Origin: Halanaerobium kushneri
GTDB taxonomy: Bacteria > Bacillota > Halanaerobiia > Halanaerobiales > Halanaerobiaceae
Assembly: GCF_900156285.1 (NCBI RefSeq)
Contig: NZ_FTNC01000001.1
Coordinates: forward strand, 186,001 to 250,000
Direction: 5' to 3'
DNA: 64,000 nt
Part shown: piece by piece, positions 1 through 64,000 of the stretch
Layout: the number at the start of each line of letters is the position of its first letter
How positions within the stretch are numbered: the stretch's first letter is position 1
Position numbers and translations under genes: made by a program
Notes under the pieces: model-generated
Seen by the model: the letters and a program-made list of their open reading frames with translations, nothing else
Databases searched by the model: none
What the model was told of the DNA's origin: nothing

Positions 1-1
1 A

Positions 2-979
2 GAAATCAAAAAAAGCTTTGATGATCAGCGGCGAACCGAAATAATTGCTGATGACAGTAAAGCTGAAATAACTAAAGATGATTTGATCAAAGAGAAAAAT
101 GCTGTTTTATCACTATCCTACCGGGGAATTATTAAACGAAATGAAGAGTTCAAGAATCTAAGAGCGGCTAAAAACGACTATCTTGTTGCAGCAGTTGAAG
201 GTTCTTCGTTAGATCAACTTCTCTTTTTTAGTGATCAGGGAGAAGTATATAATTTACAGGTCCATGATATTGAAGAACATCACGGACTTGCTACCGGAGA
301 TAATTTAAGTAAATATCTTCAGATTCCAATCAAGGAAAATATTATTTCATTAAATATTTTAGATAAGGAACAGAATAAGAATCAAAATCAATATTATACC
401 TTTGTTACTCATTCTGGTTTGGTCAAAAGGAGTAATATCGATGAATATAGGACCAATTATAGCCATATTAGAGCAATCAAACTGGACAATGATAGCTTAG
501 TCAATGTTGAAAAAACAAATGCGATAGAAGATATAATTGTTGTTAGCAAAAATGGTTATTTAATTAGATTTAGCGGGGATACCTTCTCGACTACCGGTCG
601 GAATACTCTTGGCAGTAGAGCAATCAATTTAAGCAAAAATGATCATGTAATCTACTTTAACATTTTTGATAAAAATGATTTCTTAATCTCAATTAGTGAG
701 GATGGCAGAGCTAATAAAATTAAATTAAACAATTTTAGATCTCAAAAAAGAAATGGTAAAGGAATTAGAATTTTTTCTAATAGCAAATACAAACTTGCAG
801 GAGCAGTCACAGCAGCCAGAGATGATAAAATATTAATTGCTGCTAAAAATGGAGAAATAAATGAAATAGTTGTCGCTGATATACCAGAAACCTCACCGGG
901 AGGTAATATGTATCAGGTTACAAAAGAACTTGATTTTGAAAAAATAGTGGCTGTCAAAAAAATTATTGAAGTGGAATAA
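2..979 (+). CDS. DNA topoisomerase (type II) subunit A, C-terminal part (GyrA/ParC family), 5' truncated by the window
   Basis: The reading frame is already open at base 2, where it reads FDDQRRTEI, the family motif just before the C-terminal domain; the gene therefore begins outside the window and the TTG at 83 is internal. The visible 325 residues are the beta-propeller that wraps DNA, with repeated blades such as KNGYLIRF and GSRAINL. QKRNGKG resembles the GyrA box (QRRGGKG) with one changed glycine, so GyrA and ParC cannot be separated from this fragment. It would work with a B subunit in ATP-dependent strand passage. It is convergent with the next gene and ends at a shared palindromic terminator. 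Confidence 0.85.
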   Translation, partial: EIKKSFDDQRRTEIIADDSKAEITKDDLIKEKNAVLSLSYRGIIKRNEEFKNLRAAKNDYLVAAVEGSSLDQLLFFSDQGEVYNLQVHDIEEHHGLATGDNLSKYLQIPIKENIISLNILDKEQNKNQNQYYTFVTHSGLVKRSNIDEYRTNYSHIRAIKLDNDSLVNVEKTNAIEDIIVVSKNGYLIRFSGDTFSTTGRNTLGSRAINLSKNDHVIYFNIFDKNDFLISISEDGRANKIKLNNFRSQKRNGKGIRIFSNSKYKLAGAVTAARDDKILIAAKNGEINEIVVADIPETSPGGNMYQVTKELDFEKIVAVKKIIEVE

Positions 980-1000
980 AACTTAATAATCAAAGATAAA

Positions 1001-1027
1001 AAACCTCAGTCATATGACTGAGGTTTT
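1001..1027. terminator. Bidirectional rho-independent terminator
   Basis: A perfect 20-base palindrome at 1004-1023 (arm CCTCAGTCAT) is flanked by A-tract on one side and T-tract on the other, so it can stop both the topoisomerase gene (plus) and the SleB-like gene (minus). Confidence 0.85.
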
Positions 1028-1047
1028 TATTTAAGCTAAATAAGTTT

Positions 1048-1638
1048 TTATTTTAAAAACACATGGTTGCCAATAGTTACTACCTTATCTCTTTTAGCAA
1101 AAAACTCAGGGTTTCTTGATTTAGCAGGATTATAAAAATAAAGGCTTCCCTGACTTGGATCCAGACCGCTTACAGCATCATAGGCAGCCTTAAAAGAATC
1201 ATTATCTGGTGATAAATCAATCATCCCATTTTCAACTGGAGTAAATTGCCCAGTTTGATAAACAACCTCTCTAATTGAATTTGGAAATGAAGGATGATAA
1301 ACCCTATTAATTATAACCGCTCCTACTGCCACTTTGCCCTGGTAGCTTTCACCACGCGCCTCCGCATTAATTATACTTGCCAGTATTTCAATTTCATCTG
1401 CACTAAAATTTTTGTAACTATAAAAATCATCCCTTACTGCAACTTCTTTATTACTGCTTTTACCACCGGAAAGAACAACAAGCAAAAACATAAGTCCCAG
1501 ACCTGTGTAAATATCTTCTTTTTCTATAGATGCTGCTTTAAGTTCTGAAACAGGCATTAAATAAGGTAGAAATACTGAATTAAACAGTAAAATCAAAGCA
1601 AGTGTAATTATTATTTGTTTAAAATGAATCTTCTGCAT
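1048..1638 (-). CDS. SleB-type cell wall hydrolase (Hydrolase_2 family)
   Basis: The protein has 196 residues: an N-terminal hydrophobic export or anchor segment (about 9-32), a short linker, then a Hydrolase_2 domain from about residue 82. That domain contains INAEARGE, VAVGAVIINRV, QFTPV and LYFYNP, all typical of SleB/CwlJ lytic transglycosylase-like enzymes. Such enzymes cut peptidoglycan (cortex in spores, vegetative wall elsewhere). A second SleB-domain protein lies at 57929-58855 and shares the same core and the GxHVF ending. The ATG at 1638 has an AAGGAG Shine-Dalgarno. It lies downstream of the SLH/TonB block and may belong to the same envelope unit. The substrate is inferred from family only. 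Confidence 0.85.
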   Translation of the reverse strand: MQKIHFKQIIITLALILLFNSVFLPYLMPVSELKAASIEKEDIYTGLGLMFLLVVLSGGKSSNKEVAVRDDFYSYKNFSADEIEILASIINAEARGESYQGKVAVGAVIINRVYHPSFPNSIREVVYQTGQFTPVENGMIDLSPDNDSFKAAYDAVSGLDPSQGSLYFYNPAKSRNPEFFAKRDKVVTIGNHVFLK

Positions 1639-1711
1639 AGACTATTCTCCTTATATAAGATACTTAATGATATTAAAATATAATCAATCTACCATAATCC
1701 CTTATTTTAAA

Positions 1712-2467
1712 TTAAAGAATTAAAGCAAGTAATGCCAGTGCTCCAAGTATATAACCAGTATTTAAAGAACCCTTTTCTTCTTTCAGCTCTTTATTGGCCG
1801 CTTTCTTTTCAGCTTCAAGTTCTGAAATTCTATTTTCCAATTCTTCAATTCTTGTCATATTAATACTCTGATTATCTTCCAGTTCCTGCAGCTTTTGTCC
1901 GGAAACTCCTTCTTCTTTAATAGCATTTAATTCCTTTTCTAAACTATTAATCTGGTTGTCCAGACCGTTAACATTTTCTTCTAATTCTGCCATTCTGGAT
2001 ATATGATCAGCAATATCCTGAACCTCTTCCTGAAGTTCAGATACCCGAACATTAATGTTAGATATATCTTCATCCTGAATCTGGTTCTTATCTTCTGTAT
2101 TCTGTAATCTTTCTTCAAACTCCTTCTGCTTTTGAGCAACCGTAACCAGTTCATCTCTAAATTCCAGAGAAAGTTCGCGAATTACATCAACATCTTCTTC
2201 CGAAAGATTCTGAGAAGCAGCTCCACTGGTGGTATTTTGCAGTACATTAGTAATAATTTCTGCCATTTCATATCTTGTTAAAGGTTGATCTCCATTAAAA
2301 TCCTCTCCCGAATAAAGACTTAAATAACCTTTATCAGCCAGATACTGAACACTATCATAAGCCCAGTGATCACGAGGAACATCATCAAACTGCTGAGCAA
2401 AAACACCTGAAGTAAAGATTAAGACAAATAATAAAGCTATCGAAAATATGTTTTTATATTTTAACAT
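1712..2467 (-). CDS. Exported SLH-domain / coiled-coil protein with C-terminal membrane helix
   Basis: The 251 residues divide into a signal peptide (about 1-25, ending VFAQQ), one SLH domain (about 27-78, with DVPRDHWAYDSVQYL and PLTRYEMAEII), a long coiled coil (about 88-235, rich in E/Q/L heptads) and a hydrophobic stretch that ends the protein (GYILGALALLALIL). SLH domains bind wall-linked polymers. In diderm Firmicutes, SLH plus coiled coil is the layout of OmpM tethers, but here a single helix replaces the beta-barrel. Its ATG directly follows the TAA of the upstream gene, and its Shine-Dalgarno GGAGG lies inside that gene's last codons, implying translational coupling. I infer a membrane-to-wall spacer; the exact membrane is unknown. 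Confidence 0.75.
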   Translation of the reverse strand: MLKYKNIFSIALLFVLIFTSGVFAQQFDDVPRDHWAYDSVQYLADKGYLSLYSGEDFNGDQPLTRYEMAEIITNVLQNTTSGAASQNLSEEDVDVIRELSLEFRDELVTVAQKQKEFEERLQNTEDKNQIQDEDISNINVRVSELQEEVQDIADHISRMAELEENVNGLDNQINSLEKELNAIKEEGVSGQKLQELEDNQSINMTRIEELENRISELEAEKKAANKELKEEKGSLNTGYILGALALLALIL

Positions 2468-4459
2468 TTAATTTTCCTCCTCTAAAATATTTCTGATTTC
2501 AATTTTAAAAGGATTACCAGGTCCATTTACTGCTTTTAGATTACTAATATTTATATTCCCCGGATCCTCTTCCTTTAATTTAAAATGAACTGTTGCAATA
2601 ATCCCATTTGATTTATTAAATGGAAATTCTTGATTAAATAAAATTTTTCCTCTTTCAGATCTATCCGGCCTATTAAATGGCAGCAGATTGTTATTTTCAC
2701 CAACAAAGAAATCTCCACGCGAGATATGAGTTAACAGTAATTTTTCGCTATCATAATTGAGGGTAAAGGATATATTTTCAGCTTCTGCAATATTTGCAGC
2801 AACAATGTCAACAGCAAAATAATCCTCATCTTTCTGTCCCCTGGTTTCCCTGAGCAAAATAAGTGGTTTTAATTCTGGTAAACTAATCTCTTCAACAATC
2901 GTTTTTTGGTAATTATTTAAACCACTAACCTTTAAAGCAAAAGGTAGAGTACCATCAACTCTTAAGGCTTCGATTGCCCAGTTTATATTAATCTTTTCAT
3001 TAGTTCTCAGAATTCCAATATTCTTTTTACTAATTTCTCTGCTGGCTGTAACTAAACCGGGTGGCAGTATTAATTCTGCTTCAACTCCATAAAGTGAAGT
3101 TTCTCCAGAATTATTAATCTCAGCCTGAATTCTAAATGGATTGGGTTCTAATCTACCATCAACAGATTGCACATCCTCCATTAATGTAATATCAGCATTT
3201 AGCTCAGGTGGACCAAGAAATTCGACTCGTCTTTCAACTTCATTGGAATCTGTATTGTCAGCATCCACTATAACTCTGTAGGTCATATTTTCAGGAAGAT
3301 TATCTCTATTACTAGCACTAACATTCCAGGTTATTTGAGAAATTCCTCCCGGCTCCATATCACCAAGATTTCTGCTTAACTGATCTGCACTAAAACCATC
3401 GGGAAGTTCAATTTTAATTGATACATTCCGGGCATTAATTTCGGAAGTGTTTTCTAAATATGCTACCACAGGGAAAGTCTGATTATTATCATCCAATGTT
3501 ACTTCTGCCGGTGATGTTACTCCCAGTGACAAAATACCAGGAACTATTGTTATACCTCCAAGTCCATACTTTGTAATATAGGTTTTAGTTTCTCCAGGCT
3601 CAATTATTTCAGGTACCCAGTACATTGCTATAGCACTGTCTATCTCATATTCGCCCTTACGCATAAAATCCTGACCCGGGTTAAAATCAAAATCCCAGAC
3701 ACCATCTGCCAGACTGCCCCAGTCAGAAAAATAAACTCTATCTGGTGTACTTACATCAGGACCAATAAATGATCCCTGAGAAGTAACCTGAGGGTTAGAA
3801 ACACTATCAAAAGCCTGCCAGAAATCATCAAGCTGTTTATCATAATATAGTTTATCAGTTGAAATGGTGTCTTCACCAAGTCTAAAGGGAGCCCCATCAT
3901 TTTCCCCCAGCATAGTGTCAAGCATTATTCTGAGCCCAACTTTTTCTTCTTTCTGACCTTCATTTGTAACTCTATACTGTATCTGTGCACTATCTGCCAG
4001 TCCAGTTGTTGAACTTTTTACAATTGAAAGAATCTGTTCAACTACAATATTATCAAAACGAGTTCTGGTAACAATTTGGTTATCCTCTACTGTTGGTTCC
4101 TGGATAACCTCACCATATTTAGCCCCATCACCAGCTCTTCTCTCTGTTGAACCACCAAAAACATATTTCTGATCATTAATCCAGAGTGAAGTATAGGATG
4201 TCCAGGGATTAGGCCGGCCATAAATTAGCGGTTTATTATCATCATTTTCTCGCGCTGGAGCACCACCAGTTGTTTCGACAGCAAACCTCCCCTGCGAGTT
4301 TTGATTTTGATTAACCACAATTACTATATATTCATTTCCAAATCGAAGATTATTATCTTCATCTACATTCTGAAAAAAATTATCCTGAGCTGATGTTTGA
4401 ATTGAAAAGATTAATAAAAGTATTAGTGACACTAAAATTATATTTCTATATTTTTCCAT
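2468..4459 (-). CDS. Exported multidomain beta-sandwich protein with CARDB/DUF11-like repeats and C-terminal cohesin-like domain
   Basis: I do not recognise this gene as a named family. The 663 residues start with a signal peptide (about 1-24). An N-terminal domain (about 30-300) contains GRPNPWTSYTSLWIN and many aromatic beta-strand patterns. Two domains of CARDB/DUF11 type follow (about 310-415 and 420-525: VVAYLENTSEINARNVSIKI, then IQAEINNSGETSLYGVEAEL). The last part (about 535-655) looks like a cohesin-type fold with ISFTLNYDSEKLLLT and GIIATVHFKL. No catalytic motif was seen. It sits six bases after tonB and is coupled to the SLH gene, so I infer a periplasmic or surface role in the same envelope module. 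Confidence 0.5.
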   Translation of the reverse strand: MEKYRNIILVSLILLLIFSIQTSAQDNFFQNVDEDNNLRFGNEYIVIVVNQNQNSQGRFAVETTGGAPARENDDNKPLIYGRPNPWTSYTSLWINDQKYVFGGSTERRAGDGAKYGEVIQEPTVEDNQIVTRTRFDNIVVEQILSIVKSSTTGLADSAQIQYRVTNEGQKEEKVGLRIMLDTMLGENDGAPFRLGEDTISTDKLYYDKQLDDFWQAFDSVSNPQVTSQGSFIGPDVSTPDRVYFSDWGSLADGVWDFDFNPGQDFMRKGEYEIDSAIAMYWVPEIIEPGETKTYITKYGLGGITIVPGILSLGVTSPAEVTLDDNNQTFPVVAYLENTSEINARNVSIKIELPDGFSADQLSRNLGDMEPGGISQITWNVSASNRDNLPENMTYRVIVDADNTDSNEVERRVEFLGPPELNADITLMEDVQSVDGRLEPNPFRIQAEINNSGETSLYGVEAELILPPGLVTASREISKKNIGILRTNEKININWAIEALRVDGTLPFALKVSGLNNYQKTIVEEISLPELKPLILLRETRGQKDEDYFAVDIVAANIAEAENISFTLNYDSEKLLLTHISRGDFFVGENNNLLPFNRPDRSERGKILFNQEFPFNKSNGIIATVHFKLKEEDPGNINISNLKAVNGPGNPFKIEIRNILEEEN

Positions 4460-4465
4460 TAATTA

Positions 4466-5629
4466 TCACTCACCTCCAGCAACAAATTCAACTTCTCCAA
4501 TATTTACTTCCACCTGACTGTTATCAGATTCATCAATATAATATCTTACTGAGACAGGAATTCTATAGGAACGCTGATACTCTTTAAATTCCCAGCCGTG
4601 TTCTAAAGTAAGCTGAGCCACTCTGTCCATAGAATCATATCCAGAAGATTCAACTACCTCAATATTATTGACAATTCCACCTGGTGAAAGTTCAACCATT
4701 AGTCTAACTGTACCCTCAGAACGACTTCCAACTAAATCTTTGGGAAAAGTTGGTGGTTCAATCAAACCAATCAAATCACCTGCAGTAGGCGGAGGTGGTG
4801 GATTAACTTCCTCCTTCTCCTGAGTAGTGTTATTATCTGTACTGGTTTCATCAGAACTAGTTTCAGCTGTTTTCTGTTCAGACTGAGTAACTTCTTCTGG
4901 TTTAGTTTGAGAGCTCTGGCTGCTTTCTTCTTTTGGCTTTTCAATATTTTCTTCTTTTGTCTCAGTTTTGTTTTTTTCTATTTCTTTTTTCTTTTCAGGT
5001 TCTTTTTGAGCAACTTCCAGCTCGCTTTCACTATCTTTACTGGCCATAATATCGGTTTTTTCAGAACTTGATTCTGCTTCCGGTTCCGGTTTTGATTTAG
5101 TCTCAGTTTTAGGCTCAACATCTTCAGTTACTAGTTCTGATTTGACTTCCTGTTTTACAGGTTCCGGCTTAGAATCAGTTTTCTGTTTTTCTACCGCTTC
5201 AGAATTATTAACCTCCTTCTTGGGAGCTGGTTTTTCTTCAATCTGAGCTTTTTGCTGTTCTTTAACTACAGGTTCCGGCTCCGGTTTTGTTGCTTCTTTT
5301 TTTTCGGGTTCTACTGGTTCAGGTTTTACTGATTCAGTTTTTTGTTCCTCATCTGGCTTTGGCTCTTCTAAGACTTCTTCTTTAGTTTTTTCCTGCCTTT
5401 TTTCTGCTGGTTTTTCAGTTAGTTCAGCGTTTTTGTCAACATTTTCTTCATCTAAAGGAGCAGGTTGATATTCAACCATTTGTACATAACCATAATCATC
5501 TAATTCATTCTCACTCTGAGCACTCCCATGCAGAAAACCAATTGGAAGAAAATACAAAATTATTAAATGTAGTATAATTGATACACTTATATATAACAGT
5601 AATTTTCGATCGTCATTTTTATTAGGCAT
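4466..5629 (-). CDS. tonB: TonB-family energy transducer
   Basis: The 387 residues show the TonB plan: a short cytoplasmic start, one membrane helix (about 9-31), a very long low-complexity linker rich in Glu, Lys, Pro, Ser and Thr (about 50-285, many PEP and KPE runs), and a C-terminal TonB domain (about 295-375) with GTVRLMVELSPGGIVNNIEV and a YRIPVSVRYYI strand. In known systems TonB passes proton-motive energy from ExbBD to outer-membrane receptors. The linker is much longer than in enterobacterial TonB (239 residues in total). It follows exbD by 15 bases. No TonB-dependent receptor lies in this window. A TolA-like role is the alternative. Confidence 0.8.
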   Translation of the reverse strand: MPNKNDDRKLLLYISVSIILHLIILYFLPIGFLHGSAQSENELDDYGYVQMVEYQPAPLDEENVDKNAELTEKPAEKRQEKTKEEVLEEPKPDEEQKTESVKPEPVEPEKKEATKPEPEPVVKEQQKAQIEEKPAPKKEVNNSEAVEKQKTDSKPEPVKQEVKSELVTEDVEPKTETKSKPEPEAESSSEKTDIMASKDSESELEVAQKEPEKKKEIEKNKTETKEENIEKPKEESSQSSQTKPEEVTQSEQKTAETSSDETSTDNNTTQEKEEVNPPPPPTAGDLIGLIEPPTFPKDLVGSRSEGTVRLMVELSPGGIVNNIEVVESSGYDSMDRVAQLTLEHGWEFKEYQRSYRIPVSVRYYIDESDNSQVEVNIGEVEFVAGGE

Positions 5630-5644
5630 AAATTCACCATCCCA

Positions 5645-6049
5645 TTAACTACCTTCTTTATCTGCAGCTAGTGCCAGCTGTGTAATTCCTGCATTTCTCA
5701 TTCCATCCATTAAAGAGACAACATTTTCATACCGCGTATTTTTATCAGCACTAATTACAATTGTCAAATTAGTATTTTCATTATTTGCAACTTCCGCTTC
5801 AGAAATAATTTGATTTAAAGCTAAAGATTGGTCTTGATAATAATAATTTCCATCCGAATCAATCTGGACAATAAAATTTTCTGTATCCTGTTCTGTTGCA
5901 GTAACTGCCTTTGGAAGCTGCATTTCAATACCCTCAGGAGTAGTTCTAAAAGTAGTAAAAAGCATAAAAAATACTAAAAGAAAAAATATAACATCAATCA
6001 TGGGTATTATGTTGATTGAACTTTTTTTCTTAAGAGTAGTTTTGAACAT
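5645..6049 (-). CDS. exbD: ExbD/TolR-family biopolymer transport protein
   Basis: About 134 residues. One membrane helix (about 13-36) carries the family's essential proton-relay aspartate in NIIPMIDVIFFLLVFFM, followed by a periplasmic domain with IQIDSDGNYYY-like strands. The ATG at 6049 is preferred because GAGGTGA stands five bases ahead of it; the GTG at 6058 lies within that Shine-Dalgarno. The start overlaps the exbB end by 20 bases, so the two are probably made in fixed ratio. Known role: with ExbB it forms the proton-driven stator that powers TonB. Confidence 0.88.
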   Translation of the reverse strand: MFKTTLKKKSSINIIPMIDVIFFLLVFFMLFTTFRTTPEGIEMQLPKAVTATEQDTENFIVQIDSDGNYYYQDQSLALNQIISEAEVANNENTNLTIVISADKNTRYENVVSLMDGMRNAGITQLALAADKEGS

Positions 6050-6680
6050 CACTGTCACCTCTATTATTACTTACAACATCAACAATCTCCACCATGCTTA
6101 AATTCATCTGATGAGCCCTTCTTTCTACTTTATGAGCAAAATAGGAATAGAATATTGCTGTTGGAATTGCAATAATTAATCCTAAAGCAGTACTGATCAG
6201 TGCAGCAGCAATTCCAGAACTAATCTGAGCTGGATTTGCAGCACCTGCTGCTGTTCCAAGAATATTAAAACTGCTAATAATCCCCATAACAGTTCCCAAC
6301 AGACCTAATAGAGGAGAAATCATAGCAACAACATCCAGTATTGGCAAATGTCTTTCCATTTTTTTAATTTCATCTTCTCCAACAGCCTGCAAAACCTCTC
6401 TTAATCGAGAAGGATCTTCACTATTATGAGCTAAAGCTGTTGAAAGAAGCTTGGCATTAGTACTCTTTTTTCCTTTTAACTCGTTTAGTGCACTTAAAAT
6501 GTCACCCTCTTCAACTAAAATTTCAATTCTTTTAATTAAACGAAAATTATTGTCATTATTTCTATAAAAGAATATAGCTTTTTCGATTATTACAGCCAGA
6601 CTAAAAATTGAAGCTATCAAAAGTGGTATAGTCATTGGTCCACCTAATGTCAACAAATTCCAGATACGATTTAAATCCAA
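6030..6680 (-). CDS. exbB: MotA/TolQ/ExbB proton channel protein
   Basis: About 216 residues with three membrane segments (about 14-36, 115-140 and 158-182) and the cytoplasmic loop between the first two. The second and third segments contain ISPLLGLLGTVMGII and GIAAALISTALGLIIAIPT, the standard MotA/TolQ/ExbB signature. The TTG at 6680 is chosen because AGGAG lies eight bases ahead; the in-frame GTG at 6689 abuts the Shine-Dalgarno. First gene of exbB-exbD-tonB, 77-86 bases after the histidine kinase. It forms the inner-membrane pentamer that conducts protons and houses ExbD. Confidence 0.9.
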   Translation of the reverse strand: MDLNRIWNLLTLGGPMTIPLLIASIFSLAVIIEKAIFFYRNNDNNFRLIKRIEILVEEGDILSALNELKGKKSTNAKLLSTALAHNSEDPSRLREVLQAVGEDEIKKMERHLPILDVVAMISPLLGLLGTVMGIISSFNILGTAAGAANPAQISSGIAAALISTALGLIIAIPTAIFYSYFAHKVERRAHQMNLSMVEIVDVVSNNRGDSDVQNYS

Positions 6681-6766
6681 TCCAATCACTCCTCTTAAAT
6701 CTAATAATTAAATAATTAATATGCACTAATTTTTTATTTCAATATAAAAAATCATATTCCTTTAAA

Positions 6767-8167
6767 TTAATCCTTGCTCCTTTTAAAAACCAACTTAAAT
6801 TCTGTACCATTATTACTACTTTCTACGCTAATTTGACCCTGATGAGCTTCCATTAATTCTTTAGCAACAGCAAGGCCAATACCTGTACCCTGATTTGTAG
6901 AATTTCTAGATTTATCAGCTCTGTAAAATCTTTCAAAAATATATGGTAGGTCCTCACTGCTGATTCCAATACCACTATCTTTAATAAAAACATCAATCTC
7001 ATTTTTTGTTACCAGAGAATTAATTTTAATTTTTCCATTTTCAACATTATATTTAATTGCATTTTCAATAATATTATTGAAAATTTGAAAAATACTATCC
7101 TGATCTCCTTTAACATTAAGCTCATTATTTAAAGTTAAACTAAGTTCAATGTTTTTTTCTTTTAGGGCTTTCTGATGCTGATTAGTTATTTTTTTTATAA
7201 TTGGAGTTAAGTTTATTTTTTCCTCTTTTAGATTAAATATTTTATTTTGAGCATCAGCGAATTCATTTAATTTTTCAATTAAAGTAGTCATTCTTTCAGT
7301 TTCTTCCTGCATTTCACTGATATTCTCCTGATTAGCTTTTATTTTTCCATCCTCTATCGCTTCCAGATAACCTTTAATAGTCGTAAGAGGAGTTCTTAAT
7401 TCGTGGGCTAAATCAGAAGTTGATTCTTTTCTTATCTTTTCCAATTTATTAAGTTTTTTACTCATTAAATTAAAGGACCTAATCAACTCAGTTAATTCGT
7501 CATCTCCTTTGCTATTAATATTTTGCTGGTAATTTCCTCTGGCTACATCTAGTGCTGCGTTTTTTAGCTTAATTAAAGGTTCAGTAATTTTCTTTGATAG
7601 AATAAAAGAAAAAATAATAACAATTAAAATTACAATTAGAGCACTTAAAACAATTGCTCGATAGATATTATTCTTAAAATAATCATATAACTCGGAATCA
7701 ATCTGATTTTCTGCATTAACTTCTTTCCAGTATAATGTTAAGACTTTTTCAGAACCAATATAAACTTCCTGACTCCTGGTTCTGCCAGGGTAATTATCCG
7801 GTAACTGTCTAACACCATTGAAATGGGAATTATTACTCATCATCCCCATTCTCCTCATCATCTGTGCCATCTGATTATTCTGGGATGGAAAATAAATAAA
7901 TTCTCCCTGATTATTTTCAACCCAGAGTGGAATTCTATTAGTTCTACTGAAATTATTTACTAAATTTTGGACAGCTGCAAAATCATTATTTTTAAAATTC
8001 TCACTGAGTACTGAAGCAAGATCAGAAACATTTTCTTCTCTCTGTAAGTTAATAAAATCATCAAATCTTTCCCCAATAGAAAAGTTTATAAAAACTCCGA
8101 CCAGTAATAATGAGAGTATAACCAGTACTAAAAATACAACAAAAAGTTTTTGACCAAGTTTTGACAT
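6767..8167 (-). CDS. Membrane sensor histidine kinase with Met-rich extracytoplasmic loop
   Basis: The 466 residues comprise TM1 (about 7-29), an external sensor domain (about 30-168), TM2 (about 171-191), HAMP (about 192-244), a HisKA domain with the phosphorylated histidine in DLAHELRTPL (His255) and HATPase_c with NAIKYN, DSGIGI and GTGIGLAVAKELM. The sensor domain contains QMAQMMRRMGMM (about 99-110), an unusual methionine cluster next to Ser/Asn/His. The ATG overlaps the regulator's TGA by one base (TGATG) after an AGGTGA site. It partners the OmpR-type regulator and precedes exbB, suggesting control of the envelope block. The signal is unknown; Cu/Ag or methionine oxidation are possible. 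Confidence 0.9.
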   Translation of the reverse strand: MSKLGQKLFVVFLVLVILSLLLVGVFINFSIGERFDDFINLQREENVSDLASVLSENFKNNDFAAVQNLVNNFSRTNRIPLWVENNQGEFIYFPSQNNQMAQMMRRMGMMSNNSHFNGVRQLPDNYPGRTRSQEVYIGSEKVLTLYWKEVNAENQIDSELYDYFKNNIYRAIVLSALIVILIVIIFSFILSKKITEPLIKLKNAALDVARGNYQQNINSKGDDELTELIRSFNLMSKKLNKLEKIRKESTSDLAHELRTPLTTIKGYLEAIEDGKIKANQENISEMQEETERMTTLIEKLNEFADAQNKIFNLKEEKINLTPIIKKITNQHQKALKEKNIELSLTLNNELNVKGDQDSIFQIFNNIIENAIKYNVENGKIKINSLVTKNEIDVFIKDSGIGISSEDLPYIFERFYRADKSRNSTNQGTGIGLAVAKELMEAHQGQISVESSNNGTEFKLVFKRSKD

Positions 8168-8844
8168 CAAATATCACCTGTAAATTTATATCCTGCTCCA
8201 TAAACAGTAACAATATACTGGTCTTTATCCAGATTCATTTTTTTACGAATATTTTTTATATGAGCATCAATAGTTCTGTCAAAACCACTAAATTCTAAAC
8301 CCATAACCTGATCAGCAAGTTGTTCTCTACTTAAAACCTGACCTGCATTATTTATTAGAGTCATCAAAATTTTAAATTCAGTACTCGTTAAATCACATTC
8401 CTGTCCCTCTTTTTTTACAGTCATTTCATCAGGATATATTTTAAATTCTCCCCTATTTAGTGAAATAATACTCGCCCTATTTTGATTGCCGCTTCGTCTT
8501 AAAATAGCTCTGGTTCTTGCAAGTAACTCACGAGGACTAAATGGTTTAGTCAGATAATCATCCGCTCCATAATCAAAACCTTCAATTTTATTTTCTTCAC
8601 TACTTTTAGCCGTTAGCATAATTATTGGTACCTCAGATACCTGCCTTATTGTTTGGCAGACCTCTTCTCCACTAATTTCGGGCAGCATTAAATCTAAAAT
8701 AATTAAATCAAAGTTTTTAGTTTTAAACAGAGATAGGGCTTCTTTTCCATTTACAGCCTCAAAAATATTATATTCATCTTGAAGATAACTTTTAATAACT
8801 TTTCTTATCTTCTGTTCATCTTCAACTATCAAAATTTTTTTCAT
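8167..8844 (-). CDS. OmpR/PhoB-family response regulator
   Basis: The 225 residues comprise a receiver domain (about 1-118) with the acidic pair E8/D9, phospho-acceptor D51 in LIILDLMLP, and the conserved lysine in YLTKPFSPREL, plus a C-terminal winged-helix DNA-binding domain (about 128-224) with LTSTEFKIL and DAHIKNIRKKM and YGAGYKF. It is phosphorylated by the adjacent kinase. A GAGGTGG site stands ahead of the ATG. A sigma-A-type promoter lies upstream at 8912-8941. Targets are not visible; the neighbouring exbB-tonB block is the natural candidate. Confidence 0.92.
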   Translation of the reverse strand: MKKILIVEDEQKIRKVIKSYLQDEYNIFEAVNGKEALSLFKTKNFDLIILDLMLPEISGEEVCQTIRQVSEVPIIMLTAKSSEENKIEGFDYGADDYLTKPFSPRELLARTRAILRRSGNQNRASIISLNRGEFKIYPDEMTVKKEGQECDLTSTEFKILMTLINNAGQVLSREQLADQVMGLEFSGFDRTIDAHIKNIRKKMNLDKDQYIVTVYGAGYKFTGDI

Positions 8845-8911
8845 ACTGCCACCTCAAAAAATAATCAAATATTCTTATTCCAGATTAATAAATAATCCCT
8901 AACTATTATCT

Positions 8912-8941
8912 ATTATATAACTTAACCCCTGTATAACACAA
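8912..8941 (-). promoter_or_regulatory. Sigma-A-type promoter for the two-component system
   Basis: On the minus strand, TTGTGT, 18 bases, then TATAAT, about 70 bases ahead of the regulator start. Confidence 0.5.
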
Positions 8942-8961
8942 GTTAAAATAAGATTAAAAAT

Positions 8962-8995
8962 AAAAAAAATCTGTCTGCCAGAATGGCAAACAGAT
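8962..8995 (-). terminator. Rho-independent terminator after spoVS
   Basis: On the minus strand an eleven-pair stem (TCTGTTTGCCA against TGGCAGACAGA, with a G-T pair) is followed by eight T, immediately downstream of the spoVS stop. Confidence 0.85.
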
Positions 8996-9002
8996 ATAAT
9001 TT

Positions 9003-9263
9003 CTATCTGGGTTCCACAATTAATTTAATTGCGGTTCTTTCCTCTCCATCAATCTCAATATCAGTGAAAGCAGGAATACAAATCAAATCAATTCCGCTGG
9101 GAGCTACAAATCCTCTTGCAATTGCTACTGCTTTTACCCCCTGATTTAAAGCTCCTGCCCCAATAGCCTGTAGTTCTGCATTTCCATTTTCCCTGAGAAC
9201 ACCGGCCAGAGCTCCGGCAACTTTGTTAGGACTAGAATTAGATGATACTTTAAGTACTTCCAT
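9003..9263 (-). CDS. spoVS: Stage V sporulation protein S (SpoVS), Alba-like
   Basis: 86 residues, the normal length of the family, with the diagnostic SSPNKVAGALAGVLRE, GAGALNQGVKAVAIARG and IPAFTDIEI. SpoVS is a small Alba-fold nucleic-acid-binding protein; in Bacillus it affects septation and coat and cortex formation, but it is also kept in bacteria that do not sporulate. AAGGAGG lies twelve bases ahead of the ATG. A sigma-H-like promoter is upstream and a strong terminator downstream, so it is probably transcribed alone. Its position after recA, rny and ymdB matches the Bacillus/Clostridium order. Confidence 0.95.
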   Translation of the reverse strand: MEVLKVSSNSSPNKVAGALAGVLRENGNAELQAIGAGALNQGVKAVAIARGFVAPSGIDLICIPAFTDIEIDGEERTAIKLIVEPR

Positions 9264-9321
9264 CTTTATTTATTACCTCCTTGATCTTGATTGAATAATA
9301 TATTAATTACCTCTATATAAT

Positions 9322-9351
9322 ATATTAGCCATATATGAAATAAATTCCTGC
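9322..9351 (-). promoter_or_regulatory. Sigma-H-like promoter upstream of spoVS
   Basis: On the minus strand GCAGGAATT, 12 bases, GGCTAATAT. The Bacillus sigma-H consensus is RNAGGAWWW, 11-12 bases, RNNGAATWW; the upstream element fits fully and the downstream element has one mismatch. spoVS of Bacillus is sigma-H dependent (established knowledge), which supports the call. Confidence 0.5.
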
Positions 9352-9365
9352 TTTTTTTCAAAAAA

Positions 9366-10142
9366 TTATAAATTATTTTTCTTTATTTCCATGATTTGTT
9401 TAACAGAATTATTTTGATCATCTGTTTTGATCAAACAGGCTTCAATTTTAACCCTACCAGTACCAACTTCGTATCTAACGGGTAAGGAATTTTTCATTTT
9501 TTCAATCATCTTATCCGGTTTCATTCCCAAAATAGAATCAACAGCACCAGTTAAACCAACATCAGTAATATATGCTGTTCCTTCAGGAAAAATCTGTGCA
9601 TCATTTGTCTGTACATGAGTATGAGTTCCTATGACAGCTGTTACCAGTCCATCAACAGCTCTGGCAAAGGCCATTTTTTCTCCCGTAGCTTCTGCATGAA
9701 AATCAACTAAAATAATATCTGAATCCTCAATTTCTGGATAAAGTTTCATAAACTTATGATAAGGAGAATCAACTCCCTGCATATAAACCTGACCAATTAA
9801 ATTTACCACAGTTAGCTTTGTAGAATTTATTTCAATAGTCTGCCAGCCACGACCGGGATTATTGTCAGGAAAATTTAACGGTCGGATCAGTTTTGGATCC
9901 TCATCAATAAATTTAAATATATCTTTATTATCCCAGGTGTGATTTCCCATAGTAAAAAAATCTATCCCATAACCGTACAATTCCTCTGCTACTTTTTTAG
10001 TTATACCAAAACCACCAGCAGAATTTTCTCCATTAGCTATTACAAAATCAAGCTTATAGTCCTTAATCAGATCTTTTAAAAAAGTTCTGACAGCACGTCT
10101 GCCGGCTCTACCAACAATATCTCCAATAAATAAAATATTCAT
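9366..10142 (-). CDS. ymdB: YmdB-family metallophosphoesterase (2',3'-cyclic nucleotide phosphodiesterase)
   Basis: 258 residues, matching the TIGR00282/YmdB family. The metal-binding set is visible: D8 in FIGDIVGRAGRRAV, ANGENSAGGFG, GNHTWDNK, DFHAEATGEK and GTHTHVQTND. Bacillus YmdB hydrolyses 2',3'-cAMP and influences motility and biofilm switching, and the gene usually follows rny, as here. AGGAGA stands ahead of the ATG. A GC-rich hairpin lies between rny and this gene and may lower read-through. Cytoplasmic. Confidence 0.93.
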   Translation of the reverse strand: MNILFIGDIVGRAGRRAVRTFLKDLIKDYKLDFVIANGENSAGGFGITKKVAEELYGYGIDFFTMGNHTWDNKDIFKFIDEDPKLIRPLNFPDNNPGRGWQTIEINSTKLTVVNLIGQVYMQGVDSPYHKFMKLYPEIEDSDIILVDFHAEATGEKMAFARAVDGLVTAVIGTHTHVQTNDAQIFPEGTAYITDVGLTGAVDSILGMKPDKMIEKMKNSLPVRYEVGTGRVKIEACLIKTDDQNNSVKQIMEIKKNNL

Positions 10143-10178
10143 AAAGGCTCTCCTAGTTTTTATTGTAAATTTATTAAA

Positions 10179-10197
10179 GGCTCCTCAAAGAGGAGCC
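10179..10197 (-). terminator. Hairpin between rny and ymdB (weak terminator or processing stem)
   Basis: An eight-pair GC-rich stem (GGCTCCTC / GAGGAGCC) with a three-base loop follows the rny stop. The downstream tract is only TTTAATAAATTT, so partial termination or RNA processing is as likely as full termination. Confidence 0.6.
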
Positions 10198-10221
10198 CAT
10201 TAATTTCAGAATTAGTTATTT

Positions 10222-11766
10222 TTATTTAGCATAATCTACTACTCTGGTTTCACGAATAATAACTACTTTAATCTGACCAGGGTAGTCGAGATTCTTTTCA
10301 ATTTTCTTAGTAATATCTCTAACCATTTTAGTACTTTCAACATCATTAATTTTATCAGGCTCAACAATAACTCTAATTTCTCTTCCTGCCTGAATGGCAT
10401 AGGCTTTTTCTACACCATCAAAGGATTCACCAATTTCTTCTAACTCTTCAAGTCTCTTAATATAAGACTCCAGTGTTTCTTTTCGAGCTCCTGGTCTTGC
10501 TGCTGAAATTGCATCAGCTGCTGCAACTAAAACAGCTTCTACTGATTTAAATTCAACATCATTATGATGAGCTTCAATTGTATGAAGTACCTTTTCGCTT
10601 TCACCATATTTTCTTGCTGTATCAACACCAATATTGACATGAGTACCTTCCATATCATGATCTATTGCTTTACCAATATCGTGAAGAAGACCTCCACGTC
10701 TAGCAAGAGTAACATCTGCACCCAATTCAGCAGCCATAATGCTTGCTAAATAGGACACTTCCATAGAGTGCTGTAATACATTTTGGCCATAACTTGTTCT
10801 AAATTTAAGCCTTCCTAACAGTTTAACAAGTTCAGGGTTTAAACCATGAACCCCGGTATCAAATGTTGCCTGTTCACCAATTTCTTTAATGTGCTGATCC
10901 AATTCCTTCTCAGCTTTTTCTACCATTTCTTCGATTCTAGCCGGATGAATTCGACCATCAACAATTAATTTTTCTAATGCAATTCTTGCAATTTCTCTTC
11001 TGATAGGATCAAAACCAGAAATAACAACAGCTTCAGGAGTATCATCAATAATTAAATCAATTCCTGTAAGACTTTCTAAAGTCCTGATATTTCTTCCTTC
11101 ACGGCCAATAATTCTACCCTTCATATCATCATTTGGAAGGTTAACAACAGAAACAGTTGATTCTGTTACATGGTCCGCAGCAGATCTCTGTATTGCAAGT
11201 GAAATAATCTCTCGCGCTTTCTTCTCAGATTCTTCTTTAGCCCGTGCTTCTTTTTCCTTAATCATCTTTGCGTATTCATGATCTAATTCAGATTCAACCT
11301 TATTTAAAAGGTACTCTTTGGCTTCACTTTCTGAGAAACTAGAGATCATTTCTAATTTTTCTTTCTGTTCTTTTTTGATTTCTTCAATTTCCTCTTCAGC
11401 CTTTGTTAAGTTTTTATCTCGATCTTTAATGCTCTGCTCTTTACGTTCTAAGTTCTCAGATTTTCGATCAAGATTTTCTTCTTTATGCATCAGTCTATTC
11501 TCTAACTTCTGCAGCTCATCTCTTCTTTTCTGACTTTCTTTATTTGCTTCTTCACGAATTTGATGAGCATCTTCCTTAGCTTCAAGAGTGATTTCCTTTT
11601 TCTTTGCCTTGGCATCTCTTTCTGCATCTTGGAGTATCTTCTCTGCTTCTTCTTCTGCAGACTGCATACGTGCTTTCGCAATATATTTCCTAATTAAATA
11701 CCCAATTACAATTCCGAGAGGTAGGGCTATTATAAAATAAAATACACCTCCAGTAATAATATTCAC
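10222..11766 (-). CDS. rny: Ribonuclease Y
   Basis: 514 residues from the GTG at 11766. An N-terminal membrane helix (about 7-27) is followed by a long charged coiled coil (about 30-200), a KH domain with [17 protein letters not shown], an HD domain ([22 protein letters not shown]) and a C-terminal domain ending [11 protein letters not shown]. RNase Y is the membrane-anchored endonuclease that starts mRNA decay in many Firmicutes. GTG is chosen because AGGA lies six bases ahead and it gives the usual MNIIxG beginning; the TTG at 11784 has no visible ribosome site. A near-consensus promoter lies upstream. Confidence 0.95.
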
Positions 11767-11817
11767 CCCCTGTCCTATATTCAATTTTTTAATTTTATAT
11801 TTACATTTTCTAATAAT

Positions 11818-11846
11818 ATTTTAACTTTTTTCGCAGCTTATGTCAA
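11818..11846 (-). promoter_or_regulatory. Sigma-A promoter for rny
   Basis: On the minus strand TTGACA, 17 bases, TAAAAT, located between the recX terminator and rny. Confidence 0.8.
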
Positions 11847-11873
11847 GAAAAGACGATAATCTGGTACTAAAAG

Positions 11874-11897
11874 GAAAAAGCCTGCCGCCGGCAGACT
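11874..11897 (-). terminator. Rho-independent terminator after recX
   Basis: On the minus strand a seven-pair stem GTCTGCC / GGCAGGC with loop GGC (one G-T pair) is followed by TTTTT, 20-40 bases after the recX stop. Confidence 0.8.
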
Positions 11898-11917
11898 TTT
11901 AAGTCATCAATTTATAT

Positions 11918-12379
11918 CTATTTATCTGTAATCTTATATATTAAATCATAACTAAAACCTTTATTGGCCAGATAATTTTTCAACTTATAACTGGAGCTAT
12001 CTTCTTCTGTCCGTCTGCGCAACCATTTATCTTTTAAATGATTCGCCATTTCGCGTTCATCTTGATCAGATAAATAATTGTTTAAAGCAGAATTAATAAT
12101 CCGTTGATTAACTCCTTTATCCTTAAGTTCTTTGTAAATCAATTTTCTCCCTCTCGGATGATGTTTCTTTCTTGACCTGATCCACATTTCTGCAAAACGT
12201 TCTTCATTTAAATAATCATTTTCCAGCAAAAAGTCAACTACTTCTTTAATAACCACTTCACTAAAATCTTTTTTTCGCAGACGATCTTCAATTTCTTTGA
12301 TTGTCCTTTCTCGGTAGCTAAGCAGTTTAAAAGCTTTATTACGAGCTTTAGAAAATTCTTTTTTATCTATTTGAGCCAT
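11918..12379 (-). CDS. recX: RecX regulatory protein
   Basis: 153 residues built from RecX three-helix repeats, with RNKAFKLLSYRERTIKEIEDRL, DFLLENDYLNEERFAEMWIRSR and PRGRKLIYKELKDKG (shown here only as motif landmarks). RecX binds inside the RecA filament and limits its growth. It starts six bases after the recA stop, with GAGGAA overlapping the recA end, so the two are co-transcribed under the LexA-type promoter ahead of recA. It is followed by a terminator. Confidence 0.92.
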   Translation of the reverse strand: MAQIDKKEFSKARNKAFKLLSYRERTIKEIEDRLRKKDFSEVVIKEVVDFLLENDYLNEERFAEMWIRSRKKHHPRGRKLIYKELKDKGVNQRIINSALNNYLSDQDEREMANHLKDKWLRRRTEEDSSSYKLKNYLANKGFSYDLIYKITDK

Positions 12380-12385
12380 TGAAAA

Positions 12386-13429
12386 CTATTCCTCTTCCTT
12401 TTCTTTTTCACTTTCTGCTTTAACTTCTCCTTCTTCCAGGCCCACCTTAACTCTAATTTTATTGTCTATTTCTTCCATAATTTCTGGATTGTCTCTTAAA
12501 AATTCTTTTGAATTTTCTCGACCTTGACCAAGACGAACATCTCCATAAGAGTACCAGGAACCGGCTCTATCGATGATTCCAATTTCTTCACCAAGATCAA
12601 GGATACATCCCGACTGTGAAATACCAGTACCATACATAATATCAAACTGAGCATTTCTAAACGGAGCAGCTACCTTATTTTTCACAATTTTTACTTTAGC
12701 TGTACTTCCGATCATTTTATCTCCATCTTTAATAGTTTGAGATCTCCTCATTTCAATTCGGACCGAAGAATAAAACTTAAGTGCACGTCCACCGGGAGTT
12801 GTTTCCGGGTTACCAAACATAACTCCAATTTTTTCTCTAATTTGATTTATAAAAACAACTGAAGCTTTAGATTTACTGATTGCTCCTGAAAGTTTGCGCA
12901 TTGCCTGAGACATCAGTCTGGCCTGTAAGCCCATATGAGAATCTCCCATGTCTCCTTCTAATTCTGCCTTTGGTACCAGAGCAGCTACAGAGTCAATGAC
13001 TACCAGATCTACTGCATTACTGCGGACCAGTGCTTCTCCAATCTCCAGAGCTTCTTCTCCACTATCAGGTTGTGATATTAAAAGGTTATCAATATTTACT
13101 CCTAAATTTTTTGCATACTTTGGATCAAGTGCATGCTCTGCATCAATAAATGCTGCAATACCATCCATTTTTTGAGCTTCTGCAATTATATGAAGGGCCA
13201 AAGTAGTTTTACCCGATGATTCATTTCCATATAATTCAATGATCCTTCCTTTAGGAATACCACCAATTCCAAGAGCCAGATCCAGCGGCAGAGCACCTGT
13301 GGGAATAGCCTCCACATTTAATTTCTGTGAATCACCAAGTCTCATAATTGAACCTTTACCGAATTGTTTTTCAATTCTTTTTACTGCTTTATCCAGAGCT
13401 TTTTCTTTATCACTAGTTGCCAAATTCAT
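12386..13429 (-). CDS. recA: RecA recombinase
   Basis: 347 residues with Walker A GNESSGKT, Walker [11 protein letters not shown], the L1/L2 DNA-binding loops ([29 protein letters not shown]) and an acidic C-terminal tail ([11 protein letters not shown]). It forms ATP-dependent filaments on single-stranded DNA, performs strand exchange and triggers LexA self-cleavage. The ATG at 13429 has a very strong GGGGAGGA site; the frame stays open to 13552, but that extension would run through the promoter and into the thpR end. A LexA-like box overlaps its promoter. Confidence 0.98.
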
Positions 13430-13475
13430 CGTCCTCCCCAAATTTATTTTAACTGCAATTTTTGTCTTTAAGTAT

Positions 13476-13504
13476 ATTATAGAACAAATGTTTAATGATT
13501 GCAA
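13476..13504 (-). promoter_or_regulatory. recA promoter with LexA/DinR-like box
   Basis: On the minus strand TTGCAA, 17 bases, TATAAT. Between them, at 13482-13493, lies AAACATTTGTTC, i.e. GAACAAATGTTT on the plus strand; the Firmicute DinR/LexA core is GAAC-N4-GTTC (one mismatch). A repressor there would block RNA polymerase, as expected for an SOS promoter. Confidence 0.8.
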
Positions 13505-13514
13505 GGTTTGATTT

Positions 13515-14060
13515 CTATTTAATGGAAAATAGTTTAATATATTCTGGACCATCCGCTTTTAGTTTGCTTTGATAAAGATTTACACTTTCCAGACGGGCAT
13601 AAATGTTTATCAAATACCGCTGTCCCAGTTCTTTTTTTAATTTGAAAGGTTTACCCTTATTACGGCCTAGAGTCAGATGAGGTTTATATTCCCTCACATC
13701 TTTTTGAAATCCATTTTTAGAAAGCTTATTTTCTAAGTTTTGATGCAAATCAATCAGTATATTTTTTCCTCTGGAAAGTCCGAGATAAATAATTTTTGCC
13801 GCATCCTTATCAGGAAATGCATCCAGTCTTGAAAATTGTAAATACTTATTTTCTACAGAAAAATCAGTCTCTTTTAAAATATCGATTAGTTTTTCTTTTT
13901 CTTTAACCGTACTTTCCCCCAGGAATTTAAGGGTAAGATGCCAATTATCCTTTTCCACCCAATTTATTTTATTATCTAATTCAGATTTTAAATTGGATAA
14001 TCTATTCTCTATTAGTTCTTTGCTGCGCGAATTAATGTCGGCTCCTATAAATAATCTCAT
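13515..14060 (-). CDS. thpR: RNA 2',3'-cyclic phosphodiesterase (2'-5' RNA ligase family, ThpR)
   Basis: 181 residues with the two HxTx motifs of the 2H phosphoesterase superfamily: [10 protein letters not shown] (about 41-50) and [10 protein letters not shown] (about 127-136). The family opens 2',3'-cyclic phosphates on RNA ends and can ligate tRNA halves in vitro. It starts at MRLFIGADI with AAAGGGTG ahead of the ATG. It follows the TPR gene by 11 bases, probably in one transcript with cinA, and ends inside the recA promoter region. Confidence 0.9.
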
Positions 14061-14071
14061 TTTAACACCCT

Positions 14072-15274
14072 TTAGTCTATGTCAAGTTCTCTTTCTATTT
14101 TATCCAGCAGTTCCCGAGCTTCCTGATAATTATCATTAATATGCAGTGCTCTTCTTAATTCAGCCCTTGCAGCTTCAAGCATATCTGCTCCATAATAAGC
14201 CCGTCCAAGATAATAACGACTTGCTGCATAATCAGGATTGTTTTCTACAGCCAGAGAAAATCTAGAAATAGCACGATAATATTCTTCCCTATCCAGATGG
14301 ATTTTTCCTTCCCCCAGATAAGCTTCTACATAATTAGGATTGTATTTTAAAGCCTGGCTGTAATAATTTAAGGCCTGATTTAAATCTCCGTTTGCCTCCG
14401 CTACTTCCGCCAGTAAATAGTATCCATAGTAAGAATTTTTATTAATCTCAACAGCAGATTTTAGAGCTGTTTCAGCTTCTGTATATTGTCCAAGTTCAAG
14501 ATAGCTTTCTCCCAGCCCAATATAATAGGGAGCAAAATCTTTTCTATTTTTTATACCCTGGTTAAATATCGAGATAGCTGAATTATAATCTTCTAACTTT
14601 TGATATAAGTTTCCCAGATTTAAATAAAGTGAGGATTGAGAGCCATTTAATTCTAAAGCAGTCTCATAATATTCTACTGCCTGATTTAAATCATCCTGTT
14701 TTTCCTTTATTTTAGCAAGATTCAAATAATCGACTGCAGTTGGATCGGAATCAATTATTTCCAGATATATAGTTTCTGCTTTTTCAAGTTCTCTGCTTTC
14801 TAAATATGCATAGGCTAAATCTCTTTTAAAATTATTACTTTTTAAACCCAGTTCTGCTGCTGTTTTTAGATATTTTAAAGCTTCCTTAAAATCTGCACTA
14901 TCAAATTGATTATTTTTATTTAAATATAACTCTGCAATTTTCCAGTTGAGAGTCCCGCTTTGAAAACCTAATTTATTCATCTGCTCCAGATAATCGACTG
15001 CCTTAGAAGTTTGATATCTATTGACAGCAGTCATGGTAGAATAATAGAGAACACTAAATTCCAGCCCCTCATCCAGGTCTTCTTTAAGAAGCTTATTTAG
15101 TTTTTCTTCTGCCAGAGCATAGTTTCCAGAATTATAATCATTTAGAGCTTCAGTAAAAATATCTGCTGCTGTCTGCACCTGAGTAGTTTCGGCATTTTGC
15201 TGAGCCAGAACAGAATTGGAAACGGAAAACATTAAAAAAATAATGAATGTTACATAAAGAGATTTTTTTAGCAT
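14072..15274 (-). CDS. Exported tetratricopeptide-repeat protein
   Basis: 400 residues. A signal peptide (about 1-25, ending SVLAQQN) precedes about nine TPR units spread over the rest of the chain; clear examples are YLNLGNLYQKLEDYNSAISI, YIGLGESYLELGQYTEAETA and YLGRAYYGADMLEAARAEL. TPR solenoids bind partner proteins; no enzyme motif is present, so the partner is unknown. The ATG at 15274 is preferred: GAGG stands nine bases ahead, while the GTG at 15289 overlaps the cinA coding end. In a diderm cell the protein would lie in the periplasm. Confidence 0.8.
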   Translation of the reverse strand: MLKKSLYVTFIIFLMFSVSNSVLAQQNAETTQVQTAADIFTEALNDYNSGNYALAEEKLNKLLKEDLDEGLEFSVLYYSTMTAVNRYQTSKAVDYLEQMNKLGFQSGTLNWKIAELYLNKNNQFDSADFKEALKYLKTAAELGLKSNNFKRDLAYAYLESRELEKAETIYLEIIDSDPTAVDYLNLAKIKEKQDDLNQAVEYYETALELNGSQSSLYLNLGNLYQKLEDYNSAISIFNQGIKNRKDFAPYYIGLGESYLELGQYTEAETALKSAVEINKNSYYGYYLLAEVAEANGDLNQALNYYSQALKYNPNYVEAYLGEGKIHLDREEYYRAISRFSLAVENNPDYAASRYYLGRAYYGADMLEAARAELRRALHINDNYQEARELLDKIERELDID

Positions 15275-15275
15275 C

Positions 15276-16523
15276 TTATTTTTCCTCACTTTCTTTAATC
15301 AATTTATAAATTTCAAATAAAACGATCTGCGAAGTATAATAACGATTTAATTTTCGGCCATAATTTTTATGAAGTTCGAAAATTTTAAGCTGTTCCTGAT
15401 ACAAAATGGCAATAAACATTGTTCCTGCTCTTTTTCCATCGTGATTGTCAGGCCCAGCAGCTCCTGTTGTTGCAACTGTAAGATCTGAGCCGAAAATTTC
15501 TGCTGCACTCTCAACCATAGCCTGAACACATTCTTTACTAACTGTTCCAAAATTGTTTAAAAGCTCTGTTTTAATATTTAATATCTGATTTTTAATTTTT
15601 TTATTATAAGCAACAATTGAACCTAAAAAATAATTTGAACTACCTGCTTTTTCAGTCAATCTTTCTGCAATTAATCCTCCTGTAAAAGATTCAGCTGTGG
15701 CAACCCGAACATTTTTAGTTACCAATAATTCATGGACTTTTTCTGTTATACTCTGCTGATCTTCACTGTAGATATAGTCACTAAACTCAGACTTAATAAC
15801 TCTCACAGCCTGATTTAAAAGTTCAGTTTGATCTTCAATATTTAAAGAGTTATTCTGAATAATTTTGAGTCTCAATTTAACCTCCGCTTTACCAGCCTGA
15901 TAACTAATTATCAATTCTGAAGGTAAATTAAGTTGCTTAACTTGGGAAGCCAGAGTCGACTCACCAATACCAATAAAATTAAATTCTCTAATCATTATTT
16001 TATTCTGACTAATCTTTTTTAAATCCTTTAAAACCTTATTCTTAAACAGATATTTTAATTCAGCAGGAACTCCTGGAAGCAAATAAAAAGTCTTATTTTG
16101 TTTTTCCAACTTTAGGGCAGGAGCTGTTCCTCTCTCATTATTAATAATTTCTGCCCCTTCTGGAATATATGCCTGAGATAAATTATTAGAACTCATATCT
16201 GAACCATGATTACAGAATATGGTTTTTAATTTTTTTTCTATTTCTTGAGAATAAATTAGTTCCAAATTCAGGACTTCTGCAAAAGCTTCTTTGGTTAGAT
16301 CATCTTCTGTAGGACCGAGACCTCCTGTTACAAAAACTAAATCCGCATTTTGAGAAGCATAATAAATAGTATTTTTAATACTTTCTTTTTGATCCCCGCA
16401 AATTAAAATATTTTCAATTTCAAAACCAAAATTACTAAGATTTTCTGCTAAAAATTTAGAATTGCTATCCTGTACAAGTCCATTAATTAATTCCGAACCT
16501 GTTGCTACTATTGCTGTCTTCAA
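15276..16523 (-). CDS. cinA: CinA competence/damage-inducible protein, nicotinamide-nucleotide amidase
   Basis: 415 residues: an N-terminal MoCF-like/COG1058 domain (TAIVATGSELINGLVQDSN, VFVTGGLGPTEDD) and a C-terminal CinA deamidase domain (VATAESFTGGLIAERLT, VATTGAAGPDNHDGKRAGT). It recycles NMN by deamidation (family knowledge). The TTG at 16523 follows TTGAGGTG by six bases; the GTG inside that Shine-Dalgarno is not used as a start here. In Bacillus cinA lies just before recA; here a TPR gene and thpR are inserted. It has its own extended -10 promoter. Confidence 0.93.
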   Translation of the reverse strand: MKTAIVATGSELINGLVQDSNSKFLAENLSNFGFEIENILICGDQKESIKNTIYYASQNADLVFVTGGLGPTEDDLTKEAFAEVLNLELIYSQEIEKKLKTIFCNHGSDMSSNNLSQAYIPEGAEIINNERGTAPALKLEKQNKTFYLLPGVPAELKYLFKNKVLKDLKKISQNKIMIREFNFIGIGESTLASQVKQLNLPSELIISYQAGKAEVKLRLKIIQNNSLNIEDQTELLNQAVRVIKSEFSDYIYSEDQQSITEKVHELLVTKNVRVATAESFTGGLIAERLTEKAGSSNYFLGSIVAYNKKIKNQILNIKTELLNNFGTVSKECVQAMVESAAEIFGSDLTVATTGAAGPDNHDGKRAGTMFIAILYQEQLKIFELHKNYGRKLNRYYTSQIVLFEIYKLIKESEEK

Positions 16524-16541
16524 TAAAAACACCTCAATATG

Positions 16542-16550
16542 ATTATATCA
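16542..16550 (-). promoter_or_regulatory. Extended -10 promoter for cinA
   Basis: On the minus strand TGATATAAT, an extended -10 element, 19 bases ahead of the cinA start and just after the pgpA terminator. No strong -35 was seen. Confidence 0.55.
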
Positions 16551-16559
16551 TTTTAGAAT

Positions 16560-16588
16560 AAGAAAATCGACCTAAAATAGGTCGATTT
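16560..16588 (-). terminator. Rho-independent terminator after rimO-pgsA-pgpA
   Basis: On the minus strand an eleven-pair perfect stem (AAATCGACCTA / TAGGTCGATTT) with a three-base loop is followed by a T-rich tract. Confidence 0.8.
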
Positions 16589-16610
16589 GATTAAAATCAG
16601 ATTAAATTTC

Positions 16611-17051
16611 TCAAATTAATAATATTATTATTTTTAAAATAACTAATGAAGTTAAACCAGCAAGAATGTCATCAAGCATTACTCCCCAGCCAGCTGGTAG
16701 TCTCTGAACCTTATCAATCAACCAGGGTTTAGTTATATCAAATAATCTAAATAGAGCAAATCCTCCTATTAAAACCGGTATGCTTGTTTTTAGAGTATAA
16801 AAAGCTAATAACTGTCCTGCCATCTCATCAATAACAATTTTACTGTCATCTTTTATCCCAGTCTGCTGTTCCTCAAAGTTTGCAATAGCAATTCCACCAA
16901 TGGCAAGGGCAGATATAAAATAGATGTTGTTAAGAATTGGAAAGAAAAAAACAAGCAAAACCATTAATAGAGAGCCCCAGGTTCCTGGAGCCAAAGGCAA
17001 ATGACCACTGTAAAATCCACTTGCTAATAAATGATTCATTTTTTTAAGCAT
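16611..17051 (-). CDS. pgpA: Phosphatidylglycerophosphatase A
   Basis: 146 residues, a hydrophobic protein with the PgpA marks: GHLPLAPGTWGSL near the start, DDSKIVIDEMAGQLLAFY in the middle and PAGWGVMLDDILAGL near the end. It removes the terminal phosphate of phosphatidylglycerophosphate, the step after PgsA, whose gene lies 12 bases upstream; the two make the phosphatidylglycerol branch. GGGAGG stands ahead of the ATG. Membrane-associated. Confidence 0.92.
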   Translation of the reverse strand: MLKKMNHLLASGFYSGHLPLAPGTWGSLLMVLLVFFFPILNNIYFISALAIGGIAIANFEEQQTGIKDDSKIVIDEMAGQLLAFYTLKTSIPVLIGGFALFRLFDITKPWLIDKVQRLPAGWGVMLDDILAGLTSLVILKIIILLI

Positions 17052-17063
17052 GGTTTTCCTCCC

Positions 17064-17594
17064 TTACGAGTAATCAACTTCTGCCGCAGCAAAATAAGTA
17101 TATCCCGAATAAATTGTTATTATTACTGTCAGCCAGACTAAAGTTTCAGTTAAAATTAGTGGTAAGTTAAAAATTTGGGGATTAATAATTAACGCAATTG
17201 CGGTTATCATCTGAATTGTTGTTTTTGTTTTACCCCAGATATTTGCAGGAATTACCGATCCCTGATCAGCTGCTACCACTCTTAAACCTGTAACTGCCAG
17301 TTCTCTTGCTACAATAATCAATAATGGCCAGATAGAAAGAACTCCAATTTGAACAAAAGCTGTAAAAACACCAATAATTAATAATTTATCTGCAAGTGGA
17401 TCCAGAATTTTTCCAAGTGTAGTTATTAAATTATGTTTTCTAGCATAATGTCCGTCGAATTTATCAGTTAATGCTGCCAGAATAAATACAGCCAAGGCCA
17501 CAGCACTGCTAGATAAAGAGTTAATTAAAAGCAGATAAATAATTATCGGTACCAGCAGAATTCTTAAAATTGATAGTTTATTTGGTAGATTCAT
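17064..17594 (-). CDS. pgsA: CDP-diacylglycerol-glycerol-3-phosphate 3-phosphatidyltransferase
   Basis: 176 residues, a multi-pass membrane enzyme. The CDP-alcohol phosphatidyltransferase motif DG-x2-AR-x8-G-x3-D-x3-D appears as TDKFDGHYARKHNLITTLGK and ILDPLADK. It makes phosphatidylglycerophosphate. The ATG at 17594 is taken as the start because AGGAGA lies about seven bases ahead; the frame extends two codons to a TTG. It overlaps the end of rimO by 17 bases and precedes pgpA, so the three form one operon. Confidence 0.95.
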   Translation of the reverse strand: MNLPNKLSILRILLVPIIIYLLLINSLSSSAVALAVFILAALTDKFDGHYARKHNLITTLGKILDPLADKLLIIGVFTAFVQIGVLSIWPLLIIVARELAVTGLRVVAADQGSVIPANIWGKTKTTIQMITAIALIINPQIFNLPLILTETLVWLTVIITIYSGYTYFAAAEVDYS

Positions 17595-18915
17595 CCTCAA
17601 TCTCTCCTATTAAATCATAATGGAAGGCCTCTTTGATTACAGCCTGATAGATCTCTCCAATTTCAAGTTCACTTTCCTCAACTGGAATATAAATCTGGTT
17701 ATCAATCTCCGGTGAATCATAACGAGATCTGGCAAGATAATTTTCCTGTTCACGATCTTCAATTATAATCTCAATTTTACGGCCAACCAGTTCTTTATTT
17801 TTAGTCAGCGAAATTTCCTGCTGTAACTGCATTATCTCTTCTTTTCTTTCTGCTTTTAGTTCTTGCGAAACTCTCTGATCAAAATTATAGGCTGCAGTTC
17901 CTTCCTCTCTTGAAAACTCAAAAACTCCTAATCTATCAAATTTAGATTTTTTGACAAATTCTTTCAGCTTTCTAAAGTCTTCCTCATCTTCACCTGGGAA
18001 ACCAGTAATCAGTGATGTTCTAATTTTTGCATCAGGAATTTTATTTCTAATCTTATTAATAATATTAGCGATATCTTCTTCATTTCCTCTGCGATTCATT
18101 AACTTTCTTATTTTTGCAGAAGAATGCTGAATTGGCAAATCAAAATAATTGCAAATTTTTTCTTCTTCAGCAAATACTTCAATTATTTCATCTGTAATAA
18201 ATTCTGGATAACTATACAAAACTCTAATCCATTTAATCCCCTTAACTTCAGCTAATTTTCTCAAGAGTGGTGCCAGAGCAGAACGACCATAAATATCAAC
18301 TCCATATTGAGTTGTATCCTGAGCAATAATAATTATCTCTTTGATTCCAGATTCGGCAATTTTTTCAGCTTCTGCTTTAATATCAGCAATTGATCTACTT
18401 TTTACAGTTCCTCTAATTTGAGGAATACTGCAGTAAGTACAATTATTATTGCAACCTTCGGCAATTTTTAAATATGCATAAACATTGTTATCCAATTCTC
18501 TGGGCAGAGCAGAACTATAATCAAATCCGGCTTCTTCAATTCCACCAGTCTCTTTTCCTTCCAGACTTTCTCGTATTACTTCTGCAATTTTATCAAAGTT
18601 TGAGGTGCCCAAAACAGCATCAATTTCTGGAATTTCAGTTTCTAATTCCTCACTATAACGCTGAGTTAAACAACCTGTTACTATAACAGACTTACACTGA
18701 TATTGTTTCTTATATTCAAGAGCAGCCAAAATAGTTTCAATGGATTCTTCTTTGGCATCCTGAATAAAGCCACAGGTATTAATAATTATAACTTCTGCTT
18801 CTTCAAAATTATCTGTATATTGAAAATCTTCTTCTCCTCTTAAAAAACCATTCATATGCTGACTGTCAACTTCGTTTTTAGGACAGCCTAAAGTCATTAA
18901 AGAATATCTTATCAT
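17578..18915 (-). CDS. rimO: Ribosomal protein S12 methylthiotransferase RimO
   Basis: 445 residues with three domains: the UPF0004 domain with three cysteines for an auxiliary 4Fe-4S cluster (TLGCPKNEVDS, INTCGFI, VTGCLTQRY), the radical-SAM core with CxxxCxxC in AEGCNNNCTYCSIPQIRG, and a C-terminal TRAM domain. MSLGCPKNxVDSQ-type start and QIRG separate it from MiaB. It adds a methylthio group to an aspartate of ribosomal protein S12. AAGGAG stands ahead of the ATG. First gene of rimO-pgsA-pgpA, the same order as in Bacillus relatives. Confidence 0.95.
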   Translation of the reverse strand: MIRYSLMTLGCPKNEVDSQHMNGFLRGEEDFQYTDNFEEAEVIIINTCGFIQDAKEESIETILAALEYKKQYQCKSVIVTGCLTQRYSEELETEIPEIDAVLGTSNFDKIAEVIRESLEGKETGGIEEAGFDYSSALPRELDNNVYAYLKIAEGCNNNCTYCSIPQIRGTVKSRSIADIKAEAEKIAESGIKEIIIIAQDTTQYGVDIYGRSALAPLLRKLAEVKGIKWIRVLYSYPEFITDEIIEVFAEEEKICNYFDLPIQHSSAKIRKLMNRRGNEEDIANIINKIRNKIPDAKIRTSLITGFPGEDEEDFRKLKEFVKKSKFDRLGVFEFSREEGTAAYNFDQRVSQELKAERKEEIMQLQQEISLTKNKELVGRKIEIIIEDREQENYLARSRYDSPEIDNQIYIPVEESELEIGEIYQAVIKEAFHYDLIGEIEDESTK

Positions 18916-18986
18916 TTTTACTCCTTTATAATGTCAAATTTAATAAATAAATATATAATATCCCTAATTTTAAGGCTCTATAACTA

Positions 18987-19010
18987 CAAAAAAGCCCTCC
19001 TAAGGGCTTT
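18987..19010 (-). terminator. Rho-independent terminator after tRNA-Pro
   Basis: On the minus strand AAAGCCCT / AGGGCTTT stem with a four-base loop and a TTTT tail, 11 bases beyond the tRNA 3' end. Confidence 0.85.
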
Positions 19011-19020
19011 AATACTAAAA

Positions 19021-19097
19021 TGGTCGGGCTATCCGGATTTGAACCGGAGACCTCTACACCCCCAGTGTAGCGCGCTACCAAGCTGCGCCATAGCCCG
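19021..19097 (-). tRNA. tRNA-Pro (anticodon GGG)
   Basis: 77 bases with encoded CCA. The seven-base acceptor stem CGGGCTA / TAGCCCG, the T-arm GGTTCAAATCC and the anticodon arm CTACA-CTGGGGG-TGTAG are complete; the loop gives GGG. It has its own promoter and terminator. Confidence 0.95.
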
Positions 19098-19112
19098 TTG
19101 CCAACAAAAGAT

Positions 19113-19141
19113 ATTATATATAAATTAAGTCCTTTTGTCAA
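19113..19141 (-). promoter_or_regulatory. Sigma-A promoter for tRNA-Pro
   Basis: On the minus strand TTGACA, 17 bases, TATAAT, 16 bases ahead of the tRNA. Confidence 0.88.
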
Positions 19142-19157
19142 ATTAAATTCTAAACAG

Positions 19158-19451
19158 CTACTTTATAAAATCAAGTTTCTTTAAATATTCCATAGTTTTG
19201 TCTGGATAATCTGTTACTACAAAAACCTCCTGCAAAGATGAACTATTCTTTGCAATTAATTTAATACCACTTCTTGTATTATATTTCAACTGAATGTAGG
19301 CAGGAGTTCCACTACCCTTTCTTCTATTTATTCTACCTGGAATAATACTTTTAACCAGTTTAGAAAGAGCAATATCCTCCAGCAGGGGTAATATATCTTC
19401 GATTATAGTATGTTCCTGTTTGATCTTATTCTGCCTGTATTTATTTGCCAA
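19158..19451 (-). CDS. DUF2103-like small protein
   Basis: About 97 residues. The pattern IIEDILPLLE, VKSIIPGRINR, YNTRSGIKLIAKN and LQEVFVVTD resembles DUF2103, described as predicted metal-binding proteins; this assignment is from memory of the family pattern and no function is established. No cysteine pairs or signal peptide are visible. TTG at 19451 is the probable start, since the GTG at 19460 nearly touches AAGGA. It stands alone between tRNA genes with its own near-consensus promoter. Confidence 0.6.
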   Translation of the reverse strand: MANKYRQNKIKQEHTIIEDILPLLEDIALSKLVKSIIPGRINRRKGSGTPAYIQLKYNTRSGIKLIAKNSSSLQEVFVVTDYPDKTMEYLKKLDFIK

Positions 19452-19471
19452 ATTAATCACATCCTTTATTA

Positions 19472-19500
19472 ATTATAGCATTGAAAGTATAGCTCCGCAA
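19472..19500 (-). promoter_or_regulatory. Sigma-A promoter for the DUF2103-like gene
   Basis: On the minus strand TTGCGG, 17 bases, TATAAT, only 20 bases ahead of the probable start, giving a very short leader. Confidence 0.65.
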
Positions 19501-19549
19501 ATTTTAAAAGCTAGTAGCCTAGAACAAAAGAAAATAATATTTTGATAAT

Positions 19550-19575
19550 AAAAAAAAGAAGTCGCTAACGACTTC
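19550..19575 (-). terminator. Rho-independent terminator after tRNA-Trp/tRNA-Thr
   Basis: On the minus strand stem GAAGTCG / CGACTTC with loop TTAG, followed by eight T. Confidence 0.88.
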
Positions 19576-19587
19576 CTTAAAATTCAA

Positions 19588-19663
19588 TGGAGCTGATGAC
19601 CAGACTTGAACTGGTAACCTGCTCATTACAAGTGAGCTGCTCTACCAATTGAGCTACATCAGC
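19588..19663 (-). tRNA. tRNA-Thr (anticodon TGT)
   Basis: 76 bases with encoded CCA. Acceptor GCTGATG / CATCAGC, anticodon arm GCTCA-CTTGTAA-TGAGC giving TGT, T-arm GGTTCAAGTCC-type. Follows tRNA-Trp by 18 bases in one transcript. Confidence 0.95.
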
Positions 19664-19681
19664 ATAATATAAAATTGAAAA

Positions 19682-19756
19682 TGGCAGGGGAGACAGGAGT
19701 TGAACCTGCAACCAATGGATTTGGAGTCCACTACTCTGCCAGTTGAGCTACTCCCC
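19682..19756 (-). tRNA. tRNA-Trp (anticodon CCA)
   Basis: 75 bases. Acceptor GGGGAGT/..CTCCCC region, anticodon arm GTGGA-CTCCAAA-TCCAT giving CCA, T-loop GGTTCAACTCC and encoded 3' CCA. First gene of the Trp-Thr tRNA pair. Confidence 0.93.
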
Positions 19757-19789
19757 TAAATCGAGGCGTTTTTCAATCAAGCAATAATT

Positions 19790-19818
19790 ATTATAATAGA
19801 GTTAGAGGTATAGGTCAA
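19790..19818 (-). promoter_or_regulatory. Sigma-A promoter for the tRNA-Trp/Thr pair
   Basis: On the minus strand TTGACC, 17 bases, TATAAT, 33 bases ahead of tRNA-Trp. Confidence 0.85.
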
Positions 19819-20085
19819 GTCTTATTATTGGAATTATTCTACTTTAGATTAGTTTAATTTATTTTATCTTGAAAATACTTGCTTATACCCTGATTTTCAA
19901 AATTTTTAGCTGGATATTTAATAAAAATATTCTAAATATTGCATATCTCAGCTTTAAGAATGTAAACTATAATACATTTTGTGTTTTTAAACACTAAATA
20001 TAAAAAATAACTTGAAATTGATTTGAGAATATATTATCATATATATCGCAAAACTTAAATATAAGTAAATATGAGGTGGTTATAA
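19819..20085 (+). promoter_or_regulatory. Intergenic region with promoter and small palindrome ahead of the disulfide reductase
   Basis: This AT-rich, gene-free stretch (329 bases between genes in total) holds a plausible plus-strand promoter at 20012-20040 (TTGAAA, 17 bases, TATCAT). Just upstream, at 19981-19994, is the perfect palindrome GTGTTTTTAAACAC, a possible operator. GAGGTGG precedes the ATG at 20086. Nothing else was recognised. Confidence 0.45.
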
Positions 20086-21489
20086 ATGGAAAAACATGAT
20101 TTAATAGTAATCGGTATGGGACCGGCAGGCATGGCAGTAACAGCAATGGCTGCAAATATGGAACTTGATGTTTTAGCAATTGAAAAACATAAAGTTGGGG
20201 GAGAATGTTTAAATTATGGCTGTGTACCAAGTAAAGCCTTATTGAAAGCTGGAGAAGTTAACGAAGTTGCTGAAAATTTAAGACAGTACGGAATAAAATT
20301 GTCTGGAAAAACTGAAATTGAAAATCCTTTAGAGATAGTTAGAAACAAGGTTGGAAAAATTAGTGGTAATAAAACAATGAAAGCTTTTGATAGAGCAAAA
20401 TTAATTGTTGATCAGGGTGAAGCAAAATTTGTTGATAAAAAAGTAGTAAAAGTTGCCGGGAAAAAGTATACTGCTGACAAAATATTTATTGCAACCGGTA
20501 CAGAACCGATGATTCCTCCAATCCCGGGTCTTAAAGATGTTCCCCGCTTAACTAATCTAAATATCTTCGAACAGGAAGATATACCTGAAACTCTAACAAT
20601 TATTGGTGGAGGTGCAATTGGATCCGAAATGGCTCAGGCCTTCTCTCGTCTTGGAGCTAAGGTAAATATCTTTCAAATTGATGATCACCTGGTTCCAACC
20701 GGTGATCAAGAAGCCGGAAAAGTTCTAGAAGAAAAATTCAAAAAAGAAGGTATTGGAGTTCACAATAGCACAGGAATCAATAAAGTAGAAGAAAAAAACG
20801 GAAAAATAATTACTCATACAGATGTAGGAGTCTTCGAATCTGATAAAATTTTAGTTGCTACCGGACGTAAAGCTGTTTTAGAACCGTTAAACCTTGATAA
20901 CGCAGGTATTGAATCAGCTAAGACTGGAATTAAGGTTAATAAACGTTTAGAAACTAATATAAAGGGAATATATGCTGTTGGTGATTGTAATGGTAAGGCT
21001 CTTCTCTCCCATGCTGCCATGCATCAGGGAATGCTGGCTTTAATGAATGCAATTAACCCGACTCCAATCAAACAATTTAATTATGATGATTATCTGGTTC
21101 CCTGGTCAGTATTTACTAAACCAGAAATTGCTCAGGCTGGAATTACAGAAAAAGAGGCAAATGAAAAAGGTATTAATTATCAGATTGTAAAAGAAAGATA
21201 TGAAGATTATGGAAGGACAATAGCAGATGGTAAACCAGAAGGATTTGTCAAAGTTATAACTAACAGCAGGGGAAAAATATTTGGAGCCACAATTGTTGGA
21301 GAAGCAGCAAGTGAACTGATCCATGAATGGATCTTGGCAATTCAGCATAATATTTCAATGTTTGATATTATGATGACTCAACACTCCTTCCCAACTATTT
21401 CCTTAATGAACAAAAGAGTAGCAGAAAAATGGATAATGAACAAAACTGATTCAGGAATTATTCCCAAATTGGCTAAAAAGTTTATATAA
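20086..21489 (+). CDS. FAD-dependent pyridine nucleotide-disulfide oxidoreductase, dihydrolipoamide dehydrogenase-like
   Basis: 467 residues. The FAD motif VIGMGPAGMA (7-16), the redox disulfide GGECLNYGCVPSK (Cys41, Cys46), the NAD(P) motif IIGGGAIGSEMA and the second FAD motif IYAVGDCN are all present, followed by a dimerisation domain. The C-terminal active-site segment differs: canonical HxHPTLSE here reads HSFPTISL (433-440), so the base histidine is Phe435 and the glutamate is Leu440. True lipoamide dehydrogenase activity is therefore doubtful; a relative acting on another disulfide, metal or quinone is possible. It is a lone plus-strand gene, away from any 2-oxoacid dehydrogenase or glycine cleavage genes. 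Confidence 0.8.
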   Translation: MEKHDLIVIGMGPAGMAVTAMAANMELDVLAIEKHKVGGECLNYGCVPSKALLKAGEVNEVAENLRQYGIKLSGKTEIENPLEIVRNKVGKISGNKTMKAFDRAKLIVDQGEAKFVDKKVVKVAGKKYTADKIFIATGTEPMIPPIPGLKDVPRLTNLNIFEQEDIPETLTIIGGGAIGSEMAQAFSRLGAKVNIFQIDDHLVPTGDQEAGKVLEEKFKKEGIGVHNSTGINKVEEKNGKIITHTDVGVFESDKILVATGRKAVLEPLNLDNAGIESAKTGIKVNKRLETNIKGIYAVGDCNGKALLSHAAMHQGMLALMNAINPTPIKQFNYDDYLVPWSVFTKPEIAQAGITEKEANEKGINYQIVKERYEDYGRTIADGKPEGFVKVITNSRGKIFGATIVGEAASELIHEWILAIQHNISMFDIMMTQHSFPTISLMNKRVAEKWIMNKTDSGIIPKLAKKFI

Positions 21490-21493
21490 AATT

Positions 21494-21517
21494 AAAAGCA
21501 GGTTTTAGCCTGCTTTT
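21494..21517. terminator. Shared terminator hairpin between convergent genes
   Basis: Nine-pair stem AAAAGCAGG / CCTGCTTTT with a six-base loop. It ends the reductase gene (plus) and overlaps the stop of the minus-strand methyltransferase gene. Confidence 0.75.
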
Positions 21518-22085
21518 AAATCCTTTTTTTTACTGCTACTACCTGTGGGGGAGGACCTGGCTGATTTAAAAATTTATAATTTAAAACATTATATTTTTTA
21601 TAATCCAGATCAGCTACAAATTTTAAGACAGCATCTCTTTCGTCATCTCCACCAGGATGACCACTGTAAATAACCAGAACAACAATTCCATCATTTTCTA
21701 TCAATTTAATTGTCTTTTTAAGAGCTTTGACTGTGCTTTTAGCTCTAGTTATAATTTTTTTATCCCCCCCTGGTAAATAACCCAGATTAAAAATTGCAGC
21801 ATTAATTTTATCTTCTAAATAACTGTCAAGTTCAGCGTGACTGGCTTTGATTATTTTAACATTTTTTTCTAAATCAGCTGTCTGCAGCAGTTTCTGGGTG
21901 TTATTAACAGCTTCTTTTTGGATATCAAAAGAGAAAACTTTACCTTCCGCACCAACAAGCTCAGCTAAAAATTTCGTATCGTATCCATTACCTGCTGTAG
22001 CATCAAGCGCTTTATCACCAGGTTTAAGTGTCTTTTTTAATAATAAATGCGAAAATTCGACTGCATTAAATAAATTAACTGACAT
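21516..22085 (-). CDS. mnmM: MnmM/YtqB-family tRNA wobble-uridine methyltransferase
   Basis: 189 residues of class I SAM-dependent methyltransferase fold: the SAM-binding motif LDATAGNGYDTKFLAE (about 28-43), acidic strand VFSFDIQ, then NLGYLPGGDK and YSGHPGGDDE, which are typical of the YtqB (rRNA_methylase, PF06962) family. Bacillus YtqB (MnmM) carries out the last methyl transfer in mnm5s2U34 of tRNA. AGGAAAGAG stands ahead of the ATG. It is probably a single-gene transcript facing the reductase gene. Confidence 0.85.
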   Translation of the reverse strand: MSVNLFNAVEFSHLLLKKTLKPGDKALDATAGNGYDTKFLAELVGAEGKVFSFDIQKEAVNNTQKLLQTADLEKNVKIIKASHAELDSYLEDKINAAIFNLGYLPGGDKKIITRAKSTVKALKKTIKLIENDGIVVLVIYSGHPGGDDERDAVLKFVADLDYKKYNVLNYKFLNQPGPPPQVVAVKKRI

Positions 22086-22200
22086 AAAATCACTCTTTCC
22101 TAAATTTTTGTTTTAAGCTTTAAAGTTAAGAAAATACTTAAAAAAAATAGTATTAACTACTTAATTTAATATCAAAGTAAATAATCACTATCAAATTAAA

Positions 22201-22229
22201 TTGACCAACTGCTAAAGTTACTATATACT
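22201..22229 (+). promoter_or_regulatory. Sigma-A promoter for tRNA-Glu
   Basis: TTGACC, 17 bases, TATACT on the plus strand, 28 bases ahead of the tRNA. Confidence 0.85.
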
Positions 22230-22257
22230 ATTAATTGTGCTTGTGAAAAAGCTATCT

Positions 22258-22333
22258 GCCCTCATCGTCTAGGGGTCCAGGACACCAGGTTTTCATCCTG
22301 GCGGCAGGGGTTCGAATCCCCTTGAGGGTACCA
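22258..22333 (+). tRNA. tRNA-Glu (anticodon TTC)
   Basis: 76 bases with encoded CCA. Anticodon arm CCAGG-TTTTCAT-CCTGG gives TTC; T-arm GGGGTTCGAATCCCC is perfect; acceptor GCCCTCA pairs with TGAGGGT (one wobble). Confidence 0.95.
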
Positions 22334-22336
22334 TTT

Positions 22337-22474
22337 TAAGATCTAAGATGTCAGAAGTCTGAAGTAAGATTAATTCTATCTCTGACTTTCTAAATTTTAA
22401 TATTAAATTAGTTAGAAGTATTTTGGGAAATTATATTTTATTTCTTATCTTGTCCAACTTCTAACTTTCAACCT
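22337..22474. repeat. AT-rich spacer with imperfect inverted repeats between two tRNA genes
   Basis: The spacer carries alternating copies of a GT(C/T)AGAAGT-like word: direct near 22350 and 22411, inverted near 22382 and 22457. They could fold into two successive hairpins and a longer imperfect end-to-end pairing. This could be a decayed small repeat element; no reading frame is present. Confidence 0.3.
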
Positions 22475-22559
22475 GGAGGGGTGCCCGAGTGGTTAAAGGG
22501 AGCAGACTGTAAATCTGCCGGCGATGCCTACAAAGGTTCAAATCCTTTCCCCTCCACCA
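22475..22559 (+). tRNA. tRNA-Tyr (anticodon GTA)
   Basis: 85 bases including a long variable arm (CCGGCGATGCCTACAA region) and encoded CCA. Anticodon arm GCAGA-CTGTAAA-TCTGC gives GTA; acceptor GGAGGGG / CCCCTCC. Probably read with tRNA-Glu. Confidence 0.95.
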
Positions 22560-22570
22560 TTTGAATATTT

Positions 22571-22599
22571 AAAACACCCGTAATAACGGGTGTTTTTTT
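22571..22599 (+). terminator. Rho-independent terminator after tRNA-Glu/Tyr
   Basis: Ten-pair stem AAAACACCCG / CGGGTGTTTT with a six-base loop, then a run of T. Confidence 0.92.
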
Positions 22600-22639
22600 A
22601 TGTTCTATTATTTTTTATCTTTTAAAAAACAGGATAAAA

Positions 22640-23836
22640 TTAATCACGCAAATTATTTATTACTATATCTTCTCCCTCATTAACAAACTCTACCTCTGCT
22701 ATTTCACCACTTCCAGCCCAGGGACCGTAAGCTTCTCCATTTATCTCAGCTGTTATTGCTTTTCCATTCCCTATTTTTATATAAAGTCTCTCATCTATTT
22801 CAAATTGACGCTGATCACCTGCTTCTAAAATACCGCTAAATACATTGCTTCCATCCAGATCAACTGTAACCCAGACTGTATCAGAAGCTAAAAATAAAAG
22901 TGTATTATCAAAGTCCGGATTAGCCTCATCCTCAACAGAACTGCTTGCAGTTTCCTCTGCTGTAATTTCTATCTTACTCTGATTATTATCGATCTGAGTA
23001 TCTGACTCCAACTCAGGCTGTGTTTCTGATGTTTTCATTTCTGCTGAATCAGTTTCTTGTGTTTCAGCATCTTCAGAAACGATTATTTTGTTAATTTGGC
23101 TCTGCTCCTGAGAATTCAAACCATCCAGTTCTTGAAAACTATTCTGATCTATTATTTCAGTATTTTCCTCCGTAAGCACATCAGAATCCATTGAATCAAA
23201 AATTTCAGCTGTTAAATCATCAGCAGGAGAATTATCATTATTAAGTACATTAAGTTCAGAATTTTGATCGGCTGCTGAATTTTCACCTGTTGTCTCCTGG
23301 TCTTTATTTTTAACTTCCTCTGCTGCTGAAGCTGAATCATTATTATTTTGAACTTCTAAAAGTTCAGATTCTTCATTTATATTTTCTTGACTATTATTCT
23401 TTTGATTTAATAAGCGAATCTCAGAATTATTTACATACTGATAGGTATAAACTGCAGCAGCTCCTAAAAATAATATTAATAATATAATAAAAATGATTTT
23501 TACTGGATTCTTACGGTTTTTATTTTTATTGGCTGTAGAAACCTTAGTCCCATTCAAATAATCTTTTTGTAAATTGCTTTCTTTTTCTTCTTTAATATTC
23601 AAAATCTTGTAATTTTCAAGTAGTGCCTGATAATTAATACCTACTTCTCTTGCATAACCTTTAATAAAAACTTTTAAATAAACATTTCCGGGAAGTACAT
23701 CAAAATTATTTTCTTCAATAGCTTCAAGATATTTTTTTCTAATCTTTGTTTCTTCCTGAATATCATCCAGGCTTAATCCTTTTTCCTGTCTGGCTTTTTT
23801 TAATAAAGTGCCAAGTTCAAGTTCCATTTCTTCCAA
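22640..23836 (-). CDS. rodZ: RodZ-like HTH membrane protein (cell-shape/MreB-linked) with DUF4115 domain
   Basis: 398 residues. An N-terminal HTH_25 domain (about 5-75: LGTLLKKARQEKGLSLDDIQ, KIRKKYLEAIE) is followed by a basic stretch, one membrane helix (about 112-134, IIFIILLILFLGAAAVYTY), a long acidic Ser/Asn/Glu linker and a C-terminal DUF4115 beta domain. RodZ anchors MreB and shapes the cell; in Bacillus its equivalent YmfM lies beside pgsA. TTG at 23836 sits eight bases after AAGGAGG; the GTG at 23857 precedes that site. The linker is unusually long and acidic. Confidence 0.85.
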   Translation of the reverse strand: MEEMELELGTLLKKARQEKGLSLDDIQEETKIRKKYLEAIEENNFDVLPGNVYLKVFIKGYAREVGINYQALLENYKILNIKEEKESNLQKDYLNGTKVSTANKNKNRKNPVKIIFIILLILFLGAAAVYTYQYVNNSEIRLLNQKNNSQENINEESELLEVQNNNDSASAAEEVKNKDQETTGENSAADQNSELNVLNNDNSPADDLTAEIFDSMDSDVLTEENTEIIDQNSFQELDGLNSQEQSQINKIIVSEDAETQETDSAEMKTSETQPELESDTQIDNNQSKIEITAEETASSSVEDEANPDFDNTLLFLASDTVWVTVDLDGSNVFSGILEAGDQRQFEIDERLYIKIGNGKAITAEINGEAYGPWAGSGEIAEVEFVNEGEDIVINNLRD

Positions 23837-23932
23837 TTTATTGTCCTCCTTACGCACTAATTACTATTAACAGCAGTTAATAATTTATTAATAAATTTTT
23901 TTGAAATTCAAAATAAATTTACACTATTTATT

Positions 23933-23941
23933 ATTATAACA
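23933..23941 (-). promoter_or_regulatory. Extended -10 promoter for rodZ
   Basis: On the minus strand TGTTATAAT (TG-N-TATAAT), about 97 bases ahead of the start; no clear -35. Confidence 0.5.
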
Positions 23942-24017
23942 TACTTTAGTAATTAATTTAATCTTTTTAAGCTTATTTTTTATTTTTGAGAGGAAATAAA
24001 TAAAATTTTACATAGAA

Positions 24018-24054
24018 AATAAAATTAAGGACAGCAAAAATGCTGTCCTTAATT
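24018..24054 (-). terminator. Rho-independent terminator of the nucleoside transporter operon
   Basis: On the minus strand a fourteen-pair perfect stem (AATTAAGGACAGCA and its complement) with a four-base loop, followed by TTTATTTTC. Confidence 0.85.
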
Positions 24055-24079
24055 AGTAATCTATTATATTAAATAATTT

Positions 24080-24979
24080 CTATTTTTCACCTTTATAATA
24101 TGGTTCTCCAGAAGCTGCTGGTGGTATAGATTTACCAAAAAATCCAGCCAGTACAACTAAAGTAAGTACATAAGGAATTGCACTGATTAATTCCGAAGGT
24201 ATAAAAGCAAAATCGACTCTAACCGCAATTGCTTCGGCAAAACCAAATAACATTGCCGCACCAAAAGCACCAAAGGGATGCCATTTACCAAAGATCATAG
24301 CCGCCAGAGCAATAAAACCACGTCCTGCAGACATTTCTCTAACAAAAGCACTACCATCTCCTATGGAAAGATGAGCACCAGCCAAACCGGCTAAAACACC
24401 ACTGATTAGAACACTAATAAATCTCCATTTATTAACACTAATCCCCAGGGTATCCGCAGCTGCCGGGTGTTCACCAATTGAACGAATCCTCAGACCCCAG
24501 TGAGTCTTGAAGAAAATAAACCAGACTACAGGTACTAAGATCAGTGCAATATAAGTTATTGGATTAAAACGAACTCCAAAAAATCTATATGCTGGCAATC
24601 TTCCAACCATTGGTGAAGTTCCTTTTACTCCAAATAATACCTGAAGTAAGAAAATAGTAATACCAGAGGCAAAAATATTAATACCAGTTCCCACAACTAT
24701 CTGATTAGCTTTAAAAGTTACACAAACAAGAGCCAAAATAGCTGCAAAAACTAAACCAGCAATCATAGAATAAAGCACACCAATCCAGGGATTTCCTGTA
24801 CTTGCACTACCATAAACAGCAGCAAAAGCACCGATTAAAATCATTCCTTCCAGAGCAATATTTACAACTCCTGATCTCTCAGAAAAAATTCCTCCTAAAG
24901 CAGCCAGAATTAACGGAGTAGCAAAACGAAAGCTGGCCAAAAATAACGACAAAGAGAAAATTTGTTTTAAAGTATCCAT
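24080..24979 (-). CDS. ABC transporter permease, BMP/nucleoside (or simple sugar) type, second permease
   Basis: 299 residues, about eight to nine membrane segments, BPD_transp_2 family. The landmark GIFSERSGVVNIALEGMILIGAF near the start (given as landmark) and GEHPAAADTLGISV in the cytoplasmic loop mark the NupQ/YufQ type. With the permease upstream it forms the membrane channel. GGAGGGG of the preceding gene's end serves as ribosome site and the start overlaps the preceding stop by one base. Last gene of the four-gene operon; a strong terminator follows. Family knowledge: nucleoside uptake, e.g. guanosine by NupNOPQ of Bacillus. Confidence 0.9.
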   Translation of the reverse strand: MDTLKQIFSLSLFLASFRFATPLILAALGGIFSERSGVVNIALEGMILIGAFAAVYGSASTGNPWIGVLYSMIAGLVFAAILALVCVTFKANQIVVGTGINIFASGITIFLLQVLFGVKGTSPMVGRLPAYRFFGVRFNPITYIALILVPVVWFIFFKTHWGLRIRSIGEHPAAADTLGISVNKWRFISVLISGVLAGLAGAHLSIGDGSAFVREMSAGRGFIALAAMIFGKWHPFGAFGAAMLFGFAEAIAVRVDFAFIPSELISAIPYVLTLVVLAGFFGKSIPPAASGEPYYKGEK

Positions 24980-26091
24980 TATTCAACCCCTCCTTTTGCT
25001 TTTCTTTTAGCAAGATATACTTTAAAGACCTGGAGGGCTGCAACAAAGAAGATTACCAAAGCCTGTATTAACATTACAATTTCAGAAGGAATACCTGAAA
25101 ACTGCATTTCCAGACCACCCTGTGCTAAAGCTCCAAATAAAATACCACCCAGAATAACTCCAATTGGATGAGTTTGACCTATTAAGGCAACAGCTATTCC
25201 TGTAAAACCATAACCGGCATCCATACCCTGCATAAAGCTAAAGTGAGTACCCAGAACTTCTCCGACTCCAGCCAGTCCAGCTACAGCACCACTAATAAAC
25301 ATAGCAGTTATAATACCTTTACTGGCATTAATACCACCATATTCTGCACCATCCGGATTAAAACCAACAGCTCTCATTTCGTAACCAAGTGTTGTTTTAA
25401 ATAATAAATACCATAAAACAACAGCTGCTGCTAGAGCAAGAAAAAAGTTAATATGAAGCCTGATTGCAGGATGAGCAAATAATTCTGCAAACGGAAGCTT
25501 AGAAAGAAAGGGATGATCCATAATATTTTTGAAATTAAACATAGCTGCTGAATCCATAATTCTTGGAGTAGCAGGCCGACCTGTATCTCTAAAAATATTT
25601 ATTCCATAATTAATAGTTAAAGCAATGGCAATATGATTTAACATAATTGTTGCAATAACCTCGTGAACATCCATTTTTGCTTTTAAAAATCCGGGTAAAC
25701 CTCCCCAGAGTCCGCCAACAAACATACCTGCTATAATAGCAAAAGGAAGGTGAATAAATGCAGGTAAAGAAGTAAAATAAAAACCAACAACTCCTGCAGT
25801 AAATCCTCCCATTAAAAGCTGCCCTTCTGCACCAATATTAAACAGACCAGCTCGAAAAGGAAGCGCAACAGCCAGTCCGGTTAAAATTAATGGAGTTGAG
25901 CGCCATAGAGTATTTGCAATTGCACTAAAATTACCAAAAGCCCCTATGTAAAGAGCAGAATAGGCGTCCAGAGGAGATTTATCTGTTAGAAAAATAAATA
26001 AAGTACCTACAATTAATGCCACTACGATTGATAATAAGGATAAACCTAAATCAGTTAAAATAGATTTTATTTTATCTGAATAATTATTCAT
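24979..26091 (-). CDS. ABC transporter permease, BMP/nucleoside type, first permease
   Basis: 370 residues, hydrophobic, BPD_transp_2 family with RAGLFNIGAEGQLLMGGF and AVGFNPDGAEYGGI, the NupP/YufP pattern. The ATG at 26091 follows AGGAGGTGA; the GTG at 26100 lies within that site. The start overlaps the ATPase stop by eight bases. It pairs with the 24080-24979 permease. The substrate specificity is inferred from family and from the BMP-type binding protein. Confidence 0.9.
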   Translation of the reverse strand: MNNYSDKIKSILTDLGLSLLSIVVALIVGTLFIFLTDKSPLDAYSALYIGAFGNFSAIANTLWRSTPLILTGLAVALPFRAGLFNIGAEGQLLMGGFTAGVVGFYFTSLPAFIHLPFAIIAGMFVGGLWGGLPGFLKAKMDVHEVIATIMLNHIAIALTINYGINIFRDTGRPATPRIMDSAAMFNFKNIMDHPFLSKLPFAELFAHPAIRLHINFFLALAAAVVLWYLLFKTTLGYEMRAVGFNPDGAEYGGINASKGIITAMFISGAVAGLAGVGEVLGTHFSFMQGMDAGYGFTGIAVALIGQTHPIGVILGGILFGALAQGGLEMQFSGIPSEIVMLIQALVIFFVAALQVFKVYLAKRKAKGGVE

Positions 26092-27628
26092 TGCTCTCAC
26101 CTCCTGCTTCAGATTTAGAACCGGTCATTAATTTACCAAGTTCTCTTTCGTCTGTTTCTGAAGCCTTTAACACATCAACAATTTCTCCTTCAAAAATAAC
26201 TGCAATTCTATCACTTAAAGATAATACCTCACTTAATTCGGCAGAAACTAATAAAACACCTGCACCATTATCGCGTCTATCTATAATTTGTTTATGGATA
26301 AATTCAATTGAACCAACATCGACTCCTCGAGTAGGTTGAGAAGCAATTAAAAATTCAGGGTCATGAGAAAACTCTCGAGCAACAATTAATTTCTGCTGAT
26401 TACCCCCTGATAAATTTTTAGCCTGTGCCTCCATACCTCCACCACGAACATCATATTTATCAATCAAATCCTGTGTATATTTGGCAACATTATCATACTG
26501 CATAATTCCGTTTTTAGAAAAAGGCTCCAAATCATGATAGCCCAGAATAATATTCTCTTTTAAATCAAAATCCATAATTAAACCACGTTTTTGTCTATCT
26601 TCCGGTATATGAGCTACCTTTTCGCGCTTAATCTGCCTGGCATTGTATTTACTAATATCTTTACCGCGAAGATTAACTTTACCACTTTCAACATTACGCA
26701 GCCCTGTTATGGCTTCAACTAATTCGGACTGTCCATTACCTTCTACACCAGCAATTCCCAGAATTTCACCTTTGCGAACCGATAAAGAAATATTCTTAAC
26801 TGCTGGAATATCTCTATTATCCTTTACGTTTAAATTATCTACACTAAAGATTTCTGCTCCTGGTTTTGCCTCGGTTTTTTCAACCTCCAGTAGAACCTGC
26901 CGCCCTACCATCAGTTCGGCAACATCTTCTTTTGTTACATCGGCTGTATTTACAGTATCAATACTTTTTCCATTTCTTAAAACAGTTATTCGATCAGAAA
27001 TAGTTTTAACCTCTTTTAATTTATGAGTAATAAAAATAATAGTTTTACCCTGTTCTTTTAAAGATCTAAAAATTTCAAATAATTCGTCAATTTCTTGAGG
27101 AGTTAAAACAGCTGTTGGCTCATCAAAAATCAATAATTCAGCGCCACGATAAAGAGTTTTTATAATTTCAACTCTCTGCTGCATTCCAACAGAAATATCC
27201 TGTATTTTGGCATCCGGATCTACAAAAAGCCCATATTTATCAGAAATTTCCTTAACTTCTCTTTTGGCAGTTTTCTGATCTAACATCAAACCACTGCGCG
27301 GTTCATTACCAAGCACAATGTTTTCAGTTACAGTCAATGGGTCCACTAACATAAAGTGCTGGTGAACCATTCCAATCCCTAACTCAATTGCATCCTGAGG
27401 ACCATCTAAATTAATTTTATTTCCCTCATAAAAAACCTGACCTCCATCGGGTTCATAAAGGCCATATAAAATATTCATTAAAGTTGTTTTACCTGCACCA
27501 TTTTCACCAACAAGGGCATGAATTTCTCCCTTTTTTATTGATAAGTTAACATTATCATTTGCTTTTACACCTGGAAATATTTTAGTTATATTCTGCATAT
27601 CTAAAATATAATTATCTTCCCTGGGCAT
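26084..27628 (-). CDS. ABC transporter ATPase with two ATP-binding domains (nucleoside/simple sugar)
   Basis: 514 residues with two ABC cassettes. First: Walker A GENGAGKTTLMN (about 38-49), signature ISVGMQQRVEI, Walker B LLIFDEPTAVLT. Second: degenerate Walker A GVEGNGQSELVE and signature LSGGNQQKLIVARE, with SQPTRGVDVG replacing the normal Walker B. This asymmetry is usual for the RbsA/YufO group. It powers the two permeases. GGGAGG stands ahead of the ATG. It follows the binding-protein gene after a hairpin, which may make it less expressed than the binding protein. Confidence 0.93.
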   Translation of the reverse strand: MPREDNYILDMQNITKIFPGVKANDNVNLSIKKGEIHALVGENGAGKTTLMNILYGLYEPDGGQVFYEGNKINLDGPQDAIELGIGMVHQHFMLVDPLTVTENIVLGNEPRSGLMLDQKTAKREVKEISDKYGLFVDPDAKIQDISVGMQQRVEIIKTLYRGAELLIFDEPTAVLTPQEIDELFEIFRSLKEQGKTIIFITHKLKEVKTISDRITVLRNGKSIDTVNTADVTKEDVAELMVGRQVLLEVEKTEAKPGAEIFSVDNLNVKDNRDIPAVKNISLSVRKGEILGIAGVEGNGQSELVEAITGLRNVESGKVNLRGKDISKYNARQIKREKVAHIPEDRQKRGLIMDFDLKENIILGYHDLEPFSKNGIMQYDNVAKYTQDLIDKYDVRGGGMEAQAKNLSGGNQQKLIVAREFSHDPEFLIASQPTRGVDVGSIEFIHKQIIDRRDNGAGVLLVSAELSEVLSLSDRIAVIFEGEIVDVLKASETDERELGKLMTGSKSEAGGESNE

Positions 27629-27664
27629 TATTATTCCTCCCTAAAATATACTAGAAATTAAGTA

Positions 27665-27686
27665 GGCTCTGCTAAAAAGCAGAGCC
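27665..27686 (-). terminator. Intra-operon hairpin between binding protein and ATPase genes
   Basis: Eight-pair stem GGCTCTGC / GCAGAGCC with a six-base loop and no T-run on the minus strand. It is likely a partial terminator or 3'-protecting stem that keeps binding-protein mRNA in excess. Confidence 0.55.
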
Positions 27687-27716
27687 CTTTAAGTTAAATA
27701 TAATTTGTACTAATTA

Positions 27717-28799
27717 TTAAAGGTTATCAGGTCTGCCAGTTTCTCCCCAGTTTTCTACTTCGATTTCGCCATTAATGATCATTTCTTTAATTTCAGCGAT
27801 ACGATCTGCATAAGGAGAAGTTACATTTTCTTTCATTTGTCTGATAGTTTCCAATTCTTCATCAGTAATTGTTCCATTATCGTGAGCATCTAATACTGGC
27901 TGGCCAACCTCAGTTAAACTGGTTAGATCAACACCACCATCAGCTAAGGTAAAGTATAAGTTATTACCTCCCTGATAGTTTCCTTCTACTACAGATTTAA
28001 CTGTATCAAATACAGCATTATCTACTTTTTTAAGCATACTTGCAATTACATGACCTGGAGCAACATAGTTCTGATTTGAATCTACACCAATTGCATAAAT
28101 GTCTTCTTCTTCAGCTGCCTGGAAAACTCCAGAACCAGTACCACCAGCTGCATGATAAATTACATCTGCACCATCATCAATCATACCAAGTGCAATTTCT
28201 CTACCTCTTGCTGGATCACCAAAATCATCAGCATATCTGCTCTGAATTTCGATATCAGGATTAATATATCTTGCCCCCTGATAGAAACCACCTTCAAAAC
28301 GGTGAATTAAAGCAAAATCTACTCCACCAACAAAACCAACATTACCATTTTCACTTGTTAGTGCAGCAAGAGCACCAGCAAGGAATGAACCTTCCCATTC
28401 AGCAAAGTTAAGGCTGACAATGTTATCAGGAATATCTTCAAAATACTGATCAACATGAGCAAATTTTGTATCAGGATATTCACCAGCAACAGTTCTTAAA
28501 CTATCTGCCATTTGAAAACCTACACCAATAACTAAATCATAACCTCTGGAAGCAAAACGGCGTAAGGCTGTCTGATCTTCAGAAGGATCAGCAGGTTCAA
28601 TATAATCAAATGAAATACCCAGTTCATCTTCTGCTCTCTGCAGACCGCGGTATGCTGCATCATTAAATGATAGATCTCCAAGACCACCAGTAGATAAAAC
28701 AATACCTACTCTAGTGTCCTGAGCAGCTGCTGGAACTGCGGCAAATACCACCATCATAACAAAGGCAAAAACAATAGCTAAACTTAAAACTTTCTTCAA
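27717..28799 (-). CDS. BMP-family substrate-binding protein (nucleoside ABC transporter)
   Basis: 360 residues from TTG 28799, which lies eight bases after GAGGGGG. A Sec signal peptide (about 1-25: MKKVLSLAIVFAFVMMVVFA, then AVPAAAQD) has no lipobox cysteine. The mature part is a PBP1/BMP domain: VGIVLSTGGLGDLSFNDAAY, GFQMADSL, GNVGFVGGVDF and YHAAGGTGSGVFQAA. In Gram-positive cells these proteins are lipoproteins; an unlipidated one fits a true periplasm. It is the first gene of the transporter operon, with its own promoter, and lies next to the gntR gene. Confidence 0.9.
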   Translation of the reverse strand: MKKVLSLAIVFAFVMMVVFAAVPAAAQDTRVGIVLSTGGLGDLSFNDAAYRGLQRAEDELGISFDYIEPADPSEDQTALRRFASRGYDLVIGVGFQMADSLRTVAGEYPDTKFAHVDQYFEDIPDNIVSLNFAEWEGSFLAGALAALTSENGNVGFVGGVDFALIHRFEGGFYQGARYINPDIEIQSRYADDFGDPARGREIALGMIDDGADVIYHAAGGTGSGVFQAAEEEDIYAIGVDSNQNYVAPGHVIASMLKKVDNAVFDTVKSVVEGNYQGGNNLYFTLADGGVDLTSLTEVGQPVLDAHDNGTITDEELETIRQMKENVTSPYADRIAEIKEMIINGEIEVENWGETGRPDNL

Positions 28800-28857
28800 A
28801 ATAATGACCCCCTCATATATTTTTTTAATGGTACCAAAATTTGTGAATTGCAATTAT

Positions 28858-28886
28858 AATATAACATTTTTATATTATATTTGCAA
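28858..28886 (-). promoter_or_regulatory. Promoter for the nucleoside transporter operon
   Basis: On the minus strand TTGCAA, 17 bases, TATATT, about 60 bases ahead of the binding-protein start. Confidence 0.55.
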
Positions 28887-28900
28887 CATAAAACACTTCA

Positions 28901-28933
28901 AATATAGTTAATTGTTCCAAAATTAACTATATT
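28901..28933. repeat. 12-bp AT-only-rich inverted repeat upstream of the transporter promoter
   Basis: AATATAGTTAAT (28901-28912) and ATTAACTATATT (28922-28933) are perfect complements separated by nine bases. It lies between gntR and the transporter promoter and could be a regulator site or a weak gntR terminator. Confidence 0.5.
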
Positions 28934-28949
28934 AAAAATAATTAATAAA

Positions 28950-29681
28950 TTACCTACTTCTTAAGACTTTAAACTGGAATTGATCACTTCTAAAATAATT
29001 TTTTGAATATAGAAATAATCTCTCCTGTTCATCATAATGCATCTGTTCTAAAAGTAATATTGGACTGTGTTTTTTTACATTTAATTTTTCCATTAATTTT
29101 CCTTTGGCTGTAACTGGTATAATTTCTGCCACAGCATATTTAATTTTTAAGTCATATTTATTCTCCAGTAAATCAAATAAAGAGTGACTAAAATCATCAT
29201 CAATATTAATTGGAAAAAGATTTGTATTTAAAAAATCAATACAGAAAACAACAGGTTTTTCATCTGCCGTTCTTATTCTCTGTAATTTTAATATTTGATC
29301 ATCCTCGTTAATATTCATCTTTAGAGCAAGATGTTTGTCAATTTTTGTCTTTTTAATTTCCAAACCTCTTGTTCCCGGGGTAAAGCCTTCATTTTTAATT
29401 GTATCAGTTACACTAAATAGCTCTTCAATTCCTCTTTTAAAACGGGGAATTGGTTTTGAAACAAAGGTTCCTACCCCCTGACTTTTAATAATTTTACCTT
29501 CTTTTTCTAAGACTCGCAGCGCTTCTCTTAGGCTGGCTCTGCTAACATCTAATTCTCTTGCAAAAGCTGTCTCAGAAGGAAGTTTGTCTCCTGCCTCATA
29601 AATTTCCTGATCAATTAAGTTTTCAATGTGCTCCTTAATCTTTAAATAAAGTGGTCTCTTATCATGTTTTAGTATATCCAA
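28950..29681 (-). CDS. GntR-family transcriptional regulator (HutC/UTRA type)
   Basis: 243 residues: an N-terminal winged helix (about 8-74; DKLPSETAFARELDVSRASL, GVGTFVSKP) and a C-terminal UTRA effector domain (about 95-235; ILKLQRIRTADEKPVVF, LLLEQMHYDEQERLFLY). Such proteins respond to small metabolites such as sugars or nucleosides. It lies between ftsK and a nucleoside transporter, as YmfC does near spoIIIE in Bacillus, and probably controls that transporter. The TTG start has AAGGAGG about twelve bases ahead, a loose spacing, so the start is uncertain. A perfect dyad lies just past its own promoter, pointing to autoregulation. Confidence 0.88.
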   Translation of the reverse strand: MDILKHDKRPLYLKIKEHIENLIDQEIYEAGDKLPSETAFARELDVSRASLREALRVLEKEGKIIKSQGVGTFVSKPIPRFKRGIEELFSVTDTIKNEGFTPGTRGLEIKKTKIDKHLALKMNINEDDQILKLQRIRTADEKPVVFCIDFLNTNLFPINIDDDFSHSLFDLLENKYDLKIKYAVAEIIPVTAKGKLMEKLNVKKHSPILLLEQMHYDEQERLFLYSKNYFRSDQFQFKVLRSR

Positions 29682-29705
29682 ATTCCCAGTCCACCCCTCC
29701 TTTCT

Positions 29706-29726
29706 TCAGACGTCTTACCTGTCTGA
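29706..29726. promoter_or_regulatory. Likely GntR operator (autoregulation)
   Basis: TCAGAC and GTCTGA form a perfect dyad with nine bases between them, located immediately downstream of the gntR -10 element, i.e. over the transcription start. Confidence 0.5.
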
Positions 29727-29737
29727 CAACTACCTAA

Positions 29738-29766
29738 ATAGTATCACAATTCAATTTTTTTGTCAA
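29738..29766 (-). promoter_or_regulatory. Sigma-A promoter for gntR
   Basis: On the minus strand TTGACA, 17 bases, TACTAT, right at the end of ftsK. Confidence 0.82.
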
Positions 29767-29770
29767 GATT

Positions 29771-32116
29771 TTAACTCTTTTGATCATTATTTTTATTTTG
29801 CTCATCCTCATACTCACCATTCAAAATTGCTTCCAGATCTTCTTCTTCCACCAGAACTTCGCGAGGTTTACTGCCGGCATAGGGACCTACAATGCCATCT
29901 TCTTCCATAGTATCGATCAACCTTGCTGCCCGAGAATGGCCAATATGCAATCTTCTCTGCAGCATAGAAATAGAGGCTCTATACTTGACAACTAGCTTTA
30001 CTGCTTCTTCGTATAATTCGTCCTGCTCATCATCAATTGATAATTCGACTTCCTTAATATCATCTTTTTCTATTTTGTATTCGGCTGTCGCCTGTTCTTT
30101 AACAAAAGATGTTATTTCAGAAATTTCCTGATCAGTTAAAAAAGAACCTTGAATTCGTTGAGGCTTTTGCATTCCAACCGGAGCAAAAAGCATATCTCCT
30201 TTACCCAGTAATTTTTCTGCTCCTCCCATATCTAAAATTGTGCGAGAATCAGTAGCAGATGAAACAGCAAAAGAAATCCGACTTGGAATATTTGCCTTAA
30301 TCAAACCAGTAATTACATCGACTGATGGTCGCTGAGTAGCTATTATTAAATGAATACCTGCTGCTCTTGACATTTGAGCCAGCCGACAAATATTATCTTC
30401 AACTTCATTAGCAGCTACCATCATCAAATCAGACAATTCGTCAATTATCACTACAATATAGGGCAATTTATCCTCTGGATCATCAACCTGTTTATTATAA
30501 GATTCAATTCCTCTGCTCCCAGTTTCAGAGAATAAATCATAGCGATTTTCCATCTCTTCTACAACAAGTTTTAATACATTGGCTGCTTTTTTGGGATCTG
30601 TAACCACAGGAGTTATTAGATGAGGTAAACCCTGATAAATATTTAGTTCTACTTTTTTCGGATCTACAAGTAATAATTTAACCTCTTCTGGAGTGGCACG
30701 ATAAAGAATACTGCTAATTAAGGTATTAATACAGACACTCTTACCTGAACCAGTCGCACCGGCAACTAAGAGATGAGGCATTTTAGCCAGATTAAAGACT
30801 GCAGTATCACCATCAATTCCTTTTCCCAGAGCAAGGGTAAGTTTATCTTCAGCTTTTTGAAATTCTTCTGATACAATAACATCTCTAAATGAAACTGTAA
30901 TATCATTACCATGAGGAACCTCAATTCCCACTGCAGCCTTACCTGGTATCGGCGCTTCTATCCTTACATCTCTGGCTGCCAGGGCGAGAGCTATATCGTC
31001 AGAAAGATTAACAATTTTGCTGACCTTTACTCCGGTGGCTGGTTGAATCTCATAACGTGTAATTGTTGGTCCGTGGTTAACATTTATTACTTTTGCTTCA
31101 ACTCCAAAACTGCTTAGTGTTTCTTCCAGCAGTTCACTTTTATTTGCAAGTTTAACTTTCTTTTTCCCGGAATCATTTAGAAGAGAAATCCCGGGCAGAG
31201 TATAATCACCATGTTTTTCACCCTGATCTTTAACATTTTTTGACTGATCTCTAGTGATATCAAAATCTTCAGTAATTTCCGTATTTGATTCAACAGAATT
31301 AGATTTTTCCTCTCCCTGCTTTTTGTTATCAATATTTTGCTTTTTATTCGTTTTTTGCTTAGTTTTATTCTCAGCCAGATTTGGATTAAGGCTAGTATTT
31401 TCGGCTGTTTCTGCTTTTTCCTTATCTTTTTTACCTTTATCTGCTCGAACAATGCTATTTTGCTCTTCTCTTTTTTTCTTTTCAGCCTGCTTTTTTTGCT
31501 TTCTTGCAGCAGTCATTTTCTTTATTTTAGCAAAAATATTAAATCTAGCTAACGAAAGATTGGCAAAAAAATCTTTAATTTTATCATTTAAACTTAATAA
31601 TAAACTTTTAAAAGCTAAAAATTGCGCTTTGGTTTTTTGAAAAATATTATGTAAAAATAGATCAAATAATAAAAGAATTCCAATTAATAATATAACCGAT
31701 AGAATAATATAGGCTCCATTTACAGCGAATAATTCTGTCAAAAAATAGCTAATAGTGCTTCCAATGATTCCGCCTGCTGCATTTTGAGGTGTATTAAGAA
31801 AAAATCCTCCACCTTCATTTAAATTAATAATAGATATAATCGCAATAAATGAAACAAGAAGCCCTAAAAATCTGCCTGAAAACTTTATTTTTTTTGACCG
31901 AATAAGCTGGATACCCCAGTAGATAAATAAAAGAGGCAGAATATAGCTGCCGCTTCCCACCAAAAAATAATAAGCTCGGCTAATATAATTACCCAGCAGA
32001 CCTGCTGAATGACTAAAAATAGCAAAATAGCTAATTGCAGCAAAGGTAATTAAAAAGAGACCCAGAATCTCATTTTTTCTTTTTTCAATTCTAGAATCAG
32101 TTTTTTGCTCACTCAT
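29771..32116 (-). CDS. ftsK: DNA translocase FtsK/SpoIIIE
   Basis: 781 residues. An N-terminal domain with about four membrane segments (1-165) is followed by a Lys/Glu-rich linker (about 195-310), the RecA-like motor with Walker [15 protein letters not shown] and Walker [16 protein letters not shown], the [10 protein letters not shown] loop, and the C-terminal gamma winged helix ([20 protein letters not shown]) that reads KOPS/SRS sites. It pumps chromosomal DNA through the closing septum. GGAGGGG stands ahead of the ATG. Position between rnj and gntR matches Bacillus spoIIIE. Confidence 0.95.
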
Positions 32117-32220
32117 CTCTGCCCCTCCTGAATTGTTAATTTATTAAAAATTAAATATTTAAAACTCTAATATTAATTAAAAAAATCAAAATAACAAGAT
32201 TTTCTATATTTATAATTTAA

Positions 32221-33000
32221 TTAGCTGATTAAATTAATTATAATAACTGCAGCAGCTACAGACCAGCAGTAATAACTAAAATAGTTTAATTTTTTTTCTG
32301 CCAGCACTTTTAACAAAATTTTAATTGCCAGATAACCTGAAATTACTGCTGAAAAAAAGCCGAGCAAAACAACTTTTAGCTCTAAATCAAAACTTCCGCT
32401 ATCTACTACTTTTAAAAATTGCAGGAAACCAGCTCCACCAATAACCGGTATTGACATTAAAAATGAAAATCGAGCTGCTGCTTTTCTATTCAGATTCTGA
32501 AATAAAGAAGCTGCAATTGTAGTACCAGAACGTGAAATCCCCGGTATTATTGCCCCTCCCTGAGCCAAACCGACTATTATTGGTTGCCAGAATTTTAATT
32601 CCGCTACTTCCTTTTCTCCTCCATCAATTTTTTCAGTAATATATAAAATAAGGCCTGTTACAATTAACATTAAAGCTGTTAAATAAGCATTTGAAAAAAG
32701 ATTCTCAAAAAAATCTTCAAATAAAACTCCAATAATTCCCGTTGGTATGATCGCCAGTAATATATAAAATGTTTCTTTCCTTTTTTCCTGCTTTAATAAA
32801 ATCATATCTTTAATATCCTGCCAGAAAATAATAAAAATTGGAATCAAAGTCCCGATATGTAAAATAACATTAAATAAAATTTGATCTTCCTTTATCTTAA
32901 AAAAATGTTGAGCAATTACTAAATGACCGGAACTGCTAACCGGAATAAATTCTGTTAAACCCTGAATTAAACCAAGAAAAATTGCCTGTAAACTATTCAA
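32221..33000 (-). CDS. uppP: Undecaprenyl-diphosphatase (bacitracin resistance protein)
   Basis: 259 residues, about eight membrane segments, with the two UppP signature motifs GLTEFIPVSSSGHLVI (about 14-29) and IIPGISRSGTTIAAS (about 152-166). It recycles undecaprenyl diphosphate to the carrier used in peptidoglycan and surface polymer synthesis. The TTG at 33000 has AGGGAGG eight bases ahead; the frame extends ten codons upstream, into the -10 region. Its promoter carries a LexA-like box, which is unexpected for this gene. Confidence 0.94.
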   Translation of the reverse strand: MNSLQAIFLGLIQGLTEFIPVSSSGHLVIAQHFFKIKEDQILFNVILHIGTLIPIFIIFWQDIKDMILLKQEKRKETFYILLAIIPTGIIGVLFEDFFENLFSNAYLTALMLIVTGLILYITEKIDGGEKEVAELKFWQPIIVGLAQGGAIIPGISRSGTTIAASLFQNLNRKAAARFSFLMSIPVIGGAGFLQFLKVVDSGSFDLELKVVLLGFFSAVISGYLAIKILLKVLAEKKLNYFSYYCWSVAAAVIIINLIS

Positions 33001-33028
33001 TTTTAATTCCTCCCTTTCTACAATATGC

Positions 33029-33058
33029 ATTATATCACACTTAGAAACATATGTTCAA
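33029..33058 (-). promoter_or_regulatory. uppP promoter overlapped by a LexA/DinR-like box
   Basis: On the minus strand TTGAAC, 18 bases, TATAAT (extended form TGATATAAT). GAACATATGTTT at 33045-33056 overlaps the -35; it differs from the GAACATATGTTC DinR core at one base and from the box at recA at one base. Confidence 0.65.
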
Positions 33059-33064
33059 ATTTAA

Positions 33065-33090
33065 AACCAGCTGCTTTTACACAGCTGGTT
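33065..33090 (-). terminator. Terminator hairpin after rnj
   Basis: Nine-pair stem AACCAGCTG / CAGCTGGTT with an eight-base loop, then TTAAATTT on the minus strand; the T tract is interrupted. Confidence 0.7.
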
Positions 33091-33106
33091 AATTTAAGCT
33101 CAGTTT

Positions 33107-34783
33107 CTATACTTCCATAATCACAGGTAAAATCATCGGATTTCTTTTTATCTTCTGGTAAATATAATTATTAAGTGAATTGCGGATAGTATTTTTAAGC
33201 ACTGACCACTCTGTTACATTATTATTTTCACAGTCTTTAAGTGCATCCTCAACTCTTTTTGTCGCTGCTTCAATAAGTTCCTCAGATTCTCTGATATAAA
33301 CAAAACCCCTGGTGATAATATCTGGACCAACCAGAATATTACCATTTTTATCAATTGTTACAACAACAATTATTATCCCATCTTCTGATAATAATTTTCT
33401 ATCTCTTAACACTATATTACCAACATCACCAATGCCCAGACCATCGATTAAAACATCCCCGGACTGAACATTATAGTCTTTTTCGACCTTTTCTTCAGTG
33501 AATTTAATCTTATCACCAACGTCGGAAATATAAATATTATCCCGTGGTATACCAACTTTTTCTGCCAGATCAGCATGTTTGTAAAGATGTCTGTATTCAC
33601 CGTGTACAGGCACAAAATATTTCGGCTTAACCAGATTAAGCATTAATTTCAATTCTTCCTGACTGGCATGACCGGAAACATGAACACCAGAAACATCTTC
33701 ATAAATAACATTAGCTCCCCGACGATATAATTTGTTGATAGTTTGACCAACAAATTTTTCATTACCTGGAATTGCAGAAGCAGAAATCATAACTGTATCT
33801 CCTTCTTTAATGTTGATATGGTAATGGTCACCGCGAGACATTCTGGTTAGAGCAGCATAAGGCTCACCCTGACTTCCGGTTGTTAATAAAGTTACTTTAC
33901 TATCAGGCAGGTCTTCTATATCTCTAATATCAACTATCATGTCCTCTGGTATCTGCAAATAACCAAGTCTGCGAGCTATATCAACATTATTAAGCATGCT
34001 GCGGCCGGAAAAGGCAATTTTTCGATTATATTTAAAGGCTGCATCTACAACCTGCTGAACCCGATGAATATTAGAAGCAAAAGTCGCAATAATTACCCTC
34101 TCTCTTGCTCCCCTGAGTATTTCATCAACAGTTTCGCCCACCACTTTTTCTGATAATGTATATCCTTCTCTCTCAACATTTGTACTATCAGAAAACAGGG
34201 CCAGAACACCTTCTTTACTATCTCCAAGTTCTGCCAGCCTGTGAAAATCTGCAACCTCTCCATCAATAGGAGTCTGATCAAATTTAAAATCACTGGCGTA
34301 AACAATTGAACCCAGCGGAGTTTCAATAGCAAGAGCACAAGTATCAGCGATACTGTGATTTACTCTTACAAATTCAACTCCAAAATTACCAACCTGATAC
34401 TGCTTACCAGGATGAACTACCTTTAATCTTGTATCTTTTAAGAGTCGATGCTCCTTTAAGTTGCCTTCTAAAAGACCAAGGGTCAGTTTGGTTCCATAAA
34501 TAGGAACATTAATTTCCTTTAATAAATAGGGCAGCCCTCCTATATGATCTAAATGACCATGTGTTAAAACAATCCCGTTAATCTTATCTTTATTCTTAAT
34601 CACATAATCATAATCAGGAATCACCAGGTCTATTCCAAGCAAGTCATTTTCTGGAAATTTAACACCCGAATCAATTATCAACATTTCATCGTCAATTTCC
34701 AGAACCCACATATTCTTTCCAATTTCTCCGACTCCACCTAAGTTGGTCATTGAAACATTCTTTATTTTATTGTTATCACTCAT
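33107..34783 (-). CDS. rnj: Ribonuclease J
   Basis: 558 residues, beta-lactamase/beta-CASP family. The metal site HGHLDHIGG (about 75-83), the VNHSIADTCAL histidine, DFKFDQTP, beta-CASP motifs GSQGEPYAALTRMSRGDH and VHVSGHASQEEL, and VHGEYRHL are all seen, with the usual C-terminal domain. It is a 5'-3' exo- and endonuclease of mRNA decay and rRNA maturation. In Bacillus the copy near ftsK is rnjB (ymfA); only one copy is seen here. GGAGGTG lies about thirteen bases ahead of the ATG, a long spacing. Confidence 0.94.
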   Translation of the reverse strand: MSDNNKIKNVSMTNLGGVGEIGKNMWVLEIDDEMLIIDSGVKFPENDLLGIDLVIPDYDYVIKNKDKINGIVLTHGHLDHIGGLPYLLKEINVPIYGTKLTLGLLEGNLKEHRLLKDTRLKVVHPGKQYQVGNFGVEFVRVNHSIADTCALAIETPLGSIVYASDFKFDQTPIDGEVADFHRLAELGDSKEGVLALFSDSTNVEREGYTLSEKVVGETVDEILRGARERVIIATFASNIHRVQQVVDAAFKYNRKIAFSGRSMLNNVDIARRLGYLQIPEDMIVDIRDIEDLPDSKVTLLTTGSQGEPYAALTRMSRGDHYHINIKEGDTVMISASAIPGNEKFVGQTINKLYRRGANVIYEDVSGVHVSGHASQEELKLMLNLVKPKYFVPVHGEYRHLYKHADLAEKVGIPRDNIYISDVGDKIKFTEEKVEKDYNVQSGDVLIDGLGIGDVGNIVLRDRKLLSEDGIIIVVVTIDKNGNILVGPDIITRGFVYIRESEELIEAATKRVEDALKDCENNNVTEWSVLKNTIRNSLNNYIYQKIKRNPMILPVIMEV

Positions 34784-34916
34784 TTAAAAAACAAAACACC
34801 TCCATAGTATTTTAAAACAAATCTAAAAACTTATTCCAAACAATCTAAACATTCTTCCTTAACTACATATTTATTTTTTAATAATTCCATTCAAATAAAT
34901 TTACACAAAAAAAATA

Positions 34917-35012
34917 CTTAATTCTGCCTGTAATTGAAAATATAATAGAAACCCGTCCAAAGCGTTAATACTATTATACATATAAACCAAATAAAAAACA
35001 AGCAGAATTAAG
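34917..35012 (-). promoter_or_regulatory. rnj promoter flanked by an 11-bp inverted repeat
   Basis: On the minus strand TTGTTT, 17 bases, TATAAT (34973-35001). CTTAATTCTGC at 34917-34927 and its exact complement at 35002-35012 frame it: one arm is just upstream of the -35 and the other is in the presumed leader. The arms could be paired operators, or, in read-through RNA from asd, a long stem followed by eight T. Confidence 0.5.
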
Positions 35013-35043
35013 CTTTTATAATTTTAAGAAAATCTTTTTAGTT

Positions 35044-36057
35044 CTAAACTAAGTTATTCTCCACTAAATATTCTGCAATCTGAACAGCATTTAAAGCCGC
35101 ACCTTTACGCAGGTTATTTGCTGTCAGCCAGAGATTGATTCCATTTTCCACCGAATTGTCTCTTCTGATTCTGCCTACTAAAACATTATCATTATTTTCA
35201 GTGTCAATCTGGAGGGGGTATTCTTCTGCTGCAGGATTATCAATTACTTCTACATTTTTAGTCTGACTGAACAATTCCTTGACCGCTTCAATTTTAAAAT
35301 CATTCTGCAGTTCAATATTTAAAGATTCTCCGTGCCCAAAAATTACAGGTATCCTAACACAGGTTGCTGTTACCGGTAAATCAGGATCGTGTAAAATTTT
35401 ATGAGTCTCATTTACCATTTTCATTTCTTCTTTTGTATAATCATTATCTAAAAAGACATCAATCTGTGGAATTGCATTAAAGGCAATCTGATGATTAAAA
35501 TTTTCTTTTTTGATTTCTTCTTTATTTAAATAGGCCTTAGTCTGCTCTATTAACTCATCAACTGCTTTTTTGCCAGCCCCGGAAACTGCCTGATAGGTAT
35601 TTATGACCAATCTTTTTAGACCAAATTTTTCGGCAAGTGGTTTTAAAAGCATTACCATCTGAATAGTCGAACAGTTTGGATTGGCAATAATCTGCTGATG
35701 TTCTCTTAAATCTTCTCCATTAACTTCCGGCACAACTAAAGGAGCATCCGGATCCATTCTAAAAGCATTACTATTATCGATAACAATCCCGCCAGCACTT
35801 TTTACCTGAGGTGCCACTTCTTTTGAGACTCCACTACCGGCAGAAAAGAGCGCGATATCTATGCTCTCAAAAGTACCTTCCCTGACAGATTCTACGGTTA
35901 ATTCTCTATCTTCAAATTGAATTTTTTTACCTTCAGAACGCTCAGAGGCAATTACCTTAAGCTGATCAATTGGAAAATCCCTCTGACTTAGAGTCTTAAG
36001 CATTTCTCTACCTACTAAACCTGTTGCTCCTACTACTGCTACATTATACTTTTTCAT
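35044..36057 (-). CDS. asd: Aspartate-semialdehyde dehydrogenase
   Basis: 337 residues. NADP motif VVGATGLVGREML (about 8-20), catalytic cysteine in ANPNCSTIQ (about 127-135), and the later HGESLNIEL and NLWLTANNLRKGAALNAVQI. It reduces aspartyl phosphate to the semialdehyde, the branch point to lysine and threonine. Together with lysC, hom and thrB elsewhere in the window it covers the threonine branch except thrC. AAAGGAG for this gene lies in the end of the DMT-transporter gene, with a 14-base coding overlap. Confidence 0.96.
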   Translation of the reverse strand: MKKYNVAVVGATGLVGREMLKTLSQRDFPIDQLKVIASERSEGKKIQFEDRELTVESVREGTFESIDIALFSAGSGVSKEVAPQVKSAGGIVIDNSNAFRMDPDAPLVVPEVNGEDLREHQQIIANPNCSTIQMVMLLKPLAEKFGLKRLVINTYQAVSGAGKKAVDELIEQTKAYLNKEEIKKENFNHQIAFNAIPQIDVFLDNDYTKEEMKMVNETHKILHDPDLPVTATCVRIPVIFGHGESLNIELQNDFKIEAVKELFSQTKNVEVIDNPAAEEYPLQIDTENNDNVLVGRIRRDNSVENGINLWLTANNLRKGAALNAVQIAEYLVENNLV

Positions 36058-36979
36058 AAATTTCTTCTCCTTTCTCTACTACGGGGCGTCCAAAGTAATT
36101 TGTCCCCCAGACACCAATTATGATTAAAACTGCTCCCACTACCTGGAATTTAAAAAACGGCTCATTTCTAAACACGACCCCGGCAATTATAGAAACCACG
36201 GTGGTCAGATTGGCAAAAACAGCTGATTCTGCTGCTGTGATTTTAGAAAGAGTGTAATTCATCATAAAAAAAGCCACTACTGACGAAAAAACACCCAGAT
36301 AAATCACAGATATTAAAACATCTTTTTCCAGCAAAAGATCAAAATAATTACTCAGTTCAAAATTCTTTCTATAAATCGCAATTATGTTAAAAATTAAAGC
36401 TCCAAAACCCATCATTACATATGTAATTTCTACCGGTCTAAACTCCAGAGAAAGCTGTCTGGATATAATATTATAAAATCCCGCTGCAATAACTGCTCCT
36501 CCCAACAAAAGTAAACCAAAGTAATTAGAAGCAATCGGAGCTGCTCCCCGATTAAAAATAATAAAAAAAGCTCCCCCAACAGATAAACCTACAAAGATAC
36601 TCTGAATAAAAGTGGGTTTTTCATTTAAAATTAGTGCCGCAAGTATTGTAACTGCTACGGGTATTAAAGCAATCATCATTCCGGCTTCAGAAGAGGTGGT
36701 ATATAACATCCCGGTAGTTTCGCAGATAAAATAAATTCCGGGCTGAAAAAAAGCTAAAAGAATTAGCTTTTTTAAGTTTTTACCCTTCAAATTGATATTT
36801 ATTATACCAGTAATTCTTAAAATACTCAAGGAAATAAAAGCAATTGCAAAACGAAAACCAAGTAAGTGGAATGGAGACATTAGCTCCAGTCCCTCCTTGG
36901 TAAATAAAAATGAAAAGCCAAATATTGAACTAAAGACCAGACCGGCAAGATGAGGAAAATATTTTCTTAATTCAGTCAT
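36044..36979 (-). CDS. EamA/DMT-superfamily transporter
   Basis: 311 residues, about ten membrane helices in two EamA repeats; GFRFAIAFISLSILR and SSEAGMMIALIPVAVTIL lie in the first, and AAESAVFANLTTVVSIIAGV near the end of the second. These exporters usually move amino acids or metabolites. Overlap with asd suggests a link to aspartate-family amino acids, but that is inference. GAGGGAG stands ahead of the ATG. Confidence 0.88.
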   Translation of the reverse strand: MTELRKYFPHLAGLVFSSIFGFSFLFTKEGLELMSPFHLLGFRFAIAFISLSILRITGIININLKGKNLKKLILLAFFQPGIYFICETTGMLYTTSSEAGMMIALIPVAVTILAALILNEKPTFIQSIFVGLSVGGAFFIIFNRGAAPIASNYFGLLLLGGAVIAAGFYNIISRQLSLEFRPVEITYVMMGFGALIFNIIAIYRKNFELSNYFDLLLEKDVLISVIYLGVFSSVVAFFMMNYTLSKITAAESAVFANLTTVVSIIAGVVFRNEPFFKFQVVGAVLIIIGVWGTNYFGRPVVEKGEEIYEKV

Positions 36980-36988
36980 TTAACTCCC

Positions 36989-38128
36989 TCAATTCTTTGG
37001 CGGCCAGGGACCATAATACTGATAGTACTGAGTCTCTACCCCACCATTGTAAAGTTTTCTTCTCTTACTGGCTTCTTTACCAAATAATTCTTCAAATTTA
37101 GAATGAGAGGTAATAATATAATAGGACCAGGTCTCTAATTTTCTGAACTTCTCTCCCATTTCCCTGTATAATTCTTCTACCTCTTCTTTTTCTCCCATTC
37201 TTTCACCATAGGGAGGGTTGGTTATTATATAACCATATTTACGATTGGTTGAAAAATCCTTAAACTTCTGTTCTTGAAAATGAATTATATCTTCTACCCC
37301 TGCCTGTTTGGCATGATAGCGGGCAATGCTGATCGCCTCCGAATCCTGATCATAACCCATAATCAGCCGCGGCTCAACATTAATCTTTTTAGCTTTTTTG
37401 GCTTCAACTCTGGCCCGGGGCCATTCGAAATCATTAAAAATCGGCCATTTTTCTGAGTTGAATTTTCTTTTCAAACCAGGAGCCTGATTTTTGGCCATCA
37501 TAGCGGCTTCAATTAAAATTGTTCCTGAACCACAGAAAGGATCGATTAGAATTCTATCCTTATCCCAGCGGCTTAAATAAACCATCCCGGCTGCAATTGT
37601 TTCCTGAATTGGAGCCTTAACTGAAAGTTCTCTGTATCCTCTCTTGTGGAGACCGGTACCGGAAGTATCAATTGTTAAGATTGCTCGATCCTTGTAAAGG
37701 GCCAGCTCAATAGGATAAAGTGGGCCATCTTCATCAAACCAATCTCTTTGATATTCTGCTTTCATTCTGTCAACTACAGCTTTCTTTGTAACTGACTGAC
37801 AGGTAGGAACACTGCTCAGCTTGGAATCAATGGACTTGGCACTAACAGGGAATTCTGCATTTTCGGGCAGCCACTGGGGCCAGTTTAGACTTCTAACTCC
37901 CTCATAGAGTTGATCAAAATCACGTGCCTTAAAATCTCCAATTTTCAACAGTACTCTTTCGGCTGTTCGCAGCCATAGATTTGCTCTGGCAATTGCCTGC
38001 AGATCTCCCTCAAAGGTAATTCTGCCATTTTTAACTTCCTTAATTTTATAACCTAAATCATTTATTTCTTTTTTGACCAGGGCTTCCATGCCAAAAGTAC
38101 TGGTCGCCATAAGTTCTATTTTATCCAA
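36989..38128 (-). CDS. THUMP-domain class I SAM-dependent rRNA methyltransferase (RlmL/YpsC family)
   Basis: 379 residues. A ferredoxin-like/THUMP N-terminus (about 1-160; TSTFGMEALVKKEI) is followed by a methylase domain with DPFCGSGTILIEAAMM and the N6/N2 methylase motif IITNPPYGER. The pattern matches Bacillus YpsC and the N-terminal half of E. coli RlmKL, which makes m2G2445 in 23S rRNA; the exact target is inferred. TTG start with AAGGAGAG ahead. Nine bases before the DMT gene, so co-transcribed with it and asd. Confidence 0.9.
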   Translation of the reverse strand: MDKIELMATSTFGMEALVKKEINDLGYKIKEVKNGRITFEGDLQAIARANLWLRTAERVLLKIGDFKARDFDQLYEGVRSLNWPQWLPENAEFPVSAKSIDSKLSSVPTCQSVTKKAVVDRMKAEYQRDWFDEDGPLYPIELALYKDRAILTIDTSGTGLHKRGYRELSVKAPIQETIAAGMVYLSRWDKDRILIDPFCGSGTILIEAAMMAKNQAPGLKRKFNSEKWPIFNDFEWPRARVEAKKAKKINVEPRLIMGYDQDSEAISIARYHAKQAGVEDIIHFQEQKFKDFSTNRKYGYIITNPPYGERMGEKEEVEELYREMGEKFRKLETWSYYIITSHSKFEELFGKEASKRRKLYNGGVETQYYQYYGPWPPKN

Positions 38129-38216
38129 ATAAATTCTCTCCTTTTTAAAGATATATTTGTTCTTATTTTAATCTTTGCTGCTTTTAAAAATAATTTCGAT
38201 ATTGCTATAATTTTTA

Positions 38217-38813
38217 TTATTTTAAATTTATTCCAGCAGCCTTTAATTCTGCTTTTAATTTCTCAACTTTATCCGGATTTACCGCTCTAGTACCGGCCAG
38301 AATAATATTTGTTTTGAAACCATTTTTAATACTATCCTGAGCAGTATATTTAACGCAATAGTCAAATGCTAAACCTACAATATCAACTTCGTCAACTGCA
38401 AGTGACTTTAAGAGCCCGGCCAGCCCCAGATCTGAACCATCATTATCCTGAAAAGCCGAATAACTATCTACCTCTCTATCTTTTCCCTTGCGCATTATAT
38501 AGTCAAATTGAACAGTTTTAATCTCAGAATTAAATCTTGCTCCTTCTGACTGCTGAATACAGTGATCAGGCCATAAAACAGGGCCCAGCCCCTGATCATC
38601 ACTATAAGGGGTAAATGGCTCCTGATTATGATTCGAAGCAAAACTAAGATGAGAAGCAGGATGCCAGTCTTGAGAGGCAACTATTAGTTTGTATTTGTCG
38701 GATTCTAAAAGTTCATTGACTTTAGCATTGATTTCTGAAGCCTGGGGAACAGCCAGAGCCCCATTTTCATAAAAATCGTTCTGAAGATCAATAGCCAGTA
38801 AAGCTTTAGCCAA
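38217..38813 (-). CDS. pncA: Nicotinamidase / isochorismatase-family hydrolase
   Basis: 198 residues with catalytic Asp in LLAIDLQNDF, metal ligands in SQDWHPASHLSF, LWPDHCIQ, lysine in RKGKDREVDSYSAF and nucleophile cysteine in LAFDYCVKYTA. This set matches PncA, which converts nicotinamide to nicotinate for NAD salvage; note CinA in the window feeds the same salvage network. TTG 38813 lies five bases after GAGGTGA; the GTG inside that site is the alternative start. Confidence 0.88.
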   Translation of the reverse strand: MAKALLAIDLQNDFYENGALAVPQASEINAKVNELLESDKYKLIVASQDWHPASHLSFASNHNQEPFTPYSDDQGLGPVLWPDHCIQQSEGARFNSEIKTVQFDYIMRKGKDREVDSYSAFQDNDGSDLGLAGLLKSLAVDEVDIVGLAFDYCVKYTAQDSIKNGFKTNIILAGTRAVNPDKVEKLKAELKAAGINLK

Positions 38814-38873
38814 TTTAATCACCTCTTTTTCTATTCCAGCTTAAAATTTAACCTTTTTCATTTATTAAAATAA

Positions 38874-39155
38874 TTAAAACCGTATTTCAAATTCATTAAA
38901 ATCGTCAGCTTTTTCTGTTTTAACTTCAAAGTTATCAACACGAGCAAATGAAGGTCCCTCTTTTAATTTATTAATCATTTTCTCTACTTTATTCTTTTTG
39001 CCTTTAATTTTAACTTCTACTCTGCCATCTCTAAGGTTTTTTACCCATCCCTTTATGTCCAAAACAGCTGCCTGTTTACGAGTAAAGGCTCTAAATCCGA
39101 CTCCCTGAACTCTACCTGAAATAAATATGTGCTTTTGAATTTCTTCTGCAGCCAT
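38874..39155 (-). CDS. acyP: Acylphosphatase
   Basis: 93 residues with SGRVQGVGFRAFTRKQA (catalytic arginine) and GWVKNLRDGRVEV (catalytic asparagine), the two family signatures. It hydrolyses acyl phosphates. The ATG at 39155 follows GGAGGTG by six bases; the ATG at 39170 is inside that region and gives five extra residues. It has its own near-consensus promoter. Confidence 0.93.
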   Translation of the reverse strand: MAAEEIQKHIFISGRVQGVGFRAFTRKQAAVLDIKGWVKNLRDGRVEVKIKGKKNKVEKMINKLKEGPSFARVDNFEVKTEKADDFNEFEIRF

Positions 39156-39178
39156 CTTATCCACCTCCATTTGTTTAT

Positions 39179-39207
39179 ATTATACATAGTATTATAATAT
39201 CTGGCAA
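39179..39207 (-). promoter_or_regulatory. Sigma-A promoter for acyP
   Basis: On the minus strand TTGCCA, 17 bases, TATAAT, with a very short leader to the GGAGGTG site. Confidence 0.75.
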
Positions 39208-39218
39208 ATTTCTTTGAT

Positions 39219-39256
39219 AAAAAAAGGGTCATCTCCAGATTACAGAAATGACCCTT
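39219..39256 (-). terminator. Rho-independent terminator after the glutaredoxin-TrxR gene
   Basis: On the minus strand AAGGGTCAT / ATGACCCTT stem with a 15-base loop and a run of seven T. Confidence 0.82.
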
Positions 39257-39293
39257 AATAGTCAGTTTAATTATTTAATTGATCTTTAATAAT

Positions 39294-40481
39294 TTAATTT
39301 AAATAATGATTAATTCTCAGGGCCGCTTTAGCACCTTCCGCAGCTGAAATAATAATCTGCTTATCAATAATATCTGTTACATCACCTGCAGCCCAGATAC
39401 CTTCAACACCTGTTTCGTTTCTCTCGTTAATAATAATTTCTTTTTGCTTATTTGTTTCTAAAAGGTCACTAACAAAAGCGCTATTGGCAACCAGTCCAAT
39501 TTCTATAAATAAACCATTGATATCCAGTTCTTCTGTTGAATCATCACTAACATTTTTAATTATCACTGTTTCCAGTTTATTATCACCAATAATTTGATCT
39601 ACTGTTGTTGAAGTATGAACAGTTATATCCTGATTATTATTTACTCTTTCCTGCAGGTATTCATCTCCCATTAGTTTATCCTGCAGCTCAATCAGATCAA
39701 CTTTGCAACCAATTTTAGCCAGATCTAAAGCGGCCTCCAAGCCTGAGTTTCCTCCACCTACTACAGCAACCGGTTGGCCTTTATAAAGAAAAGCATCACA
39801 GCTGGCACAGTAATGAACCCCTTTACCTGTTAATACATATTCCTGTTTCATACCCAGGTGTCTTTTTTGAGCACCGGTTGCAACTAATACAGCTTTAGTT
39901 GAATATTCTTTTCCATTATCTGTTTTAATAACTTCCCCCTGTTTTCCAGCCACAACTTCTACGGCTTCTTCTCCAATTACAGTCTCTACTTCGTATTTAG
40001 CAATATGGTCCCAAAAATCATAGATCACCTCTGCACCTGTAGTTTCTGCTTTCCCTAAATAATTATCAATTTCATTAGTAGTAATTACCTGTCCTCCTAT
40101 ATCCTTAGTCAATAAGAGGAGATCGATACCTTTACGCGCTGCATAAAGAGCTGCATTTAAAGCAGCTGGCCCGGCTCCCAGAATTATAAGTTCCCATTCT
40201 TTGGTTGAAAGGTCTTTTGATTCTCTACCGATCAATTGATTAAATTCACCTTTGTTTTCTAACTCAATTAGATCATCATAGCCCCCAAGACTCTGATCAT
40301 TAATTATTATCTGAGGTACAGTTTTTCCTCCAGTTCGCTTCTGCATTACTTCATAATTATCCTTTTCATTAATATCAATTTCAGTGAAACTAAGGCCCTT
40401 ACTTTTTAAAAAAGCTTTTGCCTTTTTACAGTATGGACACCAATTTTTAGAATAAACTTCAATTTTTAACTCATTTGACAT
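39294..40481 (-). CDS. Glutaredoxin-thioredoxin reductase fusion
   Basis: 395 residues. Residues 1-85 are a glutaredoxin with CPYC (Cys15-Cys18), the TVPQIIIN cis-Pro loop and GGYDDL. From about 95 follows a thioredoxin-reductase-like flavoprotein: FAD motif LGAGPAALNAALYAA, redox pair CASC (Cys225-Cys228; CATC is usual), NAD(P) motif VGGGNSGLEAA and WAAGDVTD. The reductase part probably reduces its own glutaredoxin arm, which then serves other proteins. GGGGGAA stands ahead of the ATG. It diverges from the ylbF-like gene and is followed by a terminator. Confidence 0.9.
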   Translation of the reverse strand: MSNELKIEVYSKNWCPYCKKAKAFLKSKGLSFTEIDINEKDNYEVMQKRTGGKTVPQIIINDQSLGGYDDLIELENKGEFNQLIGRESKDLSTKEWELIILGAGPAALNAALYAARKGIDLLLLTKDIGGQVITTNEIDNYLGKAETTGAEVIYDFWDHIAKYEVETVIGEEAVEVVAGKQGEVIKTDNGKEYSTKAVLVATGAQKRHLGMKQEYVLTGKGVHYCASCDAFLYKGQPVAVVGGGNSGLEAALDLAKIGCKVDLIELQDKLMGDEYLQERVNNNQDITVHTSTTVDQIIGDNKLETVIIKNVSDDSTEELDINGLFIEIGLVANSAFVSDLLETNKQKEIIINERNETGVEGIWAAGDVTDIIDKQIIISAAEGAKAALRINHYLN

Positions 40482-40509
40482 AATTAATTCCCCCTAATGC
40501 TATTCTTAT

Positions 40510-40538
40510 TTGACATAAGTTGTAGTGGATGTTAACAT
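40510..40538 (+). promoter_or_regulatory. Sigma-A promoter for the ylbF-like gene
   Basis: TTGACA, 17 bases, TAACAT on the plus strand, 57 bases ahead of the start codon. Confidence 0.7.
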
Positions 40539-40594
40539 AAATATGGTTGTTAGAAAACGAAAAAATTTAAATATTTAATTTGAGGTGAATATTA

Positions 40595-40942
40595 ATGGCA
40601 ACAGTAATGGAACATGCGGAAGATCTTGCAGAAGCAATTGTTGACTCACAGGAATTTCAGGAATTAAAAGAAAAAGAAGAAATCATGGTAGAAGATGAAG
40701 ACGCAAAATCAATGCTTGATAACTTAAATGCTAAATATCAGCAGGTACAAATGATGCAGCAGAATGGTAAGCAGGTTAGTGATGAACAAAAGCAGGAATT
40801 ACAGATGATGGAACAAAAGATGAAGCAAAATGATAAAATCTCTGAATTCTATGAAGCACAGAACCATTTTAATCAGTTAATGAACTCTGTTAATCAGGTA
40901 ATAACTCAAAAACTTCAGGGTAACGAAGAAGACGCTGAGTAA
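40595..40942 (+). CDS. YlbF/YmcA-family regulator
   Basis: 115 residues, all helical, rich in Gln, Glu and Met, with AEDLAEAIVDSQEFQEL and EFYEAQNHFNQLMNSVNQVI. This is the YlbF/YmcA (Com_YlbF) family, whose Bacillus members form the Y-complex that steers RNase Y; rny itself lies in this window. Which member it equals cannot be said. GAGGTGA stands ahead of the ATG. Single-gene plus-strand unit with its own promoter and terminator. Confidence 0.85.
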   Translation: MATVMEHAEDLAEAIVDSQEFQELKEKEEIMVEDEDAKSMLDNLNAKYQQVQMMQQNGKQVSDEQKQELQMMEQKMKQNDKISEFYEAQNHFNQLMNSVNQVITQKLQGNEEDAE

Positions 40943-40982
40943 TTTACTATATCAAAGATTCACAATTTAATTTTCAAATTAG

Positions 40983-41013
40983 AACCGCAGTCACTTGGCT
41001 GCGGTTATTTTTT
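40983..41013. terminator. Rho-independent terminator after the ylbF-like gene
   Basis: Eight-pair stem AACCGCAG / CTGCGGTT with an eight-base loop followed by ATTTTTT; it also lies against the stop of the convergent flavoprotein gene. Confidence 0.85.
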
Positions 41014-41015
41014 AT

Positions 41016-42236
41016 CTAACTCAAATTATTTCCTGCTTTATAGGCTGTTGAAAAGGCTATTTGTAGATTATAACCCCCGGTCATTGCGGCAAGATCTATT
41101 ACCTCTCCTGCAAAATATAAATTTTTAATCAACCTGGATTCCATTGTTCCCGGATCAATTTCTTCGGTACTGATTCCACCTCTCGTAACTATTGCCCTTT
41201 TGAATCCTTTTTTTGCTTTAATATTTAATTTTAGATTCTTTAACAAGTGTATCAGCTCTTCCCTTTCCGCTGCAGTAATCTGGTTTACTGTTTTTTTATA
41301 TTCAATAGAAGAACGACCTAAGATTACAGGAATTAGCTTCTGCGGCAGAAGATCGCCCAGACTATTACCAAAAAACTTGTTAGAATATCTGTCAAAATCT
41401 CTTAAAAGTCTCTGATCCAATTTTTGATAATCAAGTGCTGGTTTTAAATCAATTTCCAGCTGATAATTTTCGGAATCATCGTCAATATACATTGAAGCAG
41501 AAATTATAGTTGGTCCATCTAAATAATTACTTCTAATTTCTACATCTCCAAATTGACTGAAAATTTCTTTTCCATCTTTCAATAATTTAAGATTTACGTA
41601 TTTTAATTTTAAACCTTCTGCCTCATATATCCAGTCTTCTCTGGTTGTTAAACCACATAGCCCGGGTCTGGGAGTGATAATTTGATGCCCTGCGGTTCTG
41701 GCCAGTTGAAATCCACTACCATCAGAACCTGTCTGTGGATAAGAACTGCCTCCGGCCGCCAGAACTACTTTTTCAGCTTTAAGCTGGCCCTGATATTTTA
41801 ATTTTACTCCCTGAGCTTTTTGATCATTAATAATTATTTCTTCAACCTGATCCTGTATTATCCCAACATTTGCTTTAAATAATTCTTTCTGTAAAACTTT
41901 TAGTACATCCTGTGAGCGATTGGATTCCGGGAAAACTCTGTCCCCTCTTTCTATTTTGAGCGGCAGACCCAGTCCTTCAAAAAAATAATAAAGTCTGTAA
42001 GCGTCAAATTCGGCCAGAGAGCTGTACATAAACTGAGGATTATCTATAATATTTTTTATATGCTGATTTAAATCCGAATAGTTTGTCAGGTTACAGCGTC
42101 CTTTACCCGTAATCAATAATTTTTTGCCAAGATTTTTATTCTTTTCGATTAAAGTAACTTTATTCTTATTACTGGCAGCCTGCAGAGCAGCCATCATCCC
42201 TGCTGGACCACCTCCAATTATTATTACATCTGTCAA
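41016..42236 (-). CDS. HI0933-family flavoprotein (BaiN/YhiN-like NAD(P)/FAD-dependent oxidoreductase)
   Basis: 406 residues. FAD-binding start IIIGGGPAGMMAALQAA, then TGKGRCNLTN, VLAAGGSSYPQTGSDGSG, KRAIVTRGGISTEEIDP and LYFAGEVIDLAAMTGGYNLQ, which define the HI0933-like group. Physiological substrate unknown for most members; some reduce bile-acid or other carbon double bonds. TTG start with AAAGGAAG ahead. It starts the block of amino-acid and peptide genes read leftward but its link to them is unclear. Confidence 0.88.
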   Translation of the reverse strand: MTDVIIIGGGPAGMMAALQAASNKNKVTLIEKNKNLGKKLLITGKGRCNLTNYSDLNQHIKNIIDNPQFMYSSLAEFDAYRLYYFFEGLGLPLKIERGDRVFPESNRSQDVLKVLQKELFKANVGIIQDQVEEIIINDQKAQGVKLKYQGQLKAEKVVLAAGGSSYPQTGSDGSGFQLARTAGHQIITPRPGLCGLTTREDWIYEAEGLKLKYVNLKLLKDGKEIFSQFGDVEIRSNYLDGPTIISASMYIDDDSENYQLEIDLKPALDYQKLDQRLLRDFDRYSNKFFGNSLGDLLPQKLIPVILGRSSIEYKKTVNQITAAEREELIHLLKNLKLNIKAKKGFKRAIVTRGGISTEEIDPGTMESRLIKNLYFAGEVIDLAAMTGGYNLQIAFSTAYKAGNNLS

Positions 42237-42264
42237 ATAAAAACTTCCTTTCTTTTATTTCATT

Positions 42265-43479
42265 TTATAAATAAGATTCTACAGCAGCTTTGATTCTCTC
42301 TAACCCATCTTTAAGTCTCTGACGGGGACAGGCAAGATTCAGCCGCATATGCATTGAGCCCGCATCTCCAAACCAACGCCCCGGATTAAGACCAACCTCT
42401 GCTTTTTTGTTCATAAATTCAATTAATTTTTCATCAGTTTTAAAACCAAGCCCACTGCAGTCCAACCAGACTAAATAAGTTCCTTCGGAGGCAACTGCTT
42501 TTATCTCTGGTAAATCATTTTTAAGAAATTCATTTAAAAAATTATAGTTTGCTGCTAAATACTTCATCTGTGCCTCTAACCAATCTTCTCCTTCATTATA
42601 GGCTGCCCTTAGTGCAAGCAGACCAAAAGGGCTATTTCCAGTTCCAAAGCCATCTTTTGCTTTTTGATATTGCCTGCGTATTTTTTCTGATTCAATAATT
42701 GTATAGGAAGTATGTAAACCTGCAATATTAAAAGTCTTACTGGCAGCCATAAAACTTACTACCTTTTGTCGATAATCATTAAATTCTTCCTGCTTCAAAA
42801 GTAATTTAAGTACTGGCGTATGCTGATATTCTGGATAGATGAGGTCAGAATGGATTTCATCACTTAAAAGATAGATGCCCTTATTTTTAAGCAGACGAAG
42901 AAGCTCCACCAACTCCTCCTGCTGCCAGACCCGACCAACAGGATTATGGGGGCTGCAGAGAATCATTGCTCTTACTTTCTGACCCTTATCCTCTGCTCTT
43001 TCTATATCTCTTTTTAAACTATTTAAATCCATTCGATAGTGATTATCTTCTTTTAATAATTGATTTTTAATAAGATGACAGTTATTATTTTTAACTGCGC
43101 CAAAAAAGGGTCGATAAACAGGGGGTTGAATAATTACAGCATCATTCTCTCTAGTAATCGCCTTCAGAGTAAAATTTATTGCTGGAACAACACCTGTATC
43201 AAACAATAACCAATCTCTCTCAATTTCAAGGTCAAATCTCCTCTTAAGCCAGTTCTCTACTGCCTCATAAATACTTTGATCAGCAAAACTATAGCCAAAA
43301 ATTCCGGCTTCCGCCCTCTTTTGGAGAGCTTTTTTAACTGAAGGAGCTGTCTGCCAGTCAGAATCAGCAACCCACATCGGTAAAATATTTTCGTTGCCAA
43401 AAATATCGCTTTTTTTATCCCATTTAGCCGACATTGTATTTTCTCTATCTTCTAATTTTGAAAAACTAAAGTTTGTCAC
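42265..43479 (-). CDS. MalY/PatB-type PLP-dependent cystathionine beta-lyase / aminotransferase
   Basis: 404 residues, fold-type I PLP enzyme. PMWVADSDW near the start and PGRWFGDAGSMHMRLN near the end mark the MalY/PatB subgroup; CSPHNPVGRVW and the Schiff-base lysine in AASKTFNIAGL are present. It cleaves cystathionine or cysteine to thiol, pyruvate and ammonia (family knowledge). GTG start with TAGGAGGAA ahead. It lies 15 bases after the M18 peptidase gene. Confidence 0.9.
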   Translation of the reverse strand: MTNFSFSKLEDRENTMSAKWDKKSDIFGNENILPMWVADSDWQTAPSVKKALQKRAEAGIFGYSFADQSIYEAVENWLKRRFDLEIERDWLLFDTGVVPAINFTLKAITRENDAVIIQPPVYRPFFGAVKNNNCHLIKNQLLKEDNHYRMDLNSLKRDIERAEDKGQKVRAMILCSPHNPVGRVWQQEELVELLRLLKNKGIYLLSDEIHSDLIYPEYQHTPVLKLLLKQEEFNDYRQKVVSFMAASKTFNIAGLHTSYTIIESEKIRRQYQKAKDGFGTGNSPFGLLALRAAYNEGEDWLEAQMKYLAANYNFLNEFLKNDLPEIKAVASEGTYLVWLDCSGLGFKTDEKLIEFMNKKAEVGLNPGRWFGDAGSMHMRLNLACPRQRLKDGLERIKAAVESYL

Positions 43480-43494
43480 AGTGATTCCTCCTAG

Positions 43495-44802
43495 CTACTT
43501 TTGCTGAAAAAATAAATTCATCAACTTAATCATTTCTTTTTGATCAGAACTACCACCCAATTCTCGACTGGAATGCATTGCCAGCAGAGGATTACCCAGA
43601 TCGATACTTTTAATTCCCAGCTGTGTTGCTGCAATGGGCCCAATTGTTGAGCCGCCGCGTTTGTCAGTACGATTACTGTAAATTTGATAGGAGATATTAT
43701 TTTTTTGCATTAAATCAATCAGCACCCCGGCTGTACCTGCATTAGTGGTATATTTTAAATTAGCATTATATTTAATAACAGGACCTTGATTTAATAAGGG
43801 TCTGTTGTTTTGATCATATTCTTCACTAAAGTTTGGGTGTACTGCATGGGCCATATCAGCAGAAATCAGAAATGATTTTTCTATAATTCTGTAATAATCT
43901 TCTCTGTCTGCTCCCAGATTGTAAATTATTCTTTCAATTAAATCTCCAGCAAAAGGAGAGTCAGCTCCCTGAGGAGTATGGCTCCCGATTTCTTCATTAT
44001 CATAAAAAATAGCCATTTGAGTCCAGTCCTCTACCTTAGACATCAGGAGAGCCTTTAAGGAAGCATGAACCATAGCCAGATTATCCTGGCGGCCAGCTGC
44101 GATGTATTCCTGGTTTGGTCCCAAAAAATGAGCTTTTTGAGTCGGATAAAGATATAATTCTGTTTCCAAAATTTCAGCTGCACTAAAGTCACTTACCTGG
44201 GCAATTAAATCCTTAATTGTTAAATCAGTTTTAGAATTTGATTTAACATTATTTTTTTCTAAATCCTGAGTGAGTAAGGCGCGCAGACCTTTTTTCTGAT
44301 CAATTTCCCCTTTTTGATTAACATCTTTGTTAAGATGAATTGGCAGATTGGGTATCACAGCCAAATTTTTATTTAAATCAATTAGTCGTTCTTTTAACTC
44401 AAATGAATTTTCAGATTTGAGTACAATTTTACCGGCCAGTGATAAATCCCTATCATACCAGGTGTTTAAAATTGGCCCCCCGTAAATTTCAGTATTTAAT
44501 ACATACTGTCCATCACTGTTAATTACTGGGTCTGGTTTCACTTTTAATCCCGGGCTGTCAGTATGGGAAGAAATAATTCTCAGACCCTGATTCAAAAAAT
44601 CTTTGCCAGTAACGAAAGCTATTAGAGCAGAATCGTTACGGCTAACAAAATATTTTTCTCCTTTTTTTAAATCCCATTTATGAGCGGCGTTTAGTTCCTT
44701 AAAACCCGCCTTTTTTAATTGTTTTTTCAATTCTGCTGCTGCATGAAAAGCAGTTGGGGAATTATCAATAAATTTTATCAGTTCTTCTGCCTGTCTATTC
44801 AT
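43495..44802 (-). CDS. M18-family aminopeptidase
   Basis: 435 residues with the co-catalytic zinc ligands of M18: SSHTDSPGLKVKP, GRQDNLAMVHASL, FYDNEEIGSHTPQGADSP and LAMHSSRELGG. Such enzymes form large cytosolic tetrahedral shells and remove acidic or neutral N-terminal residues. GGGGTGAAC stands ahead of the ATG, which overlaps the pepV end by eight bases. Together with PepV and PepF it implies peptide breakdown. Confidence 0.92.
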   Translation of the reverse strand: MNRQAEELIKFIDNSPTAFHAAAELKKQLKKAGFKELNAAHKWDLKKGEKYFVSRNDSALIAFVTGKDFLNQGLRIISSHTDSPGLKVKPDPVINSDGQYVLNTEIYGGPILNTWYDRDLSLAGKIVLKSENSFELKERLIDLNKNLAVIPNLPIHLNKDVNQKGEIDQKKGLRALLTQDLEKNNVKSNSKTDLTIKDLIAQVSDFSAAEILETELYLYPTQKAHFLGPNQEYIAAGRQDNLAMVHASLKALLMSKVEDWTQMAIFYDNEEIGSHTPQGADSPFAGDLIERIIYNLGADREDYYRIIEKSFLISADMAHAVHPNFSEEYDQNNRPLLNQGPVIKYNANLKYTTNAGTAGVLIDLMQKNNISYQIYSNRTDKRGGSTIGPIAATQLGIKSIDLGNPLLAMHSSRELGGSSDQKEMIKLMNLFFQQK

Positions 44803-46201
44803 TTTCGTTCACCCCGGCTATATCAATAATTGCTTTGGCATAAATAGCAGCACTTTTAACCAGATCATCAATTCTAATATTTTCATCTTTTTGATGTGCC
44901 AGTTCAGGCTGTCCTGGAAAGAGAGGTCCAAATGCTACCCCCTTTTTAACTTTACGAGCATAGGTTCCACCACCAATAGCTATTGGATCACTGTCATCAC
45001 CAGTAAATTCTCGATAGGCTGAAAGCAGCTTTTTGATAAATGGATCATCTTTTGCAACATATAATGGTTCGGCATCGCTCAACAATTCCACTTCAATAAG
45101 TCGATTAAGATTTTCTTTAATGTCAGCCACTACTTTTTCAGCACTGGATTTAACAGGATAGCGAATATTAACAATAAATTCTATCTTTGACTGATCTCCT
45201 TTAATAATACCTGTATTAAAAGTTAAAGCAGTTGGTACATCATCCTGATCCTTACAACCAATTGAAGCACCATCGTATTCAAGACCAATTTTATTCTTAT
45301 AAAAATCCAAAAAATCTTTTACTCCTGAATTTACAAATGGAAGCTCAGCCAGTACAGAAATTAAATACGAAATAGCATTTTTACCATCTTCCGGCATACT
45401 CCCATGGGCTGAAATGCCATGATAGCTTAGTTTTAAATTTTCATTTTCTGACTCTAATTTTAACTGATTTTTATCATATTCAAGATCAGATAGCAATTCC
45501 AGCAATTTTTCTTTTTTGATTCCTGAAATCACTGCTTCTGCATAATCAGGAACCATATTAGTCGCATTTCCTCCCCTGATTTTTTGAAGCTGAAGGCCTT
45601 TCTGATTTTCAACTTTTAGGCTGGCTGAAAATTTAAGATCTAAAATCCCTTTTTCTGCATGGATGGCGGGGAAGGTTGCATCAGGACTGAAGGCCAGATC
45701 AGGCATTTGTTCTTTTTTCAGATAATAATCAAGAGAAGCCATGCCCGACTCTTCATTAGTACCGAGAATTAATCGCACTTTCTTATTCAACTCAACTCCA
45801 AGTTCCTGCACAATCTTCATTCCATAAAGAGCAGCAACAGCAGGCCCTTTGTCATCTATAGTTCCCCTACCATATATCTTATTATCATGAATTTCAGCAG
45901 CATAAGGAGGATATGTCCAATCACTACCCTCAGGTACCACATCCAGATGGCAGAGCAGGCCAAGCACTTCCTTTCCCTCTCCCATTTCTACATGAGCTGC
46001 CTGATTATCTATATTCTTTGTTTTAAAACCTAATTTCTCAGAGATTTCTAACGCTTTAGCCAGTGCTTTATAGACTTCTTTACCATAAGGATAATCAGCT
46101 TCAGCAGCTGCCTCAACACTGGGGATCCTAACCAGTTCCTGAGTGCTTAGAATCATGTTATCTCTTAAAAAATTTGCTCGTTCTTTAATTTTATCATTCA
46201 T
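44795..46201 (-). CDS. pepV: Dipeptidase PepV (M20 family)
   Basis: 468 residues. Metal-binding CHLDVVPEG, the bridging aspartate in GTIDDKGPA, catalytic glutamate in LGTNEESGM, SPDATFPAIHAEKG and ELAHQKDENI fit PepV-type M20 dipeptidases, with the lid domain in the middle. The ATG at 46201 is fixed by an in-frame stop two codons upstream. The only good Shine-Dalgarno (AGGAGGTGA) lies over 30 bases away, separated by a perfect palindrome that could fold out and restore spacing. Confidence 0.92.
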   Translation of the reverse strand: MNDKIKERANFLRDNMILSTQELVRIPSVEAAAEADYPYGKEVYKALAKALEISEKLGFKTKNIDNQAAHVEMGEGKEVLGLLCHLDVVPEGSDWTYPPYAAEIHDNKIYGRGTIDDKGPAVAALYGMKIVQELGVELNKKVRLILGTNEESGMASLDYYLKKEQMPDLAFSPDATFPAIHAEKGILDLKFSASLKVENQKGLQLQKIRGGNATNMVPDYAEAVISGIKKEKLLELLSDLEYDKNQLKLESENENLKLSYHGISAHGSMPEDGKNAISYLISVLAELPFVNSGVKDFLDFYKNKIGLEYDGASIGCKDQDDVPTALTFNTGIIKGDQSKIEFIVNIRYPVKSSAEKVVADIKENLNRLIEVELLSDAEPLYVAKDDPFIKKLLSAYREFTGDDSDPIAIGGGTYARKVKKGVAFGPLFPGQPELAHQKDENIRIDDLVKSAAIYAKAIIDIAGVNENE

Positions 46202-46207
46202 ATTTTA

Positions 46208-46231
46208 GTTTAATAGTTTAAACTATTAAAC
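46208..46231. repeat. Perfect 24-bp palindrome between Shine-Dalgarno and start codon of pepV
   Basis: Bases 46208-46219 (GTTTAATAGTTT) are followed directly by their exact complement to 46231, with no spacer. It lies between AGGAGGTGA and the ATG of pepV. In RNA it would form a near-blunt hairpin; in DNA it could be an operator. Confidence 0.75.
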
Positions 46232-46325
46232 CTTTCACCTCCTGCAGTTTAAATTTATTTTCTAAATATCATTCTATCACTTTTATTTATGAATTTAAAA
46301 TAATATTCTTTTGAATTTTAATAAA

Positions 46326-46334
46326 TGATATAAT
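46326..46334 (+). promoter_or_regulatory. Extended -10 promoter for the alpha/beta hydrolase gene
   Basis: TGATATAAT on the plus strand, 35 bases ahead of the start; the -35 region is weak. Confidence 0.5.
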
Positions 46335-46369
46335 AAGATTAAAGAAAGAGAAAAAATGGAGGGTTTAAA

Positions 46370-47164
46370 TTGCAATTAAATGAAATAGATAGCTTAACAA
46401 AGGTTAATCCTCTTGGAAGAGAGATTAAATATGGTTTTAATGATAATAGAATAAATACAGCAGTACTGTTAATCCATGGTTTTGGAGGCAAAAGCAGCAA
46501 CTGGGATTTTGTTGCAAAAAAAATTAATAATCAGCTTAATTTAGCTGTATATATACCCAGATTGCCCGGCCATGCAACTAATACATCTGATTTTTTAAAC
46601 AGCAGTGCTGAACAGTGGCTGCGTAAAGCTGTAGATAGTTATCTTTTTTTAGCAAATAATTATCAAAAAATTTATATTTCAGGTCTTTCAATGGGAGGAC
46701 TGCTGGCAGCAATGGTAGCCTCAAACTTTAAAGTTGATAAATTATCACTTGTTGCCCCAGCCTTTTTTACAGTCAACAAAAATATAGTTTTTGCTCCTTA
46801 TCTTAAATATTTTATTAAAAAAATGGACAATAATTTCAAAATTGATAAAAGAAATTTATCAAAAGCAGAAATTGATTATCATAATAACTACAGTTTTAAT
46901 TATTATCCTCAGGCTCTGGCTGAATTATATAAATTAATGAAAAAAGGAAGAAAAAATGTTTCTAAAATAAAAACCCCAACCCAACTTATCTTATCCAACA
47001 ATGATGAACAGGTAGCCAGTGAACGGATTAAAAATTATTTAAATAAAAAAATGGGACAATTTTTAATAGATCAGAAAATCTATCAAAAATCATCCCATGT
47101 AATCGTCAATGATGTTGAAAAAGAAAGATGTGCTCAGGATATCATTAATTTCTTTAGTGAATAA
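46370..47164 (+). CDS. Alpha/beta hydrolase (carboxylesterase / monoacylglycerol lipase-like)
   Basis: 264 residues. Oxyanion motif LLIHGFGGKSSNW (about 33-45), nucleophile elbow SGLSMGG (about 104-110), acid in LSNNDEQV and histidine in KSSHVIVND complete the catalytic triad. The layout matches Est30-type carboxylesterases. It is cytosolic, lacking a signal peptide. TTG start with TGGAGGG six bases ahead. It stands alone on the plus strand, diverging from pepV and converging on pepF. The substrate is unknown. Confidence 0.85.
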   Translation: MQLNEIDSLTKVNPLGREIKYGFNDNRINTAVLLIHGFGGKSSNWDFVAKKINNQLNLAVYIPRLPGHATNTSDFLNSSAEQWLRKAVDSYLFLANNYQKIYISGLSMGGLLAAMVASNFKVDKLSLVAPAFFTVNKNIVFAPYLKYFIKKMDNNFKIDKRNLSKAEIDYHNNYSFNYYPQALAELYKLMKKGRKNVSKIKTPTQLILSNNDEQVASERIKNYLNKKMGQFLIDQKIYQKSSHVIVNDVEKERCAQDIINFFSE

Positions 47165-47181
47165 ATTGAAAATGAACTAAT

Positions 47182-48978
47182 TTATATTAACTTCTGCAGC
47201 TGTTTTAGATATTTTTTGAATTTAGCAGCTGCATTTTCTATAGCATCCGACTTTTCCATATCAACTCCAGCTTTTCGTAAAATATTAAGAGGATAATCAC
47301 TACCTCCAGCTTTTAAAAATTCTAAATAATCTGCTGCAGCTTCTGCTCCTTCTGTCTGGATTTTTTCAGCCAGGGCAGCTGCGGCAGAATAGCCAGTAGC
47401 ATATTTATAAACATAAAAGTTATAGTAAAAATGAGGGATCCTGGCCCACTCATAGTCCAGCTTTTCATCAATTACAAGAGTCTTACCAAAATATTTCTGA
47501 TTTAACTTTCTATACATTTCTTTCATTTTCGGAGAAGTTAACCCTTCACCCGTCTCTACAGTCTCATGAATCATTTTTTCAAATTCAGCAAACATTGTCT
47601 GCCTGTAAACGGTTCCTCTAAAACCTTCTAAAAAGTAATTTAAAAGATAGAGTTTTTCCTCTCTGCTTTCTGCATTTTCTAGCATATAATCTAAAAGTAA
47701 GTTTTCATTTAGAGTTGAGGCTACTTCAGCTACAAAAATCTTGTAATCGGCATATAAATAGGGCTGATTTTTATTGGAATAGTAACTGTGCATAGCATGT
47801 CCCATCTCGTGGATTAAAGTGAAGAGATTGCTAATATCCTGAGTATAGTTCATCAGAATATAGGGATGAACCCCATAGCAGCCGCTGGAATAAGCACCGG
47901 AACGCTTACCTTTATTTTCATAAACATCAATCCAGCCCGAATTAAAACCCTCTTCAACCTTATTAATATAGTCCTCTCCCAGCGGTTTAACTGCTTTTTT
48001 TATTATATCTTTTGTTTGTTCATATTCAAACTTAAGGTCAACTTCCTTGATTAATGGTGTATAGGTATCATAAATATGAAGCTCATCCAGATCTAGCATT
48101 TCTTTTTTTAGTTCCATGTACTGATGCAGTGGCTTGAGATTATCCGAAACCGTATCAATTAAATTATTATAAACCTCTGTACTAATATTATCATTATCAA
48201 GAGCAGATTCCAGTGCACTGTTATATTTTCTGGCACGGGCATAAAAAATATCTCCCTTAACTGAACTGTCAAGTACAGCTGCAAAGGTATTTTCCAAATC
48301 CTGATATTCACCATGCATTCCCTCAAAAGCATCTTTTCTAACTCTTCTATCTTCATTTTTTAATAAGTCAATATATCTACCATGAGTCAGACGCAGTTCT
48401 TGATTATTTTCATCTTTAATCAGCGGAAATTCGAGGTCAGCGTTATTTAACATGCTAAATATGTTTTCTGAACTCTGTGTAACTTCTCCCGCTAAAGCCA
48501 GAATTTTTTCTTCTTCAGCAGAAAGATAATGTTTTTGCTGTCTTAAGATATTATCAAAAAAATGATCGAAAAATTCCAGCTTACTATTTTCTTTTTTATA
48601 CTTATTTAATCTATCCTCGCCCAGCTGAATAATAGCTGGAACCATAAAAGAGGTTGAGTCAGACAATCTATTATAACACATCATTGCTTTATTTTTGTAG
48701 TTCTGATATTTTTCCAGTTGCGTATTTTGATCATATTTCATGTGAGCATAGGCGTATAACCGAGCTGTTTTTTCTTCAATATCAATAATTTCATTTAAAG
48801 AAGAAAGTAATTGATCAGCGCTTTCAGTAAAATCTTCTTTTAAATCTTTAATATTTTTAACTTTCTTTAATACCAGTTCCAGTTCAGTCTCAAAAGTTTC
48901 ATCATCAGCATAAATATCATTTAAATTCCACTTATATTTATCATTAATTTCTGTTCTTTGTTTTAATTCTTTAGACAA
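47182..48978 (-). CDS. pepF: Oligoendopeptidase F (M3 family)
   Basis: 598 residues, standard PepF length. N-terminal KYKWNLNDIYADDETFE, zinc motif HEMGHAMHSYYS with the third ligand in FVAEVASTLNENLL, and C-terminal YKYATGYSAAAALAE are all typical. It cuts peptides of about 7-17 residues in the cytosol. TTG start with AAAGGAAG eight bases ahead, overlapping the end of ogt by eight bases; the two are co-transcribed with the upstream FAD gene. Confidence 0.94.
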   Translation of the reverse strand: MSKELKQRTEINDKYKWNLNDIYADDETFETELELVLKKVKNIKDLKEDFTESADQLLSSLNEIIDIEEKTARLYAYAHMKYDQNTQLEKYQNYKNKAMMCYNRLSDSTSFMVPAIIQLGEDRLNKYKKENSKLEFFDHFFDNILRQQKHYLSAEEEKILALAGEVTQSSENIFSMLNNADLEFPLIKDENNQELRLTHGRYIDLLKNEDRRVRKDAFEGMHGEYQDLENTFAAVLDSSVKGDIFYARARKYNSALESALDNDNISTEVYNNLIDTVSDNLKPLHQYMELKKEMLDLDELHIYDTYTPLIKEVDLKFEYEQTKDIIKKAVKPLGEDYINKVEEGFNSGWIDVYENKGKRSGAYSSGCYGVHPYILMNYTQDISNLFTLIHEMGHAMHSYYSNKNQPYLYADYKIFVAEVASTLNENLLLDYMLENAESREEKLYLLNYFLEGFRGTVYRQTMFAEFEKMIHETVETGEGLTSPKMKEMYRKLNQKYFGKTLVIDEKLDYEWARIPHFYYNFYVYKYATGYSAAAALAEKIQTEGAEAAADYLEFLKAGGSDYPLNILRKAGVDMEKSDAIENAAAKFKKYLKQLQKLI

Positions 48979-49501
48979 AAGAAATCTTCCTTTCTAATTT
49001 TTTACTTCTATTATTTTCATGTTTTAATAACCATTCTTTACGCCAGACTCCACCTGAATAATGACTGAGTTTACCCTCAGCGGCAATCACTCTGTGGCAG
49101 GGTATAATAACTGCAATGGGATTACGAGAACTTGCATGACCAACTGCTTTTGCACCACCTGAATTTCCAATTGCTGCTGCCAGTTCTGAATATGAAAATG
49201 TTTTACCATAAGGAATCTTCTGAATGAATTTCCAGACTTTTAACTCAAAATAACTTCCGCTAAGTTGAATAGGAATGTCAAAAAAGTTTCTCTGCCCCAT
49301 AAAATATTGATTTAATTGATCAAAAATCAGATTATAAATCTTTAAAATTTCTGGATCTTCATAAAAATTTTTCTGACAGTTGTTTTTTACTTCCCTTAGA
49401 TGATCATCATATTCAACTCTTAATAATGCCTGGTTATTAAACTCAATTTTTAAGATACCAATTGGTGAGGGATAATATGTATGGTAGCTGGCTTTAGTCA
49501 A
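48971..49501 (-). CDS. ogt: Methylated-DNA-[protein]-cysteine S-methyltransferase
   Basis: 176 residues with the acceptor cysteine in IPCHRVI, preceded by VGHASSRNPIAVI, and IPYGKTFSYSELAAAIG for DNA binding. It removes alkyl groups from O6 of guanine in one suicidal step. TTG at 49501 is favoured, eight bases after AAGGGG; the GTG at 49510 touches that site. No Ada-type regulatory domain is present. Confidence 0.92.
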   Translation of the reverse strand: MTKASYHTYYPSPIGILKIEFNNQALLRVEYDDHLREVKNNCQKNFYEDPEILKIYNLIFDQLNQYFMGQRNFFDIPIQLSGSYFELKVWKFIQKIPYGKTFSYSELAAAIGNSGGAKAVGHASSRNPIAVIIPCHRVIAAEGKLSHYSGGVWRKEWLLKHENNRSKKLERKISFV

Positions 49502-49502
49502 A

Positions 49503-51344
49503 TTATTCACCCCTTATGTATTTCAATTCCGATGGAGTTCTAAAACGATCTAAAAAATGTGCTGACAAAATAATCATTTCTCTGCGACTCATATTTCTAT
49601 TTTCAGCCAAAATACCTTCTAAATCTTCAGGTATTAATTTTAATTCTAGAGCTTTCTTAAAATAATCCTTCTGTTCCATTTCTAAAACCCGCTGACTTTC
49701 TGCTGCCAGCAATAATTTTAGTGCATTATAAGTACTCAATTTTTGATCTCTACTTAAAGTTTCAAGACTACCAGGAACCCATTCGTATAGAGTTTCTGCT
49801 TCCTTTTTCTGCATGATTTTTAAAATTATAGCTGTAAATTCTTTTTCCGTAGGAATAATATTTAATTTAAAATTATTATTATAGCCACCAATAGTAATCC
49901 CCCAGGAAAGTAATTTTTCCAGGCTCAATAACAGTTTCTCTTCTTTTATAATTGGTTTTTCGAGAGGATAATTACTTAAATCAAGATTTAAATTGAACCG
50001 AATTTTATTTAAACTTGCTTTATCTTTAGCAATCTCCAGCAGATTTTTATTTTTATTTAATGCCTCGGCAGCAGCTATAGCTGCTGCTTCTGCCGTATTC
50101 ATTCCAACCGGTAAAACTCGACTGCTGGCAGCTGCCAGAGAACTATAACCACTACTGCGTCCAACTATCAATAAATTGTTATTTTTTCGAGCAATTAAAG
50201 ACCTTAACGGAATAGAATAGTATTCTGGATTAAAAATCACAAAACCTGGATAATCATGATCCGCAGCCTGATAATCCAGCGGATAAGATGCCAGAGTTAT
50301 AGCATCAAAAAATATTTTCTGACGAAATAAATCATCCACACCAAGCTGATACTCTGTTAAAAAATGTCTGCTTTCTCTACGATAAAGTTCAGGCGGTAAA
50401 TCAGCAAGTTCTGAGTTTTTAAAGCCAGCTAAGTTTTGTTGAAGATAAACGAGTATTGATTCTGCTTCTACTGCAGCCTTCTTTTTTGCCTGTTTAAGAG
50501 ATGATTCTAATAGAGGATTTACCCTGAATAAAAGCAGTGCATTGATATAAGCGTCATAGCTTTCTTGATTCTTTATAAAAACAATATTTAAACCCCGCAG
50601 ACGTAAGTTTGAAGCCTGCGGCTGATAACTTTTGCCAAATTCAGAAAAACCCCAGGCATGATCATCTCTAAAATAACTTGCCCGATATTTATTATTTTTA
50701 AGAGCCTCTTTTAGTCTTGCAGGTTTAACATTGGAAAACTTTAAGATCTGGGTAGAAGCCATCCAGCTATTTTTTAAATTCATATCAGCTGTACCCAGGA
50801 AAAATTTTTCTCCTGCCTCTGCAGCAAGATCTCCATCCTGAGAAGCATCAATATAAAAATCAGACTCTATATTATAAACAAGATTTCCTTTTTTTATTCT
50901 TAACGATTTAATTGTATCATTATTTAGCTTAACTTGCTGCAGTTGAGCTGAATTAATAATTCGAATATTTTCTTCTGCTGCCAGCATTTCCATAAATGCT
51001 TTTTCAGCTTTTTGAGGAGTAAAAGAAATGGATCCGCCAACTTTTTGATGCCACTCTGAAAATAATCCTTTATTTATATTATTTGAGTTTCCATCATAAT
51101 TTAAATCCAGAAAATTGAGAGCAGCATAGGTCATTAAACCTCCCGGCTTTTCTCTTTTCATCACCAGAGTAACTTTTTTATCCTGCCGCGCAGCAGCAAC
51201 AGCTGCCATGACTCCTTCTGGTTCAGCTGAATAAATTAGAATTTCACTTTTAATGTTCTCAGCTGCAAAGAGCGAAAAATTTATAACTACAACAAAAAAT
51301 ACTGCAATTATAATAATCAGTAATGTTTTTTTCTTTATTAACAT
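49503..51344 (-). CDS. Exported FAD-dependent oxidoreductase (FAD_oxidored family)
   Basis: 613 residues. A clear signal peptide (about 1-28, ending FSLFAAEN) precedes a flavoprotein of the PF12831 type: SAEPEGVMAAVAAARQDKKV with GGLMT in the dinucleotide fold, SDFYIDASQDGDLAAEAGE and LLIVGRSSGYSSLAAASSRV. The first fold reads SAEPEG where GGxxAG is usual. Relatives are exported in other bacteria, with unknown substrates. An extra C-terminal helical part of about 150 residues has no recognised motif. It is co-transcribed with ogt and pepF. Confidence 0.8.
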   Translation of the reverse strand: MLIKKKTLLIIIIAVFFVVVINFSLFAAENIKSEILIYSAEPEGVMAAVAAARQDKKVTLVMKREKPGGLMTYAALNFLDLNYDGNSNNINKGLFSEWHQKVGGSISFTPQKAEKAFMEMLAAEENIRIINSAQLQQVKLNNDTIKSLRIKKGNLVYNIESDFYIDASQDGDLAAEAGEKFFLGTADMNLKNSWMASTQILKFSNVKPARLKEALKNNKYRASYFRDDHAWGFSEFGKSYQPQASNLRLRGLNIVFIKNQESYDAYINALLLFRVNPLLESSLKQAKKKAAVEAESILVYLQQNLAGFKNSELADLPPELYRRESRHFLTEYQLGVDDLFRQKIFFDAITLASYPLDYQAADHDYPGFVIFNPEYYSIPLRSLIARKNNNLLIVGRSSGYSSLAAASSRVLPVGMNTAEAAAIAAAEALNKNKNLLEIAKDKASLNKIRFNLNLDLSNYPLEKPIIKEEKLLLSLEKLLSWGITIGGYNNNFKLNIIPTEKEFTAIILKIMQKKEAETLYEWVPGSLETLSRDQKLSTYNALKLLLAAESQRVLEMEQKDYFKKALELKLIPEDLEGILAENRNMSRREMIILSAHFLDRFRTPSELKYIRGE

Positions 51345-51379
51345 CTCTTTTCTCCTCTTATAAAAATAATTAATTATAG

Positions 51380-52771
51380 TTAAAATTTAGCGTTACCCGG
51401 TGTACGTGGGAATGAAATAACATCTCTAATATTTTGCATTCCTGAAAGATACATTAGCAGTCTTTCAAAACCAAGTCCAAAACCAGAATGCGGTACTGAA
51501 CCATATTTTCTTATATCTAAAAACCACTCATATTTTTCCAGATCCATTTCCAGTTCTTCCATTCTGCTTTTTAGTTTATCATATCTTTCTTCACGCTGAC
51601 TTCCGCCGATGATCTCACCAACTCCAGGTACCAGACAGTCTACAGCTGCAACAGTTTTATTGTCATCATTCTGACGCATATAAAATGCTTTAATTTCTTT
51701 TGGATAATCTCTAACCATAATTGGTTTTTTAAAATGCTTTTCTGTTAAATATCTTTCGTGCTCAGATTGCAAATCTACACCCCAGCTAACTGGATATTCA
51801 AAATCCTGGTCACAATTCTCTAAAATCTCTATTGCCTCTGTATAGGTTATACGACCAAAATCAGCTTCAATAATTTTTTCGATCATTTCCCGGCGACCTT
51901 CATCAATCCACTGATTAAAGAAGTCCATCTCTTCCTCTGCTTCCTCTAGAGCAAACCTGAATAAATTTTTAATAAAATCTTCCATTAATGTCATCATTTC
52001 ATCCAGATTACAAAAAGCCATTTCTGGTTCAATCATCCAAAATTCTGAAGCATGACGGGAGGTGTTAGAGTTCTCAGCTCTAAAAGTTGGCCCAAAAGTA
52101 TAAACATCACCTAAAGCTGTAGCAAGTAATTCTGCTTCCAGTTGACCACTTACAGTTAGACCTGTCTCCTGAGCAAAGAAGTCCTGAGAATAATCAATTT
52201 CCCCTTTTTCAGTACGGGGTAAACTATCAAAATCAAGTGTGCTCACCTTAAATATTTCCCCGGCTCCCTCTGCATCACCAGAAGTAATAATTGGGGTATG
52301 TATGTATTTAAAATCCTTATTGTAAAAATAATCATGGATCGCATAAGACATTTTGCTACGGAAGCGATTTACAACCCCGAAGGTGTTGGTTCTGGCTCTT
52401 AAGTGGGCAATATCTCTTAAAAATTCAAAGCTGTGTCTTTTTTTCTGAAGAATAAAATCTTCTGGTGCTTCCCCAATAATTTCAATCTCTTCTGCTTTCA
52501 TCTCTACATCCTGTTCTCTACCCTCAACTTTATCAATATAACCTTTGACTTTAATACTTGCACCAGTATTAATCTCAGCCAGAGGATGTTGCTCAGGATT
52601 TAAAATAACAAGCTGCAAATTTTTCAAAGCACTTCCATCATTGATTTCTATAAAGGCAATATTTTTTGAAACTCTTTTAGTTCTTACCCAGCCCATGACA
52701 ATGACATCTTTATAATCATTAATCTTATCTTCCAGAATATCTTTTATTTTTTTCTTTTCAAAATAATTCAT
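51380..52771 (-). CDS. asnS: Asparaginyl-tRNA synthetase
   Basis: 463 residues. An OB-fold anticodon domain (about 15-110) is followed by the class II core: motif 1 region RSKMSYAIHDYFYNKDF, motif 2 FRAENSNTSRHASEFWMIEPE, motif 3 GFGLGFERLLMYLSG. RAENSNTSRH identifies AsnS rather than AspS. It charges tRNA-Asn. GGGGAGG stands ahead of the ATG. The roughly 150 bases upstream contain no T-box that I could see. Confidence 0.95.
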   Translation of the reverse strand: MNYFEKKKIKDILEDKINDYKDVIVMGWVRTKRVSKNIAFIEINDGSALKNLQLVILNPEQHPLAEINTGASIKVKGYIDKVEGREQDVEMKAEEIEIIGEAPEDFILQKKRHSFEFLRDIAHLRARTNTFGVVNRFRSKMSYAIHDYFYNKDFKYIHTPIITSGDAEGAGEIFKVSTLDFDSLPRTEKGEIDYSQDFFAQETGLTVSGQLEAELLATALGDVYTFGPTFRAENSNTSRHASEFWMIEPEMAFCNLDEMMTLMEDFIKNLFRFALEEAEEEMDFFNQWIDEGRREMIEKIIEADFGRITYTEAIEILENCDQDFEYPVSWGVDLQSEHERYLTEKHFKKPIMVRDYPKEIKAFYMRQNDDNKTVAAVDCLVPGVGEIIGGSQREERYDKLKSRMEELEMDLEKYEWFLDIRKYGSVPHSGFGLGFERLLMYLSGMQNIRDVISFPRTPGNAKF

Positions 52772-52927
52772 TTTATAAATTTCCTCCCCGAAGTTCTTTT
52801 AAAGTTATTCAATTTAATATTTTAAACTATTTTTGGATTAATTTCTATTATTATAACTTCTCGCAAGCAGAGCGAAATCCTTTAAGAAATAATTAAATTT
52901 TATAATTTATTTCAAATTAAAGCATTT

Positions 52928-52953
52928 AAAAGCCCGGAGTATAAACCCCGGGC
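52928..52953 (-). terminator. Terminator after the desulforedoxin gene
   Basis: Six-pair GC stem GCCCGG / CCGGGC with a ten-base loop and TTTTAAA on the minus strand. Confidence 0.75.
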
Positions 52954-52970
52954 CCAGATTATTTTTTTAA

Positions 52971-53093
52971 TTATTCTTCTAATTTCATCGGCTCCCCACA
53001 GCAAACCAGTTCGCCTCCACCAGCTTCTTTTACCTCAACAACATTACCACAGATTTCACAGCGATAAACTTCACCTTTCTTCTTTACATTCAT
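52971..53093 (-). CDS. Desulforedoxin-like small iron protein
   Basis: 40 residues: [20 protein letters not shown], then [20 protein letters not shown]. The four cysteines in CxxC ... CC spacing are exactly the iron ligands of desulforedoxin and of the N-terminal domain of desulfoferrodoxin. No neelaredoxin (superoxide reductase) domain follows, so it is a free rubredoxin-like electron carrier. AAGGAGG lies seven bases ahead of the ATG. It has a near-perfect promoter and its own terminator, so it is an independent, probably well-expressed gene. Confidence 0.9.
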
Positions 53094-53174
53094 AATTTGG
53101 CCTCCTTAAAGTATAATTAGAATAATAAAGTCAGAGCAGTAATTTAAACTGCGAATTTTCTACTGCCTGTTTTA

Positions 53175-53203
53175 ATTATACGCGAAAAATCAAATTTTTG
53201 CAA
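53175..53203 (-). promoter_or_regulatory. Sigma-A promoter for the desulforedoxin gene
   Basis: On the minus strand TTGCAA, 17 bases, TATAAT, immediately after the lysC stop. GTATAATTA at 53111-53119 and its complement at 53173-53181 bracket the leader. Confidence 0.78.
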
Positions 53204-53206
53204 TAT

Positions 53207-54430
53207 TTAATTATTAATCTGGTCCAGCTGAAATTCTTTATGCAAAACATTTAAAGCTTTATCTGCTTCTTCTTTTTTTATCAAACAGGAAATTTTAATT
53301 TCAGAAGTTGTAATCATCTCAATATTAATATCATTTTCGCCAAATGAAGTAAACATTCTTGCAGCTATGCCTGGAGTTGACTGCATACCGGCCCCAACAA
53401 TAGAAATTTTTGCAACATCCTGATCTATTGTGTAATTATCAAATTTTAGCTTTTCTTTTATCTTATTTAGAACTTTAACTGCCAGTTTTTCCTGTTCCTG
53501 ATTAATAGTAAAGGTAATATCATTTAGTTCATCCCGCTGCAGATTCTGAATAATCATATCAACATTGACACCCGCATCTGCAAGAGCTTTAAACATTTTG
53601 CCAGCTATACCGGGCTCATCTGGCACTCTCTCAACAGTAATTTTTATTTCTCCTAAATCACTCGCTGCTCCAACTACATTTTTTTTGCCTTCCATTTTCT
53701 CATCTCCTCTAACAATAGTTCCTACTGTCTTATTAAAACTTGAAGCTATATATAACTCTAAATTATAATTATTTGCCAGTTCTACTGCTCTGGGATGAAG
53801 AACATTGGCACCAAGATTTGCAAGTTCCAGCATTTCCTCATAAGAAATAGAATCAAGTTTACTTGCATCACTAACAACTCTGGGATCTGCAGTATAAACA
53901 CCATCAACATCAGAATATATTTCACAGCGATTGGCATTCATGGCTGCAGCAACAGCAACTGTTGTTGTATCAGAACCGCCACGACCCAGAGTTGTAAAAT
54001 CCTGATTATCATTAATCCCCTGAAAACCGGCTACAATGACAATCTTATTCTCTGCCAGTTCTTTTCTGAGTCGAGTAGTATCAACATCTGTAATCATGGC
54101 CTGGTTATGTTTTTCATTAGTTTTTATCTTCATCTGACTTCCTGTTAAAGAAATTGCCGGATATCCCAGCGAATGTATTGCCATTGTTAAAAGAGCAATT
54201 GAAACCTGCTCTCCAGTGGTTAAAAGCATATCTACTTCTCTTGGATCTGGATCATCAGTTATATTTCCCATCAACTCTATCAAATGATCTGTAGTATCTC
54301 CCATTGCAGAAACTACAACTACCATCTGGTTGCCTTCCTCATAACCCTCAATTACTCTTCTGGCAACATTTTTAATCAAATCGGGATTTGCTACTGAACT
54401 ACCTCCATATTTTTGTACAATTAGTGACAA
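53207..54430 (-). CDS. lysC: Aspartate kinase
   Basis: 407 residues: kinase domain with VQKYGGSSVANP, VVVSAMGDTTDHL, LGRGGSDTTTVAVAAAM and YSDVDGVYTADPR, then two ACT domains (about 265-335 and 345-405) for feedback by lysine or threonine. It phosphorylates aspartate. TTG 54430 gives the family's usual MSLIVQKYGG start and follows GGAAGGTG; the GTG inside that site would add three residues. It lies after hom, in a thrB-hom-lysC run. No lysine riboswitch fits in the 32-base gap. Confidence 0.94.
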   Translation of the reverse strand: MSLIVQKYGGSSVANPDLIKNVARRVIEGYEEGNQMVVVVSAMGDTTDHLIELMGNITDDPDPREVDMLLTTGEQVSIALLTMAIHSLGYPAISLTGSQMKIKTNEKHNQAMITDVDTTRLRKELAENKIVIVAGFQGINDNQDFTTLGRGGSDTTTVAVAAAMNANRCEIYSDVDGVYTADPRVVSDASKLDSISYEEMLELANLGANVLHPRAVELANNYNLELYIASSFNKTVGTIVRGDEKMEGKKNVVGAASDLGEIKITVERVPDEPGIAGKMFKALADAGVNVDMIIQNLQRDELNDITFTINQEQEKLAVKVLNKIKEKLKFDNYTIDQDVAKISIVGAGMQSTPGIAARMFTSFGENDINIEMITTSEIKISCLIKKEEADKALNVLHKEFQLDQINN

Positions 54431-54462
54431 CTGTTTCACCTTCCTATTGTTAATTATATTTG

Positions 54463-55752
54463 CTAGTGTGTTTTAACTGCTATTACATTATTAACAGTCA
54501 GAACTCCTTCTACATTCTCTACTTCTTTTAATAATTTTTCTAAAACTTTTTCTTTAATTTCTTTGGTTATAATTATTACTGGCAGTAGTGGTGTTTCAGT
54601 TAAATCATCATGTAAAATTAAATCCGCCAGATTTTTTTCTGAAAATATTTTTTTGATATTTTCTATTATTTTCTTGTCTTTTTCAAGCTGGAGCCTGACA
54701 TAAAAAGAATTTTCCTGATGCTGATAAAGATCTATTAATTTATTTTCATTTAGTCCAGGCTCTTCTAATAAGACTTTATCATAACCACCTCTAATTCGGG
54801 CTGCTTTAATCAAATCCTGACTTAGAAGATTTAAAGGAGCTAAATCATTATTTTCCGCTTTAAAAATAACTTTAGAATTATAATTTGAAATAATTTCAAT
54901 TCCATTACTGTTTTCATTTACATCTGCCAGAAAAGAATCCTCTGAAATTAAATTAGGCCTTACTCCCAAATATAATTTACCTTTTTCTTTTTTTATAGTA
55001 CAAATCAATTTTATTTTATAACCCAGTTCAGCTGCATAAATCAAATCATAACTGGTGATTCCTTTAATTCCCCGGGAACTAACTGCTGAAAAATCAAAAG
55101 CCTTATTAAAAATTAGCTCAGTCATTAAAATAGATTTATTAAGGCTGTCCGAACCACTTAAATCCAGCTCAGGATTATCTTCTGTATAACTTGCTTCCTT
55201 TGCCTGTTCAACTGTTTCCTTCATACTTACAGTGTTTTTTCCCATCTCTGATAAAATATAATTGGTTGTTGCATTTAAAACAGCATTTATTTCAGTTACT
55301 TCATCCAGAGCATAAAAGTTATCAATAAGCGTTTTTACTGGTAGTGGTGAAAAAGAAGCTGAAAAAAATAATTTAGTATTAAATTCTGCTTCCGCTTTTT
55401 TTAGGATTAGATAATTTTCAGCCAGTACTTTATGATTACTTGTAATTACAATTTTTTTATTTTTCAAAGCCTGAAGTAAATAATCTGCAGAATTAAATTT
55501 TCTCTCCAATTCAATGATAATATCAATTTCAGCAGTATTAATAAGGCTCTGATAATCTTTAATAAGCTCTATTTTATTTAGACTGGCAGCTAAAAAATAT
55601 TCAATTTTATTTTGATCAGAAACATCATAAATATATTTAATTTCCAGCTTTTGTGAGCTTAACTTTTCTATTTTAGTTTTATTTTTATTAAAAAAATTAA
55701 GAAAAAGCTCTAATGATTCTTTTTGATTGGCAATCAGGGCCAGTTTAATCAT
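54463..55752 (-). CDS. hom: Divergent homoserine dehydrogenase-like protein with ACT domain
   Basis: 429 residues. The catalytic half is recognisable (VLNATTNYILSEM, EASYTEDNPELDLSGSDSLN, with Asp197 and Lys206), and an ACT domain closes the protein (about 350-425). But the N-terminal nucleotide fold lacks GxGxxG (it reads LALIANQKESLELF), the usual TANKALLA is TSNHKVLA and the AGG segment is SPLP. NADPH binding and activity are therefore uncertain. GAGGAG of the thrB end serves as ribosome site, two bases separate the genes. Context (thrB, lysC) supports a threonine-pathway role. Confidence 0.75.
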   Translation of the reverse strand: MIKLALIANQKESLELFLNFFNKNKTKIEKLSSQKLEIKYIYDVSDQNKIEYFLAASLNKIELIKDYQSLINTAEIDIIIELERKFNSADYLLQALKNKKIVITSNHKVLAENYLILKKAEAEFNTKLFFSASFSPLPVKTLIDNFYALDEVTEINAVLNATTNYILSEMGKNTVSMKETVEQAKEASYTEDNPELDLSGSDSLNKSILMTELIFNKAFDFSAVSSRGIKGITSYDLIYAAELGYKIKLICTIKKEKGKLYLGVRPNLISEDSFLADVNENSNGIEIISNYNSKVIFKAENNDLAPLNLLSQDLIKAARIRGGYDKVLLEEPGLNENKLIDLYQHQENSFYVRLQLEKDKKIIENIKKIFSEKNLADLILHDDLTETPLLPVIIITKEIKEKVLEKLLKEVENVEGVLTVNNVIAVKTH

Positions 55753-55753
55753 T

Positions 55754-56674
55754 TTAAGATATCTCCTCTTTTAAATTCTGATACAGACTCTGATTACAGG
55801 CTTTTACCTTAAAAATATCCGTTTTGACAGCATTAGATGCAAAAACTTTTTTCATGTTTTGGGCAATCTGATCAGATTTTTTCTGAGTACAGGCTAAAAT
55901 AGTTGGGCCAGCTCCACTTAATGCAGCTCCATAAGCACCACTTTCATAGGCTGCTGCAAGCACCTGGTCAAATCCTTTAATTAGTTTTTTTCTATATGGT
56001 TGATGCAGCTGATCCTCCATTGCTGTTTTTAACAGATGATATTCTCTATTTATAAAGGCAGCTGTAAGCAAACTGACTCTACTCAGATTATTAATAGCAC
56101 TTGGATAATCTACTACTTCTGGTAAAACCTGTCTTAATTTTTCAGTTTTTAATTCAAAATCGGGCACTACCAGAATAAAATCAAGTTCCTGCTCAATATC
56201 TATTTTATAATAATCATAGTTATTTTTGCAATAAAAATTTATTGTTAGTCCACCAACAAGGGCTGGAACTACATTATCAGGATGTTTTTCTAAATCAACA
56301 GCCAGCTGAATAAAATCAGTCTTACTAATTAATTTCCCAGAGACAATAGCCGCTGCAGCCAGCCCTCCAATAATAGCCGAAGAGCTGCTCCCGAGACCCC
56401 GGGCGAGTGGTGTGTGCATCTTTTCAGTTATTTCGGCTCCAATTAAATCTTCAGCAATAAAGTCAAAATATTTTTGATAAGCCAGAGCCACTAGATTATC
56501 TTTTCTGGCAATTTTAATTTCTTTATTTTTGTTTTGATCAATAATTGTAATTTTTAATTGCTGATCTTTTCGCTTTTTAATATCAAAATCATTATACAGG
56601 CTTAAAGCAAGCCCCAGAGTATCATAACCGGGACCTAAATTTGCAGATGTTGCTGGAACTTTAATTGTAGACAT
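55754..56674 (-). CDS. thrB: Homoserine kinase
   Basis: 306 residues, GHMP kinase family: substrate motif VPATSANLGPGYDTLGLAL at the start, ATP loop PLARGLGSSSSAIIGGLAAA and C-terminal GAALSGAGPTILA. It makes O-phosphohomoserine for threonine synthase; thrC is not in the window. AGAGGG stands ahead of the ATG. It lies between dut and hom. Confidence 0.95.
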   Translation of the reverse strand: MSTIKVPATSANLGPGYDTLGLALSLYNDFDIKKRKDQQLKITIIDQNKNKEIKIARKDNLVALAYQKYFDFIAEDLIGAEITEKMHTPLARGLGSSSSAIIGGLAAAAIVSGKLISKTDFIQLAVDLEKHPDNVVPALVGGLTINFYCKNNYDYYKIDIEQELDFILVVPDFELKTEKLRQVLPEVVDYPSAINNLSRVSLLTAAFINREYHLLKTAMEDQLHQPYRKKLIKGFDQVLAAAYESGAYGAALSGAGPTILACTQKKSDQIAQNMKKVFASNAVKTDIFKVKACNQSLYQNLKEEIS

Positions 56675-56689
56675 AACAATTTCCCTCTC

Positions 56690-57130
56690 CTAATTCTTTT
56701 TTATTCCGGTGTGACCAAAACCGCCTTCTCCTCGCTGGCTTTTACTTAAATTATCGACTTCCTGCCACTCGATAATATTTACCTTCTGAATAATTAATTG
56801 AGCTATTCTATCATTAAAATTAATTTTGAAATCTTGCTCCCCGTGGTTAATTAAAATTACTCCTACTTCACCTCTATAACCAGAATCAATTACTCCGTCA
56901 GCATTTAAAACTGTTACTCCTTTTTTTAAAGCCAGACCACTGCGAGGATAAACAAAGGCTGCATACCCTTCAGGAACAGCAATTTTAAGTCCAGTTTTGA
57001 TTAATTCATATTCCCCACTTTTAATTGTTAATTCTTCTGCAGCATGCAGGTCAAGTCCTGCATCCTCACCCAGGTGCTGATATCTGGGTAACTCAATTTC
57101 TTTATTTACTCTCTCTACCTTAATTATCAT
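56690..57130 (-). CDS. dut: dUTP diphosphatase
   Basis: 146 residues with all five trimeric dUTPase motifs: EDAGLDLHA, PRSGLALKKG, NADGVIDSGYRGEV, DRIAQLII and the C-terminal RGEGGFGHTG. It hydrolyses dUTP to dUMP. ATG 57130 follows AAGGTGA; the GTG at 57139 is within it. The gene overlaps the deacetylase gene by 11 bases. Confidence 0.96.
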   Translation of the reverse strand: MIIKVERVNKEIELPRYQHLGEDAGLDLHAAEELTIKSGEYELIKTGLKIAVPEGYAAFVYPRSGLALKKGVTVLNADGVIDSGYRGEVGVILINHGEQDFKINFNDRIAQLIIQKVNIIEWQEVDNLSKSQRGEGGFGHTGIKKN

Positions 57131-57917
57131 TATTATCACCTTTCATTTTATATTGTAAACCAGTTAGAGAACTTATCTGATAATTATTATTATAAATTAG
57201 CTCTTCAATTTTGACAAATTGGTAATCTTTTTTTAAGAGTGGAATAATTTCTCTTAATATCTCAACAATATTATTTGAATTATTGTGGAATAAAAGTATA
57301 TCACCGGAATTAATATTGGAAACAACTCTCTGCAGAATATACTCTTTACCTGGATTCATCCAGTCATGAGAATCAAGACTCCACTGGATCACCTGATAAC
57401 CTAATTTCCTGGCTGTTTTAATTACAAGATTATTATATTCGCCATAAGGTGGTCGAAAAAGTTTGATTTTATTTTCATGGTTTTGATATTTATTAATTAT
57501 TGCTTCAGTTTTTTTAAGTTCACTGATTATTTCATCTTTATTTAAGTTGTTAAAATGAGGATGACTGTAGGAATGATTATAAATTTGATGCCCAGCTTCT
57601 AATATTTTTTGAACCAGCTCAGGATTATTTTCAAGCCAGATACCGGCAAAGAAAAAGGACACTTTTATTTCCTGCTGCTCAAATAACTCCAGCAGTGCTT
57701 CTGTTTTATTACTTCCCCAGGCACCATCAATTGTTAAAGTTATTTTGTTATCATCTCTATCTACTTGATAAATTGGTACCAGCCTTTGGGAACTATAATT
57801 ATTAATAAAGTTTTCTTGAGCCAGAACAGAGCTGCTGAAAAGTATAATAATTATAGTAAAAAAATAAGCCAGCTTTATTTTAGAAAGCTGGAAAGTTCTG
57901 CAAAAATTATTTAACAA
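57120..57917 (-). CDS. Polysaccharide deacetylase (YlxY/PdaB-like)
   Basis: 265 residues. A signal peptide (about 1-33, ending SSVLAQEN) precedes a NodB domain: ITLTIDGAWGSNKTEALLE (the usual TFDDGP is TIDGAW, as in the YlxY/YlaX-like subgroup), HSYSHPHF zinc motif, LFRPPYGEYN and the VIQWSLDSHDW arginine/aspartate region. In Bacillus ylxY follows pnp; here DinG, nfo and a SleB gene lie between. TTG 57917 follows AGGGGTGA. It probably acts on wall glycans in the periplasm, though loss of the second Asp may weaken activity. Confidence 0.85.
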   Translation of the reverse strand: MLNNFCRTFQLSKIKLAYFFTIIIILFSSSVLAQENFINNYSSQRLVPIYQVDRDDNKITLTIDGAWGSNKTEALLELFEQQEIKVSFFFAGIWLENNPELVQKILEAGHQIYNHSYSHPHFNNLNKDEIISELKKTEAIINKYQNHENKIKLFRPPYGEYNNLVIKTARKLGYQVIQWSLDSHDWMNPGKEYILQRVVSNINSGDILLFHNNSNNIVEILREIIPLLKKDYQFVKIEELIYNNNYQISSLTGLQYKMKGDNNDN

Positions 57918-57928
57918 AAAGTTCACCC

Positions 57929-58855
57929 CTATTCTACAAAAACATGATCTCCTATTTTAGTTACTACCCTTCTCCCTTTAAAAAAGCTAACTCTGGTAGC
58001 TGTTTTGGGATTATAAAAATAAAGTGCTCCATTTGTCGGGTCACTGCCATTTAAAGCTTCTCTTGCTGCTCTATAAGCAGTCTGATTGGGGCTTAAATTA
58101 ATTTGGCCATCACTAACTGCAGAAAATTGCCCCCCCTGATAGATTACTTCAGCAAAGGTATCTGGAAACTGATGGCTCAAAACTCTATTGATAATAACTG
58201 CTGCTACCGCAACCTGACCGGCATATGGTTCTCCCCTTGATTCACCATAGACTGCACGGGCTAAAAGATCAAGTTCCTGTTTGCTAACTCTCTGATTTAA
58301 AATTTGATGTGAAGTTAAATTATTAATTGGAAGCCGTATTCTTTCTCCACTTCGCAAAAAACTATTTTCCCTGTTATTAAGAGCCAGAATTGTCCCGATG
58401 GTAGTACTAAAATCTCTTGCCAGATCATATAGAGTATCTCCAGGCCCCACATAATAATTTATAATTTTATCTTCTGGAATTTTATCAATATTTGGTGCCT
58501 GATGACCCGGATTAATTCTGGCAGCATAATGAGTATTTATAGTAAAAGATAATTCTTCTTTGGTAGAGTTAAATTCCTTAAATAACAATTTTTTCTTATT
58601 TTTGCTTTTCTCACTTTTTTCCTGAGGAATTATTAACTCATCTCCCATTTTTATATTTGCTTTATTGGAAATGTTATTTACTGCTTTTAATTTATTAATA
58701 TCAACATCATATTCTGCCGCAATCTCGGATAAGGTGTCTCCCTGCTGAATAACATAAATCAAACTTAAGTCTGGAGCAGCAATAACAGTAACTGAAAGTA
58801 AAACTATTATAAATGATATTAAAAAGTTTATTGTAAATATTTTTATTTTTAGCAT
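57929..58855 (-). CDS. LysM-LysM-SleB cell wall hydrolase
   Basis: 308 residues: signal peptide (about 1-26), LysM 1 (about 33-77; YVIQQGDTLSEIAAEYDV), linker, LysM 2 (about 132-176; YVGPGDTLYDLARDFSTT) and a Hydrolase_2 domain (about 195-308; ARAVYGESRGEPYAGQVAVA, QFSAV, LYFYNP). LysM domains hold peptidoglycan; the last domain cuts it. The second SleB-type enzyme in this window. GGAG stands eight bases ahead of the ATG. It precedes the deacetylase gene by two bases, so the two wall enzymes are co-expressed. Confidence 0.9.
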   Translation of the reverse strand: MLKIKIFTINFLISFIIVLLSVTVIAAPDLSLIYVIQQGDTLSEIAAEYDVDINKLKAVNNISNKANIKMGDELIIPQEKSEKSKNKKKLLFKEFNSTKEELSFTINTHYAARINPGHQAPNIDKIPEDKIINYYVGPGDTLYDLARDFSTTIGTILALNNRENSFLRSGERIRLPINNLTSHQILNQRVSKQELDLLARAVYGESRGEPYAGQVAVAAVIINRVLSHQFPDTFAEVIYQGGQFSAVSDGQINLSPNQTAYRAAREALNGSDPTNGALYFYNPKTATRVSFFKGRRVVTKIGDHVFVE

Positions 58856-58858
58856 ATT

Positions 58859-61309
58859 CTAAACTCCATTATCTTCAATTTTTTTAATAATATCCTTAGC
58901 TTTTATTTCCAGAATCGGACAATCTGATGGAATTGAATCCAAAAATTGGCGTCCATAAGATCTGCTTATAACTCTTCGGTCAAATAGAATGATAAATCCT
59001 GTATCTTTTTTAGAACGTATTAATCTGCCAAAACCCTGTCTAAATTTTATAACTGCCTGTGGTAAAGCAAGATTATAAAATGGATTTAAGCCTTTTGATT
59101 TTAAAAGATCTTCCCTGGCTTTATAAAGGGGCTCTCCAGGAACCGGAAATGGCAGTTTAACCATAACTAAATATTTGAGTAAATCTCCGGGCAAATCAAC
59201 CCCTTCCCAAAAACTTGAAGTCCCAAAGATTATTGTTTGATATTCACTTTGAAACTCCTGCATTATATAATTTCGAGATAATTTTGACTGGGAGAGGATC
59301 CGAATCCCTTTTTCTTCAAGTTCTGATTTTAAATTATTATAACAATAACTCAGCATTCTGTAAGAAGTAAATAAGACCATAGTTGATCCCCGGGATTTAG
59401 ATATAATTTTTTTTAAACTGCTGACAAGTTCTTTTAAAAAATTTTTATTACCTGGATCAGGAAAATCTAAAGGAATTAAAAGCTCAGCCTGCTTTGAATA
59501 ATCAAAAGGAGATTCCACCTTTAGTTCTTCAGCTTTTTTAATGCCAGTTTCTCGATAAAAATAATCAAATGAACCCGCAGCTGTAATAGTAGCAGAAGTA
59601 AAAATTACATTTGTTAATTTAGACCAGAGCATGTCAGGCAGAAATTTCCCAGCATCAATTGGAGCTGATTTCTGTACAATCTGCTCAGAACCTCTATAAT
59701 AGCTTGATTCCAGCCAGAAAACATAATCATCATCTTCGGCCTGCAAATTGAATTCTATACGTTTAATCAGATCCTGGCAGCGATTTAAACTAGATTTGAT
59801 TTTCATTTCGCTCTCATCAGTTTCGGCTTCTAAACCAAGATATAAATTTTCGTATATGATCTGCAGAAAAGAAAAATTATTTTTCAAATAAGCAGCCAGA
59901 TCTTCTGCTGTTTGATAAAATTCGTTCCATTTAGGGTTATTTTTCAAATTATCATCGATGGTTATTTTTTTATCTTTATAATTTGAAATTAAATTTTTTA
60001 GTTCATTGAAATACTGTGGAATCAGATCTCTAATCTTTTGCGTTGTAGGAATAATTTTTTTGTCCAATATTTCTCGCAATCTTTTTTGATCAGAATCAAC
60101 TGTAAATGCAATATCTTCCCTAATCTCTGCTAAAAGCGATTTCTTATCACCACTTAATCTTTTAAGCCAGTTGTCCATCAATGGTTGATAAAGAGGGTAG
60201 CCAAGATGATCAGTTGCAATTTCACCAATATTATGAGCTTCATCGATAATTAAATGATTAAAGTTAGGCAGAATACCTCTATCAACTGAACCTGTATCAT
60301 CTTTTACCCTCGCATCAGAAAGTAAGAGATGATGATTGACAATTAAAATATCTGCTTTATAGATCTTCTTGCGTGCTTTCATAAAAAAACAATTAGAATA
60401 AAAGGGACAGGAGGTTTTTAAACAAAGGTCACTTTCAGCAGCAATTTGATTCCAGATCTTATTTTGTAACTGAAAATTAATTTCGCTTTTTTCTCCACTT
60501 TCAGTATTTTTTTTCCAATCATCTAATTCATAAAAAATTTTTTCTTCAAGCTCTAATTCTTGATTATCAAAATTCTTTTTAAAATTTTTAAATTTTCTTA
60601 AACAGAGGTAATTACTTCTTCCTTTGACTAAAACTGCATTAAAATCAAAATCCAAAACTCGTTTTAGAGTAACTAAATCTTTATTAATCAGCTGTTCCTG
60701 TAAGTTAATTGTATTTGTAGAAACTACTATCCGGGCCTGATTTAAATTATTATAAAAAAGAGCAGGTATTAAATAAGCAAAGGATTTACCAGTCCCGGTT
60801 CCAGCCTCAATAAAATCAAATTGATGTTGATTAAAAGAATCAATAATTTTTTCGGCTGTTATCAGCTGTTCTTTTCTCTCAGAAAAGCCTTTTAATTCCT
60901 GGGACAACTTTCCCTCTTTTTTAAAATAACTTAAAATTTCCTTTTTGTTCAATTTTTGCTTTTCTTTTTTAGTTCCAGCTTCGACTACTACATAAATCTG
61001 ATCTGCCTGATTATTTATAATTGCAAAACCAATTTCTCTTGCAGCCATTTTGGCGGCCAGTCGGATATCTGCTGCTGAGGGAGTTAAATCTCCCGATGGA
61101 TGATTGTGAATAACTATTTCCCCGGGCATTAAATTATTTATTACTGCAGGTGCAGAATAACTGTTGCCTCTAGCCAGAACTTCAATTTCTTCTATAATAT
61201 CTTTATTATTCAATTGAGCTCTAATAAAAATTTCATTGCCGGATGCTGCCTCTATTTCTTGTTTTATTTCCTGGCTAACTTCTAATAACATTTCAGCACT
61301 AGCAGACAA
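58859..61309 (-). CDS. DinG/XPD-family Fe-S helicase with N-terminal JAMM (RadC-like) domain
   Basis: 816 residues. Residues 1-115 form a JAMM/RadC-like domain: IHNHPSGDLTPSAADIRLA gives His68, His70, Ser78 and Asp81, with candidate glutamates at 40-43. From about 145 follows a DinG-type helicase: Walker A EAGTGTGKS (168-176), Fe-S cysteines Cys236, Cys296, Cys301, Cys307, DEAH at 356-359, and C-terminal motifs SFWEGVDLPG and QGFGRLIRS. Bacillus DinG has an exonuclease domain at this place; here a JAMM domain replaces it. TTG start after GGGAGG. It overlaps neither neighbour but is only two bases from nfo, a repair gene. Confidence 0.9.
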   Translation of the reverse strand: MSASAEMLLEVSQEIKQEIEAASGNEIFIRAQLNNKDIIEEIEVLARGNSYSAPAVINNLMPGEIVIHNHPSGDLTPSAADIRLAAKMAAREIGFAIINNQADQIYVVVEAGTKKEKQKLNKKEILSYFKKEGKLSQELKGFSERKEQLITAEKIIDSFNQHQFDFIEAGTGTGKSFAYLIPALFYNNLNQARIVVSTNTINLQEQLINKDLVTLKRVLDFDFNAVLVKGRSNYLCLRKFKNFKKNFDNQELELEEKIFYELDDWKKNTESGEKSEINFQLQNKIWNQIAAESDLCLKTSCPFYSNCFFMKARKKIYKADILIVNHHLLLSDARVKDDTGSVDRGILPNFNHLIIDEAHNIGEIATDHLGYPLYQPLMDNWLKRLSGDKKSLLAEIREDIAFTVDSDQKRLREILDKKIIPTTQKIRDLIPQYFNELKNLISNYKDKKITIDDNLKNNPKWNEFYQTAEDLAAYLKNNFSFLQIIYENLYLGLEAETDESEMKIKSSLNRCQDLIKRIEFNLQAEDDDYVFWLESSYYRGSEQIVQKSAPIDAGKFLPDMLWSKLTNVIFTSATITAAGSFDYFYRETGIKKAEELKVESPFDYSKQAELLIPLDFPDPGNKNFLKELVSSLKKIISKSRGSTMVLFTSYRMLSYCYNNLKSELEEKGIRILSQSKLSRNYIMQEFQSEYQTIIFGTSSFWEGVDLPGDLLKYLVMVKLPFPVPGEPLYKAREDLLKSKGLNPFYNLALPQAVIKFRQGFGRLIRSKKDTGFIILFDRRVISRSYGRQFLDSIPSDCPILEIKAKDIIKKIEDNGV

Positions 61310-61311
61310 CT

Positions 61312-62151
61312 TTAGTCCTCCCTTAGTTTTTTTAATAAAATAACATCATCATCTTTCTCTTTATCAAACCATGGTGTTTCTAAAATAAAAACTTTATCTC
61401 TTAATTTAGAATGATTAATTATTCGTTTAAACGCCTTGCTTCCAATTTTACCCTCTCCAATATGAGCATGTTCATCTTTGTTAGTACAGCAGTCAAATTT
61501 AGAATCATTAAGATGAAAAACTTTTAATTGTTCCAGACCAAGAATATTATCAAAATCACTGATTAATTCTTCTAAACCATTTTTCTCTGCCAGATTATAG
61601 TGAGCTGTAAAAGCATGACAGCTATCGATACAAACTCCAAGCCTATTTGACTGATCAACCTGATCAATAATTGCTTTAAGCTGAGAAAATCCTTCGCCAA
61701 TGCTGGTACCTGCACCAGCAGTATTTTCTAAAAGAATCATGGTTTCACTCTCAACTTCAGCAAAAATAATATTTAGTGCTCTGGCAATCTTTTGGATACC
61801 ATTTTCTAAACCAGAACCAGTATGACTGCCGGGATGAAAAATCAGGTATTCAGCTCCGAGCCTGTCACAGCGCTGGTATTCAGACTTAAGAGCTGAAATT
61901 GATTTTTCCCATAAATCTTTTTTAGGAGATGCCAAATTAATTAGATAGGCAGCATGTACTACAACTGGATTAATTTTATGTTTTTGTCTCGCTTTCTTAA
62001 ACCTCTCTATTTCAGCTTGCTCAACCTCACGCATTTTCCAGCCACGTGGATTTTTAACAAAAATCTGCATTGTATTACAGCCAATATCAGCTGCTCTTTG
62101 AAAAGATTTATCAAGACCACCAGCTATAGAAACATGTTTACCCAGTATCAT
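61312..62151 (-). CDS. nfo: Endonuclease IV
   Basis: 279 residues, the usual length, with the tri-zinc ligands in LIFHPGSHTGSG, LLENTAGAG, GVCIDSCHAFTAHY, FHLNDSKFD and HAHIGEGKIG. It cuts at abasic sites in base-excision repair. GGAG lies ahead of the ATG. It leads the run nfo-dinG-sleB-deacetylase-dut-thrB-hom-lysC, all tightly spaced. Confidence 0.95.
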   Translation of the reverse strand: MILGKHVSIAGGLDKSFQRAADIGCNTMQIFVKNPRGWKMREVEQAEIERFKKARQKHKINPVVVHAAYLINLASPKKDLWEKSISALKSEYQRCDRLGAEYLIFHPGSHTGSGLENGIQKIARALNIIFAEVESETMILLENTAGAGTSIGEGFSQLKAIIDQVDQSNRLGVCIDSCHAFTAHYNLAEKNGLEELISDFDNILGLEQLKVFHLNDSKFDCCTNKDEHAHIGEGKIGSKAFKRIINHSKLRDKVFILETPWFDKEKDDDVILLKKLRED

Positions 62152-62219
62152 TTAAGAGTCATCTCCAGTTATCAAGATTATTATTCACTAATATAATACT
62201 TTAACTTTATTTATTATAT

Positions 62220-64000
62220 TTATTCTTTATTGTCCAGCTCTTTTTTTGCATCTTTTAGAGATAAATTAATCCTATCCTGATTATCTATTTCAATAACTTT
62301 AACAGGAATTTCATCTCCTACAGAAACAACATCGCCAACTTCTTTTACATGATGATCAGCCAATTTAGAAATATGAACAAGCCCTTCTTTATTTGGTAAA
62401 ATTTCTACAAAAGCACCAAAGTTCATGATTCTCTTTACTTTACCCTGATAAATTTTACCAACTTTAACTTCCTCAGTTAAGCGCTCAATCATTTCTTTAG
62501 CCTGCTGGCCGCCTTCCTGATCTTCGGTCATAATCTTAACCAGACCGTCGTCTTCGATATCAATGCTGGCTCCAGTTTCATCAATAATCTTATTGATCAT
62601 CTTTCCACCAGGACCAATAACAAATCTGATCTTTTCTGGATCAATATTCATGGTGATAATTGCAGGTGCATTTTCTGATAGTTCTGGACGAGGTTCAGGT
62701 ATAACTTCCAGCATTTTACCCATGATATGCATTCTACCTTTTTTAGCTTTTTCTAGAGCTTCTTCTAAGATATCATAAGATAGACCCTTTAATTTAATAT
62801 CCATCTGTAAAGCTGTAATTCCATCTTTAGTACCAGCAACTTTAAAGTCCATGTCTCCATTAAAGTCTTCAAAGCCCTGAATATCAGACAAAATTACAAC
62901 ATCATCATCTTTTTTCATTAATCCCATAGCAATACCAGCAACAGGTGCTTTAATTGGTACCCCAGCAGCCATTAAGGCTAAAGTACTACCACAGATACTT
63001 GCCTGTGAGGAAGAACCATTAGATTCTAAAACCTCAGAAACAATTCTGATTGTATATGGAAACTCATCTTCGGATGGAATTACTGGCAGTAATGCCTTTT
63101 CACCTAAGGTACCATGACCAATTTCTCTTCTTCCTGGTGAGCGCATAGGCGCAGTTTCGCCAACACAGAAGGATGGGAAATTGTAATGGTGCATATAGCG
63201 TTTGGTTTCATTTTCCCCAAGACCAAATAGAGTCTGTTCATCACTTGAAGAACCCAATGTTAAAACACTTAAGGCCTGAGTTTCACCTCTGGTAAAGATA
63301 CCAGATCCATGAGCCCTTGGTACAAAATCAACTTCTGCCCAGATAGGTCGGATCTCATCATAATCTCTACCATCAGGACGAATTCCATCTTCAACTACTA
63401 AACTCTTAACTGATTTCTTTAACATTTTTTCAAAAGCTAAAGAAATTTGAGAATCGAGTTCTTCATCCTCTTCAGGATTAATGGTTTCTTTGAGTTCAGC
63501 TTTTAATTCATCAATTCTATCACTTCTAGGCTGTTTTTCCTGAATCTGAATAGCTTCTTTCAGCTTATCACCTAAAATCTGATCAACTTTGGCCTGAATT
63601 TCCTGATCAACAGTTGGTGGCTCAAAGTGGAATTTTTCTTCTCCAGCCTCTTCGCGCATTTCTTCCTGTAAACTAATAATCTTTTTGATCTCTTCATGCG
63701 CAGCTTTCATTGCTTCTAAAACAGTTGCTTCACTTACTTCGTTCGCACTTGCTTCTACCATCATAATAGCATCTTTACTACCTGCAACTACAAGATCCAA
63801 ATCACTATTTTCTCTTTCTTCTGCATCTGGATTAATAATAATTTCGTCATCAACAAGTCCAACTTTCACTCCTCCGATAGGTCCTGCAAAAGGTATATCA
63901 GATAAAGTTAAAGCAGCAGAAGCACCATTTAAAGCCAGAACTTCAGGATCATGATCATCATCTACAGATAAAATTGTTGCTACAATCTGTACATCATGAC
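62220..64000 (-). CDS. pnp: Polyribonucleotide nucleotidyltransferase (PNPase), 5' truncated by the window
   Basis: The frame is still open at the window end, where it reads [19 protein letters not shown], a normal internal PNPase stretch; the GTG at 63869 is therefore not the start. About 592 residues are visible: part of the first RNase PH domain, the linking helical domain, the second RNase PH domain with [19 protein letters not shown], then KH ([15 protein letters not shown]) and S1 ([18 protein letters not shown]). It degrades RNA 3' to 5' with phosphate. Its neighbourhood with a ylxY-like gene, asd, lysC and rnj matches Bacillus. Confidence 0.96.

Follow-up and report, generated by a model that had tools for sequence, protein, structure and literature searches.

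The locus and its helicase

The window, that is, the whole stretch of 64,000 nucleotides of Halanaerobium kushneri DNA that was analysed, contains at positions 58859-61309 a minus-strand open reading frame of 816 amino acids with a TTG start. Both the coordinates of this frame and its distance of two bases from nfo had been given in an earlier note, made from the sequence alone, and both were borne out; the frame starts two bases past the nfo stop codon. The gene order in 56690-63998 is pnp, nfo, dinG, a LysM/cell-wall hydrolase gene, a polysaccharide deacetylase gene and a dut-like gene. This block mixes DNA-repair and nucleotide genes with cell-wall genes, and parts of it recur across the class. 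The features of the gene and its immediate surroundings are as follows.

58859..61309, minus strand: RadC-like DinG, 816 aa, Fe-S superfamily 2 helicase preceded by a JAMM/JAB domain at the N-terminus (Pfam, NCBIfam and PDB matches, motifs, full-length model)
60965..61309, minus strand: predicted RadC-clade JAMM (JAB) domain, residues 1-115 (Pfam RadC above cut-off; AlphaFold and Foldseek)
61232..61234, minus strand: E26, predicted to act as general base in catalysis by the JAMM site (invariant in 93 domains; aligned with AfJAMM E22)
61100..61108, minus strand: H68-N69-H70, predicted zinc ligands and bracing Asn (invariant)
61076..61078, minus strand: S78, predicted oxyanion-stabilising Ser (invariant)
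61067..61069, minus strand: D81, predicted third zinc ligand (invariant)
60782..60808, minus strand: Walker A EAGTGTGKS, residues 168-176 (conserved motif)
60389..60604, minus strand: Fe-S region with C236, C296, C301 and C307 (three Cys invariant and C236 at least 90% conserved, 68 relatives)
60233..60244, minus strand: DEAH box, residues 356-359 (conserved motif)
59015..59038, minus strand: helicase motif VI QGFGRLIR, residues 758-765 (conserved motif)
61317..61321, minus strand: GGAGG ribosome-binding site for the TTG start (sequence)
61312..62151, minus strand: nfo (endonuclease IV), the upstream gene, two bases from dinG (Pfam AP_endonuc_2)

From about residue 120 onward, the protein is by its sequence an Fe-S helicase of the DinG/YoaA type with a complete set of motifs. 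Walker A, the DEAH box, motif VI and the four Fe-S cysteines are all present and conserved among 68 relatives, which confirms the DinG helicase with a complete Fe-S site that had been proposed earlier. With the whole protein as query, the best NCBIfam score was that of YoaA, 557 against a cut-off of 680, which is strong but below the equivalog level; the two DinG models also stayed below that level (540 against 789 and 432 against 598). The nearest solved chains in a sequence search of the PDB are those of E. coli DinG and S. aureus DinG. A full-length model (pLDDT 89.5, pTM 0.84) matched DinG with single-stranded DNA (6fwr) and S. aureus DinG (8zef). By homology, we infer that the helicase moves 5'-to-3'.

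The N-terminal part sets the protein apart from the better known members of the family. E. coli DinG and YoaA have a homologous Fe-S helicase without an extra N-terminal domain. ExoDinG of the S. aureus/B. subtilis type (8zef) has a homologous helicase and carries an additional enzyme domain in the same N-terminal place; that domain is a DnaQ-type exonuclease, whereas the present protein has a JAMM domain.

The RadC-clade JAMM domain

Pfam RadC matched the whole protein with 29.6 bits against a cut-off of 22.1 (E=7e-7) and the domain alone with E=8e-9, and all 16 diverse relatives that were scanned matched the same family. A profile built from 16 DinG-attached domains retrieved RadC 2qlc from the PDB with E=5e-8. 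The NCBIfam RadC equivalogs were missed by the whole protein, at 27.6 against 180 bits for NF000642 and 23.7 against 133.85 bits for TIGR00608. For residues 1-123, AlphaFold with 93 sequences gave a pLDDT of 93.2 and a pTM of 0.85, and the order of helices and strands in the model is that of the minimal JAMM domain. In the model, E26 lies just before the first strand (27-33), H68 and H70 are at the end of the third (64-69) and D81 is in the next helix. The top Foldseek match was RadC 2qlc (E 4e-5), with BubCD, AMSH/STAMBP, Sst2, PfJAMM1, CSN5, BRCC36 and Cap3 among those that followed, at TM-scores of only 0.4-0.6. Residues 1-115 are thus predicted to fold as a RadC-clade JAMM domain. The earlier note had suggested structure prediction for a JAMM fold and had read the architecture as a RadC/JAMM domain joined to DinG; the fold is indeed predicted, and the architecture agrees with the Pfam RadC match, the domain model and the full-length model.

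The JAMM motif, E-xn-H(S/T/N)H-x7-S-x2-D, is present as E26, H68-N69-H70, seven intervening residues, S78, two more residues and D81. E26 aligns with E22 of AfJAMM, for which the role of the Glu and the full residue set of a JAMM protease have been described (PMC300881); an Asn between the two His residues of the motif is a known variant (PMC300881). The His68, His70, Ser78 and Asp81 picked out earlier by eye were correctly numbered and fit HxH-x7-S-x2-D. The predicted catalytic glutamate, which remained to be located, is E26; E65 was considered for this role and ruled out, as it varies among relatives. Of the outcomes that the note said would refute its reading, neither a missing JAMM fold nor a missing catalytic Glu was borne out by the model and the alignment. 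In an alignment of 93 DinG-attached JAB domains from at least seven phyla, E26, G48, H68, N69, H70, P71, S72, P77, S78 and D81 are invariant. Since the contig set was fetched with the motif HNHPSGxLxP as bait, the letters of the bait provide no independent evidence in that set; E26, S78 and D81 do. In loci found by whole-sequence similarity and not by the motif, E...HNH-x7-S-x2-D was kept in all 53 that bear the domain, the window included, one of them with a slightly shorter spacing between E and H. In almost every member, some 100 residues separate HNHP from Walker A. Mean identity between members is 43% for the JAB and 38% for the helicase, the JAB figure being inflated by the part of the set that was fetched by JAB similarity.

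The closest solved structure, stand-alone RadC (PF04002; 2qlc), belongs to the same JAMM clade and shares the HNHPSG-PS-D core. The stand-alone RadC proteins in this analysis measure about 160-260 aa and lack a helicase, and after the Asp the DinG-attached domains mostly read A..xGxGFxI in place of the LT..LLDH of RadC. A much closer counterpart has been published. Cheng 2025 (PMC11981726) named a subgroup "RadC-like DinG", modelled it with zinc and found by DALI a similarity to PfJAMM1 and Rpn11. The example given there, DinG of Desulfuromonas soudanensis, has the same N-terminal RadC-like domain with E, H, H and D, and the same complete DinG-like helicase with the Fe-S CCCC motif, described as YoaA-like (PMC11981726). 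We found no difference in kind between that subgroup and the present protein, which comes from another lineage and is almost certainly a RadC-like DinG whose JAMM site is intact. The set of invariant residues grows here by Ser, Asn and Gly, and data on origin, on absence from relatives and on gene context are added. The earlier note had called the activity of such a protein unstudied. The 2025 review agrees, describing the subgroup as not yet investigated, but the fusion itself was already known and named (PMC11981726, PMC5512222).

Distribution, origin and gene context

The fusion gene is the only DinG-family match in the host genome, which also encodes one full-length stand-alone RadC (L002) and two short ones. 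The short RadCs (L003 and L004, at G000:C44:8168-8527 and G000:C21:45163-45522) are near-identical, lie in frames of 158-162 aa on different contigs and resemble the RadC of mobile elements. Of the set made up of the window genome and 37 relatives from its order, only two members lack the fusion, both of them incomplete assemblies; an even sample of the phylum had it in 29 of 299 genomes, from 12 families. According to named records, it further occurs in Fusobacteriota, Spirochaetota, Thermodesulfobacteriota, Gemmatimonadota, KSB1 and Sumerlaeota, in 'Deltaproteobacteria' MAGs that NCBI assigns to Myxococcota, and in one MAG each with the labels Dadabacteria and Acidimicrobiia. Some Gemmatimonadota and Citrifermentans frames have long N-terminal extensions with the look of open frame in GC-rich DNA and not of a domain. 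Searches of phages, plasmids and viruses did not find the fusion and returned partial matches only, either helicase or RadC alone, so there is no sign of a mobile-element system; the one exception was a Fusobacterium record of 2.1 Mb, the size of a chromosome. The RadC-DinG architecture is real, old and common to many bacterial phyla, and it had been described before. New here are a pattern that fits a single origin, the detection of no other DinG in the genome, the lack of the fusion among the phage and plasmid matches, the mutual exclusion of JAB and exonuclease-length extension in the sampled DinGs, the JAB-less relatives and the result on nfo.

In a tree of JAB domains, those attached to DinG and those of stand-alone RadC fall on opposite sides of a branch with 100/100 support, and the identities of JAB and helicase co-vary (r = 0.73), which is what a single fusion passed on in one piece should show. 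The sequences thus fit a single origin of the fusion. On the helicase tree the JAB must have switched between present and absent six times, and well-supported branches force three of these events, which means that some lineages lost or regained the domain. The DinG of one genome (G046) has no JAB, and four relatives in the family of that genome have it; since the domain can be missing in such close relatives, it is not indispensable. This protein (L179, G046:C1:59000-69000), a DinG from the same class in a 731-aa frame that begins at the linker two bases after nfo, offers itself for comparison as a protein that lacks the JAB by nature. The linker that precedes the helicase Q-motif is uninformative on gain or loss of the JAB because JAB-less DinGs share it. 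The DinGs of the phylum sample carry a JAB, an N-terminal extension of exonuclease length, or neither, and none carries both, the exonuclease class being assigned by the length of the extension without a domain scan.

The gene for endonuclease IV lies directly upstream of the fusion, on the same strand, in 24 of 38 JAB-DinG loci of the phylum. It is also directly upstream of 8 of 17 DinGs of the phylum that have no N-terminal domain at all, and beside none of 23 proteins of ExoDinG length in the phylum sample. Outside the host order, none of 56 JAB-DinGs in the baited contig set has nfo directly upstream, a few of these loci having little upstream sequence, and the nfo-dinG adjacency is confined to a single phylum. 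What nfo is linked to is therefore a DinG lineage of this phylum and not the JAMM domain, and the use of nfo adjacency in the earlier note as support for the function of the JAMM domain does not hold; we dropped it as JAMM-specific evidence. Among the loci L141-L177 and L179-L206, nfo directly upstream of dinG recurs with and without a JAB, and in the sample it never goes with the exonuclease-length type. These data suggest that endonuclease IV and the helicase are linked in a conserved way within one DinG lineage. They hint at a part for the helicase in abasic-site repair and are silent on the substrate of the JAMM domain. The neighbours that recur in other phyla differ from lineage to lineage.

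Two further leads from the gene context gave nothing. A search of the window for LexA-type operators with one consensus returned three sites with two mismatches where 5.5 were expected, which is no signal. SprT was considered as a mutually exclusive partner and rejected: it is absent from the host genome, but a strong SprT match is present in 3 of 29 genomes with JAB-DinG, which makes its absence uninformative.

Possible activities of the JAMM site

As far as sequence can tell, the JAMM domain is probably catalytic, because E26 and S78, which are not metal ligands, are invariant and because conservation of the JAB is no lower than that of the helicase, in a set partly selected by JAB similarity. 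Among the chemistries considered, we place peptide-bond hydrolysis on a DNA-bound protein first, since the residue set is that of the JAMM peptidases and since there is a parallel in FANCJ, a helicase of the XPD family whose unfolding of DNA-protein cross-links lets a metalloprotease cleave them (PMC12279946). The earlier note had offered helicase-coupled proteolysis of a DNA-bound protein as an example of such an activity; the published rival, a nuclease, is compatible with the sequence too. The sequence leaves this chemistry somewhat short of an even chance and hydrolysis of nucleic acid at a smaller one; these weights, like those given to the other mechanisms below, are our judgement and were not computed. 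Several points count against a protease: the N-terminal slot is the one that holds the exonuclease of other DinGs, the JAB is dispensable, the clade is said to lack a ubiquitin-tail groove, and the literature that was searched yielded no RadC-clade JAMM with a demonstrated activity.

A RadC-like domain acting as a nuclease or other nucleic-acid hydrolase, which would trim or open the displaced strand in place of the DnaQ-type exonuclease of ExoDinG, is possible but rather unlikely. It is the published hypothesis and was built on exactly such a fusion (PMC5512222, PMC3482391): Iyer, Aravind et al. 2017 (PMC5512222) took RadC-DinG fusions as grounds for proposing a role of RadC domains as nucleases or in the processing of nucleic acids, an argument for which the paper cites a 2011 paper of the same group. 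Nuclease activity was favoured there together with the statement that the RadC clade lacks the ubiquitin-tail groove (PMC5512222, PMC3482391). The mutual exclusion of JAB and exonuclease-length extension in the phylum sample points the same way. So do the resemblance of the JAMM fold to nucleic-acid deaminases, seen in Foldseek as a weak match to the dsDNA deaminase 9k3e (prob 0.54), and the presence of only one strong ThiF-family protein in the host genome, which gives little sign of a ubiquitin-like conjugation system. On the other side, the invariant residues make up the JAMM peptidase set, with the oxyanion Ser and the bracing Asn among them, and the structure search points first to RadC and deubiquitinases and not to nucleases, in line with the DALI search of 2025, which gave no nuclease similarity for the RadC-like domain (PMC11981726). 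In the literature searched, no JAMM domain was reported to cut DNA.

It is improbable that the domain binds metal without catalysis and serves as a docking or sensing module for protein or DNA that directs the helicase. Inactive MPN domains do serve as scaffolds, and the helicase of some close relatives works without the domain; however, inactive MPN domains lose the motif, and here the non-ligand Glu and Ser are invariant across phyla. Removal of a ubiquitin-like tag from DNA-repair proteins, in the manner of the eukaryotic, CBASS or Bil/Bub JAMM isopeptidases, is suggested by the Foldseek matches to AMSH/Sst2, CSN5, BRCC36, Cap3 and BubCD and is very improbable: the single ThiF-family protein argues against it, as do the missing tail-binding groove reported for RadC-clade domains (PMC5512222) and the neighbourhood survey, in which no recurrent conjugation genes were seen beside the locus. 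A chance motif or an annotation artefact, which had nothing in its favour except that the motif spotted by eye is short, is refuted by the Pfam score above cut-off, the in-frame conservation in at least seven phyla and the confident model, and its probability is negligible.

For the peptidase, the following mechanism may be envisaged. The helicase would travel on single-stranded DNA until stopped by a block, and whatever the motor then presses against the JAMM site, or unfolds, would be hydrolysed there. The likeliest target would be a peptide bond within a protein that is cross-linked to the DNA or binds it tightly. The enzyme would then be a single-chain analogue of the FANCJ helicase working with the SPRTN protease. 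That pair likewise couples an XPD-family Fe-S helicase to a zinc protease, but the likeness is one of functional analogy only, as FANCJ and SPRTN are separate proteins and SPRTN belongs to the SprT family and not to JAMM. The complete proposal, a single-chain protease-helicase in which an Fe-S motor feeds cross-linked proteins into a JAMM zinc protease as a widespread form of DNA-protein cross-link repair, is tentative, and we regard it as rather unlikely. If true, it would give the RadC clade of JAMM domains its first activity. RadC occurs in very many bacteria, and a JAMM domain fused to a well-understood single-stranded DNA motor narrows the candidate substrates to what a helicase encounters on DNA. 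With the catalytic residues predicted for this fusion kept across phyla, the question of RadC may become approachable with one purified protein.
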